Part shown: one piece after another, positions 1 to 64,000 of the stretch
How positions within the stretch are numbered: the stretch's first letter is position 1
Layout: each line of letters begins with the position of its first letter
From: Trichocoleus desertorum ATA4-8-CV12
GTDB taxonomy: Bacteria; Cyanobacteriota; Cyanobacteriia; FACHB-46
Length of the DNA: 64,000 nt
Direction of reading: 5' to 3'
NCBI GenBank assembly: GCA_019358975.1
Contig: JAHHIL010000013.1
Location: 1 to 64,000, forward strand
Notes under the pieces: generated by a model
What the model saw: only the letters and a program-made list of their open reading frames with translations
Databases searched by the model: none
Told to the model about the DNA's origin: nothing
Made by a program: the position numbers and the translations under genes

Positions 1-37
1 GCGTAGCGCATACCCCTCAACTCACGCGGGATGTCCG

Positions 38-112
38 TGTATCCCGACGCTCACCGTTGGCGTAGCCTGCCGAAGGCATAGCGGTAGAGCGCGGGACTTA
101 CAGCCTCCCGAA
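38..112. mobile_element. Orphan hairpin resembling an IS200/IS605 (TnpB) element end
   Basis: Imperfect inverted repeat: TCCCGACGCTCACCG near position 42 pairs with CGGTAGAGCGCGGGA ending near 107. It encloses the common cyanobacterial repeat GCGTAGCCTGCCGAAGGCAT. The stem (CCCG, one bulged base, CGC.. / ..GCG, CGGG) matches the hairpin at the 3' end of the tnpB gene at 55157 and the hairpins near 27.8 and 28.3 kb. No tnpB body is next to it; the rest may lie off the window or be lost. Orientation is unresolved. Confidence 0.4.
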
Positions 113-135
113 CCCACCACCAGTTAAGAAAGCCG

Positions 136-1053
136 ATGGACTTACCCCTGGTTTATAACTCTGTTTATGTCGCGCCCTTACTAGCAGGTCACCGTTTTCC
201 GATGGCAAAGTTTAAGTTGCTGTACGACAGGCTGCTGGCTGATGGGGTAGCGCATCTAGAACAATTTTTTACTCCAGAGCGGCCCACACAAACAGTCCTT
301 GAACTCGTCCATACTCCGGATTATGTGCAAGCGTATTGTGATGGCACCCTGGACCCTAAGACCCAACGACGAATTGGCTTGCCCTGGAGCCCAGCTCTGG
401 TCGATCGCACCTGTACTGCGGTGGGAGGAACGATTCTCACAGCACAGTTAGCTCTACAACAGGGACTTGCTTGCAATACGGCAGGAGGAACTCACCACGC
501 ATTTCCCAGTTATGGCTCTGGATTCTGCATCTTTAACGATTTGGCGATCGCAGCTCGTGCTCTGCAAAAGCTGGGTCTGGTCGAGAAAGTTTTGATCGTT
601 GACTTAGATGTACACCAAGGCGATGGTACGGCTGCAATCTTTCAGAATGATCCGAGCGTCTTCACGTTCTCGATGCATTGCGAAGTTAACTTTCCAGGCA
701 CCAAGCAGACAAGTGATTTGGATGTGCCTTTGCCCATTGGGATGGAAGACGATGCCTATCTACAAACTCTAGCTGCCTATTTACCCGATTTACTGAGTGA
801 AGTACGTCCAGGTCTAGTCCTCTACGATGCAGGGGTTGATCCGCACTTAGGCGATCGCTTAGGCAAACTAGCACTCACCGATACAGGTTTATTCCGGCGA
901 GAAATGCAAGTCTTGAGTACCTGTGTGGCGGCAGGCTATCCAGTGGCTTGCGTCATTGGGGGTGGCTATGCTGATGATCTCAACGCTTTAGTGTATCGGC
1001 ACTCATTGCTGCATCGTGCTGCGAGTGATGTGTATCGGCAATACCGACTATGA
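136..1053 (+). CDS. Histone deacetylase family protein (class IV/HDAC11-like deacetylase)
   Basis: Predicted zinc-dependent amidohydrolase of the arginase/deacetylase fold, 305 aa, a full-length single domain. Visible motifs: tandem histidines in GGTHHAF (H120-H121), the metal motif DLDVHQGDG (D156, D158, H160), a third metal ligand in YDAGVDPH (D235), and the closing GGGY loop (about 275-278). The AGVDPHxxDRLG signature is typical of class IV-like bacterial enzymes. The physiological substrate (acetyl-lysine, acetylpolyamine or another acylamide) cannot be read from sequence. No signal peptide, so cytoplasmic. It stands alone; the next genes run the other way. Confidence 0.88.
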   Translation: MDLPLVYNSVYVAPLLAGHRFPMAKFKLLYDRLLADGVAHLEQFFTPERPTQTVLELVHTPDYVQAYCDGTLDPKTQRRIGLPWSPALVDRTCTAVGGTILTAQLALQQGLACNTAGGTHHAFPSYGSGFCIFNDLAIAARALQKLGLVEKVLIVDLDVHQGDGTAAIFQNDPSVFTFSMHCEVNFPGTKQTSDLDVPLPIGMEDDAYLQTLAAYLPDLLSEVRPGLVLYDAGVDPHLGDRLGKLALTDTGLFRREMQVLSTCVAAGYPVACVIGGGYADDLNALVYRHSLLHRAASDVYRQYRL

Positions 1054-1118
1054 CTGGTTAACTTAGCCAAAGTACAGAAATTTCCACTTCCCGCTACTCT
1101 AGCCAAGAGACAAGGGCA

Positions 1119-2104
1119 CTACGCCACCTTAGAGCTAGAAAGTGGGTTTGCTGACTGTACGGGTGCAGCCTTTTTTCTGAGGTAATAAAAGGGGCTGAGT
1201 AAGCTACCGATAAAAAACTCCAGCTCACAGGCAGCAATTAAATCTGTTTTGACACGCTGGCGATGCTTGAGTAAATGCAATACAACTCTGCGCGAATTTC
1301 CTAAAAAGGTTCTAGCCATGATCCAAGGCTTCTGGGCATCAGCAGTGTAGTATCAGGCGTAGCTCACAGGTCGCAAGTCCACAGCCTCTAGCTAGCTCAG
1401 TTAAATAGGGCTTTTCTAGCCGCCAATGAGGAATTTGGTGATAGGTTTGCATGGCAGGGTTGTACCAAATTTCCCAACCCGCTTTGTGGAGATACAGCAG
1501 GGGTTCATAATCATCCCCTTGAAGCATACAGCCTCGGACCTTACCGCTCAAAGCAGGACGTAGAGGGACATGCTCAAGCCAAGCCTGCCGCCGTACTACG
1601 AGGGAAGCAGCTGGGGGCAAACTGATGCGCTCTGGTTCGTATAGATTTGGCTCTGAACCTCGTTGCCGAATGGCCAGAAATGCCTGAACTTTCTCGAAAT
1701 TAGCGGGAGGCTCTACCTCATAATCGCCATAAATCTGCCCGCCGTAAGCTCCTGCCTGGGGATGAGTTTGAGCAAACTCATAGGCAGCCGCAAGCCACTC
1801 GGCTGTTGGTAGATTGTCATCAATCCAAAAAGCCAACCAGCTCACCCTCTGCTTCCTGAATTGCCCGCTGTCGTGCAAAAGCGGCACCTTGTTCGGGTTC
1901 AAAGCAATATTTGAGAGGGTAGGGGTAAGGCCAATTTTCTTGATGCTTTTGTACCACAGCGGCGGTGTCATCGGTGCTGTTATTGTCAACAATGAGGATC
2001 TCCCACTGAATCGATTCAGTGGCAGTTTGCGATCGCAAGCGCTCTAGAATCAGCGGCAGGCGATCGGCACCGTTGTAGGTGGGAATTGCAATCGTTACAT
2101 GCAT
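1119..2104 (-). pseudogene. Frameshifted family 2 glycosyltransferase (HpsE-like paralogue)
   Basis: Homologous along its length to the intact gene immediately upstream (2129-3169) but split over three frames. Residues 1-94 run from 2104 and stop just after GFLD near 1820. The frame resumes as DDNLPTAEW after what looks like one extra T (GAT-T-GAT-GAC). That frame ends at 1339, and the conserved C-terminus (YYT...KPW...LLSPFYY) lies in a third frame (about 1360-1119) after roughly 16 extra bases that include GTGAGCTACGCCTGA. The GT-A nucleotide-binding start (VTIAIPTYNG) and acidic motif are still recognisable. It is probably a decaying tandem duplicate; sequencing error could explain the first shift but hardly both. 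Confidence 0.75.
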
Positions 2105-2128
2105 AGGAAAATTAGAACTTACGCCCTC

Positions 2129-3169
2129 TTAGTTTTCTAGGGTTTTCTTCCAGTGGTAGAGAGGGCTCAGCAAACTGTGGCGGAATAGCTCCATTTCGCA
2201 AGTCGCTACCAGATCTTGAGGGATGACTGCTCTGTACTTCAGCCAGTGCCGAAGGATTTTGCGCATATCGTTCAGAGTATAGGCTACCGTTGCTAGTGGA
2301 CGCTGCCAGGGTTTGACACTAAGCATGCGCGTGTAGTAGCGACTCAGACCAATCCCTCGAAACATTGCTAGCAGATAATCTCGCTCAAAACGCCAGTGGG
2401 GAATTTTGTGGTGCATTTCCATGTCTGGGTTGTACCAAATTTCCCAACCTGCATTCTGAATATGCAAGAGAAGTTCTAGATCTTCACCCGGTTCGCTGAC
2501 AGCGATCGCTTGCCCCTGAGACTCACCGACTCTTCCTTTTAAGGTAAAAGTCTGAGGCGCGTAGCGACTCCAAACACTTTTTCGCACCACCAAGCCTGCT
2601 GAGGGAGGCAACAGCTTTTTGCCAGGATCGTACAGCAGTGGCTGGGGACCGCGTTCAGTAATCGCTAAAAAACCAGCAATTCTTCGAAAGTTTTGAGGAG
2701 GCTCGACTTCGAAGTCACCGTGGATTTGACTCGCGTAAGCTCCTGCCCTAGGGTGAGTGTGAGCAAAGGCATAAGCTGCTGCCACCCAGTCTTGGGCTGG
2801 AATATTGTCATCATCTAAAAAACCAATCAGCTCGCTTTCGGCTTCTTGCACTGCTCGCTGCCTTGCATAAGCAGATCCTTGGCGACCTTCGAACACGTAC
2901 CGGATAGGATACCGATCAGGCCAATCTGCTTGGAAGGTGCGAATGACATCAGCAGTCTGGTCTGTACTGTTATTGTCAACCAGAAGAATTTCCCAGCGGA
3001 AATGATCTGTATTCACCTGCGATCGCAAACGCTCCAACAACTCAGGCAAGCGGTGCTCACCGTTGTATGTGGGGATGGCAACTGTGAATTCGGGCGAGAG
3101 GGGCTTAGAGGCAAGAATAGGGCTGCTACCGTGGAATGTCTGAGAGGAGGACATTGGAGAGTAGGGCAT
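2129..3169 (-). CDS. hpsE: Family 2 glycosyltransferase, HpsE-like (polysaccharide synthesis)
   Basis: GT-A fold inverting glycosyltransferase, 346 aa. FTVAIPTYNG (about 28-37) begins the nucleotide-sugar fold, VDNNSTD follows near 64-70, and the acidic metal site FLDDDN is near 118-122. The C-terminal half carries GWEIWYNPDMEMHHKIPHWR, characteristic of the cyanobacterial hormogonium-polysaccharide glycosyltransferase HpsE as I recall it. Expected to act on the cytoplasmic side, adding a sugar to an exopolysaccharide intermediate; the sugar is unknown. The start has several nearby alternatives before residue 28. A broken paralogue lies 24 bp downstream, indicating tandem duplication. The family call is firm; the HpsE name is moderate. 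Confidence 0.8.
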   Translation of the reverse strand: MPYSPMSSSQTFHGSSPILASKPLSPEFTVAIPTYNGEHRLPELLERLRSQVNTDHFRWEILLVDNNSTDQTADVIRTFQADWPDRYPIRYVFEGRQGSAYARQRAVQEAESELIGFLDDDNIPAQDWVAAAYAFAHTHPRAGAYASQIHGDFEVEPPQNFRRIAGFLAITERGPQPLLYDPGKKLLPPSAGLVVRKSVWSRYAPQTFTLKGRVGESQGQAIAVSEPGEDLELLLHIQNAGWEIWYNPDMEMHHKIPHWRFERDYLLAMFRGIGLSRYYTRMLSVKPWQRPLATVAYTLNDMRKILRHWLKYRAVIPQDLVATCEMELFRHSLLSPLYHWKKTLEN

Positions 3170-3534
3170 CTGAGTCCAGAGTTGAAGTGAGTAAGGTATC
3201 TTTCTGAATCAAGTGGCCTTGAAGCACTTAAGTGTTGCAATAGAGCAACTAGAGTAAACTCACCGTTGCAGGTTGCCTTGTTCTCGATGTGTACTGCACT
3301 CTAAGCTAAGATCGAGCGCAATATTCTTAGTAGTTACTATGAGTTAAACTTGTTACCTAAAAAATTTGGCAACTTTAACCAACAGCTTAATCGGACAATA
3401 ATTAATCCTTCCAAAATTCCATCAGTACTAGTAGGAATTTTGCCTAACGATTAAGTTTTAGTAAATAGTTGTATTTGGTGTTATGAAGTTACCAATTTAG
3501 CCAACAATGGGTGTTGTTGAGCGATCGCTATACC
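3170..3534. other. Intergenic, AT-rich, no gene recognised
   Basis: AT-rich spacer upstream of the minus-strand glycosyltransferase, so it should hold that gene's promoter. No open frame with a ribosome-binding site and no clear hairpin terminator was recognised. Confidence 0.5.
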
Positions 3535-3735
3535 TTATGGCGGAGTTTCTCCGACTTCGGCCATTACATTAAAGTCCAACATGGGTGCAAATAGGTAAAT
3601 GCTGCCCCGATTAGCGTAGCGATATGCCTGCAATCGGTGATTTTGCTTCACTACTAAACTCCCCAGTGACATTTTTATCAACAGCTGGTTCATTAACTGC
3701 TTAATGCTTTTGCTTTTTTTCGTAGCAGAAGCCAT
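3535..3735 (-). CDS. Possible small basic protein (66 aa), doubtful
   Basis: Open frame for a 66-residue protein with a lysine-rich N-terminus (MASATKKSKSIKQLMNQ). No Shine-Dalgarno is visible in the AT-rich sequence before the ATG, and the last ten residues are read from an imperfect palindromic repeat (GGCGGAG...CTCC...GGCC, about 3538-3565) of a type common between cyanobacterial genes. Either a small conserved gene that has captured repeat sequence or a chance frame. No domain recognised. Confidence 0.25.
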   Translation of the reverse strand: MASATKKSKSIKQLMNQLLIKMSLGSLVVKQNHRLQAYRYANRGSIYLFAPMLDFNVMAEVGETPP

Positions 3736-3886
3736 AAATCTTTATAAAACAGTCAAGCTCCAACATTGTCACTTTTTCAAGCCAGTCTATCGCATCTAGC
3801 TTAAGAGTGATTTGTTGAAAACATTCAAATCAATCATGAGAGCTTCATGAAATAACGGCAAAGCTTGGGGAATTTCACGGAGTCGC

Positions 3887-5884
3887 TTAACGCCCTAATA
3901 GCTTGTCCCGTAAGTGCTTGATGCGATCGCGATACTTAGCCGCTTCTTCAAACTCTAATTTTTTTGCCGCTTCCTTCATTTGAGCTTCTAGCTGACCAAT
4001 GAGCTGCGGAATGTTCTCTAATGGCAGATCGCTTGCTTGCTCATACACTTGCTCTAGTTCTTGAGCATTCAGACGGCGGGACACTTCCAAAAACGACAAA
4101 ATGGCATTGGTAGATTTTTTGATGATTGGCTGTGGGGTTAAGCCGTGCTTGGTGTTGTACTCCGTTTGTACAGCCCGCCGCCGTTCGGTTTCGCTGATAG
4201 CCTTGGCCATACTGTCAGTTAGGTTATCTGCGTAGAGAATGGCTTGGCCTCGGATATGACGGGCGGCTCGACCAATGGTTTGAATCAGCGATCGCGCCGC
4301 TCGTAAGAAACCTTCTTTATCAGCATCTAAAATTGCCACCAGCGAAACTTCTGGCAGATCCAACCCTTCGCGCAGCAGGTTGACACCGATCAATACATCA
4401 AAGGTGCCTTCGCGTAACTCTTGCAGAATCTCAATCCGTTCGATCGAGTGAATTTCTGAGTGCAGGTAGCGAACCCGGACTTGGCGCTCTTGTAAGTACT
4501 CAGTTAAATCCTCGGCCATGCGCTTCGTCAGCGTCGTAATCAACACCCGTTCCTGAAGCTGCACCCGCTCTTGAATTTCGCCAAACAAATCATCAATTTG
4601 TCCTGTAGTCGGACGGACGAAAATTTCGGGATCGAGCACCGCAGTAGGCCGAATCACCTGCTCTACCACTCGACCTTCAGAAATCCCCATCTCCCAGTCT
4701 CCAGGAGTGGCAGAGACAAAAATGCACTGTTTTGCCTTGCCCCAAAACTCCTCAGACTTAAGGGGGCGGTTGTCAGCGGCACTGGGTAGACGAAATCCGT
4801 GCTCAATCAACACTTGTTTGCGGGATTGGTCACCGTTGTACATGCCACGAATCTGAGGCACCGTGACGTGGGATTCGTCTACGACGAGGAGCCAATCTTC
4901 GGGGAAGTAGTCGATCAAGCATTCGGGTGGATCTCCCGCTTGTCGTCCGGCTAGATGGCGCGAGTAGTTTTCCACGCCGTTGCAGTAGCCCACCTCCCGT
5001 AGCAATTCCAGGTCGTAGCGAGTGCGTTGCTCTAGGCGTTGGGCTTCTAGAAGCTTGTTGTTTTGCTCTAGAATTTCCAGGCGATCGCGCAATTCTTGTT
5101 CAATCGCGTTGCAGGCTTCCTCTAGGCGGTCTTCGGGGGTAACAAAGTGGCGAGCTGGGTAGATATTCACCCCTTCCATGCTTTGTAGCGTTGTGCCAGT
5201 CACAGGATCGATGTAGCGAATCGCGTCAATCTCGTCGCCAAAAAACTCTACTCGAATAATGCGATCTTCATAAGCAGGGCCAATTTCCAGCACGTCCCCT
5301 TTGACTCGGAAGCGACCGCGCCCCATTTCCAGGTCATTGCGAGAATACTGCACAGAAGCTAAATCGCGCAGAATCTGGCGTTGATCGGCTTCCATTCCCA
5401 CGCGCAGGGGCACTGCTGCATTCAGATATTCGGAGGGAATGCCTAAGCCGTAAATACAGCTAATGGAGGCGACGACAATCACATCACGACGCTCAAACAG
5501 CGATCGCGTGGCGGAGTGCCGCAGCATATCAATTTCTTCGTTGATCGAAGCTGTCTTTTCAATATAAGTATCGGTCACCGGAATATAAGCTTCCGGTTGG
5601 TAATAGTCGTAATAGCTGATGAAATACTCAACGGCGTTGTTGGGGAAGAACTCTCGCAACTCATTGCAAAGCTGAGCAGCCAAGGTTTTGTTATGAGCCA
5701 AAACCAGGGTCGGTTTGCCCACCTTCTCAATTACAGACGCAACTGTAAAGGTTTTGCCCGTACCCGTGGCCCCTAGCAACGTTTGAAAGCGCTCACCCGA
5801 CTGGAGGCTGTGGGTAAGTTGTTGAATGGCCTTAGGTTGATCCCCGGTGGGTTGAAAGGGAGCGTGAATTTGGAATTGCGCCAT
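3887..5884 (-). CDS. uvrB: UvrABC excinuclease subunit B
   Basis: Nucleotide excision repair helicase-like subunit that receives damaged DNA from UvrA and recruits UvrC for incision. 665 aa, standard length. Walker A GATGTGKT at about 38-45; the beta-hairpin that clamps DNA ([12 protein letters not shown], about 92-103); DESHVT Walker B; helicase motifs VSATPGDWE and GRAARH; and the C-terminal UVR domain that binds UvrC ([20 protein letters not shown]) just before the end. Starts [20 protein letters not shown], the usual N-terminus. Monocistronic. Confidence 0.98.
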
Positions 5885-6471
5885 AGTCTCGACTCAATAA
5901 CAGCCCAAAGCACTGAAAAATAACTAAAACACTTCTCTAGTGTAGCGAGCTTCAATAGTACATTTGGTTCTCTAAGGCACGTCGAGGTGCGCGATCGCCA
6001 TCCTAGGAATTACAAAGCTAGATTACGATTCTAAGGGCCGTATAACTTATACTCCAGGCGATCGCGCAACGGGTTGCTACTCCAACTCAACCCATCTGTC
6101 GGGGAAGAAACTATACAACGCTGATGAGTCAATGCTTTAGTCAGCAAACAGCTCAAAACGATACCCGATCTAGACCAATTTAACTTTTAATTTGATGTAG
6201 AACCTAGTAATAAATTTTACTTTTCCCACTTGCATTTATTGAAATCCAACATCTAATAACTCACTTAATAAAGCAACGTTTACCGCTAGTAACCCTTCTA
6301 GATTAAATCGAAAGAGGCAGTCTATCTCAGCACCAATGCACCTTCTGGCAGATGGCTTTAACCGTAGTAGTCGCTACATTTGAACTTATCAGGCGAAACG
6401 AAAATTCAGTCAAGTCTGAGGTTGAGCCTGAGAATTAAATCTGAACTTTTGGAAATTACGGAGTACATAAA
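5885..6471. other. 587-bp intergenic region
   Basis: Divergent promoter region between uvrB (minus) and csbD (plus). Contains a perfect 11-bp inverted repeat made of extended HIP1 sites, GCGCGATCGCC at 5989-5999 and GGCGATCGCGC at 6057-6067. The rest is AT-rich with no credible open frame. Confidence 0.5.
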
Positions 6472-6654
6472 ATGAGTGCAGAAGATAGAGCTAAAGCCAC
6501 TGGCAAAAACATCGAAGGGAAAGCTCAAGAAGCTTGGGGCAACGTAACTGGAGATCCTAAGGATCAAGCAGAAGGGCAAGCTAAGCAAGTCGAATCTCAA
6601 GCTGGCCACGCTAAAGAAGATATCAAAGATAATATCAAGAAAGCCGTTGACTAG
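6472..6654 (+). CDS. CsbD family stress protein
   Basis: Small hydrophilic protein (60 aa) of the CsbD/YjbJ family, rich in K, E, A and Q and probably disordered in solution. Visible signature: MSAEDRAKATGKNIEGKAQE, then AWGNVTGDPKDQAEGQAKQ. Relatives are induced by general stress (sigmaB-controlled in Bacillus); the molecular role is not settled. GGAG lies about 10 bases before the ATG. A strong terminator follows directly, so it is probably transcribed alone. Confidence 0.9.
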   Translation: MSAEDRAKATGKNIEGKAQEAWGNVTGDPKDQAEGQAKQVESQAGHAKEDIKDNIKKAVD

Positions 6655-6680
6655 TCATCATTTGTTCTAGTTTGAACAAT

Positions 6681-6715
6681 GGGTAGCATCTGAGCTACCC
6701 AGATGTCTATTTTTT
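6681..6715 (+). terminator. Rho-independent terminator of csbD
   Basis: Perfect 7-bp stem GGGTAGC / GCTACCC with loop ATCTGA, followed shortly by a run of T, 27 bp after the csbD stop codon. Confidence 0.85.
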
Positions 6716-6928
6716 AAGTCTTCTGTATTTGAGTTAGTTGCCACCAATTACAACAAGTGATATTCACTTTAAAGGTCTCAGCCGTTTCAAAAAATATTGT
6801 TTTTGACTGACTCAAATTTAGTTGCTATCTACAATCAGCTTACAACCTGCCAAGTACTTCTAAGAAGTAAGAAGTTACGGTATTTCAAATCAGTTCAAAT
6901 CATTAGTTATTTTGAGAGGAGACCTTTC

Positions 6929-7366
6929 GTGAATTTACTTCAACACAGTCGTAAGTTTTTCACGGCTTTAGCTTTGGTTTTGGTACTCACCATTACAACT
7001 GCTTGTGGTGGCCCATCCTCAACCACCCAAGCTGTGAACCAGCCAACTCAAATTGAGAGTCGATCAGGCTATAGCCAACTGGAGCGGGGTAATACGGCAG
7101 CGGGCGGCAACTTTGGCAACTGGGTTGTACAAACAGCCCGTGGCCTGGTTCAAGACGCCTATGTCCGGGACAACAGCAAGCTAGGGGTGGTCATTGCTCC
7201 CCAAGTTAAGCCTAACGAAGTGCGGCCTTTGGCTAAGTCTTTGTTGCAGGGCTTCCGGCAAAGCGCACCCAATCGTGATTTAACAGTCTTGATGTATGCC
7301 CCAGATAAACAATTGATTTTGACCGCTCGCTACGATTCTGGCTCTAAGCAAGTTGAGTATCAGTAG
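6929..7366 (+). CDS. Small lipoprotein of unknown function
   Basis: 145 aa from the GTG at 6929, chosen over the longer frame because AGAGGAGA sits just upstream and the protein then begins with a proper signal peptide: basic start, hydrophobic stretch ALALVLVLTITT, and lipobox-like TTAC. After the lipidated cysteine comes a Ser/Thr/Gln-rich linker, then a compact domain (GNWVVQTARGLVQDAYVR ... KPNEVRPLAKSLLQGF ... LTVLMYAPDKQLILTARYDS). Likely anchored to a membrane facing the periplasm or thylakoid lumen. I do not recognise the domain. It sits between two small genes suggesting a stress-related neighbourhood. Confidence 0.7.
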   Translation: MNLLQHSRKFFTALALVLVLTITTACGGPSSTTQAVNQPTQIESRSGYSQLERGNTAAGGNFGNWVVQTARGLVQDAYVRDNSKLGVVIAPQVKPNEVRPLAKSLLQGFRQSAPNRDLTVLMYAPDKQLILTARYDSGSKQVEYQ

Positions 7367-7469
7367 AGTGCAGACTTAGCTGCCACTTCTCCACGGAGTG
7401 GAAATTAAATCGCTTTTTATAACCTCAGACATCTTTAAAGATTCTGGTGACAAATAGGAGATTAATACT

Positions 7470-7988
7470 GTGTCTAGCAGCGAAGAATATAAGCGTCAAA
7501 TCATGAATGATTTGGCTCATGGCAATACCGAGCAACTCGACGACAACTCCTCTCTGGAGAACTATCAAAGTTTTGACGATTTTGCTCAGCGTTCCTCCAA
7601 AGATGAGCGCCGTCACTTGTTTGGTCAGTCCTTCCATCCTGAGAAAATTTCCTCGGCTCAAATGGAACCCGAATTGCAGCACGCGATCGCCCAAATCAAG
7701 CCCAATGAAAGAGACGATGTAGCTCGTGAGTTTTTCAAGCACTTCAAAGAACGTGGGTTGAGCGATCACGCTTTGGAACAGCAGTTGGGTCTGTCTACTC
7801 ATCATGCCAGCCGCATGAATGCAGATGATGTGACCAAGCTAGCAAGCTTTGCTTATCACAATCATCCCGATCTTTTCCGCGATGTTTTGGCTGAGCAACC
7901 AGGCATTATTAAGTTCTTTAGCAATCCTATGGTGGGTGCTGCGTTTGGGTTAGTTGCCGCTAAATGGCTATCTAACCGCAACAAATAG
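7470..7988 (+). CDS. Unknown soluble protein (172 aa)
   Basis: Starts at GTG with AGGAG about 9 bases upstream. The sequence is hydrophilic and mostly helical: an acidic N-terminus, a middle with SKDERRHLFGQSFHPEK and KPNERDDVAREFFKHF, a segment KERGLSDHALEQQLGLSTHHASRM resembling a short helix-turn-helix or EF-hand-free helical hairpin, and a glycine/alanine-containing C-terminal helix (MVGAAFGLVAAKWL) that could touch a membrane. No family recognised. It follows the lipoprotein by 103 bp and ends before a terminator, so the two may be cotranscribed. Confidence 0.7.
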   Translation: MSSSEEYKRQIMNDLAHGNTEQLDDNSSLENYQSFDDFAQRSSKDERRHLFGQSFHPEKISSAQMEPELQHAIAQIKPNERDDVAREFFKHFKERGLSDHALEQQLGLSTHHASRMNADDVTKLASFAYHNHPDLFRDVLAEQPGIIKFFSNPMVGAAFGLVAAKWLSNRNK

Positions 7989-8099
7989 TTTAGTAGCCAG
8001 CTTTCTCAATCAGCATAATTCAAGCCAAGGTTACCTTGAGACACACCTTCACTTGAATTGAGCTCATTAATTAGACAATTCAAACTGTATAAACTTTTT

Positions 8100-8140
8100 A
8101 ACCCAAAGGTACCTACAATTAGCTGCCTTTGGGTTTTGCT
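8100..8140 (+). terminator. Rho-independent terminator after the 172-aa gene
   Basis: 10-bp stem AACCCAAAGG / CCTTTGGGTT (8100-8109 and 8126-8135) with a 16-base loop, followed by TTGCTTATTT. Confidence 0.75.
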
Positions 8141-8213
8141 TATTTGACAATGCCCGTTCGATGCGATCGCCTAACCATCACTGATGCTAAAGCTCTGCCT
8201 ATTCTATGCCCAT

Positions 8214-8247
8214 GAAAAAAGCAAGCCACCAGAAATTAGTAGCTTGC
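8214..8247 (-). terminator. Rho-independent terminator of rpe
   Basis: On the minus strand, GCAAGC / GCTTGC stem (8242-8247 and 8221-8226) followed by TTTTTT, about 40 bp past the rpe stop. Confidence 0.75.
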
Positions 8248-8286
8248 CATTGATTATCTAAGCAAAAGTTTTAGGTAGCTGTGAGA

Positions 8287-8988
8287 TTAGACAGTTGCTA
8301 GCTCAGGGCGCTTGCTGTTGCGGACACCTTCGATCGCCGTTGCATAATCAGGTGCGTTGAAAACCGCAGAACCAGCCACGATCGCATTGGCACCTGCTTC
8401 TAGGACTTGCCAAGTGTTGTTCGCTTTGAGGCCACCATCGACTTCAATCCAAGGGTCGAGACCGCGCTCATCACAGATTTGACGCAGCTTGCGAATCTTG
8501 GGGAGTACTGCCGGAATGAAGCTCTGGCCCCCAAAACCAGGGTTGACACTCATAATCAAAATGAGGTCGCAAACTTCCAGGACGTAGTCGATCAACTCTA
8601 GTGGGGTAGAGGGATTGAGTACGACACCCGCTTTCTTTCCGAGTTCTCTAATTTGACAGAGGGTGCGATGCAAGTGAGGAGAAGCATTGTGCTCGCAGTG
8701 CACAGAGATAATATCGGCTCCAGCTTTAGCAAAACCTTCGACATATTTTTCTGGCTCCACAATCATCAGGTGGACATCCAGAGGCTTCTGAGTCACGGGG
8801 CGAATCGCTTCTACAATCAGCGGCCCAATCGTAATGTTAGGAACAAAGCGACCATCCATAACATCTACGTGAATCCAGTCTGCTCCTGCGGCATCTACTG
8901 CGCGAATTTCGTCTCCCAAACGGCTAAAGTCGGCTGATAGGATGGATGGAGCGACAACTATCTGTTTTTCGGATTGCGGCTGCGTCAT
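8287..8988 (-). CDS. rpe: Ribulose-phosphate 3-epimerase
   Basis: Interconverts ribulose 5-phosphate and xylulose 5-phosphate in the Calvin cycle and pentose phosphate pathway; cytoplasmic metal-dependent TIM barrel. 233 aa, normal length. Motifs: [15 protein letters not shown] at the N-terminus, [14 protein letters not shown] (metal ligand His and catalytic Asp), [24 protein letters not shown], and [10 protein letters not shown] with the second catalytic Asp. Preceded by its own leader and followed by a terminator, so monocistronic. Confidence 0.97.
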
Positions 8989-9120
8989 GGCGAACGAATT
9001 TCTCCCGTGTCCTCTGTCGTATCCAGTTTAACAAAATGTTTAAAAAAATATGTAATCAGAAGGTTGTCATTTGATTTCTAAATCCCCCTTAGTTTGTAAA
9101 AATTTCGTGGAGGAGAGATC

Positions 9121-10743
9121 GTGACTCAGCCCTGGATGTTGAACAGCTTAGCAGGGCTATGGGGGGGACTCAGTATTACCGTTCTGCCTGCTTCCTTCCA
9201 AGGCACTGCTCCCTCACTCGGCGAATTAGGCATTGATGCCTATCGACTCCAAGCTTCCCCCTACAACCTCACGGGCAACAAAATTGCGATCGGACAGGTA
9301 GAAATTGGTCGTCCAGGCAAATTTGGGGTAGACAAGGCAGTTTCTCAAAGCTGGGCGATCGCGCTCTTGCGAGTATTTTTTCGCGATGGTCCTGCTAAAG
9401 GCAATGCCCATGTCGATAGCCATGCCCAAAATGTGGCGAGCATTATGGTCAGTGCCGACCCCGTGATGCGAGGCATCGCCCCTCAAGCGCGGCTGTATTC
9501 GTCTGCTGTGGGTTTACTGAATCGCAATGGTCAGGCGGAAGAGTGTTTGTCAGCTCAGCACATCGCCCAGCAAAATGGGGGAGATATCCGAGCGATTAAT
9601 TTCAGCTTTGGTGAATCGCTTCAGCAAGACCCTAGACCGAGAGCCCGACTCGATGGTAATGCGCTTTTAACTCTATGCCTGGACTGGTCTACTCGGGTTC
9701 ATGATGTTTTGTATGTGGTAGCAGGCAACCAGGGAAAAGGAGGCATTTCCATTCCCACCGATAACTTTAATGGGATCAATGTGGCTTTTACCCGCCGTCT
9801 CACCAGTAATGGGCCTTTTGCTCAGATAGATACGGCCAACTTAGGGGATGAGCTTGCTTCTGCCACGGGAGAGCGATCGCTGGGCTTAGAGAGCAATGTT
9901 GGTCCTCGTCGGGCGATTAGCTTAGCGGCACCTGGCAGCAATATCGTGGCGCTCAACCCGGATGGCAAAACCACCAGAGTTACAGGTACGAGTTTCGCTG
10001 CTCCCCACGCCACAGCTAGTGTTGCCTTACTGCAAGAGTTTGGGGATAATGCCATGCGACGCAGGAGCAATCAGTGGGGATTGGACGCTCGGCGGCATGA
10101 AGTCATGAAAGCGGTTTTGCTCAACTCGGCAGATAAAGTTCAAGACCGAGGGGATGGTTGGTCTCTGGGTATGAGCCGCACAATTTTTGATCGAAATCAG
10201 CAAGACTGGTTTGCATCTGATGCCTACCGCGATCGCACCATTCCTCTCAACCGTCAAATGGGAACAGGGCAACTCAATACATTCCGGGCTTACCAACAAT
10301 TTCAACCAGGGCAATGGAACCCAACAGCACTAGTACCGCCCATCGGCTGGGATTACAGAAGTGTGGCAACCGACTCGCCAAATGGTTCGTTTCAGGACTA
10401 TGTGCTAGCGCAGCCCTTACAACAAGGCAGCTTTGTGTCTGTGACCTTAGCCTGGAATCGCTACATAGAGTTGCAGGACCGAAACCGAAATGGTGAGTAT
10501 GACATCAACGAGAGCTTTCGCGATCGCGGCCTGAATAATCTAGATATTTATTTGATGCGGGCTGAGGATGATGATCCAGCCGACAGCATTTGGGCTTCGG
10601 TCAGTGAAGTCGATAGTGTTGAACATATCTTTCACCCGGTTCCCACCACGGGTCGATATAAAATTCGGGTTCTGTATCGTCAACAGGTTAATCAAGCGAC
10701 TCAACCCTATGCTCTAGCTTGGTGGACGGTTCCGGCTCGTTAA
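9121..10743 (+). CDS. Subtilisin-like S8 family serine protease
   Basis: 540 aa from GTG, with GGAGGAGA just upstream. Peptidase S8 core: nucleophile motif GTSFAAPH (S291), His in DSHAQNVASIM (H101), oxyanion Asn in AGNQG (N203). The usual catalytic Asp position reads GQVEIGRPG, giving Glu61. A weakly hydrophobic N-terminus (about 8-24) may be an export signal. The C-terminal 130 residues form a beta-rich, P-domain/PPC-like region containing DRNRNGEYDINE (453-464), a calcium-loop pattern. Probably secreted or periplasmic. A serpin gene begins 110 bp downstream on the same strand, suggesting a protease-inhibitor pair. Confidence 0.88.
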   Translation: MTQPWMLNSLAGLWGGLSITVLPASFQGTAPSLGELGIDAYRLQASPYNLTGNKIAIGQVEIGRPGKFGVDKAVSQSWAIALLRVFFRDGPAKGNAHVDSHAQNVASIMVSADPVMRGIAPQARLYSSAVGLLNRNGQAEECLSAQHIAQQNGGDIRAINFSFGESLQQDPRPRARLDGNALLTLCLDWSTRVHDVLYVVAGNQGKGGISIPTDNFNGINVAFTRRLTSNGPFAQIDTANLGDELASATGERSLGLESNVGPRRAISLAAPGSNIVALNPDGKTTRVTGTSFAAPHATASVALLQEFGDNAMRRRSNQWGLDARRHEVMKAVLLNSADKVQDRGDGWSLGMSRTIFDRNQQDWFASDAYRDRTIPLNRQMGTGQLNTFRAYQQFQPGQWNPTALVPPIGWDYRSVATDSPNGSFQDYVLAQPLQQGSFVSVTLAWNRYIELQDRNRNGEYDINESFRDRGLNNLDIYLMRAEDDDPADSIWASVSEVDSVEHIFHPVPTTGRYKIRVLYRQQVNQATQPYALAWWTVPAR

Positions 10744-10852
10744 GACTCCATGTAACAGATGTTGCGGAAAAGGTAACTACCCTCTGCTTTAATCCTGACC
10801 GGACTAATCTAGGAAAGGAAAGTTTCTCATCCCTAAACCCTAGAGCTGCCTC

Positions 10853-12148
10853 ATGAAATTACGGTCATTGCAACGGGTTGGTACGCTTAGCGCTAGTACA
10901 TTATTACTTTTTGGTTTGCTAGGTAGTTGGCAGTTGGCAACCACAGAGGCAGCAATGGCGCGGCCCTACTCTCCAGCCCCAGTAAGCCCCAATCCTCAAA
11001 CTGCAATGTCACAAGCAGGTGCGATTAACCCCAAGCTAGTGACTGCCAACACCCGCTTTGGGTTGAAGCTATTTGCCCAAGCTCTAAAGGCTGACGCTGG
11101 CAAGAATGTTTTCATCTCCCCTTCTAGCGTCGCGATCGCCTTAGCCATGACCTACAACGGAGCTAAAGGGGAAACGCAGCAAGCGATGGCGAAAGCATTG
11201 GAACTGCAAGGGTTAAGCTTGGCAGATGTGAATCAAAGTAATGCCGTTCTGATTTCAGGATTGCAAAAGGCCGATCCAGCCGTAGAAGTGGCGATCGCTA
11301 ACTCGTTGTGGACTCGAAGAGGCGCAAGGCTCCAGCGAGAGTTTTTGCAGCGTAACCAACAGTTTTACAAAGCCCAGATCACAGAACTTGATTTCTCCAA
11401 GCCTCAGGCCGTTAGCCAGATCAATGGTTGGGTCAAAGAGAAGACCCGTGGCAAGATTAACCAAATTGTGGACAAAGTGCAACCAAATTTGGCGCTGTTA
11501 CTGCTGAATGCGGTCTACTTCAAAGGCAAGTGGAGCCAAGCCTTCGACGCAGCCGACACGGTAGCACGTCCCTTTACGCTGGCGAATGGCACGCGCAGAC
11601 AGCATCCCATGATGACCCAAACGGGAGAATATGACTACTACGAAACCGACAAATTTCAAGCGGTGAGTTTGCCTTACGGGGAAGGGCGCTTTAGCCTGTA
11701 TCTGTTTGTGCCTAAACCTCAATCAAATTTGTCTTCTTTCTACCGAGACTTGACCGCAGCCAATTGGGAGCAGTGGATGAACGAGTTCCAAAATCGGCCT
11801 GGTTCGATTCAAGTTCCCAAGTTCAAGCTAGAGTACGACCTCAATCTCAACAATGCCTTGAAAGCATTGGGCATGGGTGTCGCCTTTGAGGGGGGACGAG
11901 CAGATTTTTCGGGCATCGGGCTAGGAAACTTGGCGATCGATCAAGTCCGTCATAAGACATTTATAGAAGTCAATGAAGTGGGTACTGAGGCAGCGGCAGC
12001 AACTTCTGTAGAAATGATCGTCACCTCCACTCAATTTTCACCAACGCCATTCAAATTAATAGCCGATCGCCCCTTCTTTGGCGCAATTCGAGACAATGAA
12101 ACGGGCAACTTGCTGTTTATGGGCTCAATCACCAATCCCCAGACCTAG
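10853..12148 (+). CDS. Exported serpin (serine protease inhibitor)
   Basis: 431 aa. An N-terminal signal peptide (TLLLFGLLGSWQLATTEAA, about 15-33) and a Pro-rich linker precede a complete serpin fold (VFISPSSVAIALAMTYNGAKGET, LLLNAVYFKGKW, the C-terminal DRPFFGAIRD). The reactive-centre hinge NEVGTEAAAATS has the small residues required for loop insertion, so it should be inhibitory. Counting from P17 (E375) puts the scissile bond at T391-S392. Acts outside the cytoplasm. The neighbouring subtilase is an obvious but untested target. Confidence 0.95.
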   Translation: MKLRSLQRVGTLSASTLLLFGLLGSWQLATTEAAMARPYSPAPVSPNPQTAMSQAGAINPKLVTANTRFGLKLFAQALKADAGKNVFISPSSVAIALAMTYNGAKGETQQAMAKALELQGLSLADVNQSNAVLISGLQKADPAVEVAIANSLWTRRGARLQREFLQRNQQFYKAQITELDFSKPQAVSQINGWVKEKTRGKINQIVDKVQPNLALLLLNAVYFKGKWSQAFDAADTVARPFTLANGTRRQHPMMTQTGEYDYYETDKFQAVSLPYGEGRFSLYLFVPKPQSNLSSFYRDLTAANWEQWMNEFQNRPGSIQVPKFKLEYDLNLNNALKALGMGVAFEGGRADFSGIGLGNLAIDQVRHKTFIEVNEVGTEAAAATSVEMIVTSTQFSPTPFKLIADRPFFGAIRDNETGNLLFMGSITNPQT

Positions 12149-12167
12149 ATCCGAACTTGAACGATGG

Positions 12168-13445
12168 CTAGGAGTTGGGCAACTCTTGGGGCGTTGCGTC
12201 TTGCGGTGTTGCATCTTCGAGCGAGTTAATCGGTGCTGTCTCTACGATCGTCCGAGGAGAGGTGAGACTAGGGCCTTCCGCTGCAAAGTTGGGGGTGACT
12301 GCGTGCGCTAAGTTGGGCGATCGCAAGGCCATCAAGGCAGTTTTGATCACCACCGCTGTCGGAACAGCCACAATCACACCGAGTAACCCACCCACACGGG
12401 CTCCAGCCAAAATCGAAATCAACACCCAGACTGGATTTAGCCCCGTCACACTGCTGAGAATTCTAGGCGCAATCAAGTTTTCTAAAATTTGTTGCACAAT
12501 CACCGAGGCTAGCAAAACTCGCAGCCCCAACCACACGTTTTGCAAAGTCACCAATAGCGTCACTAGAGCAATCCCTACGGTGCCACCAAACGGCACCAAA
12601 GCCATGAACCCGATGGTGAGGCCAAACAACAAGCCAAACGGCACCTTGAGCCACAAAAACGTAGGAATTAGGGCCGAAGCCATACAGGTGGCAAGAATTA
12701 ACTGCCCGATGAAAAAGTTTTGAAAACTGAGGCGCAGCGTTTGGGTAAAAGGCTGACGAGCAGGGGTGGGTAGCCACTCCACTAAGCTAAACCAGAGGCG
12801 ATCGCTGTGTTGCAACAAGTAAAACGACAACACAATGGTCAGCAACCCATCCAGCAGACTCGTCACTGTAATCACAGCCAAGTTGAGCGCTTGCCCTGCG
12901 ATCGCCTGCAATTGTCCCTTCAAGCGATCGTTAATTTGCACCACCAAGGCGTCAAAATTCACAGGCAGGTTCAACGTTTCCGCCCGCTCATTCAACATCA
13001 GCAATTGCCGTCGCCCTGAATCAATCCATTCCGGTAAGCGGCTGACTAATTGTTGGGCTTGGCTGAACACCAAAGGCACTAGGGTCACGCCTAAAGCCAG
13101 CAACACTGACAGCGCTAATAGAAAAACCAAGATTGCTGCTTGTTGCCGTTGCGCTCCATGCCGCTCTAGCCAACCAACGGGGTAGTTGAGGAGAAACGCG
13201 ATCAAAGACGCGCCGATCAAAATCACAATTAGCGAGTGAAAGTACTCAAACATCAACGCCAGCGCCCAAGCATTCAGCACGAGTAACGGTGCTGCTAGCG
13301 CGATCGCCAAGAAGCGAGGAAATGGCTTGAGCGATTGCCACCAATTCAGAAGCCGACGAGCTTGCGTAGGCCGATGGACAGATGCGGATGCGTCAGATTG
13401 AGTTTTTAGTGGAAACCTATCGTTGGACACGGTGGTCAAGCCCAA
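12168..13445 (-). CDS. AI-2E family transporter (YdiK/PerM-like permease)
   Basis: Membrane protein of 425 aa with about eight hydrophobic segments: two near the N-terminus (ALAAPLLVLNAWALALMF, LIVILIGASLIAFLLNYPVGWLE), then an amphipathic coiled region (about 130-200), then the conserved C-terminal half including VPFGGTVGIALVTLL and ENLIAPRILSSVTGLNPVWVL. The family name comes from E. coli TqsA, but members include Na+/H+ antiporters and PerM-like proteins, so the substrate is not known. The tail (about 395-425) is Pro/Thr-rich and probably disordered. Converges with the serpin gene. Confidence 0.9.
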   Translation of the reverse strand: MGLTTVSNDRFPLKTQSDASASVHRPTQARRLLNWWQSLKPFPRFLAIALAAPLLVLNAWALALMFEYFHSLIVILIGASLIAFLLNYPVGWLERHGAQRQQAAILVFLLALSVLLALGVTLVPLVFSQAQQLVSRLPEWIDSGRRQLLMLNERAETLNLPVNFDALVVQINDRLKGQLQAIAGQALNLAVITVTSLLDGLLTIVLSFYLLQHSDRLWFSLVEWLPTPARQPFTQTLRLSFQNFFIGQLILATCMASALIPTFLWLKVPFGLLFGLTIGFMALVPFGGTVGIALVTLLVTLQNVWLGLRVLLASVIVQQILENLIAPRILSSVTGLNPVWVLISILAGARVGGLLGVIVAVPTAVVIKTALMALRSPNLAHAVTPNFAAEGPSLTSPRTIVETAPINSLEDATPQDATPQELPNS

Positions 13446-13596
13446 TCTACAAAATAAACTTTAGCAAGAGTATTATGAAAAACTAAGATTCTTCGCTAGA
13501 CAGAGCTAGCCTCCTGCGACCTGGCTCTACATTCAATGTAAGAGAATTAATTGCTAAAAAAAGCTATCCCAGGTTTGAGAGGCAAAGAATTTAGAC

Positions 13597-14289
13597 ATGT
13601 GTGGACGATTTACTCAGAGCCAATCTGCCACAACCCTTGCGGCTACCTTTCACCTATCGGCAGTCCCCGACTTGCCACCCCGGTACAATATCGCTCCGAC
13701 TCAACCAGTCACGGCGGTTCTTGCGACCACGGAGCCAGCCTCCAAACAGACACCCGACCAGACAGAGCGGCAAATGCGACAGCTCCGTTGGGGCTTGATT
13801 CCTAGTTGGGCTAAAGACATGAGTATGGGAGCGCGGATGATTAATGCTCGCGCCGAAACCGTGGCGGAGAAACCTGCCTTCAGGTCTGCCTTTCGGCAAA
13901 GGCGTTGTCTGATTGTGGCCGATGGGTTCTACGAATGGCAGCGTCTGGAGGGTAAAAAGCAACCCTTTTACTTTCGACTCCAAGATCAGCAACCGTTCGC
14001 CTTCGCAGGGCTGTGGGAGCATTGGCAAAGCCCAGAGGGTGACAGCATTGATTCCTGCACGATTCTGACGACCCAAGCCAATGAATTACTCAGCACAATT
14101 CACGATCGCATGCCAGTGATTTTGGCACCTAGCAGCTACGACTTGTGGCTCGATCCCGCTGTACGCCAGCCAGAGCCGTTGCAACCCTTACTTCAGTCTT
14201 ATCCAGCGGAGGCGATGACTGCTTATCCCGTCAGCACCAAAGTTAATAGCCCAGCCTATGATCATGCCGAATGTATCAACAGTCTCTGA
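13597..14289 (+). CDS. SOS response-associated peptidase YedK/HMCES (SRAP)
   Basis: 230 aa. Forms a thiazolidine crosslink with abasic sites in single-stranded DNA through its N-terminal cysteine, shielding them from strand breakage. Begins MCGRF, with Cys2 becoming the N-terminus; the conserved core [30 protein letters not shown] (Glu in the active site), and the C-terminal [16 protein letters not shown] are all present. Unusually, the plus-strand stop lies inside the 3' end of the converging kinase gene (14 bp overlap). Confidence 0.96.
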
Positions 14290-17200
14290 ATTGTTGTAAG
14301 ACTGTTCTGACCTGGCGATATTCCAGGTCTAAGCGTGGCAGCAAAACCACCGCTTCTTCCAACGTTTCCCGACAGCCAATGGCTTCTAGCTCTTGGCAAA
14401 GCTCAGCTAAAGACATGGCCCCCACGATAGTACTGATAGATTTCAAGGTCCGAGCCGCTTGGTGAAGAGGGGCTGCATCTCGATTGGCGACGGCTAGCGC
14501 GATCGCTCGTACTAACTCAGAAGCTTCCACCAAATAACTATCAATTGTTTCTTGCAGCATATTGGCAGATTGACCTGTATTCATCTGCTTCAGAGATTGT
14601 AATGACTCTAAATCAATGACATTTTCTAAGGATGCTACACCAGCTCCAGGCCAGCCCTGCGCCGCTCTTACTGGGCATTCCCGCAACACCCGTATGAGTT
14701 CTTCAACGCGAATCGGCTTGCTGATATAGTCATCCATGCCAGCTCGCAGACAAACTTCTCGATCTCCCTGCATGGCGTTGGCAGTCATCGCCACAATGTG
14801 AGGGCGTTCAGTCGCAGACCGTTCCCGGCAAATCTGTTGGGTCGCTGCCAAACCATCCATTTCGGGCATCTGCATGTCCATCAGGATCAGGTCGTAAGTT
14901 TGGCGATCTAAGGCCGCTAGTACTTCCAACCCATTGCCTGCCACATCCGCTCGATACCCCATGCGTTGGAGCAGATGCAGGGCGACTTTTTGATTCACCA
15001 CATTGTCTTCTGCCAACAGAACTCGCAACGGATGCTGGGCTGCCAGCCAAGGTATTTCCGCTTTAGCCGCAGCAACTCGCAGTGGTGCTAAAGCCAAGCC
15101 CGGATCGGTGCCCCAGATCTGCATCAATAGTTCGTAGAACTGCGACTGCTTAATCGGTTTAGGCAGAAATGCAGCAACATTAATATTTTGCAGTTGAGTC
15201 TGCACCTCCGGCTGGCCCACAGTGCTCAATACAATCAGAGGCAAGGCTTGGCAGTGCGGTTGTTGGCGAATCATGGCTGCGAGCGTCAGACCATTGCAGC
15301 CAGAAATTTGTGGATCAAGCATCACTAAATCGAAGGCGGAACCTAGTTGGAGCTGATGGAGAGCGTCTTGGCTGGTGCTGACAGCTTGAGCTGTGACTCC
15401 CCACATTTGGGCTTGCTGCACCAAGATTTGGCGATTGGTGGCGTTGCTTTCTACGATCAGCAGGCGTTTCCCAGCAAACTGGGGCGATCGCATGGGGAAG
15501 CCATTTTCTTGAGTGGTCGCAGATGACTCAGCCAAAATTGAGAAATAGAAGGTAGAGCCTACCCCCATTTCGCTTTCCACCCAAATGCGACCTCCCATCA
15601 TCTCGCTTAAACGTTGGCTGATGGCGAGTCCTAACCCCGTGCCCCCATACTGGCGACTCGTAGAGGCATCAATTTGGCTAAAGGGATGAAACAGACGGTG
15701 CAGGCGATCGCCCGGAATCCCAATCCCCGTATCCTTTACTGCGATCCGAATCACATATTTCGGTGTCGTAGAACTTTGAGCGGGATGGGTGGTGGATAAC
15801 TTGCGAGCCGTCACAGAAATGACCACTTCTCCTGCTAGCGTGAATTTAATGGCATTGCCGAGCAAATTCACCAGAATCTGCCGCAACCGAGTGACATCAC
15901 CGACAATTTCGGCAGGAACCTGTGGCTCCATCACATAAGCCACTTGTAGCCCTTTTTCTGCGGCTTTCGGGGACAGCAAATCCAACACCCCCTCAATGCA
16001 GGTACCAAGATGAAAGGGTTGTTGCTCTAGCTCTAGCTTGCCAGATTCGATTTTGGAGAAGTCTAAAATGTCATTGATGATGGTTAAGAGCGTTTCTCCG
16101 CTATTGCGAATTGTCTCTACAAAATCTCGCTGTTGATTGCTCAGCCCTGTATCGAGCAAAAGCCCAGTCATGCCGATTACTGCATTCATCGGCGTACGGA
16201 TTTCGTGACTGACGGTTGCTAAAAACTCGCTCTTGGTTTGGTTCGCACTTTCAGCAGTTCGCTTTGCCTGTTCTAGGGCTTCGTTCTGCTCAGTCAACTT
16301 TTGGCGTTGATGCTGTTCTTGCTCCAATAGGTGAGCTTGAGCTAGGGCAATGCCCACTTGAACTGCCACTGATTCTAGGAGTTCCAACTCGTCAGGAGTC
16401 CAGGTGCGAAATCGGTCGCATTGATACAAGCTGATCACGCCATTCGGTTCTCCTTGGTAGGAAGTACGAACCGTCAATAAAGATTTAAGGTCTAGGGCAT
16501 CAAAGATGAGGTGATAGGGTTCTAACAACGGGTCGGCATAGACATTGGTATAGGCGATCGCTCGATCTGTGACCAAAATGTTTGAGACCAGAGCATTATT
16601 CACTGCCGGAATGTCCATCACCTCAGCCTGGTTGATCAAGTCAAAGCTCGGTTGAGCATATTGGGCCACCAAGCTAATGCAAGGAGTTGGCGCGGTCGAA
16701 TAGGTACGAATGACGCAACGATTCACCCCAAAAGCTTGACCAATTTGGGTCACTGCTGTCTGAAAAATCTGCGACGCATCCAGACTTTGGCGGATTTCTT
16801 CTGTAATTTTCTTCAGCAACAAAGTGCGCTGAAACTGCTGTTGCAAACCCATCTCTGCTTGATAGCGTTCTTGGGCGAGAGCGATCGCGGCGGCGGCAGC
16901 CCGCAACAAATCAATCTCTGAGGTTTCCCAGGCTCGCGCTTCGACACAGTTGTCAAAGCCGATGAAGCCACAAAATCGAGTATTGGCGATAAAGGGCAAA
17001 ACCAGAATTGACAAAATCCCTTGAGGCTCCAGAATCACTTGTTCAGACTCAGGAAAATCGGCCACGATGCCAGCTACAATCTCGCCTTGTGCTAACCTCT
17101 GCGCCCACCGAGGAAAAAAGTCTGCGTAGGAAAGATTTTGTAAATCTGGATTATCAATTTCTGGTTGAATTCCGGCGGCACACCACTCAGCTCGCTGACT

Positions 17201-18046
17201 CATCAATAGTTGGGTGCCCTCTGCATAACCATTGGCGTAGTGATTTTCAAAAATATAAACTCGGCTGGCTCCTGAAACCTGGCCCAAGATTTGCAGAATT
17301 TGAGTGTAGTCATGCCAACCGCCACTACAAACCAATAGTTGCTGCTGAACTTCGACCAAAGCGGCTAAATACTGTTCTCGTTTGGCGATCGCGGCTTCTG
17401 CTTGCCTCTGGTTTGTGATGTTGGAGCAGTAACCAATCATTTTTAGAGGAGTTCCAGTATCATCCCGTACCACCTGGAATTCATCGCGTAGCCAACGATA
17501 AGTCCCATCTGGGCTTAAAAAGCGGTATTCATAAACTCCGTGATCTTGGCCCAAGATTTTAGCAGTGTTTGCTTCAATCCAAGCCATCTCTTCCGGGTGC
17601 ACATGACGGTGCCACAATCTCTCATCTCTGAGAAATTCCTCAGCTGCATAACCCATCACCAAGAGGCTGTTTTGACTAATAAAAGTCATCTGAAAATCAC
17701 TTGCCTTGCAGCTATAAAGCGCTGCTGGGCCACACGAAAGTAAGTAGTGCAGTTGCTCTTGATCTAGTTGTAAAGCGGTTTCGGCACGGCGATCGCGATC
17801 GCTGCGTTCCACTTCAAGTTGCTGGGTGAGTTGAGCCAACTCAGCAGCTTGGGCGGCAATTCGTGCCTCTAGCTCAGCCGTTTGCTGTCCTAATTCAGTT
17901 GCCAAGATCCCCTGCGGTGGGGCAGACCAGGGTATATCTGTAGAGAAACGCGACATGTGTTTCACCTTGCGGACTAATAGCAAGGCAAGGCCAAAGTTGC
18001 AACCTACTAGCAAAAGGTTAACGCTGAAAAGAAGTTCGCTCAGCAT
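14276..18046 (-). CDS. Hybrid sensor histidine kinase (PAS-GAF-GAF-HisKA-HATPase-REC-REC-HPt)
   Basis: 1256 aa. Order: one N-terminal membrane helix (about 5-25), coiled coil (50-95), PAS_3-like domain (about 100-215; [16 protein letters not shown]), two GAF domains (about 235-395 and 410-570), HisKA with phospho-acceptor H614 in [14 protein letters not shown], HATPase_c ([33 protein letters not shown]), two receivers and an HPt. REC1 has the acceptor D911 but an altered acidic pair (VESN instead of xDDN); REC2 is canonical (AEDN, D1057 in [11 protein letters not shown]). In the HPt, the expected His of AHxLKG is Arg1199 (ARTLKS). The signal sensed is unknown; the GAFs could bind a bilin or small ligand. 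Confidence 0.95.
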
Positions 18047-18191
18047 CTGTTAAAACCTCTTAGGAGCAGAAGTAGAATTGACGGGGCTTGCAGTAGATGC
18101 CTTGCAGAGAACTCATGAATGCAACTGGAAAAATTGGAAGAGTAGCTATGGTAGGCAGTATTCCCCATCTTCAGGTGGGAACTGAGTTAGC

Positions 18192-18260
18192 CAGTGGAAT
18201 TTTTCCACTGTTGTTAGCCTAGGAGATTGTTAGCCTAAGAGATTGTTAGCCTAAGAGAAA
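18192..18260. repeat. Hairpin plus three tandem 16-bp repeats
   Basis: CAGTGGAA-TTT-TTCCACTG hairpin (18192-18210) directly followed by three near-identical 16-bp units GTTAGCCTARGAGATT at 18213-18228, 18229-18244 and 18245-18260 (last partly diverged). Lies in the divergent promoter region between the hybrid kinase and the DUF427 gene. Confidence 0.85.
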
Positions 18261-18323
18261 AGATTGCCTCGGCCTGTATGAATTTTGCTAGCGCAGGTTG
18301 TCTTTCTGAGGAGATGATTATTA

Positions 18324-18818
18324 GTGAACCGTGAGCGCCTTATCCCTGGCCCAGGACAAGAATCAGTCTGGGACTACCCTCGCCCCCCCCGCTTAGAAGA
18401 CTCACCCAAACATATCCAGGTGGTCTTTAACGGAGTCATCATTGCAGATACCCATCAAGCCAAGCGAGTCCTAGAAACCAGCCATCCCCCTGTTTATTAC
18501 CTGCCACCCACTGATATTCACTCCGACTATCTCATCCCCTTGGCCCAAACTTCCTGGTGCGAATGGAAAGGGCGAGCAGGCTACTACACCGTGGCAGTAG
18601 GCGATCGCCAAGCTCCAAATGCTGCTTGGTTTTACCCCGACCCCACCCCTGCTTTTGAGTCAATTAAGGACTATGTGGCGTTTTACCCCCACTTGATGGA
18701 AGCTTGCTACGTCAATGGTGAGCCAGTTCAGCCCCAACCAGGAAACTTTTACGGCGGTTGGATCACCTCCGATATTGCGGGGCCTTTCAAGGGCGCATCA
18801 GGGACTTGGGGTTGGTAA
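18324..18818 (+). CDS. DUF427 domain protein
   Basis: 164 aa from GTG with GAGGAGAT about 8 bases upstream. The DUF427 beta-barrel signature is clear: VVFNGVIIADTHQAKRVLET, PVYYLPPTDI, TSWCEWKGRAGYYTV, AAWFYPDPTPAFESIKDYVAFYP. Cytoplasmic, no catalytic assignment in the literature that I know. The C-terminal extension (GNFYGGWITSDIAGPFKG) is typical of cyanobacterial members. Followed 3 bp later by the next gene, so probably one operon. Confidence 0.93.
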   Translation: MNRERLIPGPGQESVWDYPRPPRLEDSPKHIQVVFNGVIIADTHQAKRVLETSHPPVYYLPPTDIHSDYLIPLAQTSWCEWKGRAGYYTVAVGDRQAPNAAWFYPDPTPAFESIKDYVAFYPHLMEACYVNGEPVQPQPGNFYGGWITSDIAGPFKGASGTWGW

Positions 18819-18820
18819 GC

Positions 18821-19180
18821 ATGAAAGACATTGACCCCCTAGAAAACCCAGACCTGAAACGATTACAGATATTTTTCTATCTGATCCCAGTGGTTGGTTT
18901 TTTCCCTGCCATCTGGACGCTGTACCGAAATGAAGGGGGTCGCCCCAGAAAAGCGCTCAGCCGATTGGTCGTAACCCTCGCTCTAGGATGGCTATTTGGG
19001 TATATCTTATTAGGCACTGGAGCTCAAACTTCAGAATCTCTCACTCTCCCCTTGCTATTGATGAGCAGCTTGCTCACCTCTGGCTATTTTTTGGTCAATA
19101 TCTGGTTGATGGTGCGTTTGTGGCAGCGTAAACCATTGCGTTTACCTGGAGTCAGTCATCTGAGCGATCGCCTACCGTAG
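18821..19180 (+). CDS. Small membrane protein, unknown function
   Basis: 119 aa from the ATG at 18821, chosen because it begins 3 bp after the DUF427 stop; the longer frame would overlap that gene. Three hydrophobic segments: IFFYLIPVVGFFPAIWTLY, RLVVTLALGWLFGYILLG, LPLLLMSSLLTSGYFLVNIWLMV. The first ends in a short charged loop (RNEGGRPRKALSR). Probably cytoplasmic-membrane. No named family recognised; position before an LCP cell-wall gene hints at an envelope role, which is inference only. Confidence 0.7.
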   Translation: MKDIDPLENPDLKRLQIFFYLIPVVGFFPAIWTLYRNEGGRPRKALSRLVVTLALGWLFGYILLGTGAQTSESLTLPLLLMSSLLTSGYFLVNIWLMVRLWQRKPLRLPGVSHLSDRLP

Positions 19181-19270
19181 GTAAGAATCTATCTCCAGCG
19201 CTGCAAATCTCTCTTACGTTTGGAGGCAAAGGGGAATTCTCTTTGCTAGATCTGAAGAGGAAGCATCAGA

Positions 19271-19396
19271 TGTCCAGTTTTGGCACAGAATCCAGAGAAT
19301 ACTGTTAACATGCTGCTGTGAACTGGACAGAGGCTAGGAAACCCTTGGCCTGCCACCTCTAGATGGGCTGGCCTAATCTTGGTACCAGCCAGGTGG
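19271..19396 (+). promoter_or_regulatory. Highly structured leader upstream of the LCP gene
   Basis: Two strong stem-loops in the 295-bp gap. First: TGTCCAGTT (19271-19279) plus CACAG (19284-19288) pair with CTGTG (19316-19320) plus AACTGGACA (19321-19329). Second: CCACCT (19353-19358) and GGCTGG (19366-19371) pair with CCAGCC (19385-19390) and AGGTGG (19391-19396). No long T-run follows either. May be a regulatory 5' leader or a separate small RNA; no known riboswitch motif recognised. Confidence 0.5.
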
Positions 19397-19475
19397 GAAC
19401 GAATCGGGTGCAGAGGTTTCTCAGTAACTCCAGTAGCTTCAGATATCTTTGCCTTAGTGTGTGTTGAGGAAGCCA

Positions 19476-20873
19476 GTGTCAACCCAAAAGATTCCTTACC
19501 AGCGATCGCTGCCGAAACGTTCTGCTCAGCCCGTGCCCAAGAAACCCAAGAAATCCAGTAACACTCGTCTAATTTGGCTATTGTTTAGCCTGACTGGGGT
19601 TGCGATGTTATCGGCAACGGCTGGAGCTTTGCTGGCTGTGTCTCTGGCAACCACACCTTTAATGCAGAGTAAGCTCAGCCCAGAAGAAGCGGCGGTGTTT
19701 GGTCGAGGCGAAAGCATTTCCAGCAATCCTAACTTCCGCTTACCCCAACTCACACGTCCCGTTAGCATCCTGCTGTTAGGTGCCAAGGTGCTCTCGACGG
19801 ATGTAGCAAACCCGCCTGCTAACGCCCGTGACTTGGGTTACCACGCGACCCTCAACTCTTTTGAAGGTCTAACCGACACCATGCTGTTGATTCGGTTTGA
19901 CCCAGATACCAAGAAGCTGGCAGTCTTATCCATTCCCCGTGACACCCGCACCTATGTAGAAGGCTACGGGGTGACGAAAATTAATGAAGCGAACTACTAC
20001 GGGGGTCCTGCCCTCAGCGCTAAAGCGACTAGTGAGCTATTAGACGGGGTGGGCATCGATCGCTATGTCCGCGTCAACGTTCAAGGCATTGAAAAACTGA
20101 TCGATGCTTTGGGTGGGGTCACCGTCTACGTCCCCAATGACATGAAGTACCAAGATGACAGCCAGCACCTCTACATCAATCTTAAAGCTGGCAAACATCA
20201 CTTAAATGGCAACCAGGCTCTGCAATTTCTGCGGTTCCGCTACGACGAGAATGGCGATATTGGCCGTATTCAACGCCAGCAAATGCTGATGCGGGCCTTG
20301 ATGGAGCAAGCTCTCAACCCTACCACCCTGGCTCGTGTTCCCAAAATTCTGTCTGTGATTCAATCGCATCTCGACACCAATCTGAGCGTCGAAGAACTCA
20401 TGGCTTTGGTCGGATTTGCCACGCAGACAAACCGCTCCAATGTGCAAATGTTGATGGTTCCTGGCGACTTTAGCGCTCCGAGTGAATACCAAGCGAGTTA
20501 TTGGATTCCTGACCACGATCGCATTCAATCCATCATGGCGCAGCACTTTAATCTCGGTGGAGGCAGCGCTCTACCCACGAATCCGGCTTATCTCCGCGTG
20601 GCCATTCAAGACAGCACCCGTGAGTCTGCCGCTACAGAAGGACTGATGAATACGCTCACCGAGGCAGGCTACTCCAATGTTTCAGTCAATAACCCTTGGA
20701 GTGAGCCTTTGAATGTGACTCGGATTGTGGCCCAACAAGGAGATGCAGAAAGCGCTGAAGCCTTACGACAAGTCTTAGGCGTGGGGGAAGTCCGAATTGA
20801 GAGTACAGGGGCTATCCAATCGGATGTCACCATTCAAATTGGCAAAGACTGGCTCCGCCAAAACAGCCGCTAA
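19476..20873 (+). CDS. LytR-CpsA-Psr (LCP) family glycopolymer transferase
   Basis: 465 aa; the GTG at 19476 is preferred because TTGAGGAAG lies just upstream (a GTG five codons earlier is also open). Lys/Pro-rich cytoplasmic tail, one membrane helix (about 30-52), then the extracytoplasmic LCP domain: GLTDTMLLIRFDPDTKKLAV, SIPRDTRTYVEGYG (Arg residues that bind pyrophosphate), KINEANYYGG, and DALGGVTVYVPNDM. A C-terminal LytR_C domain follows (RVAIQDSTRESAATEGL ... about 375-460). Attaches glycopolymers to peptidoglycan or related carriers. The stop overlaps the converging hydrolase gene by 4 bp. Confidence 0.95.
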   Translation: MSTQKIPYQRSLPKRSAQPVPKKPKKSSNTRLIWLLFSLTGVAMLSATAGALLAVSLATTPLMQSKLSPEEAAVFGRGESISSNPNFRLPQLTRPVSILLLGAKVLSTDVANPPANARDLGYHATLNSFEGLTDTMLLIRFDPDTKKLAVLSIPRDTRTYVEGYGVTKINEANYYGGPALSAKATSELLDGVGIDRYVRVNVQGIEKLIDALGGVTVYVPNDMKYQDDSQHLYINLKAGKHHLNGNQALQFLRFRYDENGDIGRIQRQQMLMRALMEQALNPTTLARVPKILSVIQSHLDTNLSVEELMALVGFATQTNRSNVQMLMVPGDFSAPSEYQASYWIPDHDRIQSIMAQHFNLGGGSALPTNPAYLRVAIQDSTRESAATEGLMNTLTEAGYSNVSVNNPWSEPLNVTRIVAQQGDAESAEALRQVLGVGEVRIESTGAIQSDVTIQIGKDWLRQNSR

Positions 20874-21823
20874 GAAACAGCTTCTGCTGAGTGAGTCGCC
20901 GCTTTTGCCAAAATCCACTCCTGCAAGATTAGATTCACTCGCTCCGGGGCTTCATCTTGCGGGCAGTGTCCCAACCCTTCGAGGGGGATAAACTGCTCTA
21001 CCTGAGGAAACTTGGCAAACTCCTGCCCCAAAGCGATCGGCTCCCAAGGATCTTCGGCACCCCAGAGAATAATGGCAGGGCAAGGTAGGACAGGGAGCAA
21101 ATCTTCTGGCAATGGCCCTTGGGAGTAGCGAGTAAAGGCCAGGAAGACTGCCGCCGCTCCCGTATCCACGGTAGGAGCCATCAATAAATCCACTAGTTCA
21201 TCCGAAACTGCTGCGGGATCTCGATACGCCTGCAACAAAATTTTCCGCACCACTTTTCGTTGGGCTAAGCGGCTAAAAAAGAACTGTCCAATCCAGCTCA
21301 CGCCAAGTAGACGCTGTAGCACCGGGGCACCCACTCGACGATGCCAAGGCAATCCCAACCGCTTGCGATCGTGCAGCAGACGTAAGGAACAGTTGAGTAA
21401 AGCTACCCCCAAGGCGATCGCTGGTCGATCCACCGCTGCTTGCATCGCCACAATACAACCAATCGAATTCCCTACTAAGAAAGCAGGTTCACCCACGACC
21501 TCTTGGCAGAAATCCGCAACTTGTTGCCCCCAAGTTTCCATCGTGTACTCAATTTGCTCACCGGGCTGCAACGAACCGGGTTTCGGTTTAGCTGAACCGC
21601 CAAACCCAATTAGGTCTAGGGCGTAAACTCGGCAGGTGGTGGCTAGAGCGGGAATATTCTTGCGCCAGTGTCCCCAGGAGGCACCGAAGCCATGTACCAG
21701 AACCACGGCAGGACCGCGATCGCCTTGGGTATGGTAGGAAATCGGAAATCCCTGCCAGTTCCAGGTCAAGGCAATGAGATCAGTGCGGGTCACGGCTGAG
21801 GTATTAGAAGCGGGGGGCATCAT
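20870..21823 (-). CDS. Alpha/beta-fold hydrolase (pheophytinase/CLD-like group)
   Basis: 317 aa. Oxyanion loop VLVHGFGASWGHWR, DLIGFGGSAKP, nucleophile elbow GNSIGC (Ser near 150), Asp in LWGAEDPWEP, and His in GLGHCPQDEAPERV complete the triad. The HGFGASxxHWRxNIPALA and VGNSxG sequences resemble the plant pheophytinase/chlorophyll dephytylase branch, so a chlorophyll-ester or related isoprenoid-ester substrate is possible, but this is inference. No signal peptide. Lies on its own, converging with the LCP gene. Confidence 0.85.
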   Translation of the reverse strand: MMPPASNTSAVTRTDLIALTWNWQGFPISYHTQGDRGPAVVLVHGFGASWGHWRKNIPALATTCRVYALDLIGFGGSAKPKPGSLQPGEQIEYTMETWGQQVADFCQEVVGEPAFLVGNSIGCIVAMQAAVDRPAIALGVALLNCSLRLLHDRKRLGLPWHRRVGAPVLQRLLGVSWIGQFFFSRLAQRKVVRKILLQAYRDPAAVSDELVDLLMAPTVDTGAAAVFLAFTRYSQGPLPEDLLPVLPCPAIILWGAEDPWEPIALGQEFAKFPQVEQFIPLEGLGHCPQDEAPERVNLILQEWILAKAATHSAEAVS

Positions 21824-22047
21824 GGAATTTCTAGAGAACGACTGACAAAACTACATAAGCTTCAATCTTTATTGTGGCAACAAGCCCGCCGGAATGCGCG
21901 GTAATGGCTAGAACATGGGCTGGAGTACCAAGCAAACCCCGAGGTTTGGGAACACTAAGCAGCAAAATGCCAGAGAGTTCACTAGGGAGTTCGAAGATGC
22001 CACAAAGACCTAGCCGCCCCAATATCATCACCCCTAAGATCAGCACA

Positions 22048-22314
22048 ATGCCGCGTCAGCAAACAGAAGCGACGGTATATCTAGATGTCTATAAGCTGGT
22101 AGTAGAGCGCAGACGACTGGAACAGGAACGGCAAAAAATTGAACAGCGTAGCCAGCAAATCAATCAGCGGATGACACAACTGGATCAAGAAATTGCGGCG
22201 CTGGAAACAACTTTGCAGCAGCTACGGTCAAAGACAATTCCAGAAGCACGGCCTCTTCCCGCGCCTACCAGTGGTCAGCCAGAACCTTTTGATATGTTGT
22301 TCTTGGAATATTAA
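22048..22314 (+). CDS. Small coiled-coil protein, unknown
   Basis: 88 aa from ATG at 22048 (several upstream ATGs are in frame; none has a clear ribosome-binding site, so the start is uncertain). After a short N-terminus (MPRQQTEATVYLDVYKLVVE) comes a strong heptad-repeat coiled coil (about 20-62, RRRLEQERQKIEQRSQQI onward), then a Pro-rich tail ending in DMLFLEY. Probably an oligomerising scaffold or accessory protein. I do not recognise the family; gas-vesicle accessory proteins have similar makeup, but no gvp genes are nearby. Confidence 0.6.
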   Translation: MPRQQTEATVYLDVYKLVVERRRLEQERQKIEQRSQQINQRMTQLDQEIAALETTLQQLRSKTIPEARPLPAPTSGQPEPFDMLFLEY

Positions 22315-22384
22315 ATTACCGAACGGAAGCTGGGTTTGCTGGCATCTATCCTTCACCTTGCCCAACTCAGATCTGCCTCAAACC

Positions 22385-23467
22385 TTAATTCTGAAATACT
22401 TCAACTGAGAACATCTCAGTTAAGGTGCGCAGATAAGGTAGAAATAGGGCTAGTTGGTCTGGGGCTAGGCGATCGTGCATTTCCCAGCCCAACGTTTGCA
22501 GCATGTCTTGCACCAGCTTCCAGCTCACGTTCAAACGGGGGTAGAGCATGACACAAAGCGGGAAGAGTTCTTGCTGCACCGAACGAATACTGTCTTCCAA
22601 AATACACAGGCAAAGGTAAACCTGGAACATTTCTACATCGCGGATGCTGGAAACTCGAACGGAGGCTGAGTTTAGCAAGCCGCTATAGCTCTCATAACCC
22701 GGATTCGATCGCCCGACTTGGCTGCAAACCGCATGAGCAATTTTGGTACTCACAGGCAAGAGAGCTTGCACTGCTTCTAAGACGGGGGAGTCAAGGTCAT
22801 GCTCTGCGGCTGCTTTATAAGCGTCTCGTAAGGGCATGTACATGTGGTCATCCATGACTTTGAAGTAAGGCTCTAACAGCGATCGCTCTGTAGGCGGCAG
22901 CTTTTCTAGCAACATTTTGCCAGTGTAGTGAAACTGCATGCTGACAAAACCGATGGCGCGTGGGTCTTGAGCCGTATATTTGCGACGCACTCGGCCAAAG
23001 TCATTTCCGACGACAACTGACAACCGCCGAGGGGTAATCCGCTCAGCGTAGGCATCTAATGATTTCTTGAAGAGGTTGTGAGAATCTGCTGCGATTTGCC
23101 AGGGGTCGATCAAGCTGGGGTCAATATCGTGTCGCTCCATTTCTTCTGAGAGCAGCGTTTCTGTGGTGGACCAAGCCTGAGCACTGGCTAAGGTCAACTG
23201 CTTCAGTAGTTTGCTGGCAGTGAGAGTTCGCCCCTCTTTAGAATTGATCGTCGCCAGGTTGTCACTCGTTTTTAGTTGCTCTGTCGTTTCCTTAGAACTG
23301 ACAGCAACGACGTATTTCCTGGCCCAAATCGCTGCCAAGGAATGAATTTTAGATTCTGGCACTGCTCCCCTAGAACCTGGACTTGGTGCTGCAATCCGTT
23401 GCAGCTGAGATGGCAATGCCATAGACGGTTGCTCTTTAGCCGCAGTAGATGCCAGGGAATGAGTCAT
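22385..23467 (-). CDS. Conserved unknown protein (360 aa)
   Basis: Start taken at the ATG at 23467 (MTHSLAS); a TTG seven codons earlier is less likely. First 90 residues are low-complexity and Ser/Ala-rich. The remainder is an all-helical globular protein with RRLSVVVGNDFGRVRRKY, DPRAIGFVSMQFHYTGKMLL, MDDHMYMPLRDAY, SVRVSSIRDVEMFQVYLCL and a Trp-containing C-terminus. No membrane segment and no catalytic motif that I can name. The middle contains an FGRVRRKY basic patch that could bind nucleic acid or an anionic partner, but that is speculation. Confidence 0.8.
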   Translation of the reverse strand: MTHSLASTAAKEQPSMALPSQLQRIAAPSPGSRGAVPESKIHSLAAIWARKYVVAVSSKETTEQLKTSDNLATINSKEGRTLTASKLLKQLTLASAQAWSTTETLLSEEMERHDIDPSLIDPWQIAADSHNLFKKSLDAYAERITPRRLSVVVGNDFGRVRRKYTAQDPRAIGFVSMQFHYTGKMLLEKLPPTERSLLEPYFKVMDDHMYMPLRDAYKAAAEHDLDSPVLEAVQALLPVSTKIAHAVCSQVGRSNPGYESYSGLLNSASVRVSSIRDVEMFQVYLCLCILEDSIRSVQQELFPLCVMLYPRLNVSWKLVQDMLQTLGWEMHDRLAPDQLALFLPYLRTLTEMFSVEVFQN

Positions 23468-23920
23468 TACCAAATCCACAATTATCAACAGGGTTTTTGA
23501 AGCTAGAAATCAAAACTTGATTATCTAAATCGGTGGCTGAGTAATCCAGCACTAGCAGTTCCGTGAGGAAATACGCAGATATTTACGATTTTTCTGAGAA
23601 ATACTCTATTGGACATCAAGTATCCTGTATTTTTGCTGAAAAGTAAAACAGGCTGTTGAGAATCTTCAATTTAGTTAAGGTTAACTGGGGTCTCAATTCA
23701 CTCTACAGTCAGAAATCAGCCCTTACAAGCACTATTTATGAGAAAAAGTCACCTTCCTTAAGGTATAAATTATAGCAACATCACCTCGCTCTACTTACAT
23801 AAAATCTCCCAAGCGCAAGTTATTTATGTCCATAGCGGCAGGTGGCGCTAGCGCAGATTGCTACACCCTGAACCGAAAGGTTCTTGTACTATTGAGGGTG
23901 AATTAAGCAAAGTGGCAACT
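23468..23920. other. 453-bp divergent promoter region
   Basis: AT-rich, no credible gene. Should contain the promoters of the unknown 360-aa gene (minus) and the phosphoglucomutase gene (plus). Near 23830-23870 is a short GC-rich stretch with CATAGCGGCAGGTGGCGCTA, resembling dispersed cyanobacterial repeats. Confidence 0.4.
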
Positions 23921-25360
23921 ATGAGTGCAGGCAGCAATTCGAAAGCGATTAAGTTTGGTACGGATGGATGGCGAGGGATCATTGCTGACGACTTTACCTT
24001 TGCTAATGTGCGGCGGGTAACACGCGCGATCGCCAGCTATCTCAAAACCGCTTATTCTCAGGATCGACCCGTTTTAATTGGCTATGACACTCGCTTCCTA
24101 GCAGATCAGTTTGCGCAAACGGCTGCTGAAGTGTTGGCAGAGTTAGGTTGGACTGTCAAAGTTGTGGACCGGGACTGCCCAACGCCTGTCATTGCCTATA
24201 ACGCTCGTCACCTAAACTCAGCCGGAGCGCTCATGTTCACGGCGAGTCACAATCCTGCCCCCTACTGTGGGATTAAGTACATTCCTGACTATGCGGGTCC
24301 TGCAACGACCGAAATTACAGATACGATTGTCGCCAATATTGAAGGCGCGAGTGATGCCCCTGCATCGACTAAAAACGGCGATCGCATTTCCACCTTTGAC
24401 CCGAAGCCAGAGTATTTACAGTTCATCTACACGCTTTTGGATGTCGAGCGAATTCGCAGCGCTAAGCTCAAAGTTAAGTATGACGCGCTTTACTCCACGT
24501 CACGGGGTTACTTAGATGAAGTGCTGATGCACTGTGGCTGTGAAATAGAAGCGTTCCACACTTACAGAGATGTGCTGTTTGGTGGGGGTATGCCTGAGCC
24601 CAAAGGGGAGCAGCTAGAAGAATTGGTTGCAGCCGTGAAGCGCGATCACGCGGATCTGGGCTTGGCGACGGATGGAGATAGCGATCGCTTTGGCATTGTG
24701 GATGAGCAAGGCAATGTCTTGACGCCTAACACGGTGCTGCTGTTGTTGGCTCGCCATTTAGTGCAAAACAAAGGCAAAAGGGGGGCAATTGTTCGGACTG
24801 TAGCCACAACCCATTTGCTAGATAATTTTGCCGCTAAATATGGCTTGGAAATTCACGAAACGGCGGTCGGCTTTAAGTATGTCGGTCAGAAGATGCGGGA
24901 AACTACTGTCTTGATCGGTGGTGAGGAGTCGGGTGGTCTCAGCATCATTGACCATATCCCTGAAAAAGATGGGGTTTTGGCAGACATGCTGGTGGCGGAG
25001 GCGATCGCTTATGCAGGTAAGCCTTTGAGCCAGTTGGTAACAGAAGTGATCGCAGAGGCAGGTGGCCCGCTCTACAACAAGCGTCTCGACTTGCACTTGG
25101 AAAACCCTCACAAGGAAGCGGTATTAGAATCTTTTACTAAGAATCCACCGTCGGAAGTGGCAGGGATTAAGGTGAAAGAGGTAGGCCGCAAGGATGGCAT
25201 TAAGCTTTACCTGGAAGACGGTAGCTGGGTGTTGTTACGTCCCTCTGGAACTGAGCCGTTGATGCGGGTTTATATGGAGACAAATTCTCCTGAGAAGGAA
25301 ACCCAAATTGCTCAGCATATGGATCAGGTGATTCATCAGATTCAACCTGTGGGTGTGTAA
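23921..25360 (+). CDS. Phosphoglucomutase/phosphomannomutase family enzyme
   Basis: 479 aa from the ATG at 23921, which gives the usual N-terminus KFGTDGWRGIIADDFT. Moves a phosphate between C1 and C6 of a hexose via a phosphoserine. The four signature elements are intact: active serine TASHNPAPYCG, metal loop DGDSDRFG, sugar-binding GGEESGG, and phosphate-binding RPSGTEPLMRVY near the C-terminus. In cyanobacteria this branch is one of two PGM-like paralogues; whether glucose, mannose or glucosamine is preferred cannot be told here. Supplies sugar-1-phosphates for glycogen or polysaccharides. Confidence 0.93.
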   Translation: MSAGSNSKAIKFGTDGWRGIIADDFTFANVRRVTRAIASYLKTAYSQDRPVLIGYDTRFLADQFAQTAAEVLAELGWTVKVVDRDCPTPVIAYNARHLNSAGALMFTASHNPAPYCGIKYIPDYAGPATTEITDTIVANIEGASDAPASTKNGDRISTFDPKPEYLQFIYTLLDVERIRSAKLKVKYDALYSTSRGYLDEVLMHCGCEIEAFHTYRDVLFGGGMPEPKGEQLEELVAAVKRDHADLGLATDGDSDRFGIVDEQGNVLTPNTVLLLLARHLVQNKGKRGAIVRTVATTHLLDNFAAKYGLEIHETAVGFKYVGQKMRETTVLIGGEESGGLSIIDHIPEKDGVLADMLVAEAIAYAGKPLSQLVTEVIAEAGGPLYNKRLDLHLENPHKEAVLESFTKNPPSEVAGIKVKEVGRKDGIKLYLEDGSWVLLRPSGTEPLMRVYMETNSPEKETQIAQHMDQVIHQIQPVGV

Positions 25361-25371
25361 ATCCGAGCCTT

Positions 25372-25418
25372 GGGGGCACTCGCCCCCAACCCCCCGCTGA
25401 GGGACGGCTGCGTCCCCC
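25372..25418. repeat. Back-to-back GC-rich hairpins
   Basis: GGGGGC-ACTC-GCCCCC (25372-25387) followed by GGGACG-GCTG-CGTCCC (25401-25416), a widespread type of cyanobacterial extragenic palindrome. It starts just after the phosphoglucomutase stop and could also help end transcription. Confidence 0.75.
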
Positions 25419-25494
25419 AGACCCCCTCCAGAGGTAACTTTGGGGTCTCTCTTTGACAACTTGGCGTTCAACTTTCTAACCCTGTATTTCTAGC

Positions 25495-25585
25495 TCCTGA
25501 TTTCTCACTCCTCACCCCTCACTCCTTTCATCCTTCATCCTTCCTCCCTCATCCTTACCCCTCACTCCTTTCATCCTTCCTCCTC
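25495..25585 (+). repeat. Pyrimidine-rich tract with a 23-bp direct repeat
   Basis: About 90 bases almost entirely C and T, interrupted by CA. ACCCCTCACTCCTTTCATC plus CTTC occurs exactly at 25514-25536 and again at 25557-25579. It runs up to the start codon of the LapA-type gene and leaves no Shine-Dalgarno. Confidence 0.85.
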
Positions 25586-25870
25586 ATGGTTCCTCTCCTC
25601 ACCTCACTAATCCTCACTGCCTGGGTGGTGGCGATCGCCATTATTTCGGTGCAGAATTTTGCGCCTGTTTCTTTTGAGTTTCTGCTGTTTAAGTCGGTGG
25701 AGATTCCGTTTGGGATTGTGCTGGCGTTTAGTGTGGGTCTGGGTGTGGTTGGTATGGCTTTTGTACAGCTACTCTGGGGTTTGAGCAGCTCTATTCAGGG
25801 TTATTCTGCGGCTCCAACGGGTGGGGGCGGCAACGCTCAGAGCGATGATAGCTGGTCGGAAGATTGGTAA
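25586..25870 (+). CDS. LapA/DUF1049 family membrane protein
   Basis: 94 aa with two hydrophobic helices: LLTSLILTAWVVAIAIISV then, after the diagnostic QNFAPVSFEFLLFKSVEIPFG link, IVLAFSVGLGVVGMAFVQLLW. The tail is Gly/Asp/Ser-rich (GGGGNAQSDDSWSEDW) and probably disordered. The VQNFxPVxF..F pattern marks the lipopolysaccharide-assembly LapA family, whose E. coli member works with LapB; no lapB partner is nearby here. No ribosome-binding site is visible in the pyrimidine-rich leader. Confidence 0.85.
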   Translation: MVPLLTSLILTAWVVAIAIISVQNFAPVSFEFLLFKSVEIPFGIVLAFSVGLGVVGMAFVQLLWGLSSSIQGYSAAPTGGGGNAQSDDSWSEDW

Positions 25871-25885
25871 TCCTACGGCTTAGGT

Positions 25886-27694
25886 TTATTCGATGCGGAG
25901 GTCGATGGGTAGACGGGCATAAACGCCAAGGGGGTCGTTGAAGGCTTTTAGGGTGGACAGGTCTTGTTGCATCTTGAGAAACTCGGCTGTGAAGGGATCG
26001 GCTTTTTCAATCGCTTTTTCGCCAGCTTGGGCTGTTGGGTCACCTACCAGTTTCTTGAGAATTCGTTCTTCGAAGGTGCGGGTTTTAGGGTATTCCTCTA
26101 GTTTCCAGTTATCGCCTAGTTTGGCTCGCTTGGCGGCATCTTCGACGGCAGCATTGAGGCCACCGATCGCATCGACTAAGCCGAGTTGTTTGGCAGATGT
26201 GCCTGACCACACTCGTCCTTGGGCTAGGGTTGCTACTTTTTGTTTGGGTAGTTTGCGAGATTCGGCAACTTTGGTAATAAATCGGTCATAGATTCGATCC
26301 ACGACGCGCTGGTGCACAGCTAATTCTTGGGGAGTTCTAGGGCGGGTAATGGTCTCACTATCGGCAAAGCGGGCGGTCTTCACCACGTCCCAAGTCACTC
26401 CTTGGGTGTTCGCTAGCTTTTGCACGTTGGGCAAGAGGCCAAACACGCCAATGGAGCCAGTGATCGTGTTTGGTTCGGCAAAAATCTGGTCAGCGTAGGT
26501 GGAGATCCAATAGCCACCGGAAGCGGCCACATCTCCCATTGAAACCACAATGGGTTTGGCTTTCTTGATCAAGACGACTTCTCGCTGAATCACTTCGGAG
26601 GCAGTGACGCTCCCACCGGGGCTGTTCACCCGTAGCACCACCGCTTTGACATCATCGTTGAGTCGTAGTTCTCGCAGTTGTCTAGCTAAGCGATCGCCTC
26701 CGACTGAGCTAGGGCTACCAATGCCTTCTACAATGTCGCCTTCGGCATAAACCACTGCGACTTGGTTGCCAGAAGCCTTCTTGGTGTCCTCGACTGTTCT
26801 GGCATAGGTCGGCAAGCTAATCTGGCGGAAGGAGCGGTCGTCTTCGTCGCTGTCTGTCATTTGCTTCAGGTCAGCTACTACTTCGTCGAAGTAAGCAACT
26901 TTATCGACTAAGCGTCGCTGTAAGGCTTCCTCGGCGAGTAAAATGCCTTGGCTATCTGCGATCGCTTGTATTTGCTGAGGCTTGAGTTTGCGGTCCTTGC
27001 TGACGGTGGTGGAAAACTCGCTCCAGAGGTCTCCTAGCAGCTTGGCCGTTTGTTCACGGCTAGCAGGGCTTTGCTTGGTGAGGAGGAAGGGTTCTACCGC
27101 CGACTTGTATTTGCCAACTCTAGTAACCTGAACGCCAATGCCATATTTTTGCAAAGCTCCGGTGTAAAAAGTTGGCTGAGAACTAAAACCATTCAGTTCC
27201 ATCGAGCCAAACGGGTTGAGCGCTATGGTATTCGCGATCGAGCTTAGATAATACTCTCGCTCACTCCACTCTGTGTCATAGGCAATGATCTTTTTGCCCT
27301 TAGCCCGAAACCGCTCTAGTGCTTCCCGCACTTCCTTCAAAGTCGCTAAACCGGAACTAGTGCTGGAATTGCCATTGCTATACAAATAAAGAGCGATGAC
27401 GCGGTCATCTTTAGCCGCTCGATCAATCGTTTGCAGGACGGTCTGTAAAGAGATGGACTCAGTACTGTCATTCGAGAGCGCTTCACTAATCGCCTGACTG
27501 GTACTAGTGGCAGGCTTAGAATCTGTAATATTTAAAGATAAATCAAATGTCAGAACGGACTTATTTCTCACCTGAGGGCCAGAGTCAACCGCCGCAGCCG
27601 CAATGAACAAAAAGATGAGTCCCCCCACTCCCAAGCTGCAAAAGAGGATGAGTCCTGCCAAACTAGCGAAGGTGTATTTGAGAAAGTCACGCAT
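25886..27694 (-). CDS. sppA: Signal peptide peptidase SppA, 67-kDa type
   Basis: 602 aa from the ATG at 27694 (AGGA lies 9 bases upstream; the longer frame adds 13 residues with no signal). One N-terminal membrane helix (about 5-35), then two tandem S49 peptidase domains. The catalytic Lys is in RVGKYKSAVEPF in the first domain and the nucleophilic Ser in GDVAASGGYWIS in the second, matching the Lys-Ser dyad of E. coli SppA. Digests leftover signal peptides at the membrane; the cyanobacterial homologue has been linked to light acclimation. Confidence 0.95.
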   Translation of the reverse strand: MRDFLKYTFASLAGLILFCSLGVGGLIFLFIAAAAVDSGPQVRNKSVLTFDLSLNITDSKPATSTSQAISEALSNDSTESISLQTVLQTIDRAAKDDRVIALYLYSNGNSSTSSGLATLKEVREALERFRAKGKKIIAYDTEWSEREYYLSSIANTIALNPFGSMELNGFSSQPTFYTGALQKYGIGVQVTRVGKYKSAVEPFLLTKQSPASREQTAKLLGDLWSEFSTTVSKDRKLKPQQIQAIADSQGILLAEEALQRRLVDKVAYFDEVVADLKQMTDSDEDDRSFRQISLPTYARTVEDTKKASGNQVAVVYAEGDIVEGIGSPSSVGGDRLARQLRELRLNDDVKAVVLRVNSPGGSVTASEVIQREVVLIKKAKPIVVSMGDVAASGGYWISTYADQIFAEPNTITGSIGVFGLLPNVQKLANTQGVTWDVVKTARFADSETITRPRTPQELAVHQRVVDRIYDRFITKVAESRKLPKQKVATLAQGRVWSGTSAKQLGLVDAIGGLNAAVEDAAKRAKLGDNWKLEEYPKTRTFEERILKKLVGDPTAQAGEKAIEKADPFTAEFLKMQQDLSTLKAFNDPLGVYARLPIDLRIE

Positions 27695-27779
27695 TGAGAG
27701 AATTCCTGGCAAAAGTGAATAGCGCCTCGGCAAGCATCATTCTTCGAAGAGAAATCAACCTGGTCAAGCTTTAGCTAGG

Positions 27780-28330
27780 TGCGTGAAGTACCCGACGCTG
27801 ATGGCAAGCAATACAGCACGGGCTTCCTGTTTCAACAGCCACTGCCTCCACCTTGCAAGCAAAGTATTGGTCTGACACAGCTTCTGGAGGTTTTGGTCAT
27901 GTCTGCATTCGCAGCACATCCCACTGACTCCCGTGATAGTTGCCTACCACCCAGGCAGCAACCCGCCTTCCGCAGGTTGATAACTTTTGCTTTTGCTTCT
28001 CTTGGATTTACGCCATGGCGACCAGTTGGAGAAAACAGCTTCCCTGAACTACCGATCTGCCTGCGGCAAGAGTCGAACCTCTACTTTGAAGTTTGCCTGT
28101 CTGTTCGATGCGGTCAGGTGGGTTATTAAACCATCTAAATTATACCTTGAAACCCTTGCCATGAATAGACTTCAAGCTTTTTATTTGCTCGATAGGTTGG
28201 CGATTCGTCGCTCACCTACTCCACTCGCCTGTGGCATCGTTCGGGGTGAGACTCCTCATCGCCGGACTCCCTATCCCGACGCTGATTTTTCAAGTACAGC
28301 GCGGGGCTTCCGTCGCTAGCTAATTGCTCT
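27780..28330 (-). mobile_element. Degraded IS200/IS605-type (TnpB) remnant
   Basis: No gene survives in this 690-bp gap, but two copies of the same end-type hairpin lie 478 bp apart: CCCGACGCTGA...TACAGCACGGGCTTCC (27789-27826) and CCCGACGCTGA...TACAGCGCGGGGCTTCC (28267-28303). Both share the bulged CCCG-A-CGCTG / CAGCG-CGGG stem seen at the tnpB end near 55150. A minus-strand reading near 27910 gives a short CAANADMTK stretch that weakly recalls the C-terminal zinc/RuvC end of TnpB. Probably relics of one or two insertions. Confidence 0.4.
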
Positions 28331-28382
28331 CTCACGAAGCCGCCGCTCTTTCAGCATGCCCCAACTCAGGGTTAAAGGTGAG

Positions 28383-29450
28383 TTACGACTTTAATTCCAG
28401 AGCTTGCGATCGCCTGAGCGCTTCGATGGTGGGGTTGCCTGTACAGAAGAGCACTGTTTCGATCTCCGCAATCAGCACCTCTGCCAGTTCTGCTAAAGCG
28501 GTTTCCGACTCACAAGCTGCCTGCAAGAAGGGCTGGGCCAAACCTGCCAAGTCTGCGCCTAGGGCGATCGCTTTAGCCACTTCTAAGCCATCGCGCAAAC
28601 CACCGGAGGCAATCAGGGGAATGGTCGGGGCGATCGCCCGGATGGTGGTGATGCATTCTGCGGTGGGCAAGCCCCATTCGGCAAACGTAGCCCCTAAGCG
28701 TCGTTGTTTGGCATCTATAGCCCGTTCACTCTCCACCTTGGCCCAGGAAGTCCCACCTGCACCCGCCACATCAATAACTTGCACTCCTGCTTCGATTAGC
28801 TTTTGCGCCATTGTTGCCGAGATACCATTGCCCACTTCTTTGGCAATCACCGGGACAGGTAACTTCTCGCACAGCATCGCAATTTTGGCCAACAGACCTC
28901 GGAAATTGGTATCTCCTTTGCTCTGCACACACTCTTGCAGTGGATTCAGGTGCAGAATTAGGGCGTCGGCTTCTAGCCAATCAATCACTCGCAAACATTG
29001 ATCTAGGCCGTAGCTGTAGTTCAGTTGCACTGCTCCCAGGTTAGCGAATAGCAAAATGTCGGGGGCGAGCGATCGCACATTGAAGGTCGGCGCAACTTCT
29101 GGGTTCTCGACTGCAACCCGCTGGGAACCAACCCCCATCGCGATTTTGTAGTGCTGTGCGACGGTGGCTAAGCGGTAATTAATGGTTTTGGCTAGCTCCG
29201 TGCCGCCTGTCATGGAGGAAATCAGCAAGGGAGCCGCCAGTGTTTTACCTAGAAATTGAGTCGTTAGGTTAATCTCGCTGCGGTCAATCTCTGGCAGACA
29301 GCAATGGGTAAAGCGATAGCGCTCTAGTCCATTGGTCGCCTGATGACATTGCACATTTTCATCTAAACAGATGCGGATGTGATCGGCTTTGCGGGATTGG
29401 GTTTCGGTGGAGGAAGTAAGGGGCGCGTTCACAAAGGACCAATGGGGCAA
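28383..29450 (-). CDS. fni: Type 2 isopentenyl-diphosphate delta-isomerase
   Basis: 355 aa FMN- and NAD(P)H-dependent TIM barrel that interconverts isopentenyl and dimethylallyl diphosphate, feeding carotenoid, chlorophyll-phytol and quinone synthesis. Motifs: [10 protein letters not shown] at the N-terminus, [12 protein letters not shown] (FMN), [45 protein letters not shown] and the phosphate-binding [20 protein letters not shown]. Cyanobacteria generally use this type instead of type 1. It reads in the same direction as pyrR and cobD, but the 85-bp gap leaves cotranscription open. Confidence 0.97.
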
Positions 29451-29535
29451 GCAAAAGGGAAGTCTTGATCAGAATACCTTGGATAGCGGCACTCCATACA
29501 CTTCCCTCTAAGGAGGAATCAAGTGATTCAGGTCA

Positions 29536-30093
29536 TTAGCCACCCCAACTATCAGGCTTGCGAGGCACCAGCTCTACCCCATCTCGACCATCCAAGTCTT
29601 GTAGGTAGACTTTCACTTTCTCTTCTTTTGCGGTGGGTAGTTTTTTCCCGGTGAAATCTGGGTGAATCGGCAGCTCTCGATGCCCGCGATCGACTAAAAC
29701 GGCCAGCCAAATTTCTGGAGGTCTACCATAATCATTCACTGCATTTAGGGCCGCTCGAATCGTCCGTCCCTTATAGATCACGTCATCTACTAAGACCACT
29801 GTTTTCCCAGCTAAATCAAAGGGAATATCGGTTTTATCGGGAGTACGCACCCCAATTTCATCTAAATCATCTCGATAAAACGTGATATCCAAAGCTCCCA
29901 CTGGCACTTTTACCTGCTCTAGAACCTCGATTTGTCGCGCTAATGCGTGAGCTAAGGGTACGCCTCTGGTACGAACTCCTAGCAGCACTAACTGAGACAA
30001 ATCATTGGCTTTTTCGACAATTTGAGAGGCCAGTCGGGTTAAAGTCCGACGCAATTCCTCTGCTGAGAGAATTTCTATGATTTCAGAGGCCAT
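29536..30093 (-). CDS. pyrR: PyrR: pyrimidine regulator / uracil phosphoribosyltransferase
   Basis: 185 aa, the standard length. PRPP-binding motif [18 protein letters not shown] near 100-117, the N-terminal [16 protein letters not shown], and the dimer region [14 protein letters not shown] are all present. Converts uracil plus PRPP to UMP; in Gram-positives it also binds pyr mRNA leaders, and whether it does so in cyanobacteria is unclear. No pyr biosynthetic gene is adjacent. Confidence 0.95.
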
Positions 30094-30158
30094 AAAGTTT
30101 TACTAGAGCTGTATTCGTCAGAAACACCCTAAGCGGCATTAGGCAAAGTTTAGGACAA

Positions 30159-31208
30159 CTAGACTGTAGAAAAAACTATTCCAGACCACAGACTTAGACT
30201 AAGAATTCCTAATCCTAACCAAACCAGAAAGCTGATGCGGGTGAGTTGCAAGGCTTGGTGAATTCGTTCGGGCGTAATTGCGTGAATTGGCTCTCCTAGC
30301 AAAGGTTTTTGCTTGGCAACGCCGCGATACCAATTGGTGCCTCCCATTTGCACACCTAAAATTGCTGCATAGGCACACTCACTCCAACCAGAGTTAGGGC
30401 TGGCATCGGCGATCGCGTCTCTTCGACAAATCCGCCACACATAGCCTGGTTTTCTGGAGAGTAAGGCCAGGGTCAGCACGACCAAGCGGCAGGGTAGCCA
30501 AGTCAAGCGATCTTCCATCTGGGCACTAAACCAACCCAAGTGAGTGTAGGGTGCTTCTTTGTAGCCCACCATTGAGTCTAAGGTGCTGGCAGCTTTATAG
30601 GCGATCGCTAAAGGCACTACTCCGACTCCAGGCAATGTGGCACCGAGCAGGGCATAGAACAAGGGAGCCATCACCCCATCCGTGGCATTTTCCGTGACGG
30701 TTTCCAATACAGCTCGTAACACTTCCAGCTCTGATAAGTTCTCCGTATCTCGTCCTACATAAAAGCTCAACCGAGTACGCGCCTGTGCTAAATCCCCACT
30801 GGATAAAGGCTGCAACACATCTTCAGCCGCAGATCTCAAACTCCGCCCCGCGAAACAGGATGCCAATAGAATGCTTTGAACGGCGACTCCTAGTCCTGAA
30901 TTGAGCCAGGTGGCACCTGTAGCAATCGCCCAACCAACGCAGCCGCTGCCAATCACCAGCCCAAGCCCCAAGCACACCCCTGCCAACCGCTGTCCCGTGG
31001 CTGACTTGAGGTAACGAAACACTAATTGTTGGTACCGAGCGATCGCCCAGCCCATGACTCGCACTGGATGGGGCCAGCCCCAAGGATCTCCGATGGTGTA
31101 ATCAATCAAAGCCGCGATCGCTAACACTAAAAGGGCGATCGTGGATGGTGTAGTGAATGATTCTAAAGCTGCGAAGAAAGAGCTAAAAAAAGATACTCCT
31201 GAAGTCAT
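30159..31208 (-). CDS. cobD: Adenosylcobinamide-phosphate synthase (CobD/CbiB)
   Basis: Integral membrane enzyme of cobalamin synthesis that joins aminopropanol (phosphate) to adenosylcobyric acid. 349 aa from the internal ATG at 31208; the longer frame adds 20 polar residues not expected in the family, and neither start has a clear ribosome-binding site. Signature ALIDYTIGDPWGWPHPVRVMGWAI, VGRDTENLSELEVLRAVLETVTENATDGVMAPLFY, YKAASTLDSMVGYK and the C-terminal PNSGWSECAYAAILGVQMGG. Several membrane helices. No cobalamin riboswitch was seen upstream. Confidence 0.93.
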   Translation of the reverse strand: MTSGVSFFSSFFAALESFTTPSTIALLVLAIAALIDYTIGDPWGWPHPVRVMGWAIARYQQLVFRYLKSATGQRLAGVCLGLGLVIGSGCVGWAIATGATWLNSGLGVAVQSILLASCFAGRSLRSAAEDVLQPLSSGDLAQARTRLSFYVGRDTENLSELEVLRAVLETVTENATDGVMAPLFYALLGATLPGVGVVPLAIAYKAASTLDSMVGYKEAPYTHLGWFSAQMEDRLTWLPCRLVVLTLALLSRKPGYVWRICRRDAIADASPNSGWSECAYAAILGVQMGGTNWYRGVAKQKPLLGEPIHAITPERIHQALQLTRISFLVWLGLGILSLSLWSGIVFSTV

Positions 31209-31307
31209 GCCAATAAGGTCAAAAAGGGGTGTGGCCCATCGGAGTGTACCTGGCTTTTTTAGGCACAATCAACAGATGCATCTACTCTCGCAGGAAGTTT
31301 AATTGCT

Positions 31308-31859
31308 ATGTCCTCCCATCAACTTGTTCCTATTCAGTCTGACGACGGCACAATCATCTACATCGAAGCTCAGGAAAATGTTGAGAATCCTCCGATTTCT
31401 GACACTCCACCCACCGGAAACAGCGAAGAAGAACAGAGACGAGGGGGAGGAAAGGGATGGCCTGGTACTGCCGCTAAATCTATGAGTTCTAGTAGCTCAA
31501 TGCAGATGGTGCAGAATACTCTCCGCAGCTACACCGCCTATACGCTAAACGCCTTCAAAAACTTTGGGGCTGGCAACATTGACGAAGTTACCCTAGAATT
31601 TGGCATCAATTTTAGTGCAGACGCAGGCGTGCCCTACATTGCCAATGGCAAAGCCCAAAGCAGCATGAAAATTACAGTTAAGTGCTCTTACAACAATCCA
31701 GGGGAAGAGTCAGAGGAAAACCCAGCCGATGAACCCGTGAATAGGCAGATCAACGGTGCAGCCAATAAACAGGTCAATGAGCCAGTAAACGGATCAGCTT
31801 ATGAAGAAGTTAGCCGCCAAATTCACAACCATCACACCCAGTTTAGGCAACCAGTTTAG
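31308..31859 (+). CDS. CU044_2847-type (trypsin-co-occurring, Trypco) protein
   Basis: 183 aa. Core (about 65-135) reads VQNTLRSYTAYTLNAFKNFGAGNIDEVTLEFGINFSADAG then AQSSMKITVKCSY, matching the small domain often encoded next to trypsin-like proteases or NTPases in bacterial conflict loci. The N-terminus (LVPIQSDDGTIIYIEA) is also typical. The tail is Asn/Glu-rich with repeated PVNRQINGA-like segments and probably disordered. Here no trypsin gene is adjacent, so the partner is unknown. Confidence 0.8.
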   Translation: MSSHQLVPIQSDDGTIIYIEAQENVENPPISDTPPTGNSEEEQRRGGGKGWPGTAAKSMSSSSSMQMVQNTLRSYTAYTLNAFKNFGAGNIDEVTLEFGINFSADAGVPYIANGKAQSSMKITVKCSYNNPGEESEENPADEPVNRQINGAANKQVNEPVNGSAYEEVSRQIHNHHTQFRQPV

Positions 31860-32006
31860 TAAAGACCTTGCTGATGCAGCACTATCAAGCTCGTGCATCT
31901 TCTAAGCATAGCTAGTATTAAATTTTACCCAGCTTGCTGACAGAGCTGATATGGGAGTCAACACCTAATTAAAAAGTGGTTGGCTCCTTCTTTTTTTCAA
32001 ACCAAG

Positions 32007-32450
32007 CTAAACGACAAAACTTGTCGATTCTCCTTGAGATGCTTGCCAGCTTCGGGCATCATAGTAAAGGTCTTCTAAGGAAATACTGTATAGCGCCTCT
32101 TTCAACTTTTGATGTAAGCGATTCCAGAGGGTAAATGTCACCCAATCCTCGGCTTGTTCTGCATCTGGGGCGTAACGTGGCAAGGGGTCAACCGTTTCAC
32201 CGACCGCTTCCAAGATTTGCCCTAGAGAGATTTGGGCAGGCGATCGCGCTAGTTGGTAGCCTCCTTGAGCCCCTCGGAGTGAATTCACCAACCCCGCTCG
32301 ACGCATTTCAATCAACAGCTTTTCTAGATAAGGGGCAGGCAAATCTTGGCGACGGGCGATCGCATTGACGGAGGTAGGACCGTAACCCGGTTGCAAGCTT
32401 AGATCTAGCAGAGCTTTGACGCTGTAATGACCACGGGTTGTTAGCTTCAT
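32007..32450 (-). CDS. Rrf2 family transcriptional regulator
   Basis: 147 aa with the Rrf2 winged helix: MKLTTRGHYSVKALLDLSL, VNAIARRQDLPAPYLEKLLIEMRRAGLVNSLRGAQGGYQLA. Unlike IscR or NsrR it contains no cysteine at all, so it cannot hold an iron-sulfur cluster with the usual Cys ligands. The C-terminal half (LGQILEAVGETVDPLPRY ... SLEDLYYDARSW) is the normal dimerisation helix region. Target genes cannot be identified from the sequence. Confidence 0.93.
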   Translation of the reverse strand: MKLTTRGHYSVKALLDLSLQPGYGPTSVNAIARRQDLPAPYLEKLLIEMRRAGLVNSLRGAQGGYQLARSPAQISLGQILEAVGETVDPLPRYAPDAEQAEDWVTFTLWNRLHQKLKEALYSISLEDLYYDARSWQASQGESTSFVV

Positions 32451-32954
32451 GGCTCCAAAAACCTTGTTAAAAGAGATAACGGGTCTTCAATTAAAAGGTC
32501 ACCCTTAATAGTAAGATGCAGTAATTTACGCTAATTCTGTCGGAAGCAAGCTCTGCTTTAATGATTTTAAGTTTCTGGCTAAGGCAGCCTAGACTATTCC
32601 TAAACTATTCACTAGGCATTGCATTATCAATTCATATACCAATTTGGTTGCAGGTATTAAATAGTTGCAGTTACGACCGACCGAATCAACCATGAAATTG
32701 TACCTTTTACCGATCCAATCCGCACTTATAACACTTATCTACTAAATTTAGACATCAGCCTTACTTCATAAATACTAAATACAAGTACTAAATCAAAAAA
32801 ATTACTTCTTAAAATCAATAGATAGTGTAAACAACTCCGCTCTATCAGTGTAGTATGGTTTTACATGCTGATACGCAGCTTAGATTTTTATGTCTTGGCA
32901 TCAGTCAGCAAGAAGTAATCTGCTCCTCTTGTTAATTCTTTTAGATTCAAGTTG
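32451..32954. other. 504-bp AT-rich divergent regulatory region
   Basis: Between the Rrf2 gene (minus) and cyAbrB (plus), two regulators. Strongly AT-rich, no credible gene. A small stem ATACC...GGTAT lies near 32636-32658. A long leader is plausible for cyAbrB. Confidence 0.45.
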
Positions 32955-33350
32955 ATGACTAAAAAGAAAAAAATTGAACCTCTGACAGGTGAAGCTCTAC
33001 TCAAAAAAGTAAAAGAGCTAGAGACTCTTACTAAAGAAGATAAAGCGAAAGCATGTGGCTACTACACCCAAACAAAAAGTGGTGTAGAGCGCGTCAACAT
33101 GATGAAATTTCTGAATGCCCTCATTGATGCAGAGGGAATTGAGTTAGACGGCAAGCAAAATGGTAATGGTCGGGGTGGACGCAGCGCTAGCTACCGCATC
33201 AGCGTTCAGTCTAATGGGAATTTACTCATTGGCTCTGCCTACACTAAGCAAATGGATCTCCACCCAGGGGATGAATTTGAAATTTCTCTAGGCCGCAAAC
33301 ACATTCATCTGCGTCAGCTTGACATCCAAGAGCAAGAAGCGGCCTCTTAA
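32955..33350 (+). CDS. cyAbrB-type transcriptional regulator (cyAbrB2-like)
   Basis: 131 aa from ATG at 32955. N-terminal cyanobacteria-specific helix region (PLTGEALLKKVKELE, DKAKACGYYTQTKSGVERVNMMKFLNALIDAEGI) followed by the C-terminal swapped-hairpin AbrB DNA-binding domain (SYRISVQSNGNLLIGSAYTKQMDLHPGDEFEISLGRKHIHLRQ). These proteins regulate carbon/nitrogen balance genes and cell division genes. The VERVNMMKFLNALIDAEGI version is what I recall for the Sll0822 (cyAbrB2) branch. A second paralogue is at 59114. Confidence 0.9.
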   Translation: MTKKKKIEPLTGEALLKKVKELETLTKEDKAKACGYYTQTKSGVERVNMMKFLNALIDAEGIELDGKQNGNGRGGRSASYRISVQSNGNLLIGSAYTKQMDLHPGDEFEISLGRKHIHLRQLDIQEQEAAS

Positions 33351-33524
33351 GTTTCTTGATTCCTTAATTCTGACGCTTGAGAAGCAATTCTGTTGCTAAT
33401 GAGGTCAGGATCGCTGGAATGGATAGAGTCTCTGATTAGAGTTCCTGCAAGAGTAATTAATCAAGGCACTCTTGCTGGGCTTTTACATTAAGCTTCTAAT
33501 TGTAATCCTGTGTAAATTTCTTCC

Positions 33525-33638
33525 ATGGAAAATATCGATTGGATGAATTTATCTGCCGCCACACTAGCGATCGCTATCCTCGTGGGGGGCATGTTGATGA
33601 TGTTTACTAGTGTTTGGACGACCAAAGGCAAGAAGTAG
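33525..33638 (+). CDS. Tiny single-pass membrane protein (37 aa)
   Basis: ATG at 33525, 37 codons: short polar N-terminus MENIDWMNLS, one membrane helix (AATLAIAILVGGMLMMFTSVW) and a basic end TTKGKK. The shape is that of small photosystem, cytochrome or NDH-1 subunits, but it does not match the psb/pet/psa/ndh peptides I know. The gene lies between cyAbrB and the chloride channel, in a region with no other coding frame. No strong ribosome-binding site (CTTCC before ATG). Confidence 0.6.
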   Translation: MENIDWMNLSAATLAIAILVGGMLMMFTSVWTTKGKK

Positions 33639-33729
33639 CAAGAGCCGATGAATTACCTCTAGAGCAATTCATCCAGTTAAGCCATCAATCTGAGATAAAA
33701 CTAATTTTTGGAGCAGCTCGCTTTGCCAT

Positions 33730-35655
33730 TTAAGCGGGCTGCTTTACTGTGGGTAGAGCAAGCTTTTCAGTTTCTTGATCTAAAGCAGTCTCCAGATGTT
33801 GATGCAGAGCTTTGCGAGTCGTAGCTAAGCTGCAAGCAAGGGCAATCTTCTCCTGCTCTAACAGCCCTAGAATCTGATGAGGTTGATCTCGATCGACCAC
33901 TGGCAATTGACGTAAACCTCTCGCGGCCATGCGATCGATCGCTTCCGTGACTAATTCATCTTTGTAGGCATACAACAGCTCACTCGTACAAATTTCACTG
34001 ACGGGCTGAATTTCTAGCGATTGAGCTGGTAAAGCGCTTGGGGTCAGGTTTTCAGGCACTCGTAAAGCGGCTAGCGCTCGATTGATGTCTTGCAGCGTCA
34101 CAATCCCCATCAGTTCTCCTGCTGCATCTACTAGCAGAGCACTATGCAGATGTTGGTTCAGCAAGATATGACTGGCTTCTAGAACCGATAGAGAGTCAGG
34201 CAGAATTAACGGGGAGGGTTGCATTGCATCTTCCACAGTTAAGTGCTTTAACGCTTCCTGACTTTGATCGGGTTCTACGTTAACACCCATTTGCTTCAAA
34301 TCTAAACCTTGCGGTGAAATCGGCTTGAGTGACTCAATGACCCAGACACTCAAGCCTACAGCAGCCATCAGCGGCAAAACAATTCGGTAGTCTCGCGTCA
34401 GTTCAAACAGCAGCAAAATTGCGGTGAGTGGGGCTCGGACGCTACCTGCTAAAACAGCGGCCATCCCGACCATTGCATAAGCAGGCGGAGCAGCCATATT
34501 AATTGCGGCTGTGGGCAGGATCACAGCCAGAATTTTGCCATAACTTGCGCCCAACACTGCCCCTAAAAACATCGCTGGGGCGAATATACCCCCCACCAAA
34601 CCACTCCCCAAACTGAGAGCCGTCAGAGCGAGTTTGAAACCCAGCAGTAACAGCAATAGGGGTAGCGAGAATTCTACATCTCGGAGCAAAGCCTCAATGG
34701 TTTCATAGCCGATGCCCAATGTTTGGGGCAAGGCAAGCGCGACTAACCCGACGCAGGCTCCACCTATGACGGGGTGAACTGGATGGGGAATACGGTTCAT
34801 CCAAGCTGAACCTGGAATTTGGCCCCGAAAAAAGGCTTGAGCCAGCTTGATGGTTTGGGTATAAGTCACCGAGACCAAACTGGCGCATAGCCCTAAACCG
34901 AGATAAAGCGGTAACTCTAGAGGGCTACGAACGTCATAGGCAGGCAAGGCAAAGGCAGGCTGTGCCCCCAAGCCAATTTGCGCGATTAAAGCTGAGACCA
35001 CCGCCGCTAAGAGCACAACACTCACGGCTGAGGTAGCAAAGGTAGTGCCTAAGACAACTTCGAGGGCAAAGAATACACCTGCGATCGGCGCATTGAATCC
35101 TGCGGCCAGTCCTGCCGCTGCCCCTGCTCCCAGCAAAAGCCGCTGTCGCTCTTGGGAGACTTGCAGGATTTGGCCGAGCAAAATGCCAAAGTTAGCGCCA
35201 ATTTCTACACTCGGTCCTTCTGGGCCTAAGGAAGCTCCGGTGCCCAAAGACACTGATGCAGCGACCATTTTGGTCACGGGTCTAATGGGAGATAGCTCTC
35301 GTTTCCCTTGGGTAGCGGCAATGAGAGAGGAAATCCCTGGGCCAAAGTCTCGCCAGCGCCATCGCATAAAGCCAACGATCACGCCCCCTAGCATGGGTAC
35401 ACAAGCCAGCGTCCATGCTCCCCAAGGCGCGATCGCCCCCATCAAATCCTCTAGCATTAAGCTATGAATTAGCTGAATCAAATAGTGAAAGGTAACGACT
35501 CCCATTCCGGTGCCGCCGCCAATCAAAATAGCCAGAATTAGCACAACCGTTTCTGGCGTAGGTTGTAAGCGATTGAAAATATGGGCAAAATGAGAGGCAG
35601 ACGGGGCTGGCATAGATTGCTCAGCCAACTCATCCGGTGCAGGAGTCGGAGGCAT
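33730..35655 (-). CDS. ClC-type chloride channel/antiporter with CBS pair
   Basis: 641 aa. About ten membrane segments with the ClC selectivity motifs GTGASLGPEGPSVEIG (gating Glu in GPEGP) and LGSGLVGGIFAPAMFLGA, plus RAPLTAILLLFELT. A cytoplasmic CBS pair follows (about 470-610: VEDAMQPSPLILPDSLSVLEAS, LLVDAAGELMGIVTLQDI, LRQLPVVDR), likely binding an adenine nucleotide. Moves chloride or nitrate across the plasma or thylakoid membrane, by channel or H+-coupled exchange. Stands alone. Confidence 0.95.
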   Translation of the reverse strand: MPPTPAPDELAEQSMPAPSASHFAHIFNRLQPTPETVVLILAILIGGGTGMGVVTFHYLIQLIHSLMLEDLMGAIAPWGAWTLACVPMLGGVIVGFMRWRWRDFGPGISSLIAATQGKRELSPIRPVTKMVAASVSLGTGASLGPEGPSVEIGANFGILLGQILQVSQERQRLLLGAGAAAGLAAGFNAPIAGVFFALEVVLGTTFATSAVSVVLLAAVVSALIAQIGLGAQPAFALPAYDVRSPLELPLYLGLGLCASLVSVTYTQTIKLAQAFFRGQIPGSAWMNRIPHPVHPVIGGACVGLVALALPQTLGIGYETIEALLRDVEFSLPLLLLLLGFKLALTALSLGSGLVGGIFAPAMFLGAVLGASYGKILAVILPTAAINMAAPPAYAMVGMAAVLAGSVRAPLTAILLLFELTRDYRIVLPLMAAVGLSVWVIESLKPISPQGLDLKQMGVNVEPDQSQEALKHLTVEDAMQPSPLILPDSLSVLEASHILLNQHLHSALLVDAAGELMGIVTLQDINRALAALRVPENLTPSALPAQSLEIQPVSEICTSELLYAYKDELVTEAIDRMAARGLRQLPVVDRDQPHQILGLLEQEKIALACSLATTRKALHQHLETALDQETEKLALPTVKQPA

Positions 35656-35866
35656 TGAAAGTAAATAGAAAAATTAGATAAAGCTTAACTTTTATGTACT
35701 TCTAATTCTTTATTTTGATTGATCTCCAAGGTAGACGACAAGCACTAAACTCGTTCCTAAGGCAAGAACTATTCCGTCCTAGGGGTGGGGGTCTAGATCA
35801 GGTAGGCTGTTACAGCTTGATTAAGTTACAGTGATATCGCATTGCAATAAGATCCCTTAGAATTCA

Positions 35867-36304
35867 ATGAGCTGGGTGATTTTGCCAGTTATGAATGCTC
35901 ACACTTTTGATCATGACGCTGTCATCTGTCCCCTTTGCGATCGTGCAGGCAGAATTAGGCCCCATCGGTTGTTGAATGGGTTGTTAACTTGTCCGCAATG
36001 CCGAGAGCGTTTTGTGGTCAGCCGAAGTGGTCATTTTGTGCGTGACCCATTTACGCTGAAGCGACTGGCGGATAGCCGCACCCTACGTCGCCAGAGTCAT
36101 CCGTTCGCGAGGATTTTACGGGATTTTGGGTTGGCTAGAAATCCATCTCTCTTGGCGATCGCCAGTAGCGTGGTGCTTTTAAGTCTTACCTTAGCGGTGG
36201 TTACAGAGTGGACAGTGCCTCAAAATGCCTTACAAGGCACAGTTTTCCAGGGCAGAATCAACGAACTAATTGATCAGGTAAACCTCGACGATACAGATCA
36301 GTGA
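35867..36304 (+). CDS. Zinc-ribbon membrane protein, unknown
   Basis: 145 aa (an internal ATG at 35891 giving MNAHTFDHD is an equally good start). N-terminal zinc ribbon CPLCDRAGRIRPHRLLNGLLTCPQC (two CxxC knuckles), a basic middle (FVRDPFTLKRLADSRTLRRQ), one membrane helix near the C-terminus (SLLAIASSVVLLSLTLAVVTE), and a short extracytoplasmic tail ending NLDDTDQ. Role unknown; the ribbon could bind nucleic acid or a protein partner at the membrane. Confidence 0.7.
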   Translation: MSWVILPVMNAHTFDHDAVICPLCDRAGRIRPHRLLNGLLTCPQCRERFVVSRSGHFVRDPFTLKRLADSRTLRRQSHPFARILRDFGLARNPSLLAIASSVVLLSLTLAVVTEWTVPQNALQGTVFQGRINELIDQVNLDDTDQ

Positions 36305-36776
36305 GTTACGAGTGAGTCACTGCCGCAGTGATGGCTTCACCGACCCAACTAGAGATTTATGGAAATTTTATAGCGTTTTTCCTCGAAATGAGGTACACAT
36401 ATCCAGGCTGGGTAAGGATTTCAGCTTGTGACTTGTACCTCACCAGATTAGGAATCGCTATATAAAAGTTATAATCAGTGAACTAGCTTCAACCAAAAAC
36501 CGATGCAGTTTGGTTGGTTATCTCATTATCTTTTAATCCCTAAGTACCCGGATAGAATTAAACATCACATTAGCTACTTGTACTTAGTCAAGACTTGCTA
36601 AACCTGTGAAAACTTACTTGGCGACCCTGTGGGTATCGCCTAGGTAGAATTGAAGTTTTGTGTCTATTTTTGAAGCACTTTCGGGGACTGAGAGACTGGC
36701 TGCAACTCCCCCTAGAGACGGACGTCTTGCAACATTCAGTCATGGAATTTTAATATCTAGGCCATCCATTTTTTTA
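36305..36776. other. Intergenic, no gene recognised
   Basis: AT-rich spacer after the zinc-ribbon membrane protein. No open frame with a ribosome-binding site and no strong hairpin seen in this part. Confidence 0.4.
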
Positions 36777-36867
36777 TATTAAACTTAACAACCTTTACGG
36801 GGAGATCCCCCTAGTCATTGGGTAACTAACCCATTGTTTTCCCCCTAGGCCTAACTTAAGTTTAATA
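36777..36867. repeat. 12-bp inverted repeat enclosing nested hairpins
   Basis: TATTAAACTTAA (36777-36788) and TTAAGTTTAATA (36856-36867) are perfect inverted copies 67 bases apart. Inside are GGGG-AGAT-CCCC (about 36799-36810) and GGGT-AACTA-ACCC (36820-36832). The unit lies 70 bp upstream of the 62-aa zinc-ribbon gene. It may be a miniature element, an RNA switch or a small RNA. Confidence 0.75.
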
Positions 36868-36934
36868 AGAGAGCTGCAAAGCCTACTAAGTATTTCTTTG
36901 CGGAATTAACAACTTCAAATTGGTTAAAAAACAT

Positions 36935-37123
36935 ATGAATAAGTGCCCTTGCTGCTCTGATCAACTCCTGCGCCATGCTCGTCACAATGAAGTTTATTGG
37001 TTCTGTACTCATTGTTGGCAAGAAATGCCAGACCTCGCTTCTATTGTGGTAGCAAAACAGCAGAGTCGGCAGAAGCTTGAACGTCTGATAGGAGGCCATA
37101 GCCCCACTCTGGCAAGGGTTTAA
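36935..37123 (+). CDS. Small zinc-ribbon protein (62 aa)
   Basis: ATG at 36935 gives MNKCPCCSDQLLRHARHNEVYWFCTHCWQEMPDL: a CPCC and a CTHC knuckle that should bind one zinc. The rest is a short basic helix (AKQQSRQKLERLIGGH). A recurrent small protein in cyanobacteria as I recall it; function unknown. The longer frame adds MVKKH but no better start. A terminator follows about 85 bp downstream. Confidence 0.7.
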   Translation: MNKCPCCSDQLLRHARHNEVYWFCTHCWQEMPDLASIVVAKQQSRQKLERLIGGHSPTLARV

Positions 37124-37206
37124 GATTTTTCGACCGAACAGAAATGACTGTTTAAGTACTCCAATTTAATTCTTTTTTTTCATTAGCTAAAAGCCATAAA
37201 ATTCAA

Positions 37207-37255
37207 AAAACAGCGATCTGGCTCTGAACTTAGGAAGGGCGATCGCTGTTTTTTT
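37207..37255 (+). terminator. Rho-independent terminator
   Basis: AAAACAGCGATC (37206-37217) pairs with GATCGCTGTTTT (37241-37252), followed by T-run. Built around a HIP1-like core. Lies downstream of the zinc-ribbon gene. Confidence 0.8.
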
Positions 37256-37330
37256 GCTTTAAATATCTTTAAGGCATTTAGGTGTCAAAAGAAGAGCGTC
37301 GTATAGTGGTATGCGCCAACCACGGCATCG

Positions 37331-37358
37331 TCAGGCATCTCGAATCAGGCATCTCGAA
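37331..37358 (+). repeat. Perfect 14-bp tandem duplication
   Basis: TCAGGCATCTCGAA at 37331-37344 is repeated exactly at 37345-37358, just upstream of the ribosome-binding site and start codon of the 795-aa gene. Confidence 0.95.
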
Positions 37359-37375
37359 TTGGAGCGAAGCAGCAC

Positions 37376-39763
37376 ATGAGTTTACCCTTAGTTTTAGATA
37401 TAGCCATTGGATTAATGTTTATTTATTTAATTCTGAGCTTGCTTGCTTCGGAAATTCAAGAATTACTAGCTACGCTTTTGCAGTGGCGGGCGGTTCACCT
37501 CAAGAAATCAATTGAAGTTTTGCTAACTGGGGGAGAAGGAGAAGCAGAAAACCAAGTTAGAGAATTTGCCGACAATCTATACTCCAATCCGTTAATTAAA
37601 AATATCAACCAAGAAGCGAAAGGTTGGATAGAGACTTCTTTGCGGAGTATTACTTGGGGCCTTGGCTCAGTTTATCGCCAGATTAAAGGCTTGGTTACGG
37701 GGCGGAGCAAAAGTACCTTCGGTGGTTCCAAACACAGCGGCCCATCCTATATCAATGCTGAGACTTTCACCACAACCCTTTTAGAAACATCGGGGATTCC
37801 AGTCTTAGTGCAAAAACTCAGTGAATTAAAACTGGAAGAGTTTATTCAAACTAATTTGCAAGCTGCGATCGCCGAAGCTCAAGCCTCTATTCAGGTATCG
37901 TTGCTGACTCCTCCTGCTGCCACCCCCGAAACCACGACAACAGCCTTAGAAGAAAATACTTCCCCCGTCGCCTTCGAAGACTTAGGTGAAACTGAAACGA
38001 ATCAAGCTACTGCGATAGACCCCAACGCTGAAGCCCTACAAGCGCAGCTACAGACTGAGTTTGATGTACTGACGCAGCAGTTCAACACGATTCTAGAAGA
38101 CTTTAGATCGAACAAATTCACTTTAGAAGCCAGCGTCAAATGGATTGCTTATCGGCTCGATCGCTACATTGAGCGGTGTAGGCAAGTCAGTTCACCTAAT
38201 GACCCCAAAGCCCAAGCCTTTATCGGTCGGCTACAAGCTTTAAGGCAAGAGATTTTCCAAGATGATCCAGTTAGCGGTGCGACCGCAGTCAGGCCCGTTC
38301 TGCAAAGCCTGATTCGACCAAGTTTGGTTGAAATTGTAGAAGCGGTAACTGACCAAGACAGTCTGACTTATCGCAGGCTCTCCAGTCTGATTGGACAAAA
38401 AATTAACGGCTTACTCCCCGAAAAACTAGCGTATGAGTTAGTGCAAGAAATTAGAACTGTCTTGGAAAAATTTAATGTCATTACCCAAGGCACTGCACTC
38501 TACACAGATTTGGAGACAGTTCAACAAAGTTTGAGTGAGATCGCCATCCATGACAAAAGCACAACTGAGAACCGCATTGATTTAATTGATCAAATGCTGG
38601 CAGTACGGGACGGCTATATTAACAACGCTGAGAGCTACCTAACAGATGTTGATTTTCTGACGGAACTGAATGCCTTAAAAAATATTTCTTTAACTACTTT
38701 TAAGCACAAACTCATCAGCGAATTAGATGCGGTTTTAGACAGCTTTCGAGATATCACACGAGGGACGCAGCTCCACATCCGACTAGATACTTTGCGTCAG
38801 GTCTTGGATGAAGTGATTAGTAGCTTTGAGCGGGGAGAAATCCAGCTCTTATCTGCAATTAACCAGATGATGGGAGCCCGCGATGCTTATATTGACAATG
38901 CAGGCCAGTATATTGCAAAAGCTCAAGTTCCTGTGAAGCGTCGAGATAAATTTTTGCGCCAAATTAACACACCAAAGCAGAAAAAAGATTTCTTGCGGAG
39001 TGTGGATGAGCAGCAAAGAATTATCTTCAGGAGTTTTGACAATTATGTAGCGATGATCGCTTGGTTCAGTGCGACTCCAGAGGAGGTGGACTGGGAGATT
39101 AAGCACAATACCGAGATTTATCAACAGATCTCCAGCCTCATCCAAGACAAAAATATTACTGCCTACACCGATGTGGTGAGCGCGATCGCTCGATTGCCTA
39201 GGCCCATTAAAGATAGCCTTACTGTCTTAGCAAGACGAGCGCAGGAAAAATCAACCACTGTAGAGAATGAAGTGAAGCAGCTTCAGTTTGAAATTGAAAC
39301 CTGGTTCGATCGCTCAATGGAACGGGCTACAGGGGTTTATAAGCGTAATGCCAAAGGCGTCGCCATTATACTCGGCTCTTTAATTGCATTTGCTGCCAAC
39401 GCGGATACCTTCCATATCGTGAATCGCTTGGCTAGAGACACAGTATTACGAAACACGATCGCCACCAGTGCCACCCAAGTTGCGAATCGCCCGCAAAGCA
39501 ATATTTCTGAAGTGCAAACCCAGGTCGATCTGGCTATACAAGACCTACCCTTACCAATCGGGTGGGACCGCATCAACTTGAGATCACAAGCAGCTCAGAG
39601 CAGAGGCTGGCCTTTACCTTTTCTCAAAACTATTCTGGGTTGGCTCGTCAGTGGCATTGCCATTTCAATGGGGGCATCCTTTTGGTTTGACCTTTTAAGC
39701 AAAGTGGTCAATGTGCGGAATTCTGGCAAGCCCCCCGCAAAAACTCAAGAGCAGAAAGAGTAG
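37376..39763 (+). CDS. Large coiled-coil membrane protein with internal duplication, unknown
   Basis: 795 aa, GGAG 12 bases upstream of ATG. N-terminal membrane helix (LVLDIAIGLMFIYLILSLLA, 5-24); long, mostly helical soluble region; two C-terminal membrane segments (GVAIILGSLIAFAANA, 661-676; GWLVSGIAISMGASFWFDLL, 755-774). Residues 351-422 and 441-513 are two copies of one domain: compare FNVITQGTALYTDLETVQQ and ARDAYIDNAGQYI-like AVRDGYINNAESYL with FRDITRGTQLHIRLDTLRQ and GARDAYIDNAGQYI. The segment WFDRSMERATGVYKRNAKG...NADTFHI before the second helix recurs in uncharacterised bacterial membrane proteins as I recall. Function unknown; a membrane-anchored scaffold is possible. Confidence 0.85.
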   Translation: MSLPLVLDIAIGLMFIYLILSLLASEIQELLATLLQWRAVHLKKSIEVLLTGGEGEAENQVREFADNLYSNPLIKNINQEAKGWIETSLRSITWGLGSVYRQIKGLVTGRSKSTFGGSKHSGPSYINAETFTTTLLETSGIPVLVQKLSELKLEEFIQTNLQAAIAEAQASIQVSLLTPPAATPETTTTALEENTSPVAFEDLGETETNQATAIDPNAEALQAQLQTEFDVLTQQFNTILEDFRSNKFTLEASVKWIAYRLDRYIERCRQVSSPNDPKAQAFIGRLQALRQEIFQDDPVSGATAVRPVLQSLIRPSLVEIVEAVTDQDSLTYRRLSSLIGQKINGLLPEKLAYELVQEIRTVLEKFNVITQGTALYTDLETVQQSLSEIAIHDKSTTENRIDLIDQMLAVRDGYINNAESYLTDVDFLTELNALKNISLTTFKHKLISELDAVLDSFRDITRGTQLHIRLDTLRQVLDEVISSFERGEIQLLSAINQMMGARDAYIDNAGQYIAKAQVPVKRRDKFLRQINTPKQKKDFLRSVDEQQRIIFRSFDNYVAMIAWFSATPEEVDWEIKHNTEIYQQISSLIQDKNITAYTDVVSAIARLPRPIKDSLTVLARRAQEKSTTVENEVKQLQFEIETWFDRSMERATGVYKRNAKGVAIILGSLIAFAANADTFHIVNRLARDTVLRNTIATSATQVANRPQSNISEVQTQVDLAIQDLPLPIGWDRINLRSQAAQSRGWPLPFLKTILGWLVSGIAISMGASFWFDLLSKVVNVRNSGKPPAKTQEQKE

Positions 39764-39767
39764 CGGT

Positions 39768-41234
39768 TTATTGAATCATGTTCTCCAGAGCAATTTGCAG
39801 ATCTTGAGTCAGGTCTGCGATCGCTTGTTTTGCACCTCGGCGATCGGCACTATAGGCACCCCAACGGTCTGTAACTGAAATAGGTTGCCCTATCGTCATC
39901 TGTACCGTCTGTTTACCTAATTGAGGCCGCTGAAACGGGCTATTGCCTTTGATTCGCGAGATCATATCCCACATCAACAAAGTTGTTTCGGCAAAGCGCT
40001 CTGCCGTTGGTTTTTCGAGTACGTAGCGCCCTGTCACCGCCACAAAACTCTCCACCAGTCGCATGTGCCACATCCGCAGGTTGGCTTCCTCGGCCACGCG
40101 ATCGGCTAAACCTCGTTCCAAGAGAGAGACACTTTCGGGATTTTTGAAGTCTTCTCGATAAATTCGGTCCCAGCCCGCTTGCTCTAGCCGCCGACAGCGA
40201 TCGATTAAGCTACCTTTAGGGTGTAAATCAAAATACTGTTCTGCCACTTGCAAAGCGGTATCTAGCAAGGCTCTTAAACGACGGGTGAAAGCTTGATCGG
40301 CTTGAGAAATAGGGGCTTGATCCGATTGAAAAATGCTCTGCTCAGGTGAGTTTTGCGTTTCAAGATCAGGCATAGCCTGCGTGGGTATTGTTCGATGATA
40401 GAAGCGAGTATAAAATTCTTCCATCAAAGTCAGAACATGCTCACCCAAGCGATAGAGCCTGAGGTAAAGCAGCGCTTCTCGCCCTTGCAGACCTTTAATA
40501 TTGGCAGTATTCGCGCTCTGAGAAACATCAGCCCCTGACAAACCGCTATCTGCTTCTAGCTGGCTCATCAACTGCTCGATTTGCTGCCAAGGCGCTTCTA
40601 CATAGCGATATTGAATCCCAATTGGCACAATCAGCACTTGTTCGGAGCGGTTGGCCTTGAGCAAATCTTCTACGCACCAAAAGCCGAGCTGAGCCACACC
40701 GGGTTCTAAGGGGCTGATCACTTCGTTGTGGCCGTTGGTTGCTCCTTCTGGGGCCGCTGCCATCGGCAATTTGCCATCTACAAACAAGTTGCGGGCCGAT
40801 CGCAAACCCATTCGATCAACCTTGCCGCGATGAATCGGGGTACCACCTAGGCGTGAATACAGCCAACCAATTTGTGATCCCGCCCACAGCGGGATGCCGC
40901 GATCGTAAATAAAGTGGGCATGAATAGGGTGCCGCAGCACCACTCCTTGTTGTTTTGCCACACGCGGCAAAATCGAGGAATGTAGATGCGCCATACAGAA
41001 CGGATCTTCAGTGCTAGGGTGCCGAAACGCTATGAGAAAGCGAATTTTGCCCGCTTGAAATTGGCGATAGCAATCTACCAACTCCTCAACATTGCTGGCC
41101 TGAATTTGGGTGATCGCCGTCCGCGATCGCAACCATAGCGGCAGCACCCCCTGAGTCACCCGAAGCACCCAGGGATTGAAAGCAGGTGGAATAAATTCCA
41201 AAGGTGGTTGAACTCGATCGATCGTACTGGGCAA
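39768..41234 (-). CDS. PlsC-type acyltransferase
   Basis: 488 aa. The HX4D catalytic motif is visible in FRHPSTEDPFCM (about 82-93) and the downstream substrate-binding motif as AAAPEGATNGHNEVISPLEPG. Predicted 1-acyl-glycerol-3-phosphate or related lyso-lipid acyltransferase acting at the inner face of the membrane. The C-terminal 200 residues have no match I recognise and are helical. Converges with the 795-aa gene (4 bp apart). Confidence 0.85.
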   Translation of the reverse strand: MPSTIDRVQPPLEFIPPAFNPWVLRVTQGVLPLWLRSRTAITQIQASNVEELVDCYRQFQAGKIRFLIAFRHPSTEDPFCMAHLHSSILPRVAKQQGVVLRHPIHAHFIYDRGIPLWAGSQIGWLYSRLGGTPIHRGKVDRMGLRSARNLFVDGKLPMAAAPEGATNGHNEVISPLEPGVAQLGFWCVEDLLKANRSEQVLIVPIGIQYRYVEAPWQQIEQLMSQLEADSGLSGADVSQSANTANIKGLQGREALLYLRLYRLGEHVLTLMEEFYTRFYHRTIPTQAMPDLETQNSPEQSIFQSDQAPISQADQAFTRRLRALLDTALQVAEQYFDLHPKGSLIDRCRRLEQAGWDRIYREDFKNPESVSLLERGLADRVAEEANLRMWHMRLVESFVAVTGRYVLEKPTAERFAETTLLMWDMISRIKGNSPFQRPQLGKQTVQMTIGQPISVTDRWGAYSADRRGAKQAIADLTQDLQIALENMIQ

Positions 41235-41515
41235 TTTTGATACCTCTTGGCTCTAGTTCTTCATATCTTGACCTAAGCGCCGAGCTACTTTACAAGGTCT
41301 CTATCATGCCTTGGTTATTGTATAAGTTGCTACGTCCGATTTCAGGCTCGACAATTGGGTGCAAAAAATCCTGAATATTTACCTGAAAAAACATAGGGGA
41401 CGAACCAGTCTAGGTAAAGATAGCAGCAAAAATTTTGTAGCTATTTATTTGTAGCTATTGACGAGGCTGCAATCACAAACGTGATGGTAAACACTCAGTT
41501 TGATTCAATGCGGAA

Positions 41516-42949
41516 ATGATACCTGCCTGTTTTTTATATCTAGCGTTTTTCTCAGCAAATCTACATCTTGAGTGGCCGAACCTGGCATGGTTGAATTGGG
41601 CATGGTTGAGTCGGGCGTGGCTAAATTTGGCAGAGCTGAATGGAGCTGCCAATTTGATCATTGCAGGTTCCTACCTGATGATTGCGGTTTTAATTAGTCT
41701 GGGTCTGTGGCGCAATCGTCGGGCTGGCATTGATGCCTTTGCGGCCATTACTGCTGGGATTTTTTGGAGTGGCAGTTGGAGCCATGCGGCCCACGCTACG
41801 AGTATAGTCGGCTTGGAGTCGGCACTTGGTTGGCAAACTTTCTTTGATGCTATTACGGTGATTCCCGCGATCGCGTTTCTGAGTTTGAGACAACGGTACA
41901 GCCTCCTGATTGGCTCAACGCAGGTTTTGGAAGCCCAGCAACAATTGGTAAAGCGCAACGCTGAACTAGAGCAGAAGATTGATCGGCGCACTCAGGAGCT
42001 AGAGGCCCAAAATCAGCGCCTGAATGAAGCTTTGACCGAATTGCAAAAAATGAATTTGCATTTGGTGCAAACTGAAAAAATGTCGATGCTGGGGCAGATG
42101 GTCTCTGGCATTTCTCATGAAATCAACAACCCGATCAATTTTATCCACGGCAACCTGCCCCACATGGAGGAGCATGTTGAGGATTTATTGGCCGTTCTCC
42201 AAACCTATCGCGATCGCTTTCCTCAGGAGACCCTAGCGGTAGAGGCGGCCTTACCCAACATCGAAATGGATTTCATTGCAGAAGACCTCCCTCGCATCCT
42301 AGCTTCTATGAAAATGGGTACCGAGCGGATTCGCGAACTCGTGCTGAACTTGCGAAACTTTTACCGCCTAGATGAGGCAGAAATGAAGCCAGCCGACTTA
42401 GAAGCTGGGATTGAGAATACTTTGGTGCTGCTGCAAAACCGCTATAAACAGAAAATTGAGATTGTGCGGCAGTTTGGCAAAATTCCCCCTGTAGAATGCC
42501 ACATCAATCAGCTCAACCAAGTATTCATGAATTTATTGAGCAATTCAATTGACGCCTTACTCGAAGCAGAACCGGGGAAGTGTTCAATTCAGATTGGTTC
42601 TACCGCTTCCCCACCACTCAAACAAATTGTGATTAAGACAGCTACTGCCAGTTCTAATCGCGTAGGCATCTGGATTTCGGACAACGGTCCTGGCATTGCC
42701 TCCGACATTCAAGAGCATTTATTTGAACCTTTTTTCACCACTAAACCGAGAGGAGTGGGTACTGGGTTAGGGCTATCTATTTCGTATCAAATCATTACCG
42801 AGGCTCATCAAGGCCGAATTTATTGCTGCTCCAGTCCGGGCGAAGGCACCACTTTTGTGATCGAATTACCGCTCCAGCAGTCAGAACTCCTCAGCGTACC
42901 AGAAGTACTGACCGTTCCTAAAGAAATCTTGCTAGCGACGCAGGCTTAA
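41516..42949 (+). CDS. Membrane sensor histidine kinase
   Basis: 477 aa. N-terminal hydrophobic region with about four helices, containing SGSWSHAAHAT in a position similar to metal-binding helices of ethylene-receptor-like sensors (weak resemblance). A coiled coil (about 145-190) leads to HisKA with phospho-acceptor His in GISHEINNPINFIHGNL, then HATPase_c (NLLSNSIDALLEA, ISDNGPGI, TTKPRGVGTGLGLSIS). No receiver attached and no response regulator gene next door. The first 40 residues are a 15-bp tandem repeat that may not be translated; the start is uncertain. The stop overlaps the next gene by 4 bp. Confidence 0.9.
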   Translation: MIPACFLYLAFFSANLHLEWPNLAWLNWAWLSRAWLNLAELNGAANLIIAGSYLMIAVLISLGLWRNRRAGIDAFAAITAGIFWSGSWSHAAHATSIVGLESALGWQTFFDAITVIPAIAFLSLRQRYSLLIGSTQVLEAQQQLVKRNAELEQKIDRRTQELEAQNQRLNEALTELQKMNLHLVQTEKMSMLGQMVSGISHEINNPINFIHGNLPHMEEHVEDLLAVLQTYRDRFPQETLAVEAALPNIEMDFIAEDLPRILASMKMGTERIRELVLNLRNFYRLDEAEMKPADLEAGIENTLVLLQNRYKQKIEIVRQFGKIPPVECHINQLNQVFMNLLSNSIDALLEAEPGKCSIQIGSTASPPLKQIVIKTATASSNRVGIWISDNGPGIASDIQEHLFEPFFTTKPRGVGTGLGLSISYQIITEAHQGRIYCCSSPGEGTTFVIELPLQQSELLSVPEVLTVPKEILLATQA

Positions 42950-44304
42950 AAAATAAACACCAACCGGACTTGCCAGGTTTGGTCTTGACGGATCAGCTGA
43001 ACTTGGCGAATGAATTCACGGAAATAGAACCGACGCTCTGACTCAGAAAGATCCAGCCAAAACTCAGGAATAGAAACGGCTTGGGCGATCGCAGGTAAAT
43101 TGGGTGGAGGGAGCTGAGCCAGTTGGTTTTGCAACTGTGACATTTCGGTGCGGAGTTTGTAGGCGCGTAGTTCCGCCGTTTCAGCATCCAGAATGTCTTG
43201 CTCAATCAGTTCAGGCAGTTGATCAAGCACTGTTTGCTTACTAGCGATCGCCTGCTCAATTGAGCCTTGAATCCCGCCCATATTAGGCATATTCACCTCA
43301 GCCACCGCTCGCGGCAACTCCTGGCAAATAGTTTGAATGGTTTGCTCCAAAATTTGCTCGTAAGGAATCGCTCGGCATTTAGGTTTCTGGGGACAAGCGA
43401 TCGGTCGGAGGTAGAGATATTCTTGGTCACTACGGCGAGTTGTCACGCGCGTCACGGTCATGCCAGATTGACACTCAGCACAAACCACCAACCCCGCCAG
43501 AGAACGAGGAGCGCTAGCGGTACGAGGTGGGAGCCGACGATTACGCCGCAGCAAGCGATCGACTTGGGCCGCTTCCTCCCGCGACATGATCGGTACATGG
43601 GTATTTGAGATCACTTCCCCATTTTTGTAAGCCAAATCTCCTCGATACACCGGATTGTTGAGCCAGCGCTGCCCCGTTGAAACCGAAATTTTCTTCCCAT
43701 GTTTTTTTTCTAGGTAGCGTACTGCGCCATGCAGAGAGCCGTAGAGCAGAAACCGCTCAAAGAAATCTTTCACAATCGGGGCTTGGCTGCGATCGAGGGC
43801 GTAACGATCTTTGCCCCGGCGATAACCAAAGGGTGCTTTTCCCGGTGGTGGCAAAGCTTTGATGCGATTGCGGGCATGACCTTGTCGAATCAAACGACTC
43901 CGTTGACTTTGCTGTACTTCCTCCAAAACTTTGAGCAAATCAGAGCGCTTCAGTGGCGTTTGATTGCCAGTGCCGACTGCGGTTTCTAAGACCACCAACT
44001 GCACGCTCAGGTCTTCTAACTGGGCGAGGCGATCGCTGACTTCTTGCACCGAATCTCCTAATTCTTCTAGACGGCGCACTAGTACATAGTCAACAGAGTC
44101 TTGTTGGCAATCAACAAGTAGTTGTTGCAGTTGGGGCCGCTTTTGTTGCTGAGCCGCTTTACCTCTGGGAAAAGCAATTTCCTTGAGGGTGGCATCTCGC
44201 ATTCCCAAGTCTTGATAAATGCGATCGACTTCCCAACCCCAGATTTCCGGATCGGGTGCAGGTTCTAGCAACGGATCGCTGTAGACATAGGCAATGATTT
44301 TCAT
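42946..44304 (-). CDS. Serine recombinase family protein (atypical active site)
   Basis: 452 aa from ATG at 44304 (a TTG six codons earlier is less likely). N-terminal resolvase-like domain starting MKIIAYVYSDPLLEP; the family consensus YxRxS reads YVYS, so Ser is present but the catalytic Arg next to it is not. Later arginines (VLVRRLEELGDS) match. Then the Recombinase domain (KAPFGYRRG ... GQRWLNNPVYRGDLAYKNG), a zinc ribbon (CAECQSGM...CPQKPKC) and a C-terminal coiled coil. Looks like a chromosomal cyanobacterial gene and not part of an integrated element: no att sites or cargo genes flank it. Confidence 0.82.
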   Translation of the reverse strand: MKIIAYVYSDPLLEPAPDPEIWGWEVDRIYQDLGMRDATLKEIAFPRGKAAQQQKRPQLQQLLVDCQQDSVDYVLVRRLEELGDSVQEVSDRLAQLEDLSVQLVVLETAVGTGNQTPLKRSDLLKVLEEVQQSQRSRLIRQGHARNRIKALPPPGKAPFGYRRGKDRYALDRSQAPIVKDFFERFLLYGSLHGAVRYLEKKHGKKISVSTGQRWLNNPVYRGDLAYKNGEVISNTHVPIMSREEAAQVDRLLRRNRRLPPRTASAPRSLAGLVVCAECQSGMTVTRVTTRRSDQEYLYLRPIACPQKPKCRAIPYEQILEQTIQTICQELPRAVAEVNMPNMGGIQGSIEQAIASKQTVLDQLPELIEQDILDAETAELRAYKLRTEMSQLQNQLAQLPPPNLPAIAQAVSIPEFWLDLSESERRFYFREFIRQVQLIRQDQTWQVRLVFIF

Positions 44305-44337
44305 GGAGTTAGGAATAAGCAATTTAGACTGAATTCA

Positions 44338-44424
44338 AACCTCTCCCCAAACCCCTCTTCTACAGGAGAGGGACTTTGAATGTGGCTCCCCTTCCCTACC
44401 AGAAAAGGGGTTGGGGGTTAGGTC
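44338..44424. repeat. Dispersed cyanobacterial extragenic repeat
   Basis: CCTCTCCCCAAACCCCTCTTC ... GAAAAGGGGTTGGGGGTTAGG: an imperfect long palindrome of a type found scattered between cyanobacterial genes. Fills the gap between the recombinase and the VOC gene. Confidence 0.75.
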
Positions 44425-44473
44425 TCAATAAGATTTACACTCAGCAGCTATTTACTTCATGCTTCTAAGCGGT

Positions 44474-44836
44474 TTATGTTTCGCCTAGCTCGATGATGTT
44501 GCCATCTGGGTCTTGGGTGAAGAGGGCGGGCCGACCGGAAGCACTCATTTGAATAGAGCAACCGTGGGCCAAAAGTTGATCTTTGGCTGCGGCTAAATCT
44601 GCAACTGAAAAAGCCAGATGGCGATTGCGGCCTAACTTCTCTGAGTTCGCCAAATCCTTAGGAACACCGTCCGCCACAATCAAGTGAATTTGATAATCTG
44701 CCACCTGATACCAAGCCCCAGGAAAATTTAGCGATCGCTCGGCTTTCGGCAAGCCTAAGACGGTGCCATAGAAATGTTCCGCTCGCGCCAAATCAGCAAC
44801 TAGCAAAGCGGTGTGGAGGCATTTGATGATCTGCAT
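44474..44836 (-). CDS. VOC/glyoxalase superfamily protein
   Basis: 120 aa single vicinal-oxygen-chelate domain: HTALLVADLARAEHFYGTVLGLPKAERSLNFPGAWYQV, NRHLAFSVADLAAAKDQL, and FTQDPDGNIIELGE at the end. Metal ligands are likely His8 or nearby, His in RHLAF and Glu in NIIELGE. Reaction not determinable (lyase, dioxygenase or resistance protein). Confidence 0.9.
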   Translation of the reverse strand: MQIIKCLHTALLVADLARAEHFYGTVLGLPKAERSLNFPGAWYQVADYQIHLIVADGVPKDLANSEKLGRNRHLAFSVADLAAAKDQLLAHGCSIQMSASGRPALFTQDPDGNIIELGET

Positions 44837-45063
44837 AGCCAGTTTGGAAATGTAGAGAGAATTGGGGCGATCGCTTTCATTATCTCTTTTGTGGCTGCGC
44901 GAAATGCCTACTTACGGGTATATCGGTGCTTGCCCCCAAGCCCTTGACTCAGACACCGAAATTTCTCACTTTGAAAGGGTAATCTGGATCAAGCTCGGTT
45001 CAGCGCGTAGTTAGTAAATCGATGAGCGATCGCGAAATTTAATGGGAGTGCTGTAGGTTTACC

Positions 45064-47193
45064 ATGCCCCTTTATTGCAGTCAAAGACACGAAAACCCGG
45101 ATGCCAGCCGATTTTGCCATCTCTGTGGCGAAAAGCTACAAGCGCCTGTCAGCGTTGGTGTGTATGCTGGGCTGCTGCTTGGCGATCGCTATCGAGTCGT
45201 GCGCGAATTGGGACATGGAGGCTTTGGGCGGACTTACTTGGCAGAAGACCAAAACCGTTTCCAAGAGCCTTGTGTCCTGAAAGAATTTGCGCCTCAGGTT
45301 CAAGGCACCTACGCTCTGCAAAAAGCCGAAGAACTGTTTGAGCGAGAAGCAGGAATTCTCTACAAGCTGCAACACCCGCAAATTCCTCGGTTTCGTGAAC
45401 TCTTTCGCGCTACCCTCCCCGATCGCAGCCGCTTATTTTTAGTGCAAGACTATGTCGAGGGGCAAACTTACCGCGCCTTACTCGACACCCGCAAACTCCA
45501 AGGGCAGCGGTTCAATGAAGCAGAAGTAACTCAGCTCCTGTTGCAAATCTTACCGATTCTCGACTACATCCATTCTTTAGGCGTCATTCACCGGGATATT
45601 TCTCCAGATAACTTGATTTTGCGGAGCGCTGATTGGCTTCCAGTTTTAATTGACTTTGGCGGCGTGAAACAGGTTGCGGCTACTGTAGCCTCGCAGTTTC
45701 TGGCGCAGTCTGTAGGCAGTAGCGCTAGTTCTCCCACTCGCTTAGGCAAAATCGGTTACGCCCCCGATGAACAGTTACAGATGGGCATCGCCTCTCCCCA
45801 CAGCGACCTTTATGCCTTGGGTGTCACAATCCTAGTGTTGCTGACAGGCAAAGAACCGCCCGATCTGTTAGATAGCTACACCATGAGTTGGGTTTGGCGG
45901 CAGGAAGTCAGCCTCAGTCCCAAGCTCAGCGCCATTCTAGACCGGATGTTGGCTCAGCGCCCCAGCGATCGCTACCAATCTGTGCGAGAGGTACTACACG
46001 ACCTCAATAGCTATAACGTTCCGGTTTATGCTCCACCTGCTCCTGCCCCAGTTTACCCACCACCCGTCCAGACCCCTGCTGCGACTGTTGCCGTGGCTCG
46101 GCCACCCGCTCAGCCTGAAGCTGTCAGCAACTACACCGTTGCCCCACCCCCTGCTTATGCTCCCCCGAGCCGTGGCAACTCGTTTGGCTTCGGTAAAGTG
46201 CTCTTACTGTTGTTAGTGATCGCTGGAGCCGCCGCTGGAGGCTGGTGGTTGAGTAACCGCTGGCTAGGTGATTTGGCCGATCCCACCCCATCTGGAAACC
46301 CAACCGAACAACCCATTGTCGCTCCCAACAACGAACCCCCGCCCGCTTCAGAATTGTCTCAGGAGGAGCAAAACCGCAAGCAAGCCTTGGGCGATCGCCG
46401 CCGCAACTTAAGCGTGGACTATCAGTTCTTCGTGCGACTGGTGAATCAAGTGTTCTATGCCGAACACCCAGAGCTACAAGGCCGACAACTCAGTGCAGGC
46501 ACAGAAGATGCTGACCTACGCGCCCAATGGGATCAAAGCGCCAATCAACTGCTCGACAAATTAGAACTCGTTGGCCCAGAGACGCGTAGCCAGATGGGTA
46601 AATATGACCGAGGCGATCGCGATCGTTGGCGGGGCATTCTCAGCGGACTCAACCTCAGTAGCCGTGCCCTCTATACACTCGCGGATGCCAAGTTCTTCCA
46701 GCTGTTTCCCGAACAACAGGGGCAAGATTTTGTTAATCAACCGATTGGTCAGCTCTGGCACGCGATCGCGGCGGACGAGCTAAAAGCAGTGCTAGCAAAA
46801 ACCAGTCTAGAAGAAATCCAGTTTGCTAAAGGCTCATTTAGTCAGCAGGTTAGTGGAACTCTCGCTCCCGGTGAAGGCAAAGCTTATATTGCCCGACTTT
46901 CTCAAAATCAACTCATTCGGTTGAGCCTGCAAGCGGATCAAAATACCCTACTCTCTATTTACCCCCCTACCAGCTCTCAACCCCCATTGCTGGAAAACTC
47001 TGCTGAAACCACTTGGTCGGGTAAGTTGGCCCAAGATGGCTATTACGAATTTGTGGTAGTCTCAGGCGCGTCATCGCCTGTGACGTTTCAACTAAGCTTG
47101 GCGGCGGATAACGTCATCTCTACCCCTCCTAGCCCTGTTTCAGCGCCGCCTTCTCCCTCCCCTGACTCAGAACCAACCCCACCAGCACCTTAA
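45064..47193 (+). CDS. Ser/Thr protein kinase with zinc ribbon and extracytoplasmic domain
   Basis: 709 aa. Zinc ribbon at the N-terminus (C5, H9, C18, C21), kinase domain (about 42-318) with Gly-loop GHGGFGRT, ATP Lys73 in CVLKEF, HRD at 176-178, DFG at 197-199, so catalytically competent. A Pro-rich linker, one membrane helix (about 378-395), and a C-terminal extracytoplasmic part: a conserved helical region (LGDRRRNLSVDYQFFVRLVN ... FFQLFPEQQGQDF) and a PPC-like beta domain (GEGKAYIARLSQNQLIRLSL). Typical of cyanobacterial zinc-ribbon kinases. A catalytically dead relative follows 123 bp downstream on the same strand. Confidence 0.95.
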   Translation: MPLYCSQRHENPDASRFCHLCGEKLQAPVSVGVYAGLLLGDRYRVVRELGHGGFGRTYLAEDQNRFQEPCVLKEFAPQVQGTYALQKAEELFEREAGILYKLQHPQIPRFRELFRATLPDRSRLFLVQDYVEGQTYRALLDTRKLQGQRFNEAEVTQLLLQILPILDYIHSLGVIHRDISPDNLILRSADWLPVLIDFGGVKQVAATVASQFLAQSVGSSASSPTRLGKIGYAPDEQLQMGIASPHSDLYALGVTILVLLTGKEPPDLLDSYTMSWVWRQEVSLSPKLSAILDRMLAQRPSDRYQSVREVLHDLNSYNVPVYAPPAPAPVYPPPVQTPAATVAVARPPAQPEAVSNYTVAPPPAYAPPSRGNSFGFGKVLLLLLVIAGAAAGGWWLSNRWLGDLADPTPSGNPTEQPIVAPNNEPPPASELSQEEQNRKQALGDRRRNLSVDYQFFVRLVNQVFYAEHPELQGRQLSAGTEDADLRAQWDQSANQLLDKLELVGPETRSQMGKYDRGDRDRWRGILSGLNLSSRALYTLADAKFFQLFPEQQGQDFVNQPIGQLWHAIAADELKAVLAKTSLEEIQFAKGSFSQQVSGTLAPGEGKAYIARLSQNQLIRLSLQADQNTLLSIYPPTSSQPPLLENSAETTWSGKLAQDGYYEFVVVSGASSPVTFQLSLAADNVISTPPSPVSAPPSPSPDSEPTPPAP

Positions 47194-47315
47194 GTTTTTG
47201 CTGAAAATTCTACAAAAGCAGAAATAAAGTTACTACAAGCTTAAGATCCTCCCAACAGTTAGTTGGGTAGAGTTATGAGACTCTCTATGATTTGAGTGAA
47301 GTCTACCCGTGATCT

Positions 47316-49394
47316 ATGCAGCCATCCCTTTCTCTAGGCACCATTTTGCCAGGGCGATATCACTTGATCGACCTGCTGGAGCAAGGTATCTATCTGGCCG
47401 AAGATCAAACTCGGTTTAATGAGCTGTATCTGTTGCAAGAGTTCAGGCAGCGTCATCCTGGCGCTTACTCACTCGAAGTCATTCGGGGAGTCTTTCAACA
47501 AGAAGCAGCAGTGCTTTACGAATTGCAGCATCCTCAGATTCCTCGGTTTCGCGGCATCATCACGTATGCCGATTCCTTCTTTGTGGTGCAAGAGTATGTT
47601 GAGGGGGCCACTTGTCAAGCATGGCTGGAGGAGCGGTTAACCCAGAACCAGGCTTTCTCAGAAGCAGAAGTGATGCAGTTGCTTTGGCATGTGCTGCCTG
47701 TATTGCTGCATGTTCACAGTCGAGGCATTATTCATGGCAATCTCTCTCCAGCCAGCATTCTGATTCGGCAACGAGATGGCGCACCGATACTGACCAATTT
47801 CGGCTTAATTCGGGAAATCGCTACTGACTTAGAACTTTATTATCCTGGCCCTAGGAGGCATCTCAGCCCATCTGGCTACCTGCCTAAAGAACAACTGCAA
47901 TCTGGCACAGTTTATCGCAACAGCGATCTCTATGCCTTAGCTGCGACGGCGGTTGTCTTACTCACAGGCCAGGAACCTCGCATGCTCTACAATTCCCGGC
48001 GACAACTGTGGTCCTGGGAGTCTTGGGCGACGGTTTCACCAGGGTTCGCTCAGATTCTCAGTCGCATGCTGAGTGCCAAGCCGCAAACTCGCTATGCTTC
48101 AGCAGGTAAAGTGATTCGCGCCTTGCAAGCTCTGTTTGTCCAACCCATTTACATTCCCTCACCTTCTACCCTGGCGCTAGCTCCCCAACACAACAACCCG
48201 CCGCCTGTAGTAGCACCAGAACCAGCGTTAACAGCGCTAGAGCCAGAGCTAGCCCCTGAGCCAAAATTAAATTCAGAGCTAGTGCCAAGCTCAGCACCAG
48301 AGCTAGCGGCAGAATTAGCACCCGAATTAGCACCAGAAGTACAATCTTTTATTCCTCTATCAGACCTGACAGAAGAGGAAAGTGAGATTACTTGGATGGG
48401 TTCAGCTCTAGCAGTAGCCGCACTGTTACTCACTTTATTAGTGATGGGGATACTCGCTGGAACGGCTTGGCGATCGCTACGGCAAATGCAGCAAGCCCGC
48501 TCAGATTCCTCCGCCCCTACGGTGGTGCAAGCAGCGGCTCAGTCCCGCACTGCCACCAAATCTTCAGCCGCTCCTAGCCCAACTCCTAAGTCCGAGAATG
48601 ACATTCATGCAGCTTTGCGCGATCGCCGTCGGCGTTTGGGGGTGAACTATGACCTCTTTGTGCATTTAGTTGATACGGTTTTTTACACAGAACACTCAGA
48701 ACTCAACGACCGTCGTCTCAGCTTCGAGCCATCCGATCGAGCGTTGCGCCGCGAGTGGAATGCCACGGCAGAAAAACTACTCAATAAGCTAGAAACCCTT
48801 AGCGAAGAGTCCCGCAATCGCTTAGGACGCTACAGTCAGCAAGACTATGACCAGTGGGTAATGGGCCTAGAGCGCCAACGTCTCAGCCGTCCGACCTTTG
48901 CCCAGTTGGTGGATGCCAAGTTCTATCATCTGTTTCCAGAGCAACAAGAGCGCTATTTAGACCCCAACCGATTTGGTCAGGTCTGGTACGCGATCGCGGA
49001 GGAAACCTTCAAAGCGATCCAAGCAGGCTCTGCCTTTTCTATGCTCCAGCTTGGCCCTAAAAACCCTAGCCAAACCTTGACAGCCACTCTCAAGCCTGGG
49101 GAAGGCAAAGTTTACGTGGCCAATTTAAGCCAAGGGCAGACGATCCAAGTCGCCTTGCAAGCTCCGAGTAAAGGCACCCGGTTGTCTATTTATTCTCCCG
49201 ATCGCCGTTCCGCTGGTGCTCAAGCGCTGATTAACGACACACCCAAAACGAGTTGGTCGGGCACGCTACCCCGTCCTGGCTACTACGAAATTGTGATTCT
49301 TTCTAATTCACCCGAAATTATTCGTTATCAACTCAATCTAACCCTCCAATCTCAGACCGCCACGCCTCCTAACGAACCATCCTTTGACGGGTAA
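47316..49394 (+). CDS. Pseudokinase paralogue of the upstream Ser/Thr kinase
   Basis: 692 aa, same plan as the preceding gene minus the zinc ribbon: kinase fold, linker, one membrane helix (about 355-378), extracytoplasmic LRDRRRRLGVNYDLFVHLVD...HLFPEQQERYL region and PPC-like domain (GEGKVYVANLSQGQTI). The Gly-rich loop is lost (LLEQGIYLAEDQ), the ATP Lys is Gln41 (LYLLQEF), HRD is HGN (130-132) and DFG is NFG (151-153). All three catalytic residues being changed argues for a regulatory role. The linker has repeats of PELAPE. Its 3' end overlaps the opposite-strand gene by 26 bp. Confidence 0.93.
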   Translation: MQPSLSLGTILPGRYHLIDLLEQGIYLAEDQTRFNELYLLQEFRQRHPGAYSLEVIRGVFQQEAAVLYELQHPQIPRFRGIITYADSFFVVQEYVEGATCQAWLEERLTQNQAFSEAEVMQLLWHVLPVLLHVHSRGIIHGNLSPASILIRQRDGAPILTNFGLIREIATDLELYYPGPRRHLSPSGYLPKEQLQSGTVYRNSDLYALAATAVVLLTGQEPRMLYNSRRQLWSWESWATVSPGFAQILSRMLSAKPQTRYASAGKVIRALQALFVQPIYIPSPSTLALAPQHNNPPPVVAPEPALTALEPELAPEPKLNSELVPSSAPELAAELAPELAPEVQSFIPLSDLTEEESEITWMGSALAVAALLLTLLVMGILAGTAWRSLRQMQQARSDSSAPTVVQAAAQSRTATKSSAAPSPTPKSENDIHAALRDRRRRLGVNYDLFVHLVDTVFYTEHSELNDRRLSFEPSDRALRREWNATAEKLLNKLETLSEESRNRLGRYSQQDYDQWVMGLERQRLSRPTFAQLVDAKFYHLFPEQQERYLDPNRFGQVWYAIAEETFKAIQAGSAFSMLQLGPKNPSQTLTATLKPGEGKVYVANLSQGQTIQVALQAPSKGTRLSIYSPDRRSAGAQALINDTPKTSWSGTLPRPGYYEIVILSNSPEIIRYQLNLTLQSQTATPPNEPSFDG

Positions 49395-50025
49395 CAACGC
49401 GGTTAATCGGTGGATTGTTGGCCATAGAGTAAGCCATATTCAAAATATTTTGCCGCTCTCCTGAAAAGAAACTCACGGTGTACACTAAGCCATTTTGTTC
49501 CCAGATCACAGAAGAAAATCGAGAGGCAGGTTTAAGGCTAGAGCCTGGTAAGAAATGACCCTGCACTCCTTCTGCCAACTTAATCGGAGCCGCCGCAGCT
49601 TGATGTTTTTTTAGTTCGATCTGAGCACTTTCTGAGTTTTTACTCTCTACCGAGAAGCTGCCGATCAAGCAAGGCTGAGGGCCAATATCGCAAGTGAACA
49701 GCCCCACGGTCATACCAGGAGGCGACTGGGACGGAAACACTTTAACAATGAGTTCATCAATAAAATCTTGATCTCCTGGGCCACTCAAACTAATTTGCGA
49801 TGGCAGACGCATGACCAAATTTGGCGGCAAAGTCTGGCTGATCTGATCTAGATGGGGTCTAAAAATATCGGCAGGCACAGCAGCAGCTTTAGGGGAACTG
49901 CCACCCACCACTAAAGCCGCAGATAAAGCAGCAGAGGCAACTAAGCAGTAGCGACGCAATCGGCGGTAGATCACCGGAACTCCTGGCACTCCAAAGAAAA
50001 ATTGGGCTAGCAGTGACAAACTCAC
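49369..50025 (-). CDS. Exported protein, unknown
   Basis: 218 aa. The first 50 residues contain a signal peptide after a basic stretch (YRRLRRYCLVASAALSAALVVGGSSPKAAA), so the real start may be further in. The mature part is a single beta-rich domain with LPSQISLSGPGDQDF, a possible disulfide pair in FTCDIGPQPCLIG, and SSVIWEQNGLVYTVSFF. No family recognised. Located convergently with, and overlapping, the pseudokinase gene; a periplasmic partner for its extracytoplasmic domain is possible but unproven. Confidence 0.75.
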   Translation of the reverse strand: MSLSLLAQFFFGVPGVPVIYRRLRRYCLVASAALSAALVVGGSSPKAAAVPADIFRPHLDQISQTLPPNLVMRLPSQISLSGPGDQDFIDELIVKVFPSQSPPGMTVGLFTCDIGPQPCLIGSFSVESKNSESAQIELKKHQAAAAPIKLAEGVQGHFLPGSSLKPASRFSSVIWEQNGLVYTVSFFSGERQNILNMAYSMANNPPINRVVTRQRMVR

Positions 50026-50166
50026 ATCACCTTCAGGATGCCGATGCGATCGCTGAAGATGGCCTCAGATATTGTGGGCCAATTCTCGCGGTTTCTTAGC
50101 ATGCTGCTGAGAAAAATATAGATTTCACAACAGATTGCAACTAATTGGCACGTAACGGGTCTAGGC

Positions 50167-50466
50167 TCACACACTTCTAGGATGAAATCGAGGATGTAAT
50201 AGTGGCTCAACCGCATACCCTGAGCGCAAATGCTCGTTCACAACAACTGGGACATCGCTAGGTTGGACTCGGCAATACCAAACCTCATCGGGTACCACTC
50301 GCACATTCGGCCCCATATTGCACTGACCTAGGCAACCACTCGCTTGAATATCGGCCTCAGGAACCAGATTGGCTTGAAACGCTGCCAAAACTTGGGCCGA
50401 GCCTCTGGCTAGACAGTTCTGATATTGACAAACTAAAACTTGACGCTGACCTGCCGCATCTTCCAA
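50167..50466 (-). CDS. Thioredoxin-like [2Fe-2S] ferredoxin domain protein
   Basis: 99 aa. Cluster ligands in the order C13 (VCQYQNC) C18 and, further on, CLGQC (two Cys, near 45 and 49), the pattern of the thioredoxin-fold ferredoxins also found in NuoE. LVCQYQNCLARGSAQVLAAF and GCLGQCNMGPNVRVVPDEVWYCRV are the diagnostic stretches. Soluble electron carrier or regulator; its partner is not known. Preceded by a very strong hairpin that separates it from the CobW gene. Confidence 0.9.
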   Translation of the reverse strand: MEDAAGQRQVLVCQYQNCLARGSAQVLAAFQANLVPEADIQASGCLGQCNMGPNVRVVPDEVWYCRVQPSDVPVVVNEHLRSGYAVEPLLHPRFHPRSV

Positions 50467-50468
50467 CT

Positions 50469-50543
50469 AAAAAATTCCCCGTGCTGTTTCCCCATTCTAG
50501 AAAAGCTACAAATTCTCTAGCCTAGGGAAAAGCACGGGGATTT
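50469..50543 (-). terminator. Strong terminator or attenuator between cobW-type gene and ferredoxin gene
   Basis: On the minus strand, ATCCCCGTGCT (about 50541-50531) pairs with AGCACGGGGAAT (near 50485-50474), the stem continuing with TTTCCC/GGGAAA, and ends in TTTTTT. A second small stem CTAGA/TCTAG lies in the loop. Only 3 bp before the ferredoxin start codon. Confidence 0.8.
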
Positions 50544-50583
50544 CAAAAGTCAGCGATCGCTCAACTTTGCTAGCTGGCGTTAA

Positions 50584-51762
50584 TTACTTACCAAACCCTC
50601 GACCCCGGTTAGTAGAAGGCATGCAGAGGCACTTTTCCAGTTGCGATCGCAGAGCATCGTGATCTAAGTCTTGGCCGATCAGCACCAACTGGTTTTTGGG
50701 CTGGCCGTTCCAGGTGTCATCTTCGAGCGAGAAACGCTTGCCACTGAGGTGAAACACATGACGTTTGGGGCTTTCGTCAAACCAGAGGATGCCTTTAGCC
50801 CGGAAGATACCAGCAGGTAATTGACTATCTAGAAAGTGTTGGAACTTCTTAATCGCAAAGGGTTTGTCGCTCTGGAAAGATAGAGAGGTAAAGCCATCAT
50901 TCTCTAAGTGGTGCGAGTGATGGTCGTGATCATGGTGATCGTGAGTGCATTGACCATGATCATGATCGCAAGCTGAGTGATCGTCATGAGCCTGATGATC
51001 GTGGTGGTCGTGATGATCGTGCTCAGCATGGTCATGATGGTGATCATGGTCATGATGGTGGTCGTGGTGATGATCTTGGTTTGGTTCGGGCTCGCTGGGG
51101 TTGAAATATTTGTCCGATTCAAACAGACCCACACTCAGAATCAGAGGCAGGGCCACTTGGGACTTAGTGGTTCGCAGAATTCGAGCGTCTTTCTTCACGT
51201 CCCGAATCTTTAGCTCTAGAGCATCCGCATCGGCTTCATCCACCAAGTCAACCTTGTTGAGCAGGATGATGTCGCCGTAAGCAATCTGGTTGTAAGCGGC
51301 TTCGCTGTTGAACAAATCCAGGCTGTAGTTTTCGGCATCAACTACCGTCACAATCGAATCGAGGCGGGTCAAGTCGCGCAGTTCTGTACCCAAAAAAGTT
51401 AGCGCTACAGGTAGTGGATCGGCTAAGCCAGTGGTTTCAACTACCAGATAATCTACGCGCTCTTGCCGTTCTAGAATTTTGTAAACGGCTTCTAGCAAGT
51501 CGTTGTTGATGGTGCAGCAAATACAACCGTTGCTGAGTTCCACCATGTCATCGCCTGTTTTCACAATCAGCTCGTTGTCGATGCCGATTTCACCAAACTC
51601 ATTCACCAGAACTGCAGTTTTCACCCCCTGCTGATTGGTCAGGATATGGTTTAGCAGCGTCGTCTTACCACTACCGAGGAAGCCAGTAATGATCGTGACT
51701 GGCAGACCATGCTTGGGGGCATCCATTGCCTGAATTTGAGCGGGATCAGTGGCTGATTGCAT
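50584..51762 (-). CDS. CobW/COG0523 GTPase, likely zinc metallochaperone
   Basis: 392 aa. P-loop GFLGSGKTTLLNHIL (about 25-39), the metal-binding CICCT (CxCC) motif, Walker B VVETTGLADP, NKVD specificity motif, then a striking His/Asp-rich segment (about 228-286, dozens of His in DHHHDH-type runs), then the CobW_C domain (KPFAIKKFQHFLDSQLP ... KGILWFDESPKRHVFHLSG). The family delivers Zn or Co to enzymes; the His-rich loop suggests zinc or nickel storage. No clear Zur box seen upstream. Confidence 0.93.
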   Translation of the reverse strand: MQSATDPAQIQAMDAPKHGLPVTIITGFLGSGKTTLLNHILTNQQGVKTAVLVNEFGEIGIDNELIVKTGDDMVELSNGCICCTINNDLLEAVYKILERQERVDYLVVETTGLADPLPVALTFLGTELRDLTRLDSIVTVVDAENYSLDLFNSEAAYNQIAYGDIILLNKVDLVDEADADALELKIRDVKKDARILRTTKSQVALPLILSVGLFESDKYFNPSEPEPNQDHHHDHHHDHDHHHDHAEHDHHDHHDHQAHDDHSACDHDHGQCTHDHHDHDHHSHHLENDGFTSLSFQSDKPFAIKKFQHFLDSQLPAGIFRAKGILWFDESPKRHVFHLSGKRFSLEDDTWNGQPKNQLVLIGQDLDHDALRSQLEKCLCMPSTNRGRGFGK

Positions 51763-51998
51763 AGCGTGACTAGTCAGTAATTGCTAGAACAAGAGTTTTT
51801 TGAATTCGAAGCAACCTCAACATTTAGCGTGAGTGTAACGAAGTCTCAAGCCGATGTTGGGCCATCTCCCATATTAGGCGATCGCTCTGGCGAATGACTG
51901 GTTAAGCGATCGCCTTTCTCAAATCAGAGCGCTGTGCCTAGTACCCTAGTAGAATCAAAATGTTTAGCCTTACGTCCCTCAAACATCCCTAGTTCACA

Positions 51999-53519
51999 AT
52001 GCCCCTAACGCTCTACAACAGCCTCACCCGTCGCAAGGAACCTTTTGAGCCGATTGAACCTAGTAAGGTGCGGATGTATTGCTGTGGCGTAACGGTGTAC
52101 GACTACTGCCACCTGGGTCATGCTCGTTCTTACATTGTTTGGGATACGGTGCGGCGTTATTTGCAATGGCGTGGCTTTGACGTGCGCTACGTGCAAAACT
52201 TCACCGACATTGATGACAAGATTCTCAACCGGGCACGGGAGCAGGGCGTTTCTCCGCGAGAAATTGCGGATCGCTACACCGAAGCTTACCTGGAAGACAT
52301 GGCGCGGCTGAACATTCTCGAAGCTGATGAGTATCCCCGTGCCACCCATACCCTTGATGGCATCAAGCGCTTGATTCATGAGCTAGAGCAAAAGGGGTTT
52401 GCCTATGCAGCGGATGGCGATGTCTACTACAAGGTGCGGCAGTTTTCGGAGTACGGCAAACTCTCTGGGCGCAAGCTAGATGACATGCAAGCTGGGGCTA
52501 GTGGCCGTGTCGAAGTGTCAGTAGAGGAGCAGAAAAAGCAAGACCCCTTTGACTTTGCCCTGTGGAAGGCAGCGAAACCAGGTGAGGAATTTTGGGAGTC
52601 TCCTTGGGGTCAAGGTCGTCCGGGATGGCATATCGAGTGCTCGGCGATGGTTCGGGAACACTTGGGCGACACAATCGACATCCACGTGGGCGGTGCCGAC
52701 CTAGTCTTCCCCCACCACGAAAATGAGATTGCCCAGTCGGAAGCAGCGACAAGCCACCCCTTAGCGCATTACTGGCTCCACAACGGCATGGTAAATGTGG
52801 GCGGCGAGAAAATGTCCAAATCCTTGGGCAACTTCACCACGATTCGGCAAATGTTGGATCATGGCCTGAATGCTATGGTGTTGCGGCTATTTGTTTTACA
52901 GGCGCACTACCGCAAACCCATTGACTTTACCGATGAAGCGATCGCCTCTGCTAACAACAGTTGGGACACACTGAAAGAAGGATTGTTATTCGGCTATCAA
53001 TACGGGGAGCAACTGAACTGGCCCGATCGCCAAGATTCTGACTTTGGGAATTCCGCCAACATGCGGATTGATATTGAGAGTGATCCTGTGCAACGCTTTC
53101 AGACAGCAATGGATGACGACTTTAACACCCCTGGAGGCGTCGCCGTTTTGTTCGAACTTGCCAAAGATCTACGCCGTGAAGGCAACCTCCTAATTCATCA
53201 AGGTGAAACAAAGCTCGACTCTCAAACGTTGAGACAAAAGTGGCAGACTTTAGTGGTACTAGCTCAGGTTTTGGGTTTAGAGATCCGTCCACAAGCCATG
53301 CCGACCGAATTCGGTTCAGGTCAAGAATCGGATTCTGGCATTGAGTTAAGTCCCTCTGGCCTAACGAATGCAGAAATCGAGCAACTCATCCAACAAAGGC
53401 AGGAGGCTCGCAAGGCCAAAAACTTTGGGGAGAGCGATCGCATTCGGGATGAGTTAAAAGCCCAAGGAATCACTTTAGTGGATCAACTGGGTGGCGTCAC
53501 AACCTGGCACCACAGCTAG
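51999..53519 (+). CDS. cysS: Cysteinyl-tRNA synthetase
   Basis: 506 aa class I synthetase. HIGH motif [13 protein letters not shown] motif [10 protein letters not shown]; the zinc ligands are Cys in [12 protein letters not shown], Cys in GWHIECSAM and His/Glu in [13 protein letters not shown]-terminal DALR helical domain is normal, with one Asp/Ser-rich insertion (about 430-450). Charges tRNA-Cys. Monocistronic. Confidence 0.98.
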
Positions 53520-53705
53520 TATTTCACTACGTTGATTTTGCTAGTTAGGGTTGGGGGTCAGGTGAAGCCAGTCTTACAAATCCAATAGGGAAACACTAGC
53601 AACCAGTGTTAAAGCCGAGCAGGGAGGGGCAGCCATGAGGTTTCCTCTCCTCATCCATTGCTTTTGTGATTTTGCTCAAAGTTAAGCGCTATTTAACAAC
53701 AAACG

Positions 53706-55145
53706 ATGATATCTGAACTTTCAAGGGCGATCGCGGCTCTAGATATTCCCGCTGATTGGATAGGTCTGCGAGCCGTTAAAGACACTTCCTCAACTTATGC
53801 CGTCCGTGATGGCAAACCTGAAGCCAACGGCAAATCTCTGACCCAAGGCGTCATGGTAGAAGTGTTGGTAAATGGTCAACTGGGCTATGGAGCTACCAAT
53901 TCTCTAAAGCTAGAAAGTTTGCAAGCGGCAGCCAAAACTGCTTACCAGCAAGCTTTTACGGCTAGTGAATGGTCGATTCACCCCACCACAGTGGCAGAAC
54001 GGCCTAAAGTGGTCGGGCAATATACGTCACCGTTTCTAAAACCCTTTCAATCTCTAACAGCTGGGGAAATTAACGAGGTGCTGGTCAAGCTCTGTCAGAC
54101 CCTGAAGATATCTGATCAGATCGTGCAAACCAGTGCCGCCGCCCATACCAGAGAAATCGAAACTTGGTTTGTCAGCAGCAATGGCTCTGAGGTTTATCAA
54201 AAATTCCTCACTTTGGCGACCGACTACGCTGCAACCGCTCAAGCAGGCGCGATCGTGCAACGGCGCAGTCATAATGGCTGGTTAGCCCACTGTTCTCAGG
54301 GCGGGATGGAACTGTTTTTAACTCCTGAACTATGGGATGAAGTCAAGCAGGTGGGGGAGCAAGCCGTGGAGTTGCTGAGTGCTGAAGAATGCCCAACCAC
54401 GGCTACGACGCTGGTTCTCGATCCAGACCAAATGCTGTTACAAATTCATGAAAGCGTGGGGCATCCGCTAGAACTCGATCGCATCTTAGGAGATGAGCGA
54501 AATTATGCCGGGGGCAGTTTCGTCAAACCAAAGGATTTTGGGCATTTGGTTTACGGTTCACCGCTGATGAATATCACCTTTGACCCCACGGTTCCGGGTG
54601 AGTTTTCTAGCTACAGCTTTGACGATACTGGCGTGCCTGCGACCCGTGAGTATGTGATCCGCGAGGGTGTGTTAGAGCGTGGTCTAGGAAGTCTAGAAAG
54701 CCAAGCTCGACTGGGGCTACCAGGGGTGGCTTGCGCACGAGCTACTTCTTGGAATCGTCCGGCGATCGATCGCATGGCGAACCTAAATTTAGAACCGGGG
54801 AATGCCAGCTTTGAGGAGGTCATCGGCAACATTGAACATGGGATTTACATGCAATCTAACCGTTCTTGGTCGATTGATGACCAGCGGCACAAATTCCAAT
54901 TTGGTTGCGAATACGCCAGGTTGATTGAGAACGGTCAACTTACCAAGACTCTACGCAATCCCAACTACCGGGGAACGACACCCGAATTTTGGCGGAGCTT
55001 GTCTCAAGTGGGCGATCGCTCAACCTGGAAGCTGTATGGTTCTCCAGTCTGTGGTAAGGGTGAGCCAAATCAGACTATTTGGGTTGGGCACGCAGCCCCG
55101 GTTTGTGCCTTTGCCAATATTGAAGTGTTTGGAGGTGGCGCGTAA
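53706..55145 (+). CDS. tldD: Metalloprotease TldD subunit
   Basis: 479 aa. Zinc site HESVGH (HExxxH) in MLLQIHESVGHPLELDRILGDE near 255, plus the downstream family block GEFSSYSFDDTGVPATREYVI and the Cys ligand region. In the TldD/TldE heterodimer this subunit holds the zinc and the partner the substrate path; E. coli TldDE matures microcins and CcdA-type peptides. Partner gene pmbA is at 56449; a TnpB element sits between, beginning one base after this stop. Confidence 0.95.
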   Translation: MISELSRAIAALDIPADWIGLRAVKDTSSTYAVRDGKPEANGKSLTQGVMVEVLVNGQLGYGATNSLKLESLQAAAKTAYQQAFTASEWSIHPTTVAERPKVVGQYTSPFLKPFQSLTAGEINEVLVKLCQTLKISDQIVQTSAAAHTREIETWFVSSNGSEVYQKFLTLATDYAATAQAGAIVQRRSHNGWLAHCSQGGMELFLTPELWDEVKQVGEQAVELLSAEECPTTATTLVLDPDQMLLQIHESVGHPLELDRILGDERNYAGGSFVKPKDFGHLVYGSPLMNITFDPTVPGEFSSYSFDDTGVPATREYVIREGVLERGLGSLESQARLGLPGVACARATSWNRPAIDRMANLNLEPGNASFEEVIGNIEHGIYMQSNRSWSIDDQRHKFQFGCEYARLIENGQLTKTLRNPNYRGTTPEFWRSLSQVGDRSTWKLYGSPVCGKGEPNQTIWVGHAAPVCAFANIEVFGGGA

Positions 55146-56400
55146 ACTTCCCCGCGCTAAAGCGACGGGGCTTTCAGTAGCCCTGAGACTGCCTGTTCAA
55201 GCGAGCAAAACAATCCCGAACCTCTAGGCTGCGTTACTGACAGCCCCAAAGCAGCAATATTCAAAGCTCCATTCAGATCAGCGTCACCATGCCAGCCACA
55301 ATGCCCACACTTGAATTTTTTGTCAGACCTCAAGCCAATGTGCAAGCACTGGTTACAGGTCTGGCTGGTGTAGGCAGGATTGACGGCGACAACCTCAACC
55401 CCTTCTTTAATGCCTTTGTATTCGAGGAATTGACGCAGTTGATAGAACGCCCAACTGTTAGACCGTCTCCGTTCGGTCTTACTTCTTGGTTGTTGGTTAG
55501 TTCTATCTCGAATGCCCGTCAAATTCTCGATTGCAATAGTGGCATTGAGTTGTTTTGCCTCACGGATAATGGAGGCGCTGATGGAATGGTTCAGCCATTG
55601 CTGAAAACGTCGCTCTCTGCCCGACAGCCGTTTCAAGACCTGTCTCGCTCGTCTGCGAGTCGATCTTGTGCCCTTCGAGGCTTTGACCTGGAGAGACGTT
55701 CTAACTCTAGAAAACCTATCCCGAATGCCGTTCAACTGCTTGCCGTCCCAACCCCTGTCGGTGCTGGTTTTAGCGATTTCGCGTCGCCCAAGATCAACAC
55801 CAATCACTTTGTCAGACTTGATAGGGTCTGGAGCGGTATCGGTCAGTTGAATGTGGATATAGTGGGAGCCATCATGATGCTTGCACAGCTGGGCAGAAGT
55901 GGGTTTTCGTCCCTTCAATTTGCCTCGCTGATAATTGCCAACATTCAGCTTGATGTGTTCCCGTCCATCCAAAAGCGTCAGGCTAACCGTCCAATCCTTT
56001 TCTCTGAAAGCAAAGAGCCGCGCATCGTAATCAGCCGACGTAGGCTTGAACTGCTTAACGGGCTTGTCTTTCAGCTTGGCGGTCTTACGGCTTGCTCCGA
56101 CTCTGGCACAAACTCTAACAGCTTGATTGGCGCTCAACCCAAACTGTTCTCGCAACTGGTTGTAGACCAGACTTTGAATCGTGGTCTTGCTGGTTACGGA
56201 TGGTTTAACGGTCTGATTCGCAAAATTGCAAGCATCCGCAAACGCCTTCAACAATGCGTCAATCTTGGCGCTTTGTTCAGGTGTAGGTTGAAGCTTGCAA
56301 GTCAGTGTCAGCTTTTGTTCCATCCTATGATTATCTCACATGTGAACCCATGAAAGTATCTGTATCACCAAGGCGGCTAAAGCCGCTTGAGTCGGTTTTC
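55146..56400 (-). mobile_element. IS200/IS605-type TnpB-only element, between tldD and pmbA
   Basis: Right end at 55146-55173 with hairpin CCCCG-CGC-TAAA-GCG-A-CGGGG (55150-55170) that overlaps the tnpB stop, as in omega-RNA scaffolds. Left-end candidate hairpin AAGGCGGCTAAAGCCGCTTG at about 56371-56390. No TnpA (Y1 transposase) gene accompanies it, so it must be moved in trans. The left boundary is approximate. Confidence 0.75.
55157..56323 (-). CDS. tnpB: RNA-guided endonuclease TnpB
   Basis: 388 aa, ordinary TnpB length. RuvC catalytic residues are all present: D177 in GVDLGRREIA, E266 in AIENLTG, D349 in GDADLNGALNIAA; zinc ribbon CNQC...CGHC (C323, C326, C339, C342). The N-terminal helical domain (LTCKLQPTPEQSAKIDALLKAF) and a basic region follow the usual plan. 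It should cut DNA guided by an omega RNA made from its 3' end. The large plus-strand frame opposite it is a shadow. Confidence 0.95.
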   Translation of the reverse strand: MEQKLTLTCKLQPTPEQSAKIDALLKAFADACNFANQTVKPSVTSKTTIQSLVYNQLREQFGLSANQAVRVCARVGASRKTAKLKDKPVKQFKPTSADYDARLFAFREKDWTVSLTLLDGREHIKLNVGNYQRGKLKGRKPTSAQLCKHHDGSHYIHIQLTDTAPDPIKSDKVIGVDLGRREIAKTSTDRGWDGKQLNGIRDRFSRVRTSLQVKASKGTRSTRRRARQVLKRLSGRERRFQQWLNHSISASIIREAKQLNATIAIENLTGIRDRTNQQPRSKTERRRSNSWAFYQLRQFLEYKGIKEGVEVVAVNPAYTSQTCNQCLHIGLRSDKKFKCGHCGWHGDADLNGALNIAALGLSVTQPRGSGLFCSLEQAVSGLLKAPSL

Positions 56401-56448
56401 CTCCCTACTCTAGAGAGCCAGGGCTTCCAACCATCCCAGGAGTTTTAG

Positions 56449-57840
56449 GTGAGTTCATCTATCAGTTCCATGAGTTCTTTAACTAGCTCCTCAACTAGCT
56501 CCCAGACATTAGCCGCTTTGGAAACCAGTTTTGCTCAGGTGGTTGAAGCCCTGTTGCACCAAGTCGAACCCGGTGAGCATTTAACGTTGAAACTCAGCAG
56601 TGAGCGCAGTCAATTCATTCGCTTCAATCACGCGAAAGTGCGGCAAATCGGGAATGTGGTTGATGGCTGCCTCAAGCTCACCTTGATTCGCGACCAGCGC
56701 ACCAGTTATCGCACCTTTCCTTTTACAGGCGATCTAGAAATTGACTTGCAGCAAGCCCAAATCGCCTTTGCAGATCTGCGGCAAGCCGTTCCCCAGCTAC
56801 CGATTGACCCCTATTTAGTCATTCCAGCGGGCACCAGCACCAGCCGAGATGTCAACTCAGGGCAACTTCTAGCACCTGAATCAGTCACCTCCACCGTGCT
56901 ACCAGTCGTAGCCGAGTTGGATTTTACAGGCATTTATGCAGCAGGCTTGCTTGTGCGAGGCTATGCGGACTCCAGCGGTCAGAAGCATTGGTTTGCCACG
57001 AATTCTTTTGCCCTAGACTATTCTTTGTTTGGAACCAACGGTGAAGCAGTCAAAGGCACACTGGCAGGTAGCACCTGGGATACAGAGGCTTACAAAACCC
57101 AAATTCAAGAATCTAAAACGCAACTGCAACTGCTCTTCGCTCCCCCCAAGCAACTCTCGCGGGGGCAATACCGCACCTATTTAGCGCCCGCAGCAGTCGC
57201 AGAATTGCTAGGGATGTTGTCCTGGGGTGGCATTAGTGAAGCCACCTTGCAGCAAGGAAATAGCGCCCTAAATGAGCTGCGCCGTGGTCAGAAGCGCTTG
57301 TCTCCCCGCTTCACACTGAAGGAGAATTTTCAACATGGTTTAGTGCCCCGCTTTAATGAGTGGGGTGAAACAGCTCCGCTAGACTTGCCGCTGATTGTGG
57401 CAGGCCAATTGGTCAATGCGCTAGTCAGCGATCGCACCGCCAAAGAGTATGGTGTGGCTGCAAATGGAGCCAATGGTTCGGAGGGGTTGCGATCGCCAGA
57501 GATTAGTCCTGGCACCCTCAGTCGCGATCAGATTTTGTCAGAACTGGACACAGGCTTGTATGTCTCGAATCTACATTATTTAAATTGGAGCGATCGCCCG
57601 ACAGGACGAATTACCGGGATGACCCGCTATGCCTGTTTCTGGGTAGAAAATGGCAAAATAGTCGCTCCCATCGAGAATTTGCGCTTTGACGAGAGTTTGT
57701 ATCGCTTTTGGGGCAAAAGTCTGATTGACTTCACTAATTTTCAGGAGTTTATTCCTGAGGTTGGCACCTATGGAGGTCGCCAGCTAGGAGGTTGCTGGGT
57801 GCCAGGAATGTTGACAGAAGGCTTTACTTATACGCTTTAG
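56449..57840 (+). CDS. pmbA: TldD/PmbA family protein, TldE (PmbA) subunit
   Basis: 463 aa from GTG with CCAGGAGT just upstream. Lacks an HExxxH, as expected for the TldE/PmbA partner. Conserved family sequence TLKLSSERSQFIRFNHAKVRQIGNV, YRTYLAPAAVAELLGMLSWGG and GLYVSNLHYLNWSDRPTGRITGMTRYACFWVENGK. The N-terminus is Ser/Thr-rich. It would normally follow tldD in an operon; the TnpB element now lies between, so it may depend on a promoter at the element's left end or within the gap. Confidence 0.93.
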   Translation: MSSSISSMSSLTSSSTSSQTLAALETSFAQVVEALLHQVEPGEHLTLKLSSERSQFIRFNHAKVRQIGNVVDGCLKLTLIRDQRTSYRTFPFTGDLEIDLQQAQIAFADLRQAVPQLPIDPYLVIPAGTSTSRDVNSGQLLAPESVTSTVLPVVAELDFTGIYAAGLLVRGYADSSGQKHWFATNSFALDYSLFGTNGEAVKGTLAGSTWDTEAYKTQIQESKTQLQLLFAPPKQLSRGQYRTYLAPAAVAELLGMLSWGGISEATLQQGNSALNELRRGQKRLSPRFTLKENFQHGLVPRFNEWGETAPLDLPLIVAGQLVNALVSDRTAKEYGVAANGANGSEGLRSPEISPGTLSRDQILSELDTGLYVSNLHYLNWSDRPTGRITGMTRYACFWVENGKIVAPIENLRFDESLYRFWGKSLIDFTNFQEFIPEVGTYGGRQLGGCWVPGMLTEGFTYTL

Positions 57841-57888
57841 GTTTAGGCACGCTTTAGGCACGCTTCGGAGGGCAAGGGTGGCCGAGGT

Positions 57889-58785
57889 TTAAGGCAGCAG
57901 TAGCCTACCAGAACCGAGCCACCAAATTCCTGCCCCAGTGCCCAGCAGAAACAATAAACCCATCCCACCTGCTAAAGGTTGCTCACCTAACCCCGTCATC
58001 CAGGATGGCCCTTTGCCCGTATAGGCGATCGCCTGAGCCGTATCTAAGCTCGCAATGCCCCAAATCCAGCCTGCATGCAACCCACAAGCCAACCCCAAAC
58101 TACCGCCATCTACTTGGCGCGCTAGCACGAGCACCATCCCCATCAGCCAAAGTCCGGGGAGTTGAGGCAGATTCTGCCGCCCTTCCCAGACTAGGTGTAG
58201 CACTGCAAAGATGACGCTCGCGATCGCCCCTGCCAGCCAAAGCGAGTACTCCTGCTGCAATTGATTGAGCAGAAATCCCCGAAAAATCAACTCTTCCGTC
58301 ACACTGACCCAAAGCCCTAATAGGAGGGTAGGCAGCAAGATGCGCCAACTGAGCCAACTGGTTTTATGAGTGGCGGAAACAGGGTTCTGAGGCGAAATTT
58401 GAGGCCCAGGAGGCCACTGAATCCAGCCCAGGGACACTTGCAGCCCAAACAACACAGCCAAGCCCAAAACGCCCAAAATCAGCCCTAATGCTAAAGCACT
58501 GAAAAAGGGCATCGTCGCGGCTAACCCATACGCTGAAAAAGGGGCTTCCTGAATACGCGCCAACCCCCAAAGAATCAGAGGAGCAAGCAAATAGAGGGAA
58601 GCAACTAAAGGTAATTTTTGTGAGGGTGTAATGGGTTGAGTCGGTTGCCACTTGAGCGCGATCGCAAGTGGGATTCCCAAGGGCAACCAAACAAAAACCC
58701 AAATGCCCAAAAAAGCAACTACCTTAACGATTGCTGATGCTTCTGTAAAAGACGAAATCATCAGGTGAGTTGCTTGATTGAACAT
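57889..58785 (-). CDS. CPBP family intramembrane glutamic endopeptidase
   Basis: 298 aa with about eight membrane helices. Active-site pair in EELIFRGFLLNQL (EExxxR) and the second motif ASVIFAVLHLVWEG (FxxxH), then the C-terminal HAGWIWG. Type II CAAX protease/bacteriocin-immunity family; substrate unknown. The first 15 residues before the hydrophobic run may not be needed. Confidence 0.92.
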   Translation of the reverse strand: MFNQATHLMISSFTEASAIVKVVAFLGIWVFVWLPLGIPLAIALKWQPTQPITPSQKLPLVASLYLLAPLILWGLARIQEAPFSAYGLAATMPFFSALALGLILGVLGLAVLFGLQVSLGWIQWPPGPQISPQNPVSATHKTSWLSWRILLPTLLLGLWVSVTEELIFRGFLLNQLQQEYSLWLAGAIASVIFAVLHLVWEGRQNLPQLPGLWLMGMVLVLARQVDGGSLGLACGLHAGWIWGIASLDTAQAIAYTGKGPSWMTGLGEQPLAGGMGLLFLLGTGAGIWWLGSGRLLLP

Positions 58786-59113
58786 ACGCAGGAGGCATAA
58801 CGAAGAGAAACAATAGAACTTGGGAGTTCAGCGTCAGTGAGGAGCAAGACTGTAACAGGTAAATGTTTCAATCCATCATCAAAAAGATGCATTTCTTAAG
58901 TTCATGAAGCTATACAGATTGGCAGCAATTCCGAATTTGATTGCTTATTTACTCCCAATCTTTACGTTTCCTTTATCCGCAACCCTAAGTCTGAGTGGCT
59001 TCATGTCATCGATTGATTGACACCTCAGACAGGGTTAAGCAGAAATTTACCTGTCAACTCCCGCGATCGCTCTATTGATTCTCTGCGTAAATGAAGCAAG
59101 CTGGAAGAAGTAA
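58786..59113. other. 328-bp intergenic region, no gene seen
   Basis: Between two minus-strand genes. AT-rich with a HIP1-type site near 59064. No open frame or terminator recognised. Confidence 0.4.
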
Positions 59114-59536
59114 CTATTCCTCATCCAGGTCATCATCATCGGTTGCCCTAGCACCACTCCTGTCAGCATCTACCTGAATCAGATGAATATGCTTGTAACC
59201 AAGTTTGATTTCAAACTCATCACCAGGCTTTAATCCCATTGCCTGAGTGTAAGTTGCACCAATGACAATTTGGCCGTTTTTATGAACACTAACGCGGTAG
59301 GTCGGTTCTCTACCACGTCCATCCTTAGAACCCTCAGGGCTTAAAGGAATGCCTCTAGCCGCAAGCAGTGCATCATAAAAATCAGTTAAATTGACACGAG
59401 TTTGGTCATTTTTTGTGACCGTGTAGTAACCGCAGCGCTTCGCAGTTTCTCTCCGAGGTAAGTGAGAAAGTTCTTTTACTTTTTGCAGTAGCGCTTTGCC
59501 CGTCAATGGGGCTGTTGGCGTTTCAGTTTCAGTCAT
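59114..59536 (-). CDS. cyAbrB-type transcriptional regulator (cyAbrB1-like)
   Basis: 140 aa from ATG at 59536 (an in-frame GTG one codon earlier is also possible). N-terminal KALLQKVKELSHLPRRETAK then CGYYTVTKNDQTRVNLTDFYDALLAARGIPL, and the AbrB DNA-binding hairpin TYRVSVHKNGQIVIGATYTQAMGLKPGDEFEIKLGYKHIHL. The SHLPRRETAKRCGYY version is what I recall for the Sll0359 (cyAbrB1/CalA) branch, a regulator of hydrogenase and nitrogen genes. The acidic tail (RATDDDDLDEE) is unusual compared with the cyAbrB2-like copy at 32955. Confidence 0.9.
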   Translation of the reverse strand: MTETETPTAPLTGKALLQKVKELSHLPRRETAKRCGYYTVTKNDQTRVNLTDFYDALLAARGIPLSPEGSKDGRGREPTYRVSVHKNGQIVIGATYTQAMGLKPGDEFEIKLGYKHIHLIQVDADRSGARATDDDDLDEE

Positions 59537-60200
59537 CACTTTGCAAAATATCCTTTGCTCTCTAGGAGGGTAAACAAGAAATGCCAGTGTGTGGCTTTAT
59601 AAAAAATATATCCTTTAATCTATATGTTTTGACAAGACTTTTACTAATTAGTTTTATCACTAATATTTGTAGGTTCACTTTACGGATTTTTGTGTCAATG
59701 CTTAACCTTTGCTCAGCCAAAATTTCTGATGGCGAGTATTTTAGAAGATTCCATAAGTGGATGCACGATTTCAATGGGCTGTCAACCTGACGAGTGTTTA
59801 TGCAAGTTATGATCCCGACTCCCGCATCTCCGGATGAGTGCTCACTGATGGCTCTAATTAGCAGTAAAGGACAGTTCGTCGCAAACTTTTAAACTATTTT
59901 GCTTAGAAAAATTTCATCTTTGCAGTGTCGGATGTACATCGCCCAGAGCGAAAATTGCACAGACCAGGGTACTCTACGGAATTGTTATGCTGGCAAAGCA
60001 CTGTTGGGGTCGCCTAGGTTAGAGAAGTTCGGGATTAAACTAGAGACAGGGGCAGGAAAGCGACCAGTCAACGAAGTAGTGAACTGCAAGAAAGTAGTGA
60101 ACTGCGAGTGACGAAGCAGTTGGGAAATCTTCTTGCTCAGACTCTAAATTTCAGTAATTCTTCACTTTACCCTGCAAGTTTCAAGGCATCGGTTTTAAGC
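59537..60200. other. 664-bp divergent region, no gene supported
   Basis: Between cyAbrB (minus) and sdhB (plus). Contains open frames on both strands near 59562-59790 and a frame leading into sdhB, but none has a ribosome-binding site or protein-like composition. Should hold both promoters. Confidence 0.45.
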
Positions 60201-61238
60201 ATGCAAGTTCTTTTTAAAGTAGCCCGACAGGGCCAAAATGCTCCCGCTTGGGTACAGACATACACTCTTGATGTTGATCCTGGCATGACCATTCTCGATT
60301 GCTTAAATCGCATCAAATGGGAGCAAGACGGTAGTTTAGCTTTTCGGAAAAATTGTCGTAATACAATTTGTGGCAGTTGCTCAATGCGAATTAATGGTCG
60401 TTCGGCATTGGCTTGCAAAGAAAATGTGGGTCATGAATTAGCGCGATTGCAACAAATTGCAGGAACAGCAGAACTAACTCCAAAGCCTGCTGAAACCTTG
60501 CCAGAAATTACGATCGCGCCGATGGGCAATATGCCTGTGGTGAAAGATTTAGTAGTTGATATGCAAAGCTTTTGGAGCAATCTAAAAGCCGTTGATCCCT
60601 ACGTCAGCACCGCAGCCCGACATGTCCCAGAGCGAGAGTTTTTGCAGACACCCGCTGAGCGATCGCGCCTTGACCAAACGGGCAACTGCATTCTCTGTGG
60701 CGCTTGTTATTCGGAATGTAATGCCCGCACCGTCAATCCTGATTTTGTCGGCCCCCATGCCCTAGCGAAGGCTTACCGCACCCTGGCAGATTCTCGCGAC
60801 GATCAGACCGCCCAGCGCCTTGACCAATACAATCAAGGCACGCAAGGGGTATGGGGCTGTACTCGCTGCTTTTTCTGCAACTCGGTCTGCCCGATGGACG
60901 TGGCTCCTATGGATCAGATTGGTAATATCAAGCGAGAAATTTTAGCAAATCCCGCTGTTGAGGATAGCCGTCCGATTCGGCACCGTCGCACCTTGGTTGA
61001 TTTGGTCAAGCAAGGGGGCTGGGTGGATGAGCGCCAATTTGGTCTGCGGGTGGTGACAAATTCCTTCCGCGATCTCCAAGGCTTAGTCACCATGGGGAAA
61101 CTGGGTTTACGGATGGTGCAACGAGGCAAATTCCCCTTTACGTTCCATGCGTCTCCTGGGGCTCCCCAAGTGCGATCGCTGATTGAGTCAGTACAAAATT
61201 TAGCGGTAGAGTCAAAGCAGGCTAATTCTCAGCCCTAA
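60201..61238 (+). CDS. sdhB: Succinate dehydrogenase/fumarate reductase iron-sulfur subunit
   Basis: 345 aa from ATG at 60201 (the longer frame adds 31 residues not seen in relatives). [2Fe-2S] ligands in CRNTICGSCSMRINGRSALAC, [4Fe-4S] in CILCGACYSEC and the [3Fe-4S] cluster in CTRCFFCNSVCP. Electron-transfer subunit from SdhA to the plastoquinone pool in the thylakoid or plasma membrane. No sdhA nearby, as is common in cyanobacteria where the subunits are scattered. Confidence 0.96.
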   Translation: MQVLFKVARQGQNAPAWVQTYTLDVDPGMTILDCLNRIKWEQDGSLAFRKNCRNTICGSCSMRINGRSALACKENVGHELARLQQIAGTAELTPKPAETLPEITIAPMGNMPVVKDLVVDMQSFWSNLKAVDPYVSTAARHVPEREFLQTPAERSRLDQTGNCILCGACYSECNARTVNPDFVGPHALAKAYRTLADSRDDQTAQRLDQYNQGTQGVWGCTRCFFCNSVCPMDVAPMDQIGNIKREILANPAVEDSRPIRHRRTLVDLVKQGGWVDERQFGLRVVTNSFRDLQGLVTMGKLGLRMVQRGKFPFTFHASPGAPQVRSLIESVQNLAVESKQANSQP

Positions 61239-61262
61239 TCTGCTGATCCATCACTTCTTGCT

Positions 61263-61466
61263 ATGAACGAAACAACCTCTACTCCCCCCCAGGCAAACTC
61301 CCCCCAGCCCACTCCAGAAGCTGATAGCCGCTTTGAGCCTGCCTTTGGCTGGACGTTCTATGCGGAACAAATCAACGGGCGGTTTGCCATGCTCGGCTTT
61401 GTGGCTCTGCTGATATTAGAATTCTTTACTCGTCAAGATTTTTGGACCTGGCTAGGCCTGCGATGA
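61263..61466 (+). CDS. High-light-inducible protein (one-helix Cab-like)
   Basis: 67 aa. Pro/Thr-rich N-terminus then FGWTFYAEQINGRFAMLGFVALLILEFF: the ExxNGRxAMxG chlorophyll-binding helix of HLIPs, with the second motif LEFFTRQDFW. Protects photosystems under excess light, binding chlorophyll and carotenoid as a dimer. Starts 24 bp after sdhB, so may be cotranscribed. Confidence 0.95.
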   Translation: MNETTSTPPQANSPQPTPEADSRFEPAFGWTFYAEQINGRFAMLGFVALLILEFFTRQDFWTWLGLR

Positions 61467-61858
61467 TATAGTGCTACTCATCAAGTTTAGGGCAAAGGGG
61501 GTGTGGGGGCTTCGCCCCGCCAGGGGTTTCACCCCTACACCCCGTCTTAACCTTTATCAGTACTGCTATAGCCGATTGGTTGGTTCCGATTCCCACTTAA
61601 CACCAGCACCCAGATGAGCTAGCTCAGCCCTAGTGATTGGTTTGAAGCTGTGAAGCCATCTATGGCCCCTGCGGAACCAGAGACAAACCGATTAGATGGG
61701 CGAATCAAACTAGAGCAACCCACACAACGTAAAGCGGGAGCAGTATAACAACGGCTCCCGCTTTAGAATTAGTTTGAATTTAGATTAGGTTCGCAGTGGC
61801 AGCGCTGAGTAGTTAGGCTAATTAGAGCCTCATAGTGCCTCAAGCCAAAAGGTACAGC
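61467..61858. other. Intergenic with a three-way GC-rich hairpin
   Basis: 61497-61543 folds as GGGGTGT ... ACACCCC enclosing GGGGC-TTC-GCCCC and AGGGGTTTCACCCCT, a dispersed cyanobacterial palindrome that could serve as terminator for the HLIP gene. A second stem AAAGCGGGAGC / GCTCCCGCTTT (61731-61764) may be the terminator of ycf66. Confidence 0.6.
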
Positions 61859-62656
61859 CTAATCGAAGTTAGATGAGTTATCTCCCTCATCCTCTGGGAA
61901 ATTAATCGGCTGATAATCCACATAATCGCTCGGTTCTGCATCTAGATTCGAGCGTCTTGAGGAAGCAGGACTTTGCGGAGGACGAGGTCTGCGAGTTTTA
62001 GGCCCCGAACTAGAATCGCGATTCGCGGGACGGGAGGAGCCGTTGCTGCTAGGACGTGCTGGCCTCCTAGCGGGGCGATCGTCAAAGTCTGCTGATACAT
62101 CTGCAATGTCGCTATCGTCAACTGGCCAACCCTCAGAGCGAGGACGGGGTCTACGAGCGCGATCGCCAGGACCTAACCGTTCATCTCTACTAGGCCGAAT
62201 CGGTTGACGCCGAGGCACATCATCTTCGTATTCATCATCGCGAGTGGCATAGTTGTCCCTAGAACCGCGAATGCGACGCCGACTGGCCCACTCTTCATCA
62301 AACTGAGTCACATCATCCAACTCAGCCTGATATACCCGACTCACAGGCCGCTCATCATCCACAATCGGCGTACTGCGCTTTGCTTGCTCGGTAGCGACGC
62401 CCCGTAATCGAATGCTTTCTACTGCAAAGAAAATAGTGGTTCCAGCCAACAGAAACTGACCAAATTGTAAAATTGGGTCTTGTCGCCAGCCCTGGAAAAA
62501 GAGAATACCGCCGCAGAGGAGCCCCACTGCCGCAAAGAAGAGATCGTGATCGCGGGCTAGACCTGGACGCACTGAGCGCAGAAAATAAAGCGCTGCTCCA
62601 GCGATAGCAAGAGCAATGCCCACCATACTGCTCCAGCTAAGTCCGACGTTTACCAT
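61859..62656 (-). CDS. ycf66: Ycf66 family protein
   Basis: 265 aa. The first 85 residues hold three membrane helices (WSSMVGIALAIAGAALYFL, DLFFAAVGLLCGGILFFQ, GQFLLAGTTIFFAVESIRL) matching Ycf66. The rest is a long charged, Arg/Asp/Ser-rich tail that is likely disordered (RRPRPRSEGWPVDDSDIAD). Role in photosynthetic membranes not known. Downstream of psbX on the same strand, a pairing seen in other cyanobacteria as I recall. Confidence 0.9.
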   Translation of the reverse strand: MVNVGLSWSSMVGIALAIAGAALYFLRSVRPGLARDHDLFFAAVGLLCGGILFFQGWRQDPILQFGQFLLAGTTIFFAVESIRLRGVATEQAKRSTPIVDDERPVSRVYQAELDDVTQFDEEWASRRRIRGSRDNYATRDDEYEDDVPRRQPIRPSRDERLGPGDRARRPRPRSEGWPVDDSDIADVSADFDDRPARRPARPSSNGSSRPANRDSSSGPKTRRPRPPQSPASSRRSNLDAEPSDYVDYQPINFPEDEGDNSSNFD

Positions 62657-62811
62657 TGCCTTTACTCCTAAGTCAGTCCTATGTTAGCGAGTCTTGCTAA
62701 GAACCTTTACCCTATGCTAGGTAAACTGATTTTAGCTTGCCAGCGATCGCTGCGGGCTAACACTCGTAGGGTAGCGAACTTGTATCTCTAAGGTAATCTA
62801 TACCTGAGCAT

Positions 62812-62871
62812 AAAAAACCTCAGTCTGTCAGCATCAGACAACTTGAAGTTGCCTCTGACTAAACTGAGGTT
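62812..62871 (-). terminator. Terminator of psbX
   Basis: AACCTCAGT (62871-62863) pairs with ACTGAGGTT (62824-62816), followed on the minus strand by TTTTTT. About 90 bp downstream of the psbX stop. Confidence 0.75.
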
Positions 62872-62961
62872 GGGGTAGGCTAGCTTGAACTGCTGACGCA
62901 GCGTGATGAAAAATTTCAAAAAGTGCTTGAAAACCCTAGCTTTACAAACTTAAGAGAGCGA

Positions 62962-63081
62962 CTAAGAGCGCTGAATTTTATCTTTCTGGCTGATGAAGAT
63001 CAGTCCTACAGTAGCGGGAACGACCACAATCAAACCACCCCAAAATAGGCTCCACAAGAAATTAGCGAGTGAAGGAGTCAT
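62962..63081 (-). CDS. psbX: Photosystem II protein PsbX
   Basis: 39-aa single-helix subunit of photosystem II near cytochrome b559 and the quinone channel. [20 protein letters not shown] then [19 protein letters not shown] matches the cyanobacterial form residue-for-residue in the conserved parts. GAGGAC lies before the ATG. In the same direction as ycf66, separated by a terminator, so probably its own transcript. Confidence 0.95.
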
Positions 63082-63136
63082 AGAGAGTCCTCGTCCTTAA
63101 ATTACAACCATGAGTCAGTTCTCATAATTTTGACAT

Positions 63137-63174
63137 ACTCCCACGGCATAAAGCACAGGGGATTCTAGGTTCGT
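63137..63174. mobile_element. Orphan IS200/IS605-type end (LE-like)
   Basis: TTTTGACATACTCCC with stem CTCCCACGGC / GCACAGGGG and GATTCT after it. Cyanobacterial IS200/IS605 ends often read TTGACATACTCCC...GGGGATTC, as I recall. No transposase or tnpB adjoins. In the gap between psbX and yggT. Confidence 0.45.
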
Positions 63175-63314
63175 GGTCCAAGGCTTGCAGATAGCAGCGA
63201 TCGCGCCTCAAACAGTACCTATCCTCAAGTTAAAATTAAAGAACGAATTTAGTTACAAAGCTTAAAAGTCTGCAAAGGCGCTCACTCGCCATCCGCTCAC
63301 GTAACCCTACATTT

Positions 63315-63602
63315 ATGACTTCTGCTGCAATTGTCACCTGGACGCTTGGCCCTCTGCTGGGGTTAATGATTTTTCTGTTTATCTTTCGGATTGTGCTCAC
63401 TTGGTACCCTCAAGTGAATCTGAATCAATTTCCCTTCAATGTTGTGGCTTGGCCCACTGAACCTTTCTTGGTGCCATTGCGAAAGATTGTGCCACCGATC
63501 GGGGGAGTAGACATTACCCCGATTATTTGGGTAGGGATTGTCAGCCTACTGCGCGAAATCCTGCTGGGCCAGCAAGGACTCGTCACGATGATGTTGCACT
63601 AG
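63315..63602 (+). CDS. YggT/Ycf19 family membrane protein
   Basis: 95 aa, two membrane segments (LGPLLGLMIFLFIFRIVLTWYP and ITPIIWVGIVSLLREILLG) around the diagnostic RIVLTWYPQVNLNQFPFNVVAWPTEPFLVPLRKIVPPIGGVDITPI. Ycf19/CCB3-type proteins are linked to membrane-complex assembly and nucleoid or division roles in different lineages. Stands alone here. Confidence 0.93.
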   Translation: MTSAAIVTWTLGPLLGLMIFLFIFRIVLTWYPQVNLNQFPFNVVAWPTEPFLVPLRKIVPPIGGVDITPIIWVGIVSLLREILLGQQGLVTMMLH

Positions 63603-63610
63603 GTAGGTTT

Positions 63611-64000
63611 CTAGAGCTTTGGTTTCGCCAGATAAACCTTGGTTTGGTACGCCAATTCGACCAGCCCACGAGCATCAGCCCAGCGTTCATGTAGCTGTTG
63701 CAAGTTAGCAAGTAATCGCTCTTTTGCCTCCCCGGAGCTAGGAGTATAGGATACACTTTGCGCCCGACCCAGCAATCCTGCTAAGTTCAAAATTTGTTGA
63801 TAGGGCAAGGTGTGTTGCTGGATGTGGGTGAAGTATGGACTGGTCAGCAGCGGCTCAACGGCTCCCAATTTGGCTTCTGCTGGATGGTGATTGGAGGCTT
63901 CCCGCATCAAACGGCTGTATGCTGCCGTAAATTCATCTGAGCGATCGCGCTCATTCCACACCAAAGCCAGGCATCCTGAAGATTTGAGAATCCGGTGGAA
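63611..64000 (-). CDS. Class I SAM-dependent methyltransferase, C-terminal part (runs off the window)
   Basis: Only the last 130 codons are in the window; the frame continues past 64000. FHRILKSSGCLALVWNERDRSD is the post-motif strand of the Methyltransf_11 fold; the SAM-binding motif must lie outside. The tail VYLAKPKL ends 9 bp after yggT stop on the other strand. Substrate unknown. Confidence 0.8.
   Translation of the reverse strand, partial: FHRILKSSGCLALVWNERDRSDEFTAAYSRLMREASNHHPAEAKLGAVEPLLTSPYFTHIQQHTLPYQQILNLAGLLGRAQSVSYTPSSGEAKERLLANLQQLHERWADARGLVELAYQTKVYLAKPKL

Follow-up and report, generated by a model that had tools for sequence, protein, structure and literature searches.

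The second of two tandem genes in the analyzed window (64,000 nucleotides of Trichocoleus desertorum ATA4-8-CV12, contig JAHHIL010000013.1) encodes a catalytically degenerate Hanks-type kinase. With a probability that we put at roughly 0.55, this pseudokinase is a membrane receptor or scaffold of an ancient cyanobacterial single-pass family, and not only a regulator of the active kinase encoded next to it. The two adjacent ORFs, of 709 and 692 amino acids on the same strand, lie exactly where a preceding sequence-only reading of this DNA had placed them. Their features are as follows, with the type of evidence given in brackets.

45064..47193, + strand: active Hanks-type Ser/Thr kinase, 709 aa (ORF, Pfam, motifs, AF2)
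45076..45126, + strand: Zn-ribbon-like motif C5-x3-H..C18-x2-C21-G of the active kinase (sequence)
45190..45996, + strand: active kinase domain (Pfam PF00069, 107 bits; motifs)
46198..46254, + strand: predicted TM helix of the active kinase (hydrophobic stretch VLLLLLVIAGAAAGGWWLS)
46366..46788, + strand: predicted extracytoplasmic helical tail of the active kinase, a three-helix unit present twice (AF2 model; hhalign; profile A1)
46816..47112, + strand: PPC-like beta-sandwich of the active kinase (AF2 and Foldseek)
47316..49394, + strand: pseudokinase, 692 aa (ORF, motifs, tree, AF2)
47316..47360, + strand: N-terminal leader MQPSLSLGTILPGRY of the pseudokinase, common to ribbon-less "MQPP" kinases (leader pattern counts)
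47379..47393, + strand: deleted Gly loop (EQGIY) of the pseudokinase (alignment, AF2 model)
47436..47438, + strand: Gln41 replacing the beta3 Lys (alignment)
47733..47756, + strand: HGNLSPAS replacing HRDxxPxN (alignment; clade table)
47796..47804, + strand: NFG replacing DFG (alignment)
48399..48470, + strand: predicted TM helix of the pseudokinase (hydrophobic stretch inside modelled helix 360-394)
48594..49022, + strand: helical tail of the pseudokinase with DYDQW and DPNRFGQVWYAIAEE signatures (profile A1, 190 bits; clade-specific residues)
49068..49349, + strand: PPC-like domain of the pseudokinase, varying within the clade (sequence, model)
49369..50025, - strand: convergent neighbour, 218 aa, overlapping the 3' end of the pseudokinase gene (orthology marker, outside the system)

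Judged by its motifs, the product of 45064-47193 is an intact Hanks-type membrane kinase. It is composed of an N-terminal Cys/His ribbon, a kinase domain, a Pro-rich linker, a TM helix, a duplicated helical tail and a PPC-like domain, and its orthologues are spread across Cyanobacteriia. The kinase domain contains GHGGFG, K73, E95, HRD176-178 (within HRDISPDN), N183, DFG197-199 and the activation-loop T225. Matches of the ribbon to the DZR and 4-Cys-prefix models were weak and under the cut-off; for the 4-Cys-prefix kinases (NF045510), the protein scored 14.1 bits where the cut-off is set at 24, and its motif reads CxxxH..CxxC. By description, Synechocystis SpkB likewise carries a Cys-containing N-terminal extension before a Pkn2-type kinase domain; of the two, only SpkB is known to be controlled by thioredoxin (PMC10651672, PMC11863333).

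The pseudokinase consists of a ribbon-less leader, a degenerate kinase domain, a TM helix, the helical tail and a PPC-like domain, and Pfam revealed no further domain in it. Its kinase fold is recognized by PF00069 (82 bits), and the domain model is nearest to PknB and PknI of M. tuberculosis (TM about 0.78-0.82 by target). Both are single-pass membrane kinases, but they are active and carry PASTA repeats (PknB) or other extracytoplasmic parts instead of this tail. The contrast between K73, HRD and DFG in the first protein and Gln41, HGN and NFG in the second, together with the lost Gly loop, was read correctly from the sequence alone, and the catalytic-loop Asn proved to be lost too. In HGNLSPAS, the catalytic Asp is replaced by Asn and the catalytic-loop Asn by Ser, so that the beta3 Lys, HRD-Asp and DFG-Asp are all three gone from the window protein, while the alpha-C Glu is still present. 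Alignment with the active kinase places a 4-residue deletion (EQG---) in the Gly loop, where the AF2 model forms a tight beta1-beta2 hairpin (the alignments behind the structure models comprised 5 and 2 sequences).

The extracytoplasmic halves of the two proteins are 41% identical, and their modelling was confident (pLDDT 87, pTM 0.83), in agreement with the earlier proposal of a common TM helix, helical region and PPC-like C-terminus. The helical tail is internally duplicated (E 6.6e-9 for one half against the other in hhalign), and its profile A1 is present in 237 of 390 class genomes. In a Foldseek comparison with the PDB, the beta part matched PliG (4dzg, E 8.5e-8) and a collagenase PPC domain (5sv5, E 1.7e-4), and its modelled fold is a PPC beta-sandwich; the Pfam PPC models gave no match to the beta part of either protein at E up to 1. 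A sequence search of the PDB returned no relatives of the helical tail, the fold search with the tail gave matches mostly from the PPC part, and the libraries searched contained no model of the domain. A search of named genomes found one locus only, with three related kinases that are all without this tail.

The active-then-pseudo tandem occurs in 3/3 genomes of the genus, which are all those compared from its taxonomic order. Since both same-genus relatives carry the same pair with a gap of 122-125 bp and alike degenerate motifs (HFG instead of NFG in one), the degenerate state is not an effect of sequencing or chance. When the pair was sought in close relatives, as the sequence-only reading had proposed, the downstream copy was present and intact, and its key catalytic change did not vary at random. 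A candidate private promoter (TTGGGT-N17-TATGAT) and a CCCAAC/GTTGGG inverted repeat in the gap are kept across the genomes compared, with one base of the repeat changed in G002. The gap is no better conserved than nearby intergenic regions (84% vs 84-91%), and a promoter and terminator scan of it found nothing. No Pfam match was obtained for the convergent neighbour, and the same convergent arrangement stands beside the pseudokinase of G017, a genome of another family, with 52.6% identity.

Phylogenetic analysis grouped the pseudokinases of the window's family and of a second family, f16, in one clade (bootstrap 100), which was supported at 100/100 after removal of the catalytic columns and implied exactly one change of state; the tree traces the missing HRD-Asp back to one loss at the clade's base. 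The residue is absent in 31/31 of the members first tabulated, with Asn there in about 90%, and the loop Asn is nearly always gone. The beta3 Lys and DFG-Asp differ among members: f16 pseudokinases often retain the beta3 Lys and the Gly loop, and because the Lys is kept in most of them, nucleotide binding by f16 members is possible. The dN/dS of the pseudokinase domain was 0.088 vs 0.040 for the active kinase domain, and in partner-less genomes of g70, the pseudokinase gave 0.11-0.15. When rates were taken from identical genome pairs, the pseudokinase evolved 1.9 times faster than the active protein in the kinase domain and only 1.2 times faster in the tail. In most pairs, dN/dS of the degenerate domain was about 0.07-0.15, as low as or lower than in the rest of the protein, which argues that this domain is itself constrained. 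The proposed selection on the pseudokinase is strongly supported (dN/dS 0.09, one clade, a single loss of HRD-Asp, Asp missing in 31/31), and the sequence comparisons show that clade members keep the kinase fold, the TM helix and the duplicated helical tail under purifying selection.

The sequence-only reading had further described the pseudokinase as a paralogue with three losses, i.e. of catalytic residues, Gly loop and zinc ribbon. This is right only in part. A recent tandem copy of the neighbour is rejected, as was a tree uniting the two genes of the genus in one clade (AU p 7.4e-5). The loss of the ribbon is probably wrong as well, because the ribbon is absent across the clade and in its nearest kinase relatives: it was detected in 49/80 active tail kinases and in 0/30 pseudokinases, and it was probably never present in the pseudokinase line. 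Once the MQPP kinases were compared, the view of all three as losses from the neighbour's type was therefore dropped. The pseudokinase domain branches, with moderate support, with the ribbon-less MQPP kinases (92/76 and 83/76; alternative not rejected, AU p 0.26 and 0.064), and the leader pattern is found in 27/30 pseudokinases, 20/23 MQPP kinases and 5/80 active tail kinases. Owing to this branching and the common N-terminal leader, the protein looks chimeric; that its kinase domain derives from ribbon-less MQPP kinases and was fused with a tail like that of the neighbouring kinase is supported, not proven.

As a receptor or scaffold, the pseudokinase would sense or bind an envelope partner through its extracytoplasmic tail (and the PPC-like domain where present), and its catalytically dead kinase domain would be a cytoplasmic protein-binding module. 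It could pair with the active neighbour where the latter is present, via the like tails and/or PknB-like kinase-domain contacts, and it may also serve other partners, since it is retained where that neighbour has been lost. Among 42 genomes of f16, 19 contained both genes, 19 the pseudokinase only, none the active gene only and 4 neither; several of the partner-less genomes are draft assemblies, while G189, with the pseudokinase only, is a single contig. As 19/42 carry the pseudokinase alone, a dedicated heterodimer is not its general function. That a cross-membrane heterodimer with the adjacent active kinase makes it a dedicated allosteric regulator, activating or repressing, is nevertheless a possibility, albeit a doubtful one, which agrees with the tandem order in the genus, the tail type common to both proteins, the lack of f16 genomes with the active gene alone and the structural proximity of the kinase domain to PknB. 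PknB dimerises through its N-lobe. The five f16 tandem pairs keep this hypothesis alive where both genes exist, but in the other 14/19 two-gene genomes the genes do not form a tandem, with distances such as 63 kb or 749 kb, and purifying selection on the pseudokinase persists where the partner is missing (dN/dS about 0.11 where measured). Only tentatively do we suggest that the chimeric TM pseudokinase family provides a co-receptor or hub that several of the cell's roughly 35 Hanks kinases have in common, a role that would account for its being retained, and further stripped down, after the tandem active kinase disappears.

In partner-less lineages, the activation loop, alpha-C and the beta3 Lys are lost and the GQVWYAIA half of the tail stays; moreover, G121 also encodes a TM and tail protein with no kinase domain, and the rise in rate is larger in the kinase domain than in the tail. 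These findings would fit a selected function located in the extracytoplasmic tail, with the kinase domain kept mainly as a folded block for cytoplasmic anchoring or for dimerisation, yet the constraint on the degenerate domain makes this unlikely. Atypical or residual catalysis, be it a different transfer reaction or a CASK-like phosphotransfer independent of Mg, would be compatible with the beta3 Lys and Gly loop often kept in f16, but it is very improbable given that no member has HRD-Asp and hardly any the loop Asn, and that the window protein is also devoid of Lys, DFG-Asp and Gly loop. We give practically no credence to the view that the neighbour was duplicated and the copy is now decaying: the pseudokinase does evolve faster than the active copy, but its dN/dS (0.09-0.15), the frames intact in both families, its single ancient clade and the rejected common clade with the neighbour (AU p 7e-5) all speak against it, and pseudogene decay was ruled out by dN/dS and conservation.

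Similarly degenerate catalytic motifs characterize the known bacterial Hanks-type pseudokinases EssB/YukC, MviN/ActPs3, ActPs2 and GLW, several families of which have a C-terminal TM helix, EssB being a membrane scaffold (PMC12599244). However, these four are actinobacterial, firmicute or proteobacterial and have other diagnostic changes, and none of them is described with this duplicated tail or beside a same-tailed active kinase. The change from HRD to HRN is common to ActPs2 and the window pseudokinase clade, but ActPs2 is marked by Arg for the beta3 Lys, Asn for HRD-Asp, a DFG deletion and a large activation-loop insertion (PMC12599244), whereas the proteins studied here have beta3 Gln or Lys, an undeleted DFG and an activation loop shorter than that of their active relatives. 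The CP1 pseudokinases of cyanobacteria and proteobacteria, about 40% of them degenerate, possess no TM helix and are fused to a COG3899 ATPase (PMC12599244); the window pseudokinase has a modelled TM helix and no COG3899 by Pfam. In cyanobacteria, SpkE (Slr1443) and four other kinases are without HRD-Asp, and SpkE shows no kinase activity (PMC2176072); this group resembles the window pseudokinase in the missing catalytic Asp and is not known to share the tail. The same survey left out 17 proteins without catalytic domains and describes no such pseudokinase family.

Bacterial pseudokinases have reportedly seen little experimental work, and no cyanobacterial membrane pseudokinase is among the families reviewed in PMC12599244. 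The analysis also defines a widespread tail domain, the internally duplicated three-helix unit, and offers a pseudokinase that is directly comparable with same-tailed active relatives in genomes with both genes, with the pseudokinase only, or with two active copies (related family f32). With this natural series, the question of regulator versus independent scaffold lends itself to a direct test, in which genes are deleted in strains that have the partner and in others that lack it.

Both genes of the pair lie at the positions that the sequence-only reading had assigned to them, and a convergent gene follows:

45064-47193, + strand: active kinase, 709 aa
47316-49394, + strand: pseudokinase, 692 aa
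49369-50025, - strand: convergent protein, 218 aa, without a Pfam match; its 3' end shares 26 bp with the pseudokinase gene

The active kinase carries the full catalytic motif set (GHGGFG, K73, E95, HRDISPDN, and DFG). In the pseudokinase, the Gly loop is shortened by a 4-residue deletion, the beta3 Lys is replaced by Gln, and DFG by NFG, while the HRD region reads HGNLSPAS, so that the catalytic-loop Asn is also lost and the alpha-C Glu is the sole catalytic motif residue remaining. The Pfam kinase match amounts to 107 bits for the former protein and 82 bits for the latter. As the earlier reading had led us to look for, the pair recurs elsewhere: it was found in 3/3 genomes of the order examined, with gene order and a 122-125 bp gap kept and with identical degenerate motifs, except for HFG in one. 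Within the gap (47194-47315), a CCCAAC-N5-GTTGGG inverted repeat and TTGGGT-N17-TATGAT are largely retained in these three genomes; they are possibly a separate promoter, though the conservation of the gap is not unusual.

Selection on the pseudokinase, likewise proposed from the sequence, was borne out. Between the window genome and its farthest same-genus relative, dN/dS was 0.088 in the pseudokinase domain versus 0.040 in the active one, and 0.126 versus 0.113 in the tails, i.e., the extracytoplasmic helical regions after the membrane helix. The dead domain is under constraint, roughly half as tight as that on the live one. Over matched genome pairs, the pseudokinase evolved 1.9x as fast as the active kinase in the kinase domain and 1.2x in the tail.

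The full-length pseudokinase model (pLDDT 71) shows a complete kinase fold, nearest to PknB/PknI; the activation loop is disordered in it, and a tight hairpin takes the place of the Gly loop. The tail and PPC-like C-terminal domain of the active protein were modeled from two sequences (pLDDT 87, pTM 0.83). The helical tail is one three-helix unit present twice (hhalign E 6.6e-9), and the beta part resembles PliG and the collagenase PPC domain. No model in Pfam or NCBIfam covers the tail (46366-46788). Some active kinases, such as that at locus L045 (G000:C38), have the first three-helix unit only.

A profile built from the tail (A1) matched in 237/390 genomes of the class and in 40/42 of family f16; matches beyond f16 and the window's family were mostly active kinases. 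Nearly all f16 genomes contain a shorter relative without the HRD-Asp (HRN, HGN, HQN, HEN, HQY, HQH, HGA, or HCN). A careful tree of 50 proteins, computed without the catalytic columns, places 17 pseudokinases, including that of the window, together on one side of a branch with support 100/100, and requires a single change of catalytic state; a quick tree of 106 proteins again split pseudokinases from active kinases by one branch (support 94). Origin as a local copy, with the two genes of the genus as one clade, was rejected (AU p 7.4e-5). Judging from these trees, the pseudokinase belongs to an old clade rather than being a local copy of its neighbour. Its orthology is independently supported by G017, an f16 genome in which the pseudokinase is adjoined by the same convergent protein (52.6% identical to that of the window).

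The idea that the catalytic changes are non-random holds for the HRD-Asp and not for the remaining motifs, which drift. In the first tabulation, which covered 31 clade members, this Asp was missing from every one, so random variation fails as an account of the key residue; Asn stands there in about 90%, the beta3 Lys is retained in about 65%, and the DFG-Asp position is mostly Asn. The activation-loop Thr conserved in active kinases (T225) is gone from the pseudokinases, whose tail is marked by a signature specific to them (position 519 is Tyr in 94% and position 558 is Pro in 97%, together with Gln-Val-Trp-Tyr-Ala-Ile-Ala). Separately, HRN replaces HRD, with Lys, loop Asn, and DFG intact, in these orthologues of the active neighbour (genus g82, family f13):

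L103:7397-9481
L145:7345-9426
L147:7285-9330
L148:7198-9282

In this one subclade, then, the catalytic Asp was lost independently and recently.

A census of the 42 f16 genomes, with motifs read in most and a few g70 members classed by length and tail match, gave both genes in 19, the pseudokinase only in 19, the active kinase only in 0, and neither in 4. Among the genomes with the pseudokinase alone are G189 (a single contig) and G304 (3 contigs). At least two losses of the active partner seem to have occurred: one in the g75/g133 group, which retains the Lys, and one in a lineage with VLEE replacing the Lys motif, which includes genera g70 and g43. Pseudokinases of these two genera are stripped further (alpha-C Glu missing; in g70 the activation loop also gone), yet dN/dS is still 0.11-0.15 within g70; a pair from g43 gave 0.27. 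The tandem active-then-pseudo order occurs in five f16 genomes (G162, G236, G322, G072, and G299). The proposed dedicated heterodimer with the active neighbour may exist where both genes do; it cannot be the only function of the family.

Other arrangements were also observed. Tandem pairs at L092, L117, L121, L142, and L228 (all family f32) and at L229 (f27) consist of two active-looking kinases, with a short PPC-less kinase upstream of the PPC one, the opposite of the window order. Genome G121, which has the pseudokinase and no active kinase, carries the tail on a different N-terminus (L220:5471-6577, - strand; 369 aa, membrane helix and helical tail, no kinase domain or Pfam match). L061:5824-10015 (Leptolyngbyaceae cyanobacterium clean351) holds three related kinases in series whose frames overlap slightly; the second of them, of 340 aa, has DQGESG and HQD and is missing its C-terminal part. 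At L253 (G033) and L255 (G248), active tail kinases are broken within the tail into two overlapping frames, possibly frameshifted genes or assembly errors.

The two halves of the pseudokinase seem to differ in their affinities. Once ribbon-less kinases were added, its kinase domain grouped with the MQPP kinases (active motifs; start MQPPIPxGTxLQNRYRL) and not with the tail kinases (support 92/76 and 83/76 in two alignments), although AU tests did not reject the alternative (p 0.26 and 0.064). An N-terminal leader is found in 27/30 pseudokinases, 20/23 MQPP kinases, and 5/80 active tail kinases; the Zn-ribbon-like motif in 0/30, 0/23, and 49/80, respectively. The helical tail is present in 0/23 MQPP kinases, and 4/4 of their C-termini read have two PPC-like stretches. 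Examples of these widespread, ribbon-less kinases, with both stretches in tandem after the membrane helix, are L265, L268, L257, and L259. From the grouping together with the leader and ribbon counts, we regard the pseudokinase as probably chimeric and ribbon-less from the outset; the zinc ribbon that the earlier reading took to be lost was probably never there.

A 2025 review lists the bacterial pseudokinase families ActPs1-3, GLW, CP1, DYD, and DLHK (PMC12599244). CP1, the sole one linked to cyanobacteria, lacks a membrane helix and is fused to COG3899, unlike the window pseudokinase, which is therefore not CP1; ActPs2 has the HRN change in common with our clade, but not its other marks. A 2007 cyanobacterial survey found that five kinases lack the Asp, among them the inactive SpkE; it reports no family like this clade (PMC2176072). 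No description of the family was found in the literature searched, from which subscription papers were largely missing. The Cys-rich N-terminus of SpkB, which is under redox control (PMC10651672), offers by analogy a hint about the ribbon in the active kinase.

This clade of kinases with dead motifs has been retained under selection and survives without the active partner. Its tail would sense outside the cytoplasm, the dead kinase domain would bind proteins in the cytoplasm, and pairing with the active neighbour would be optional.
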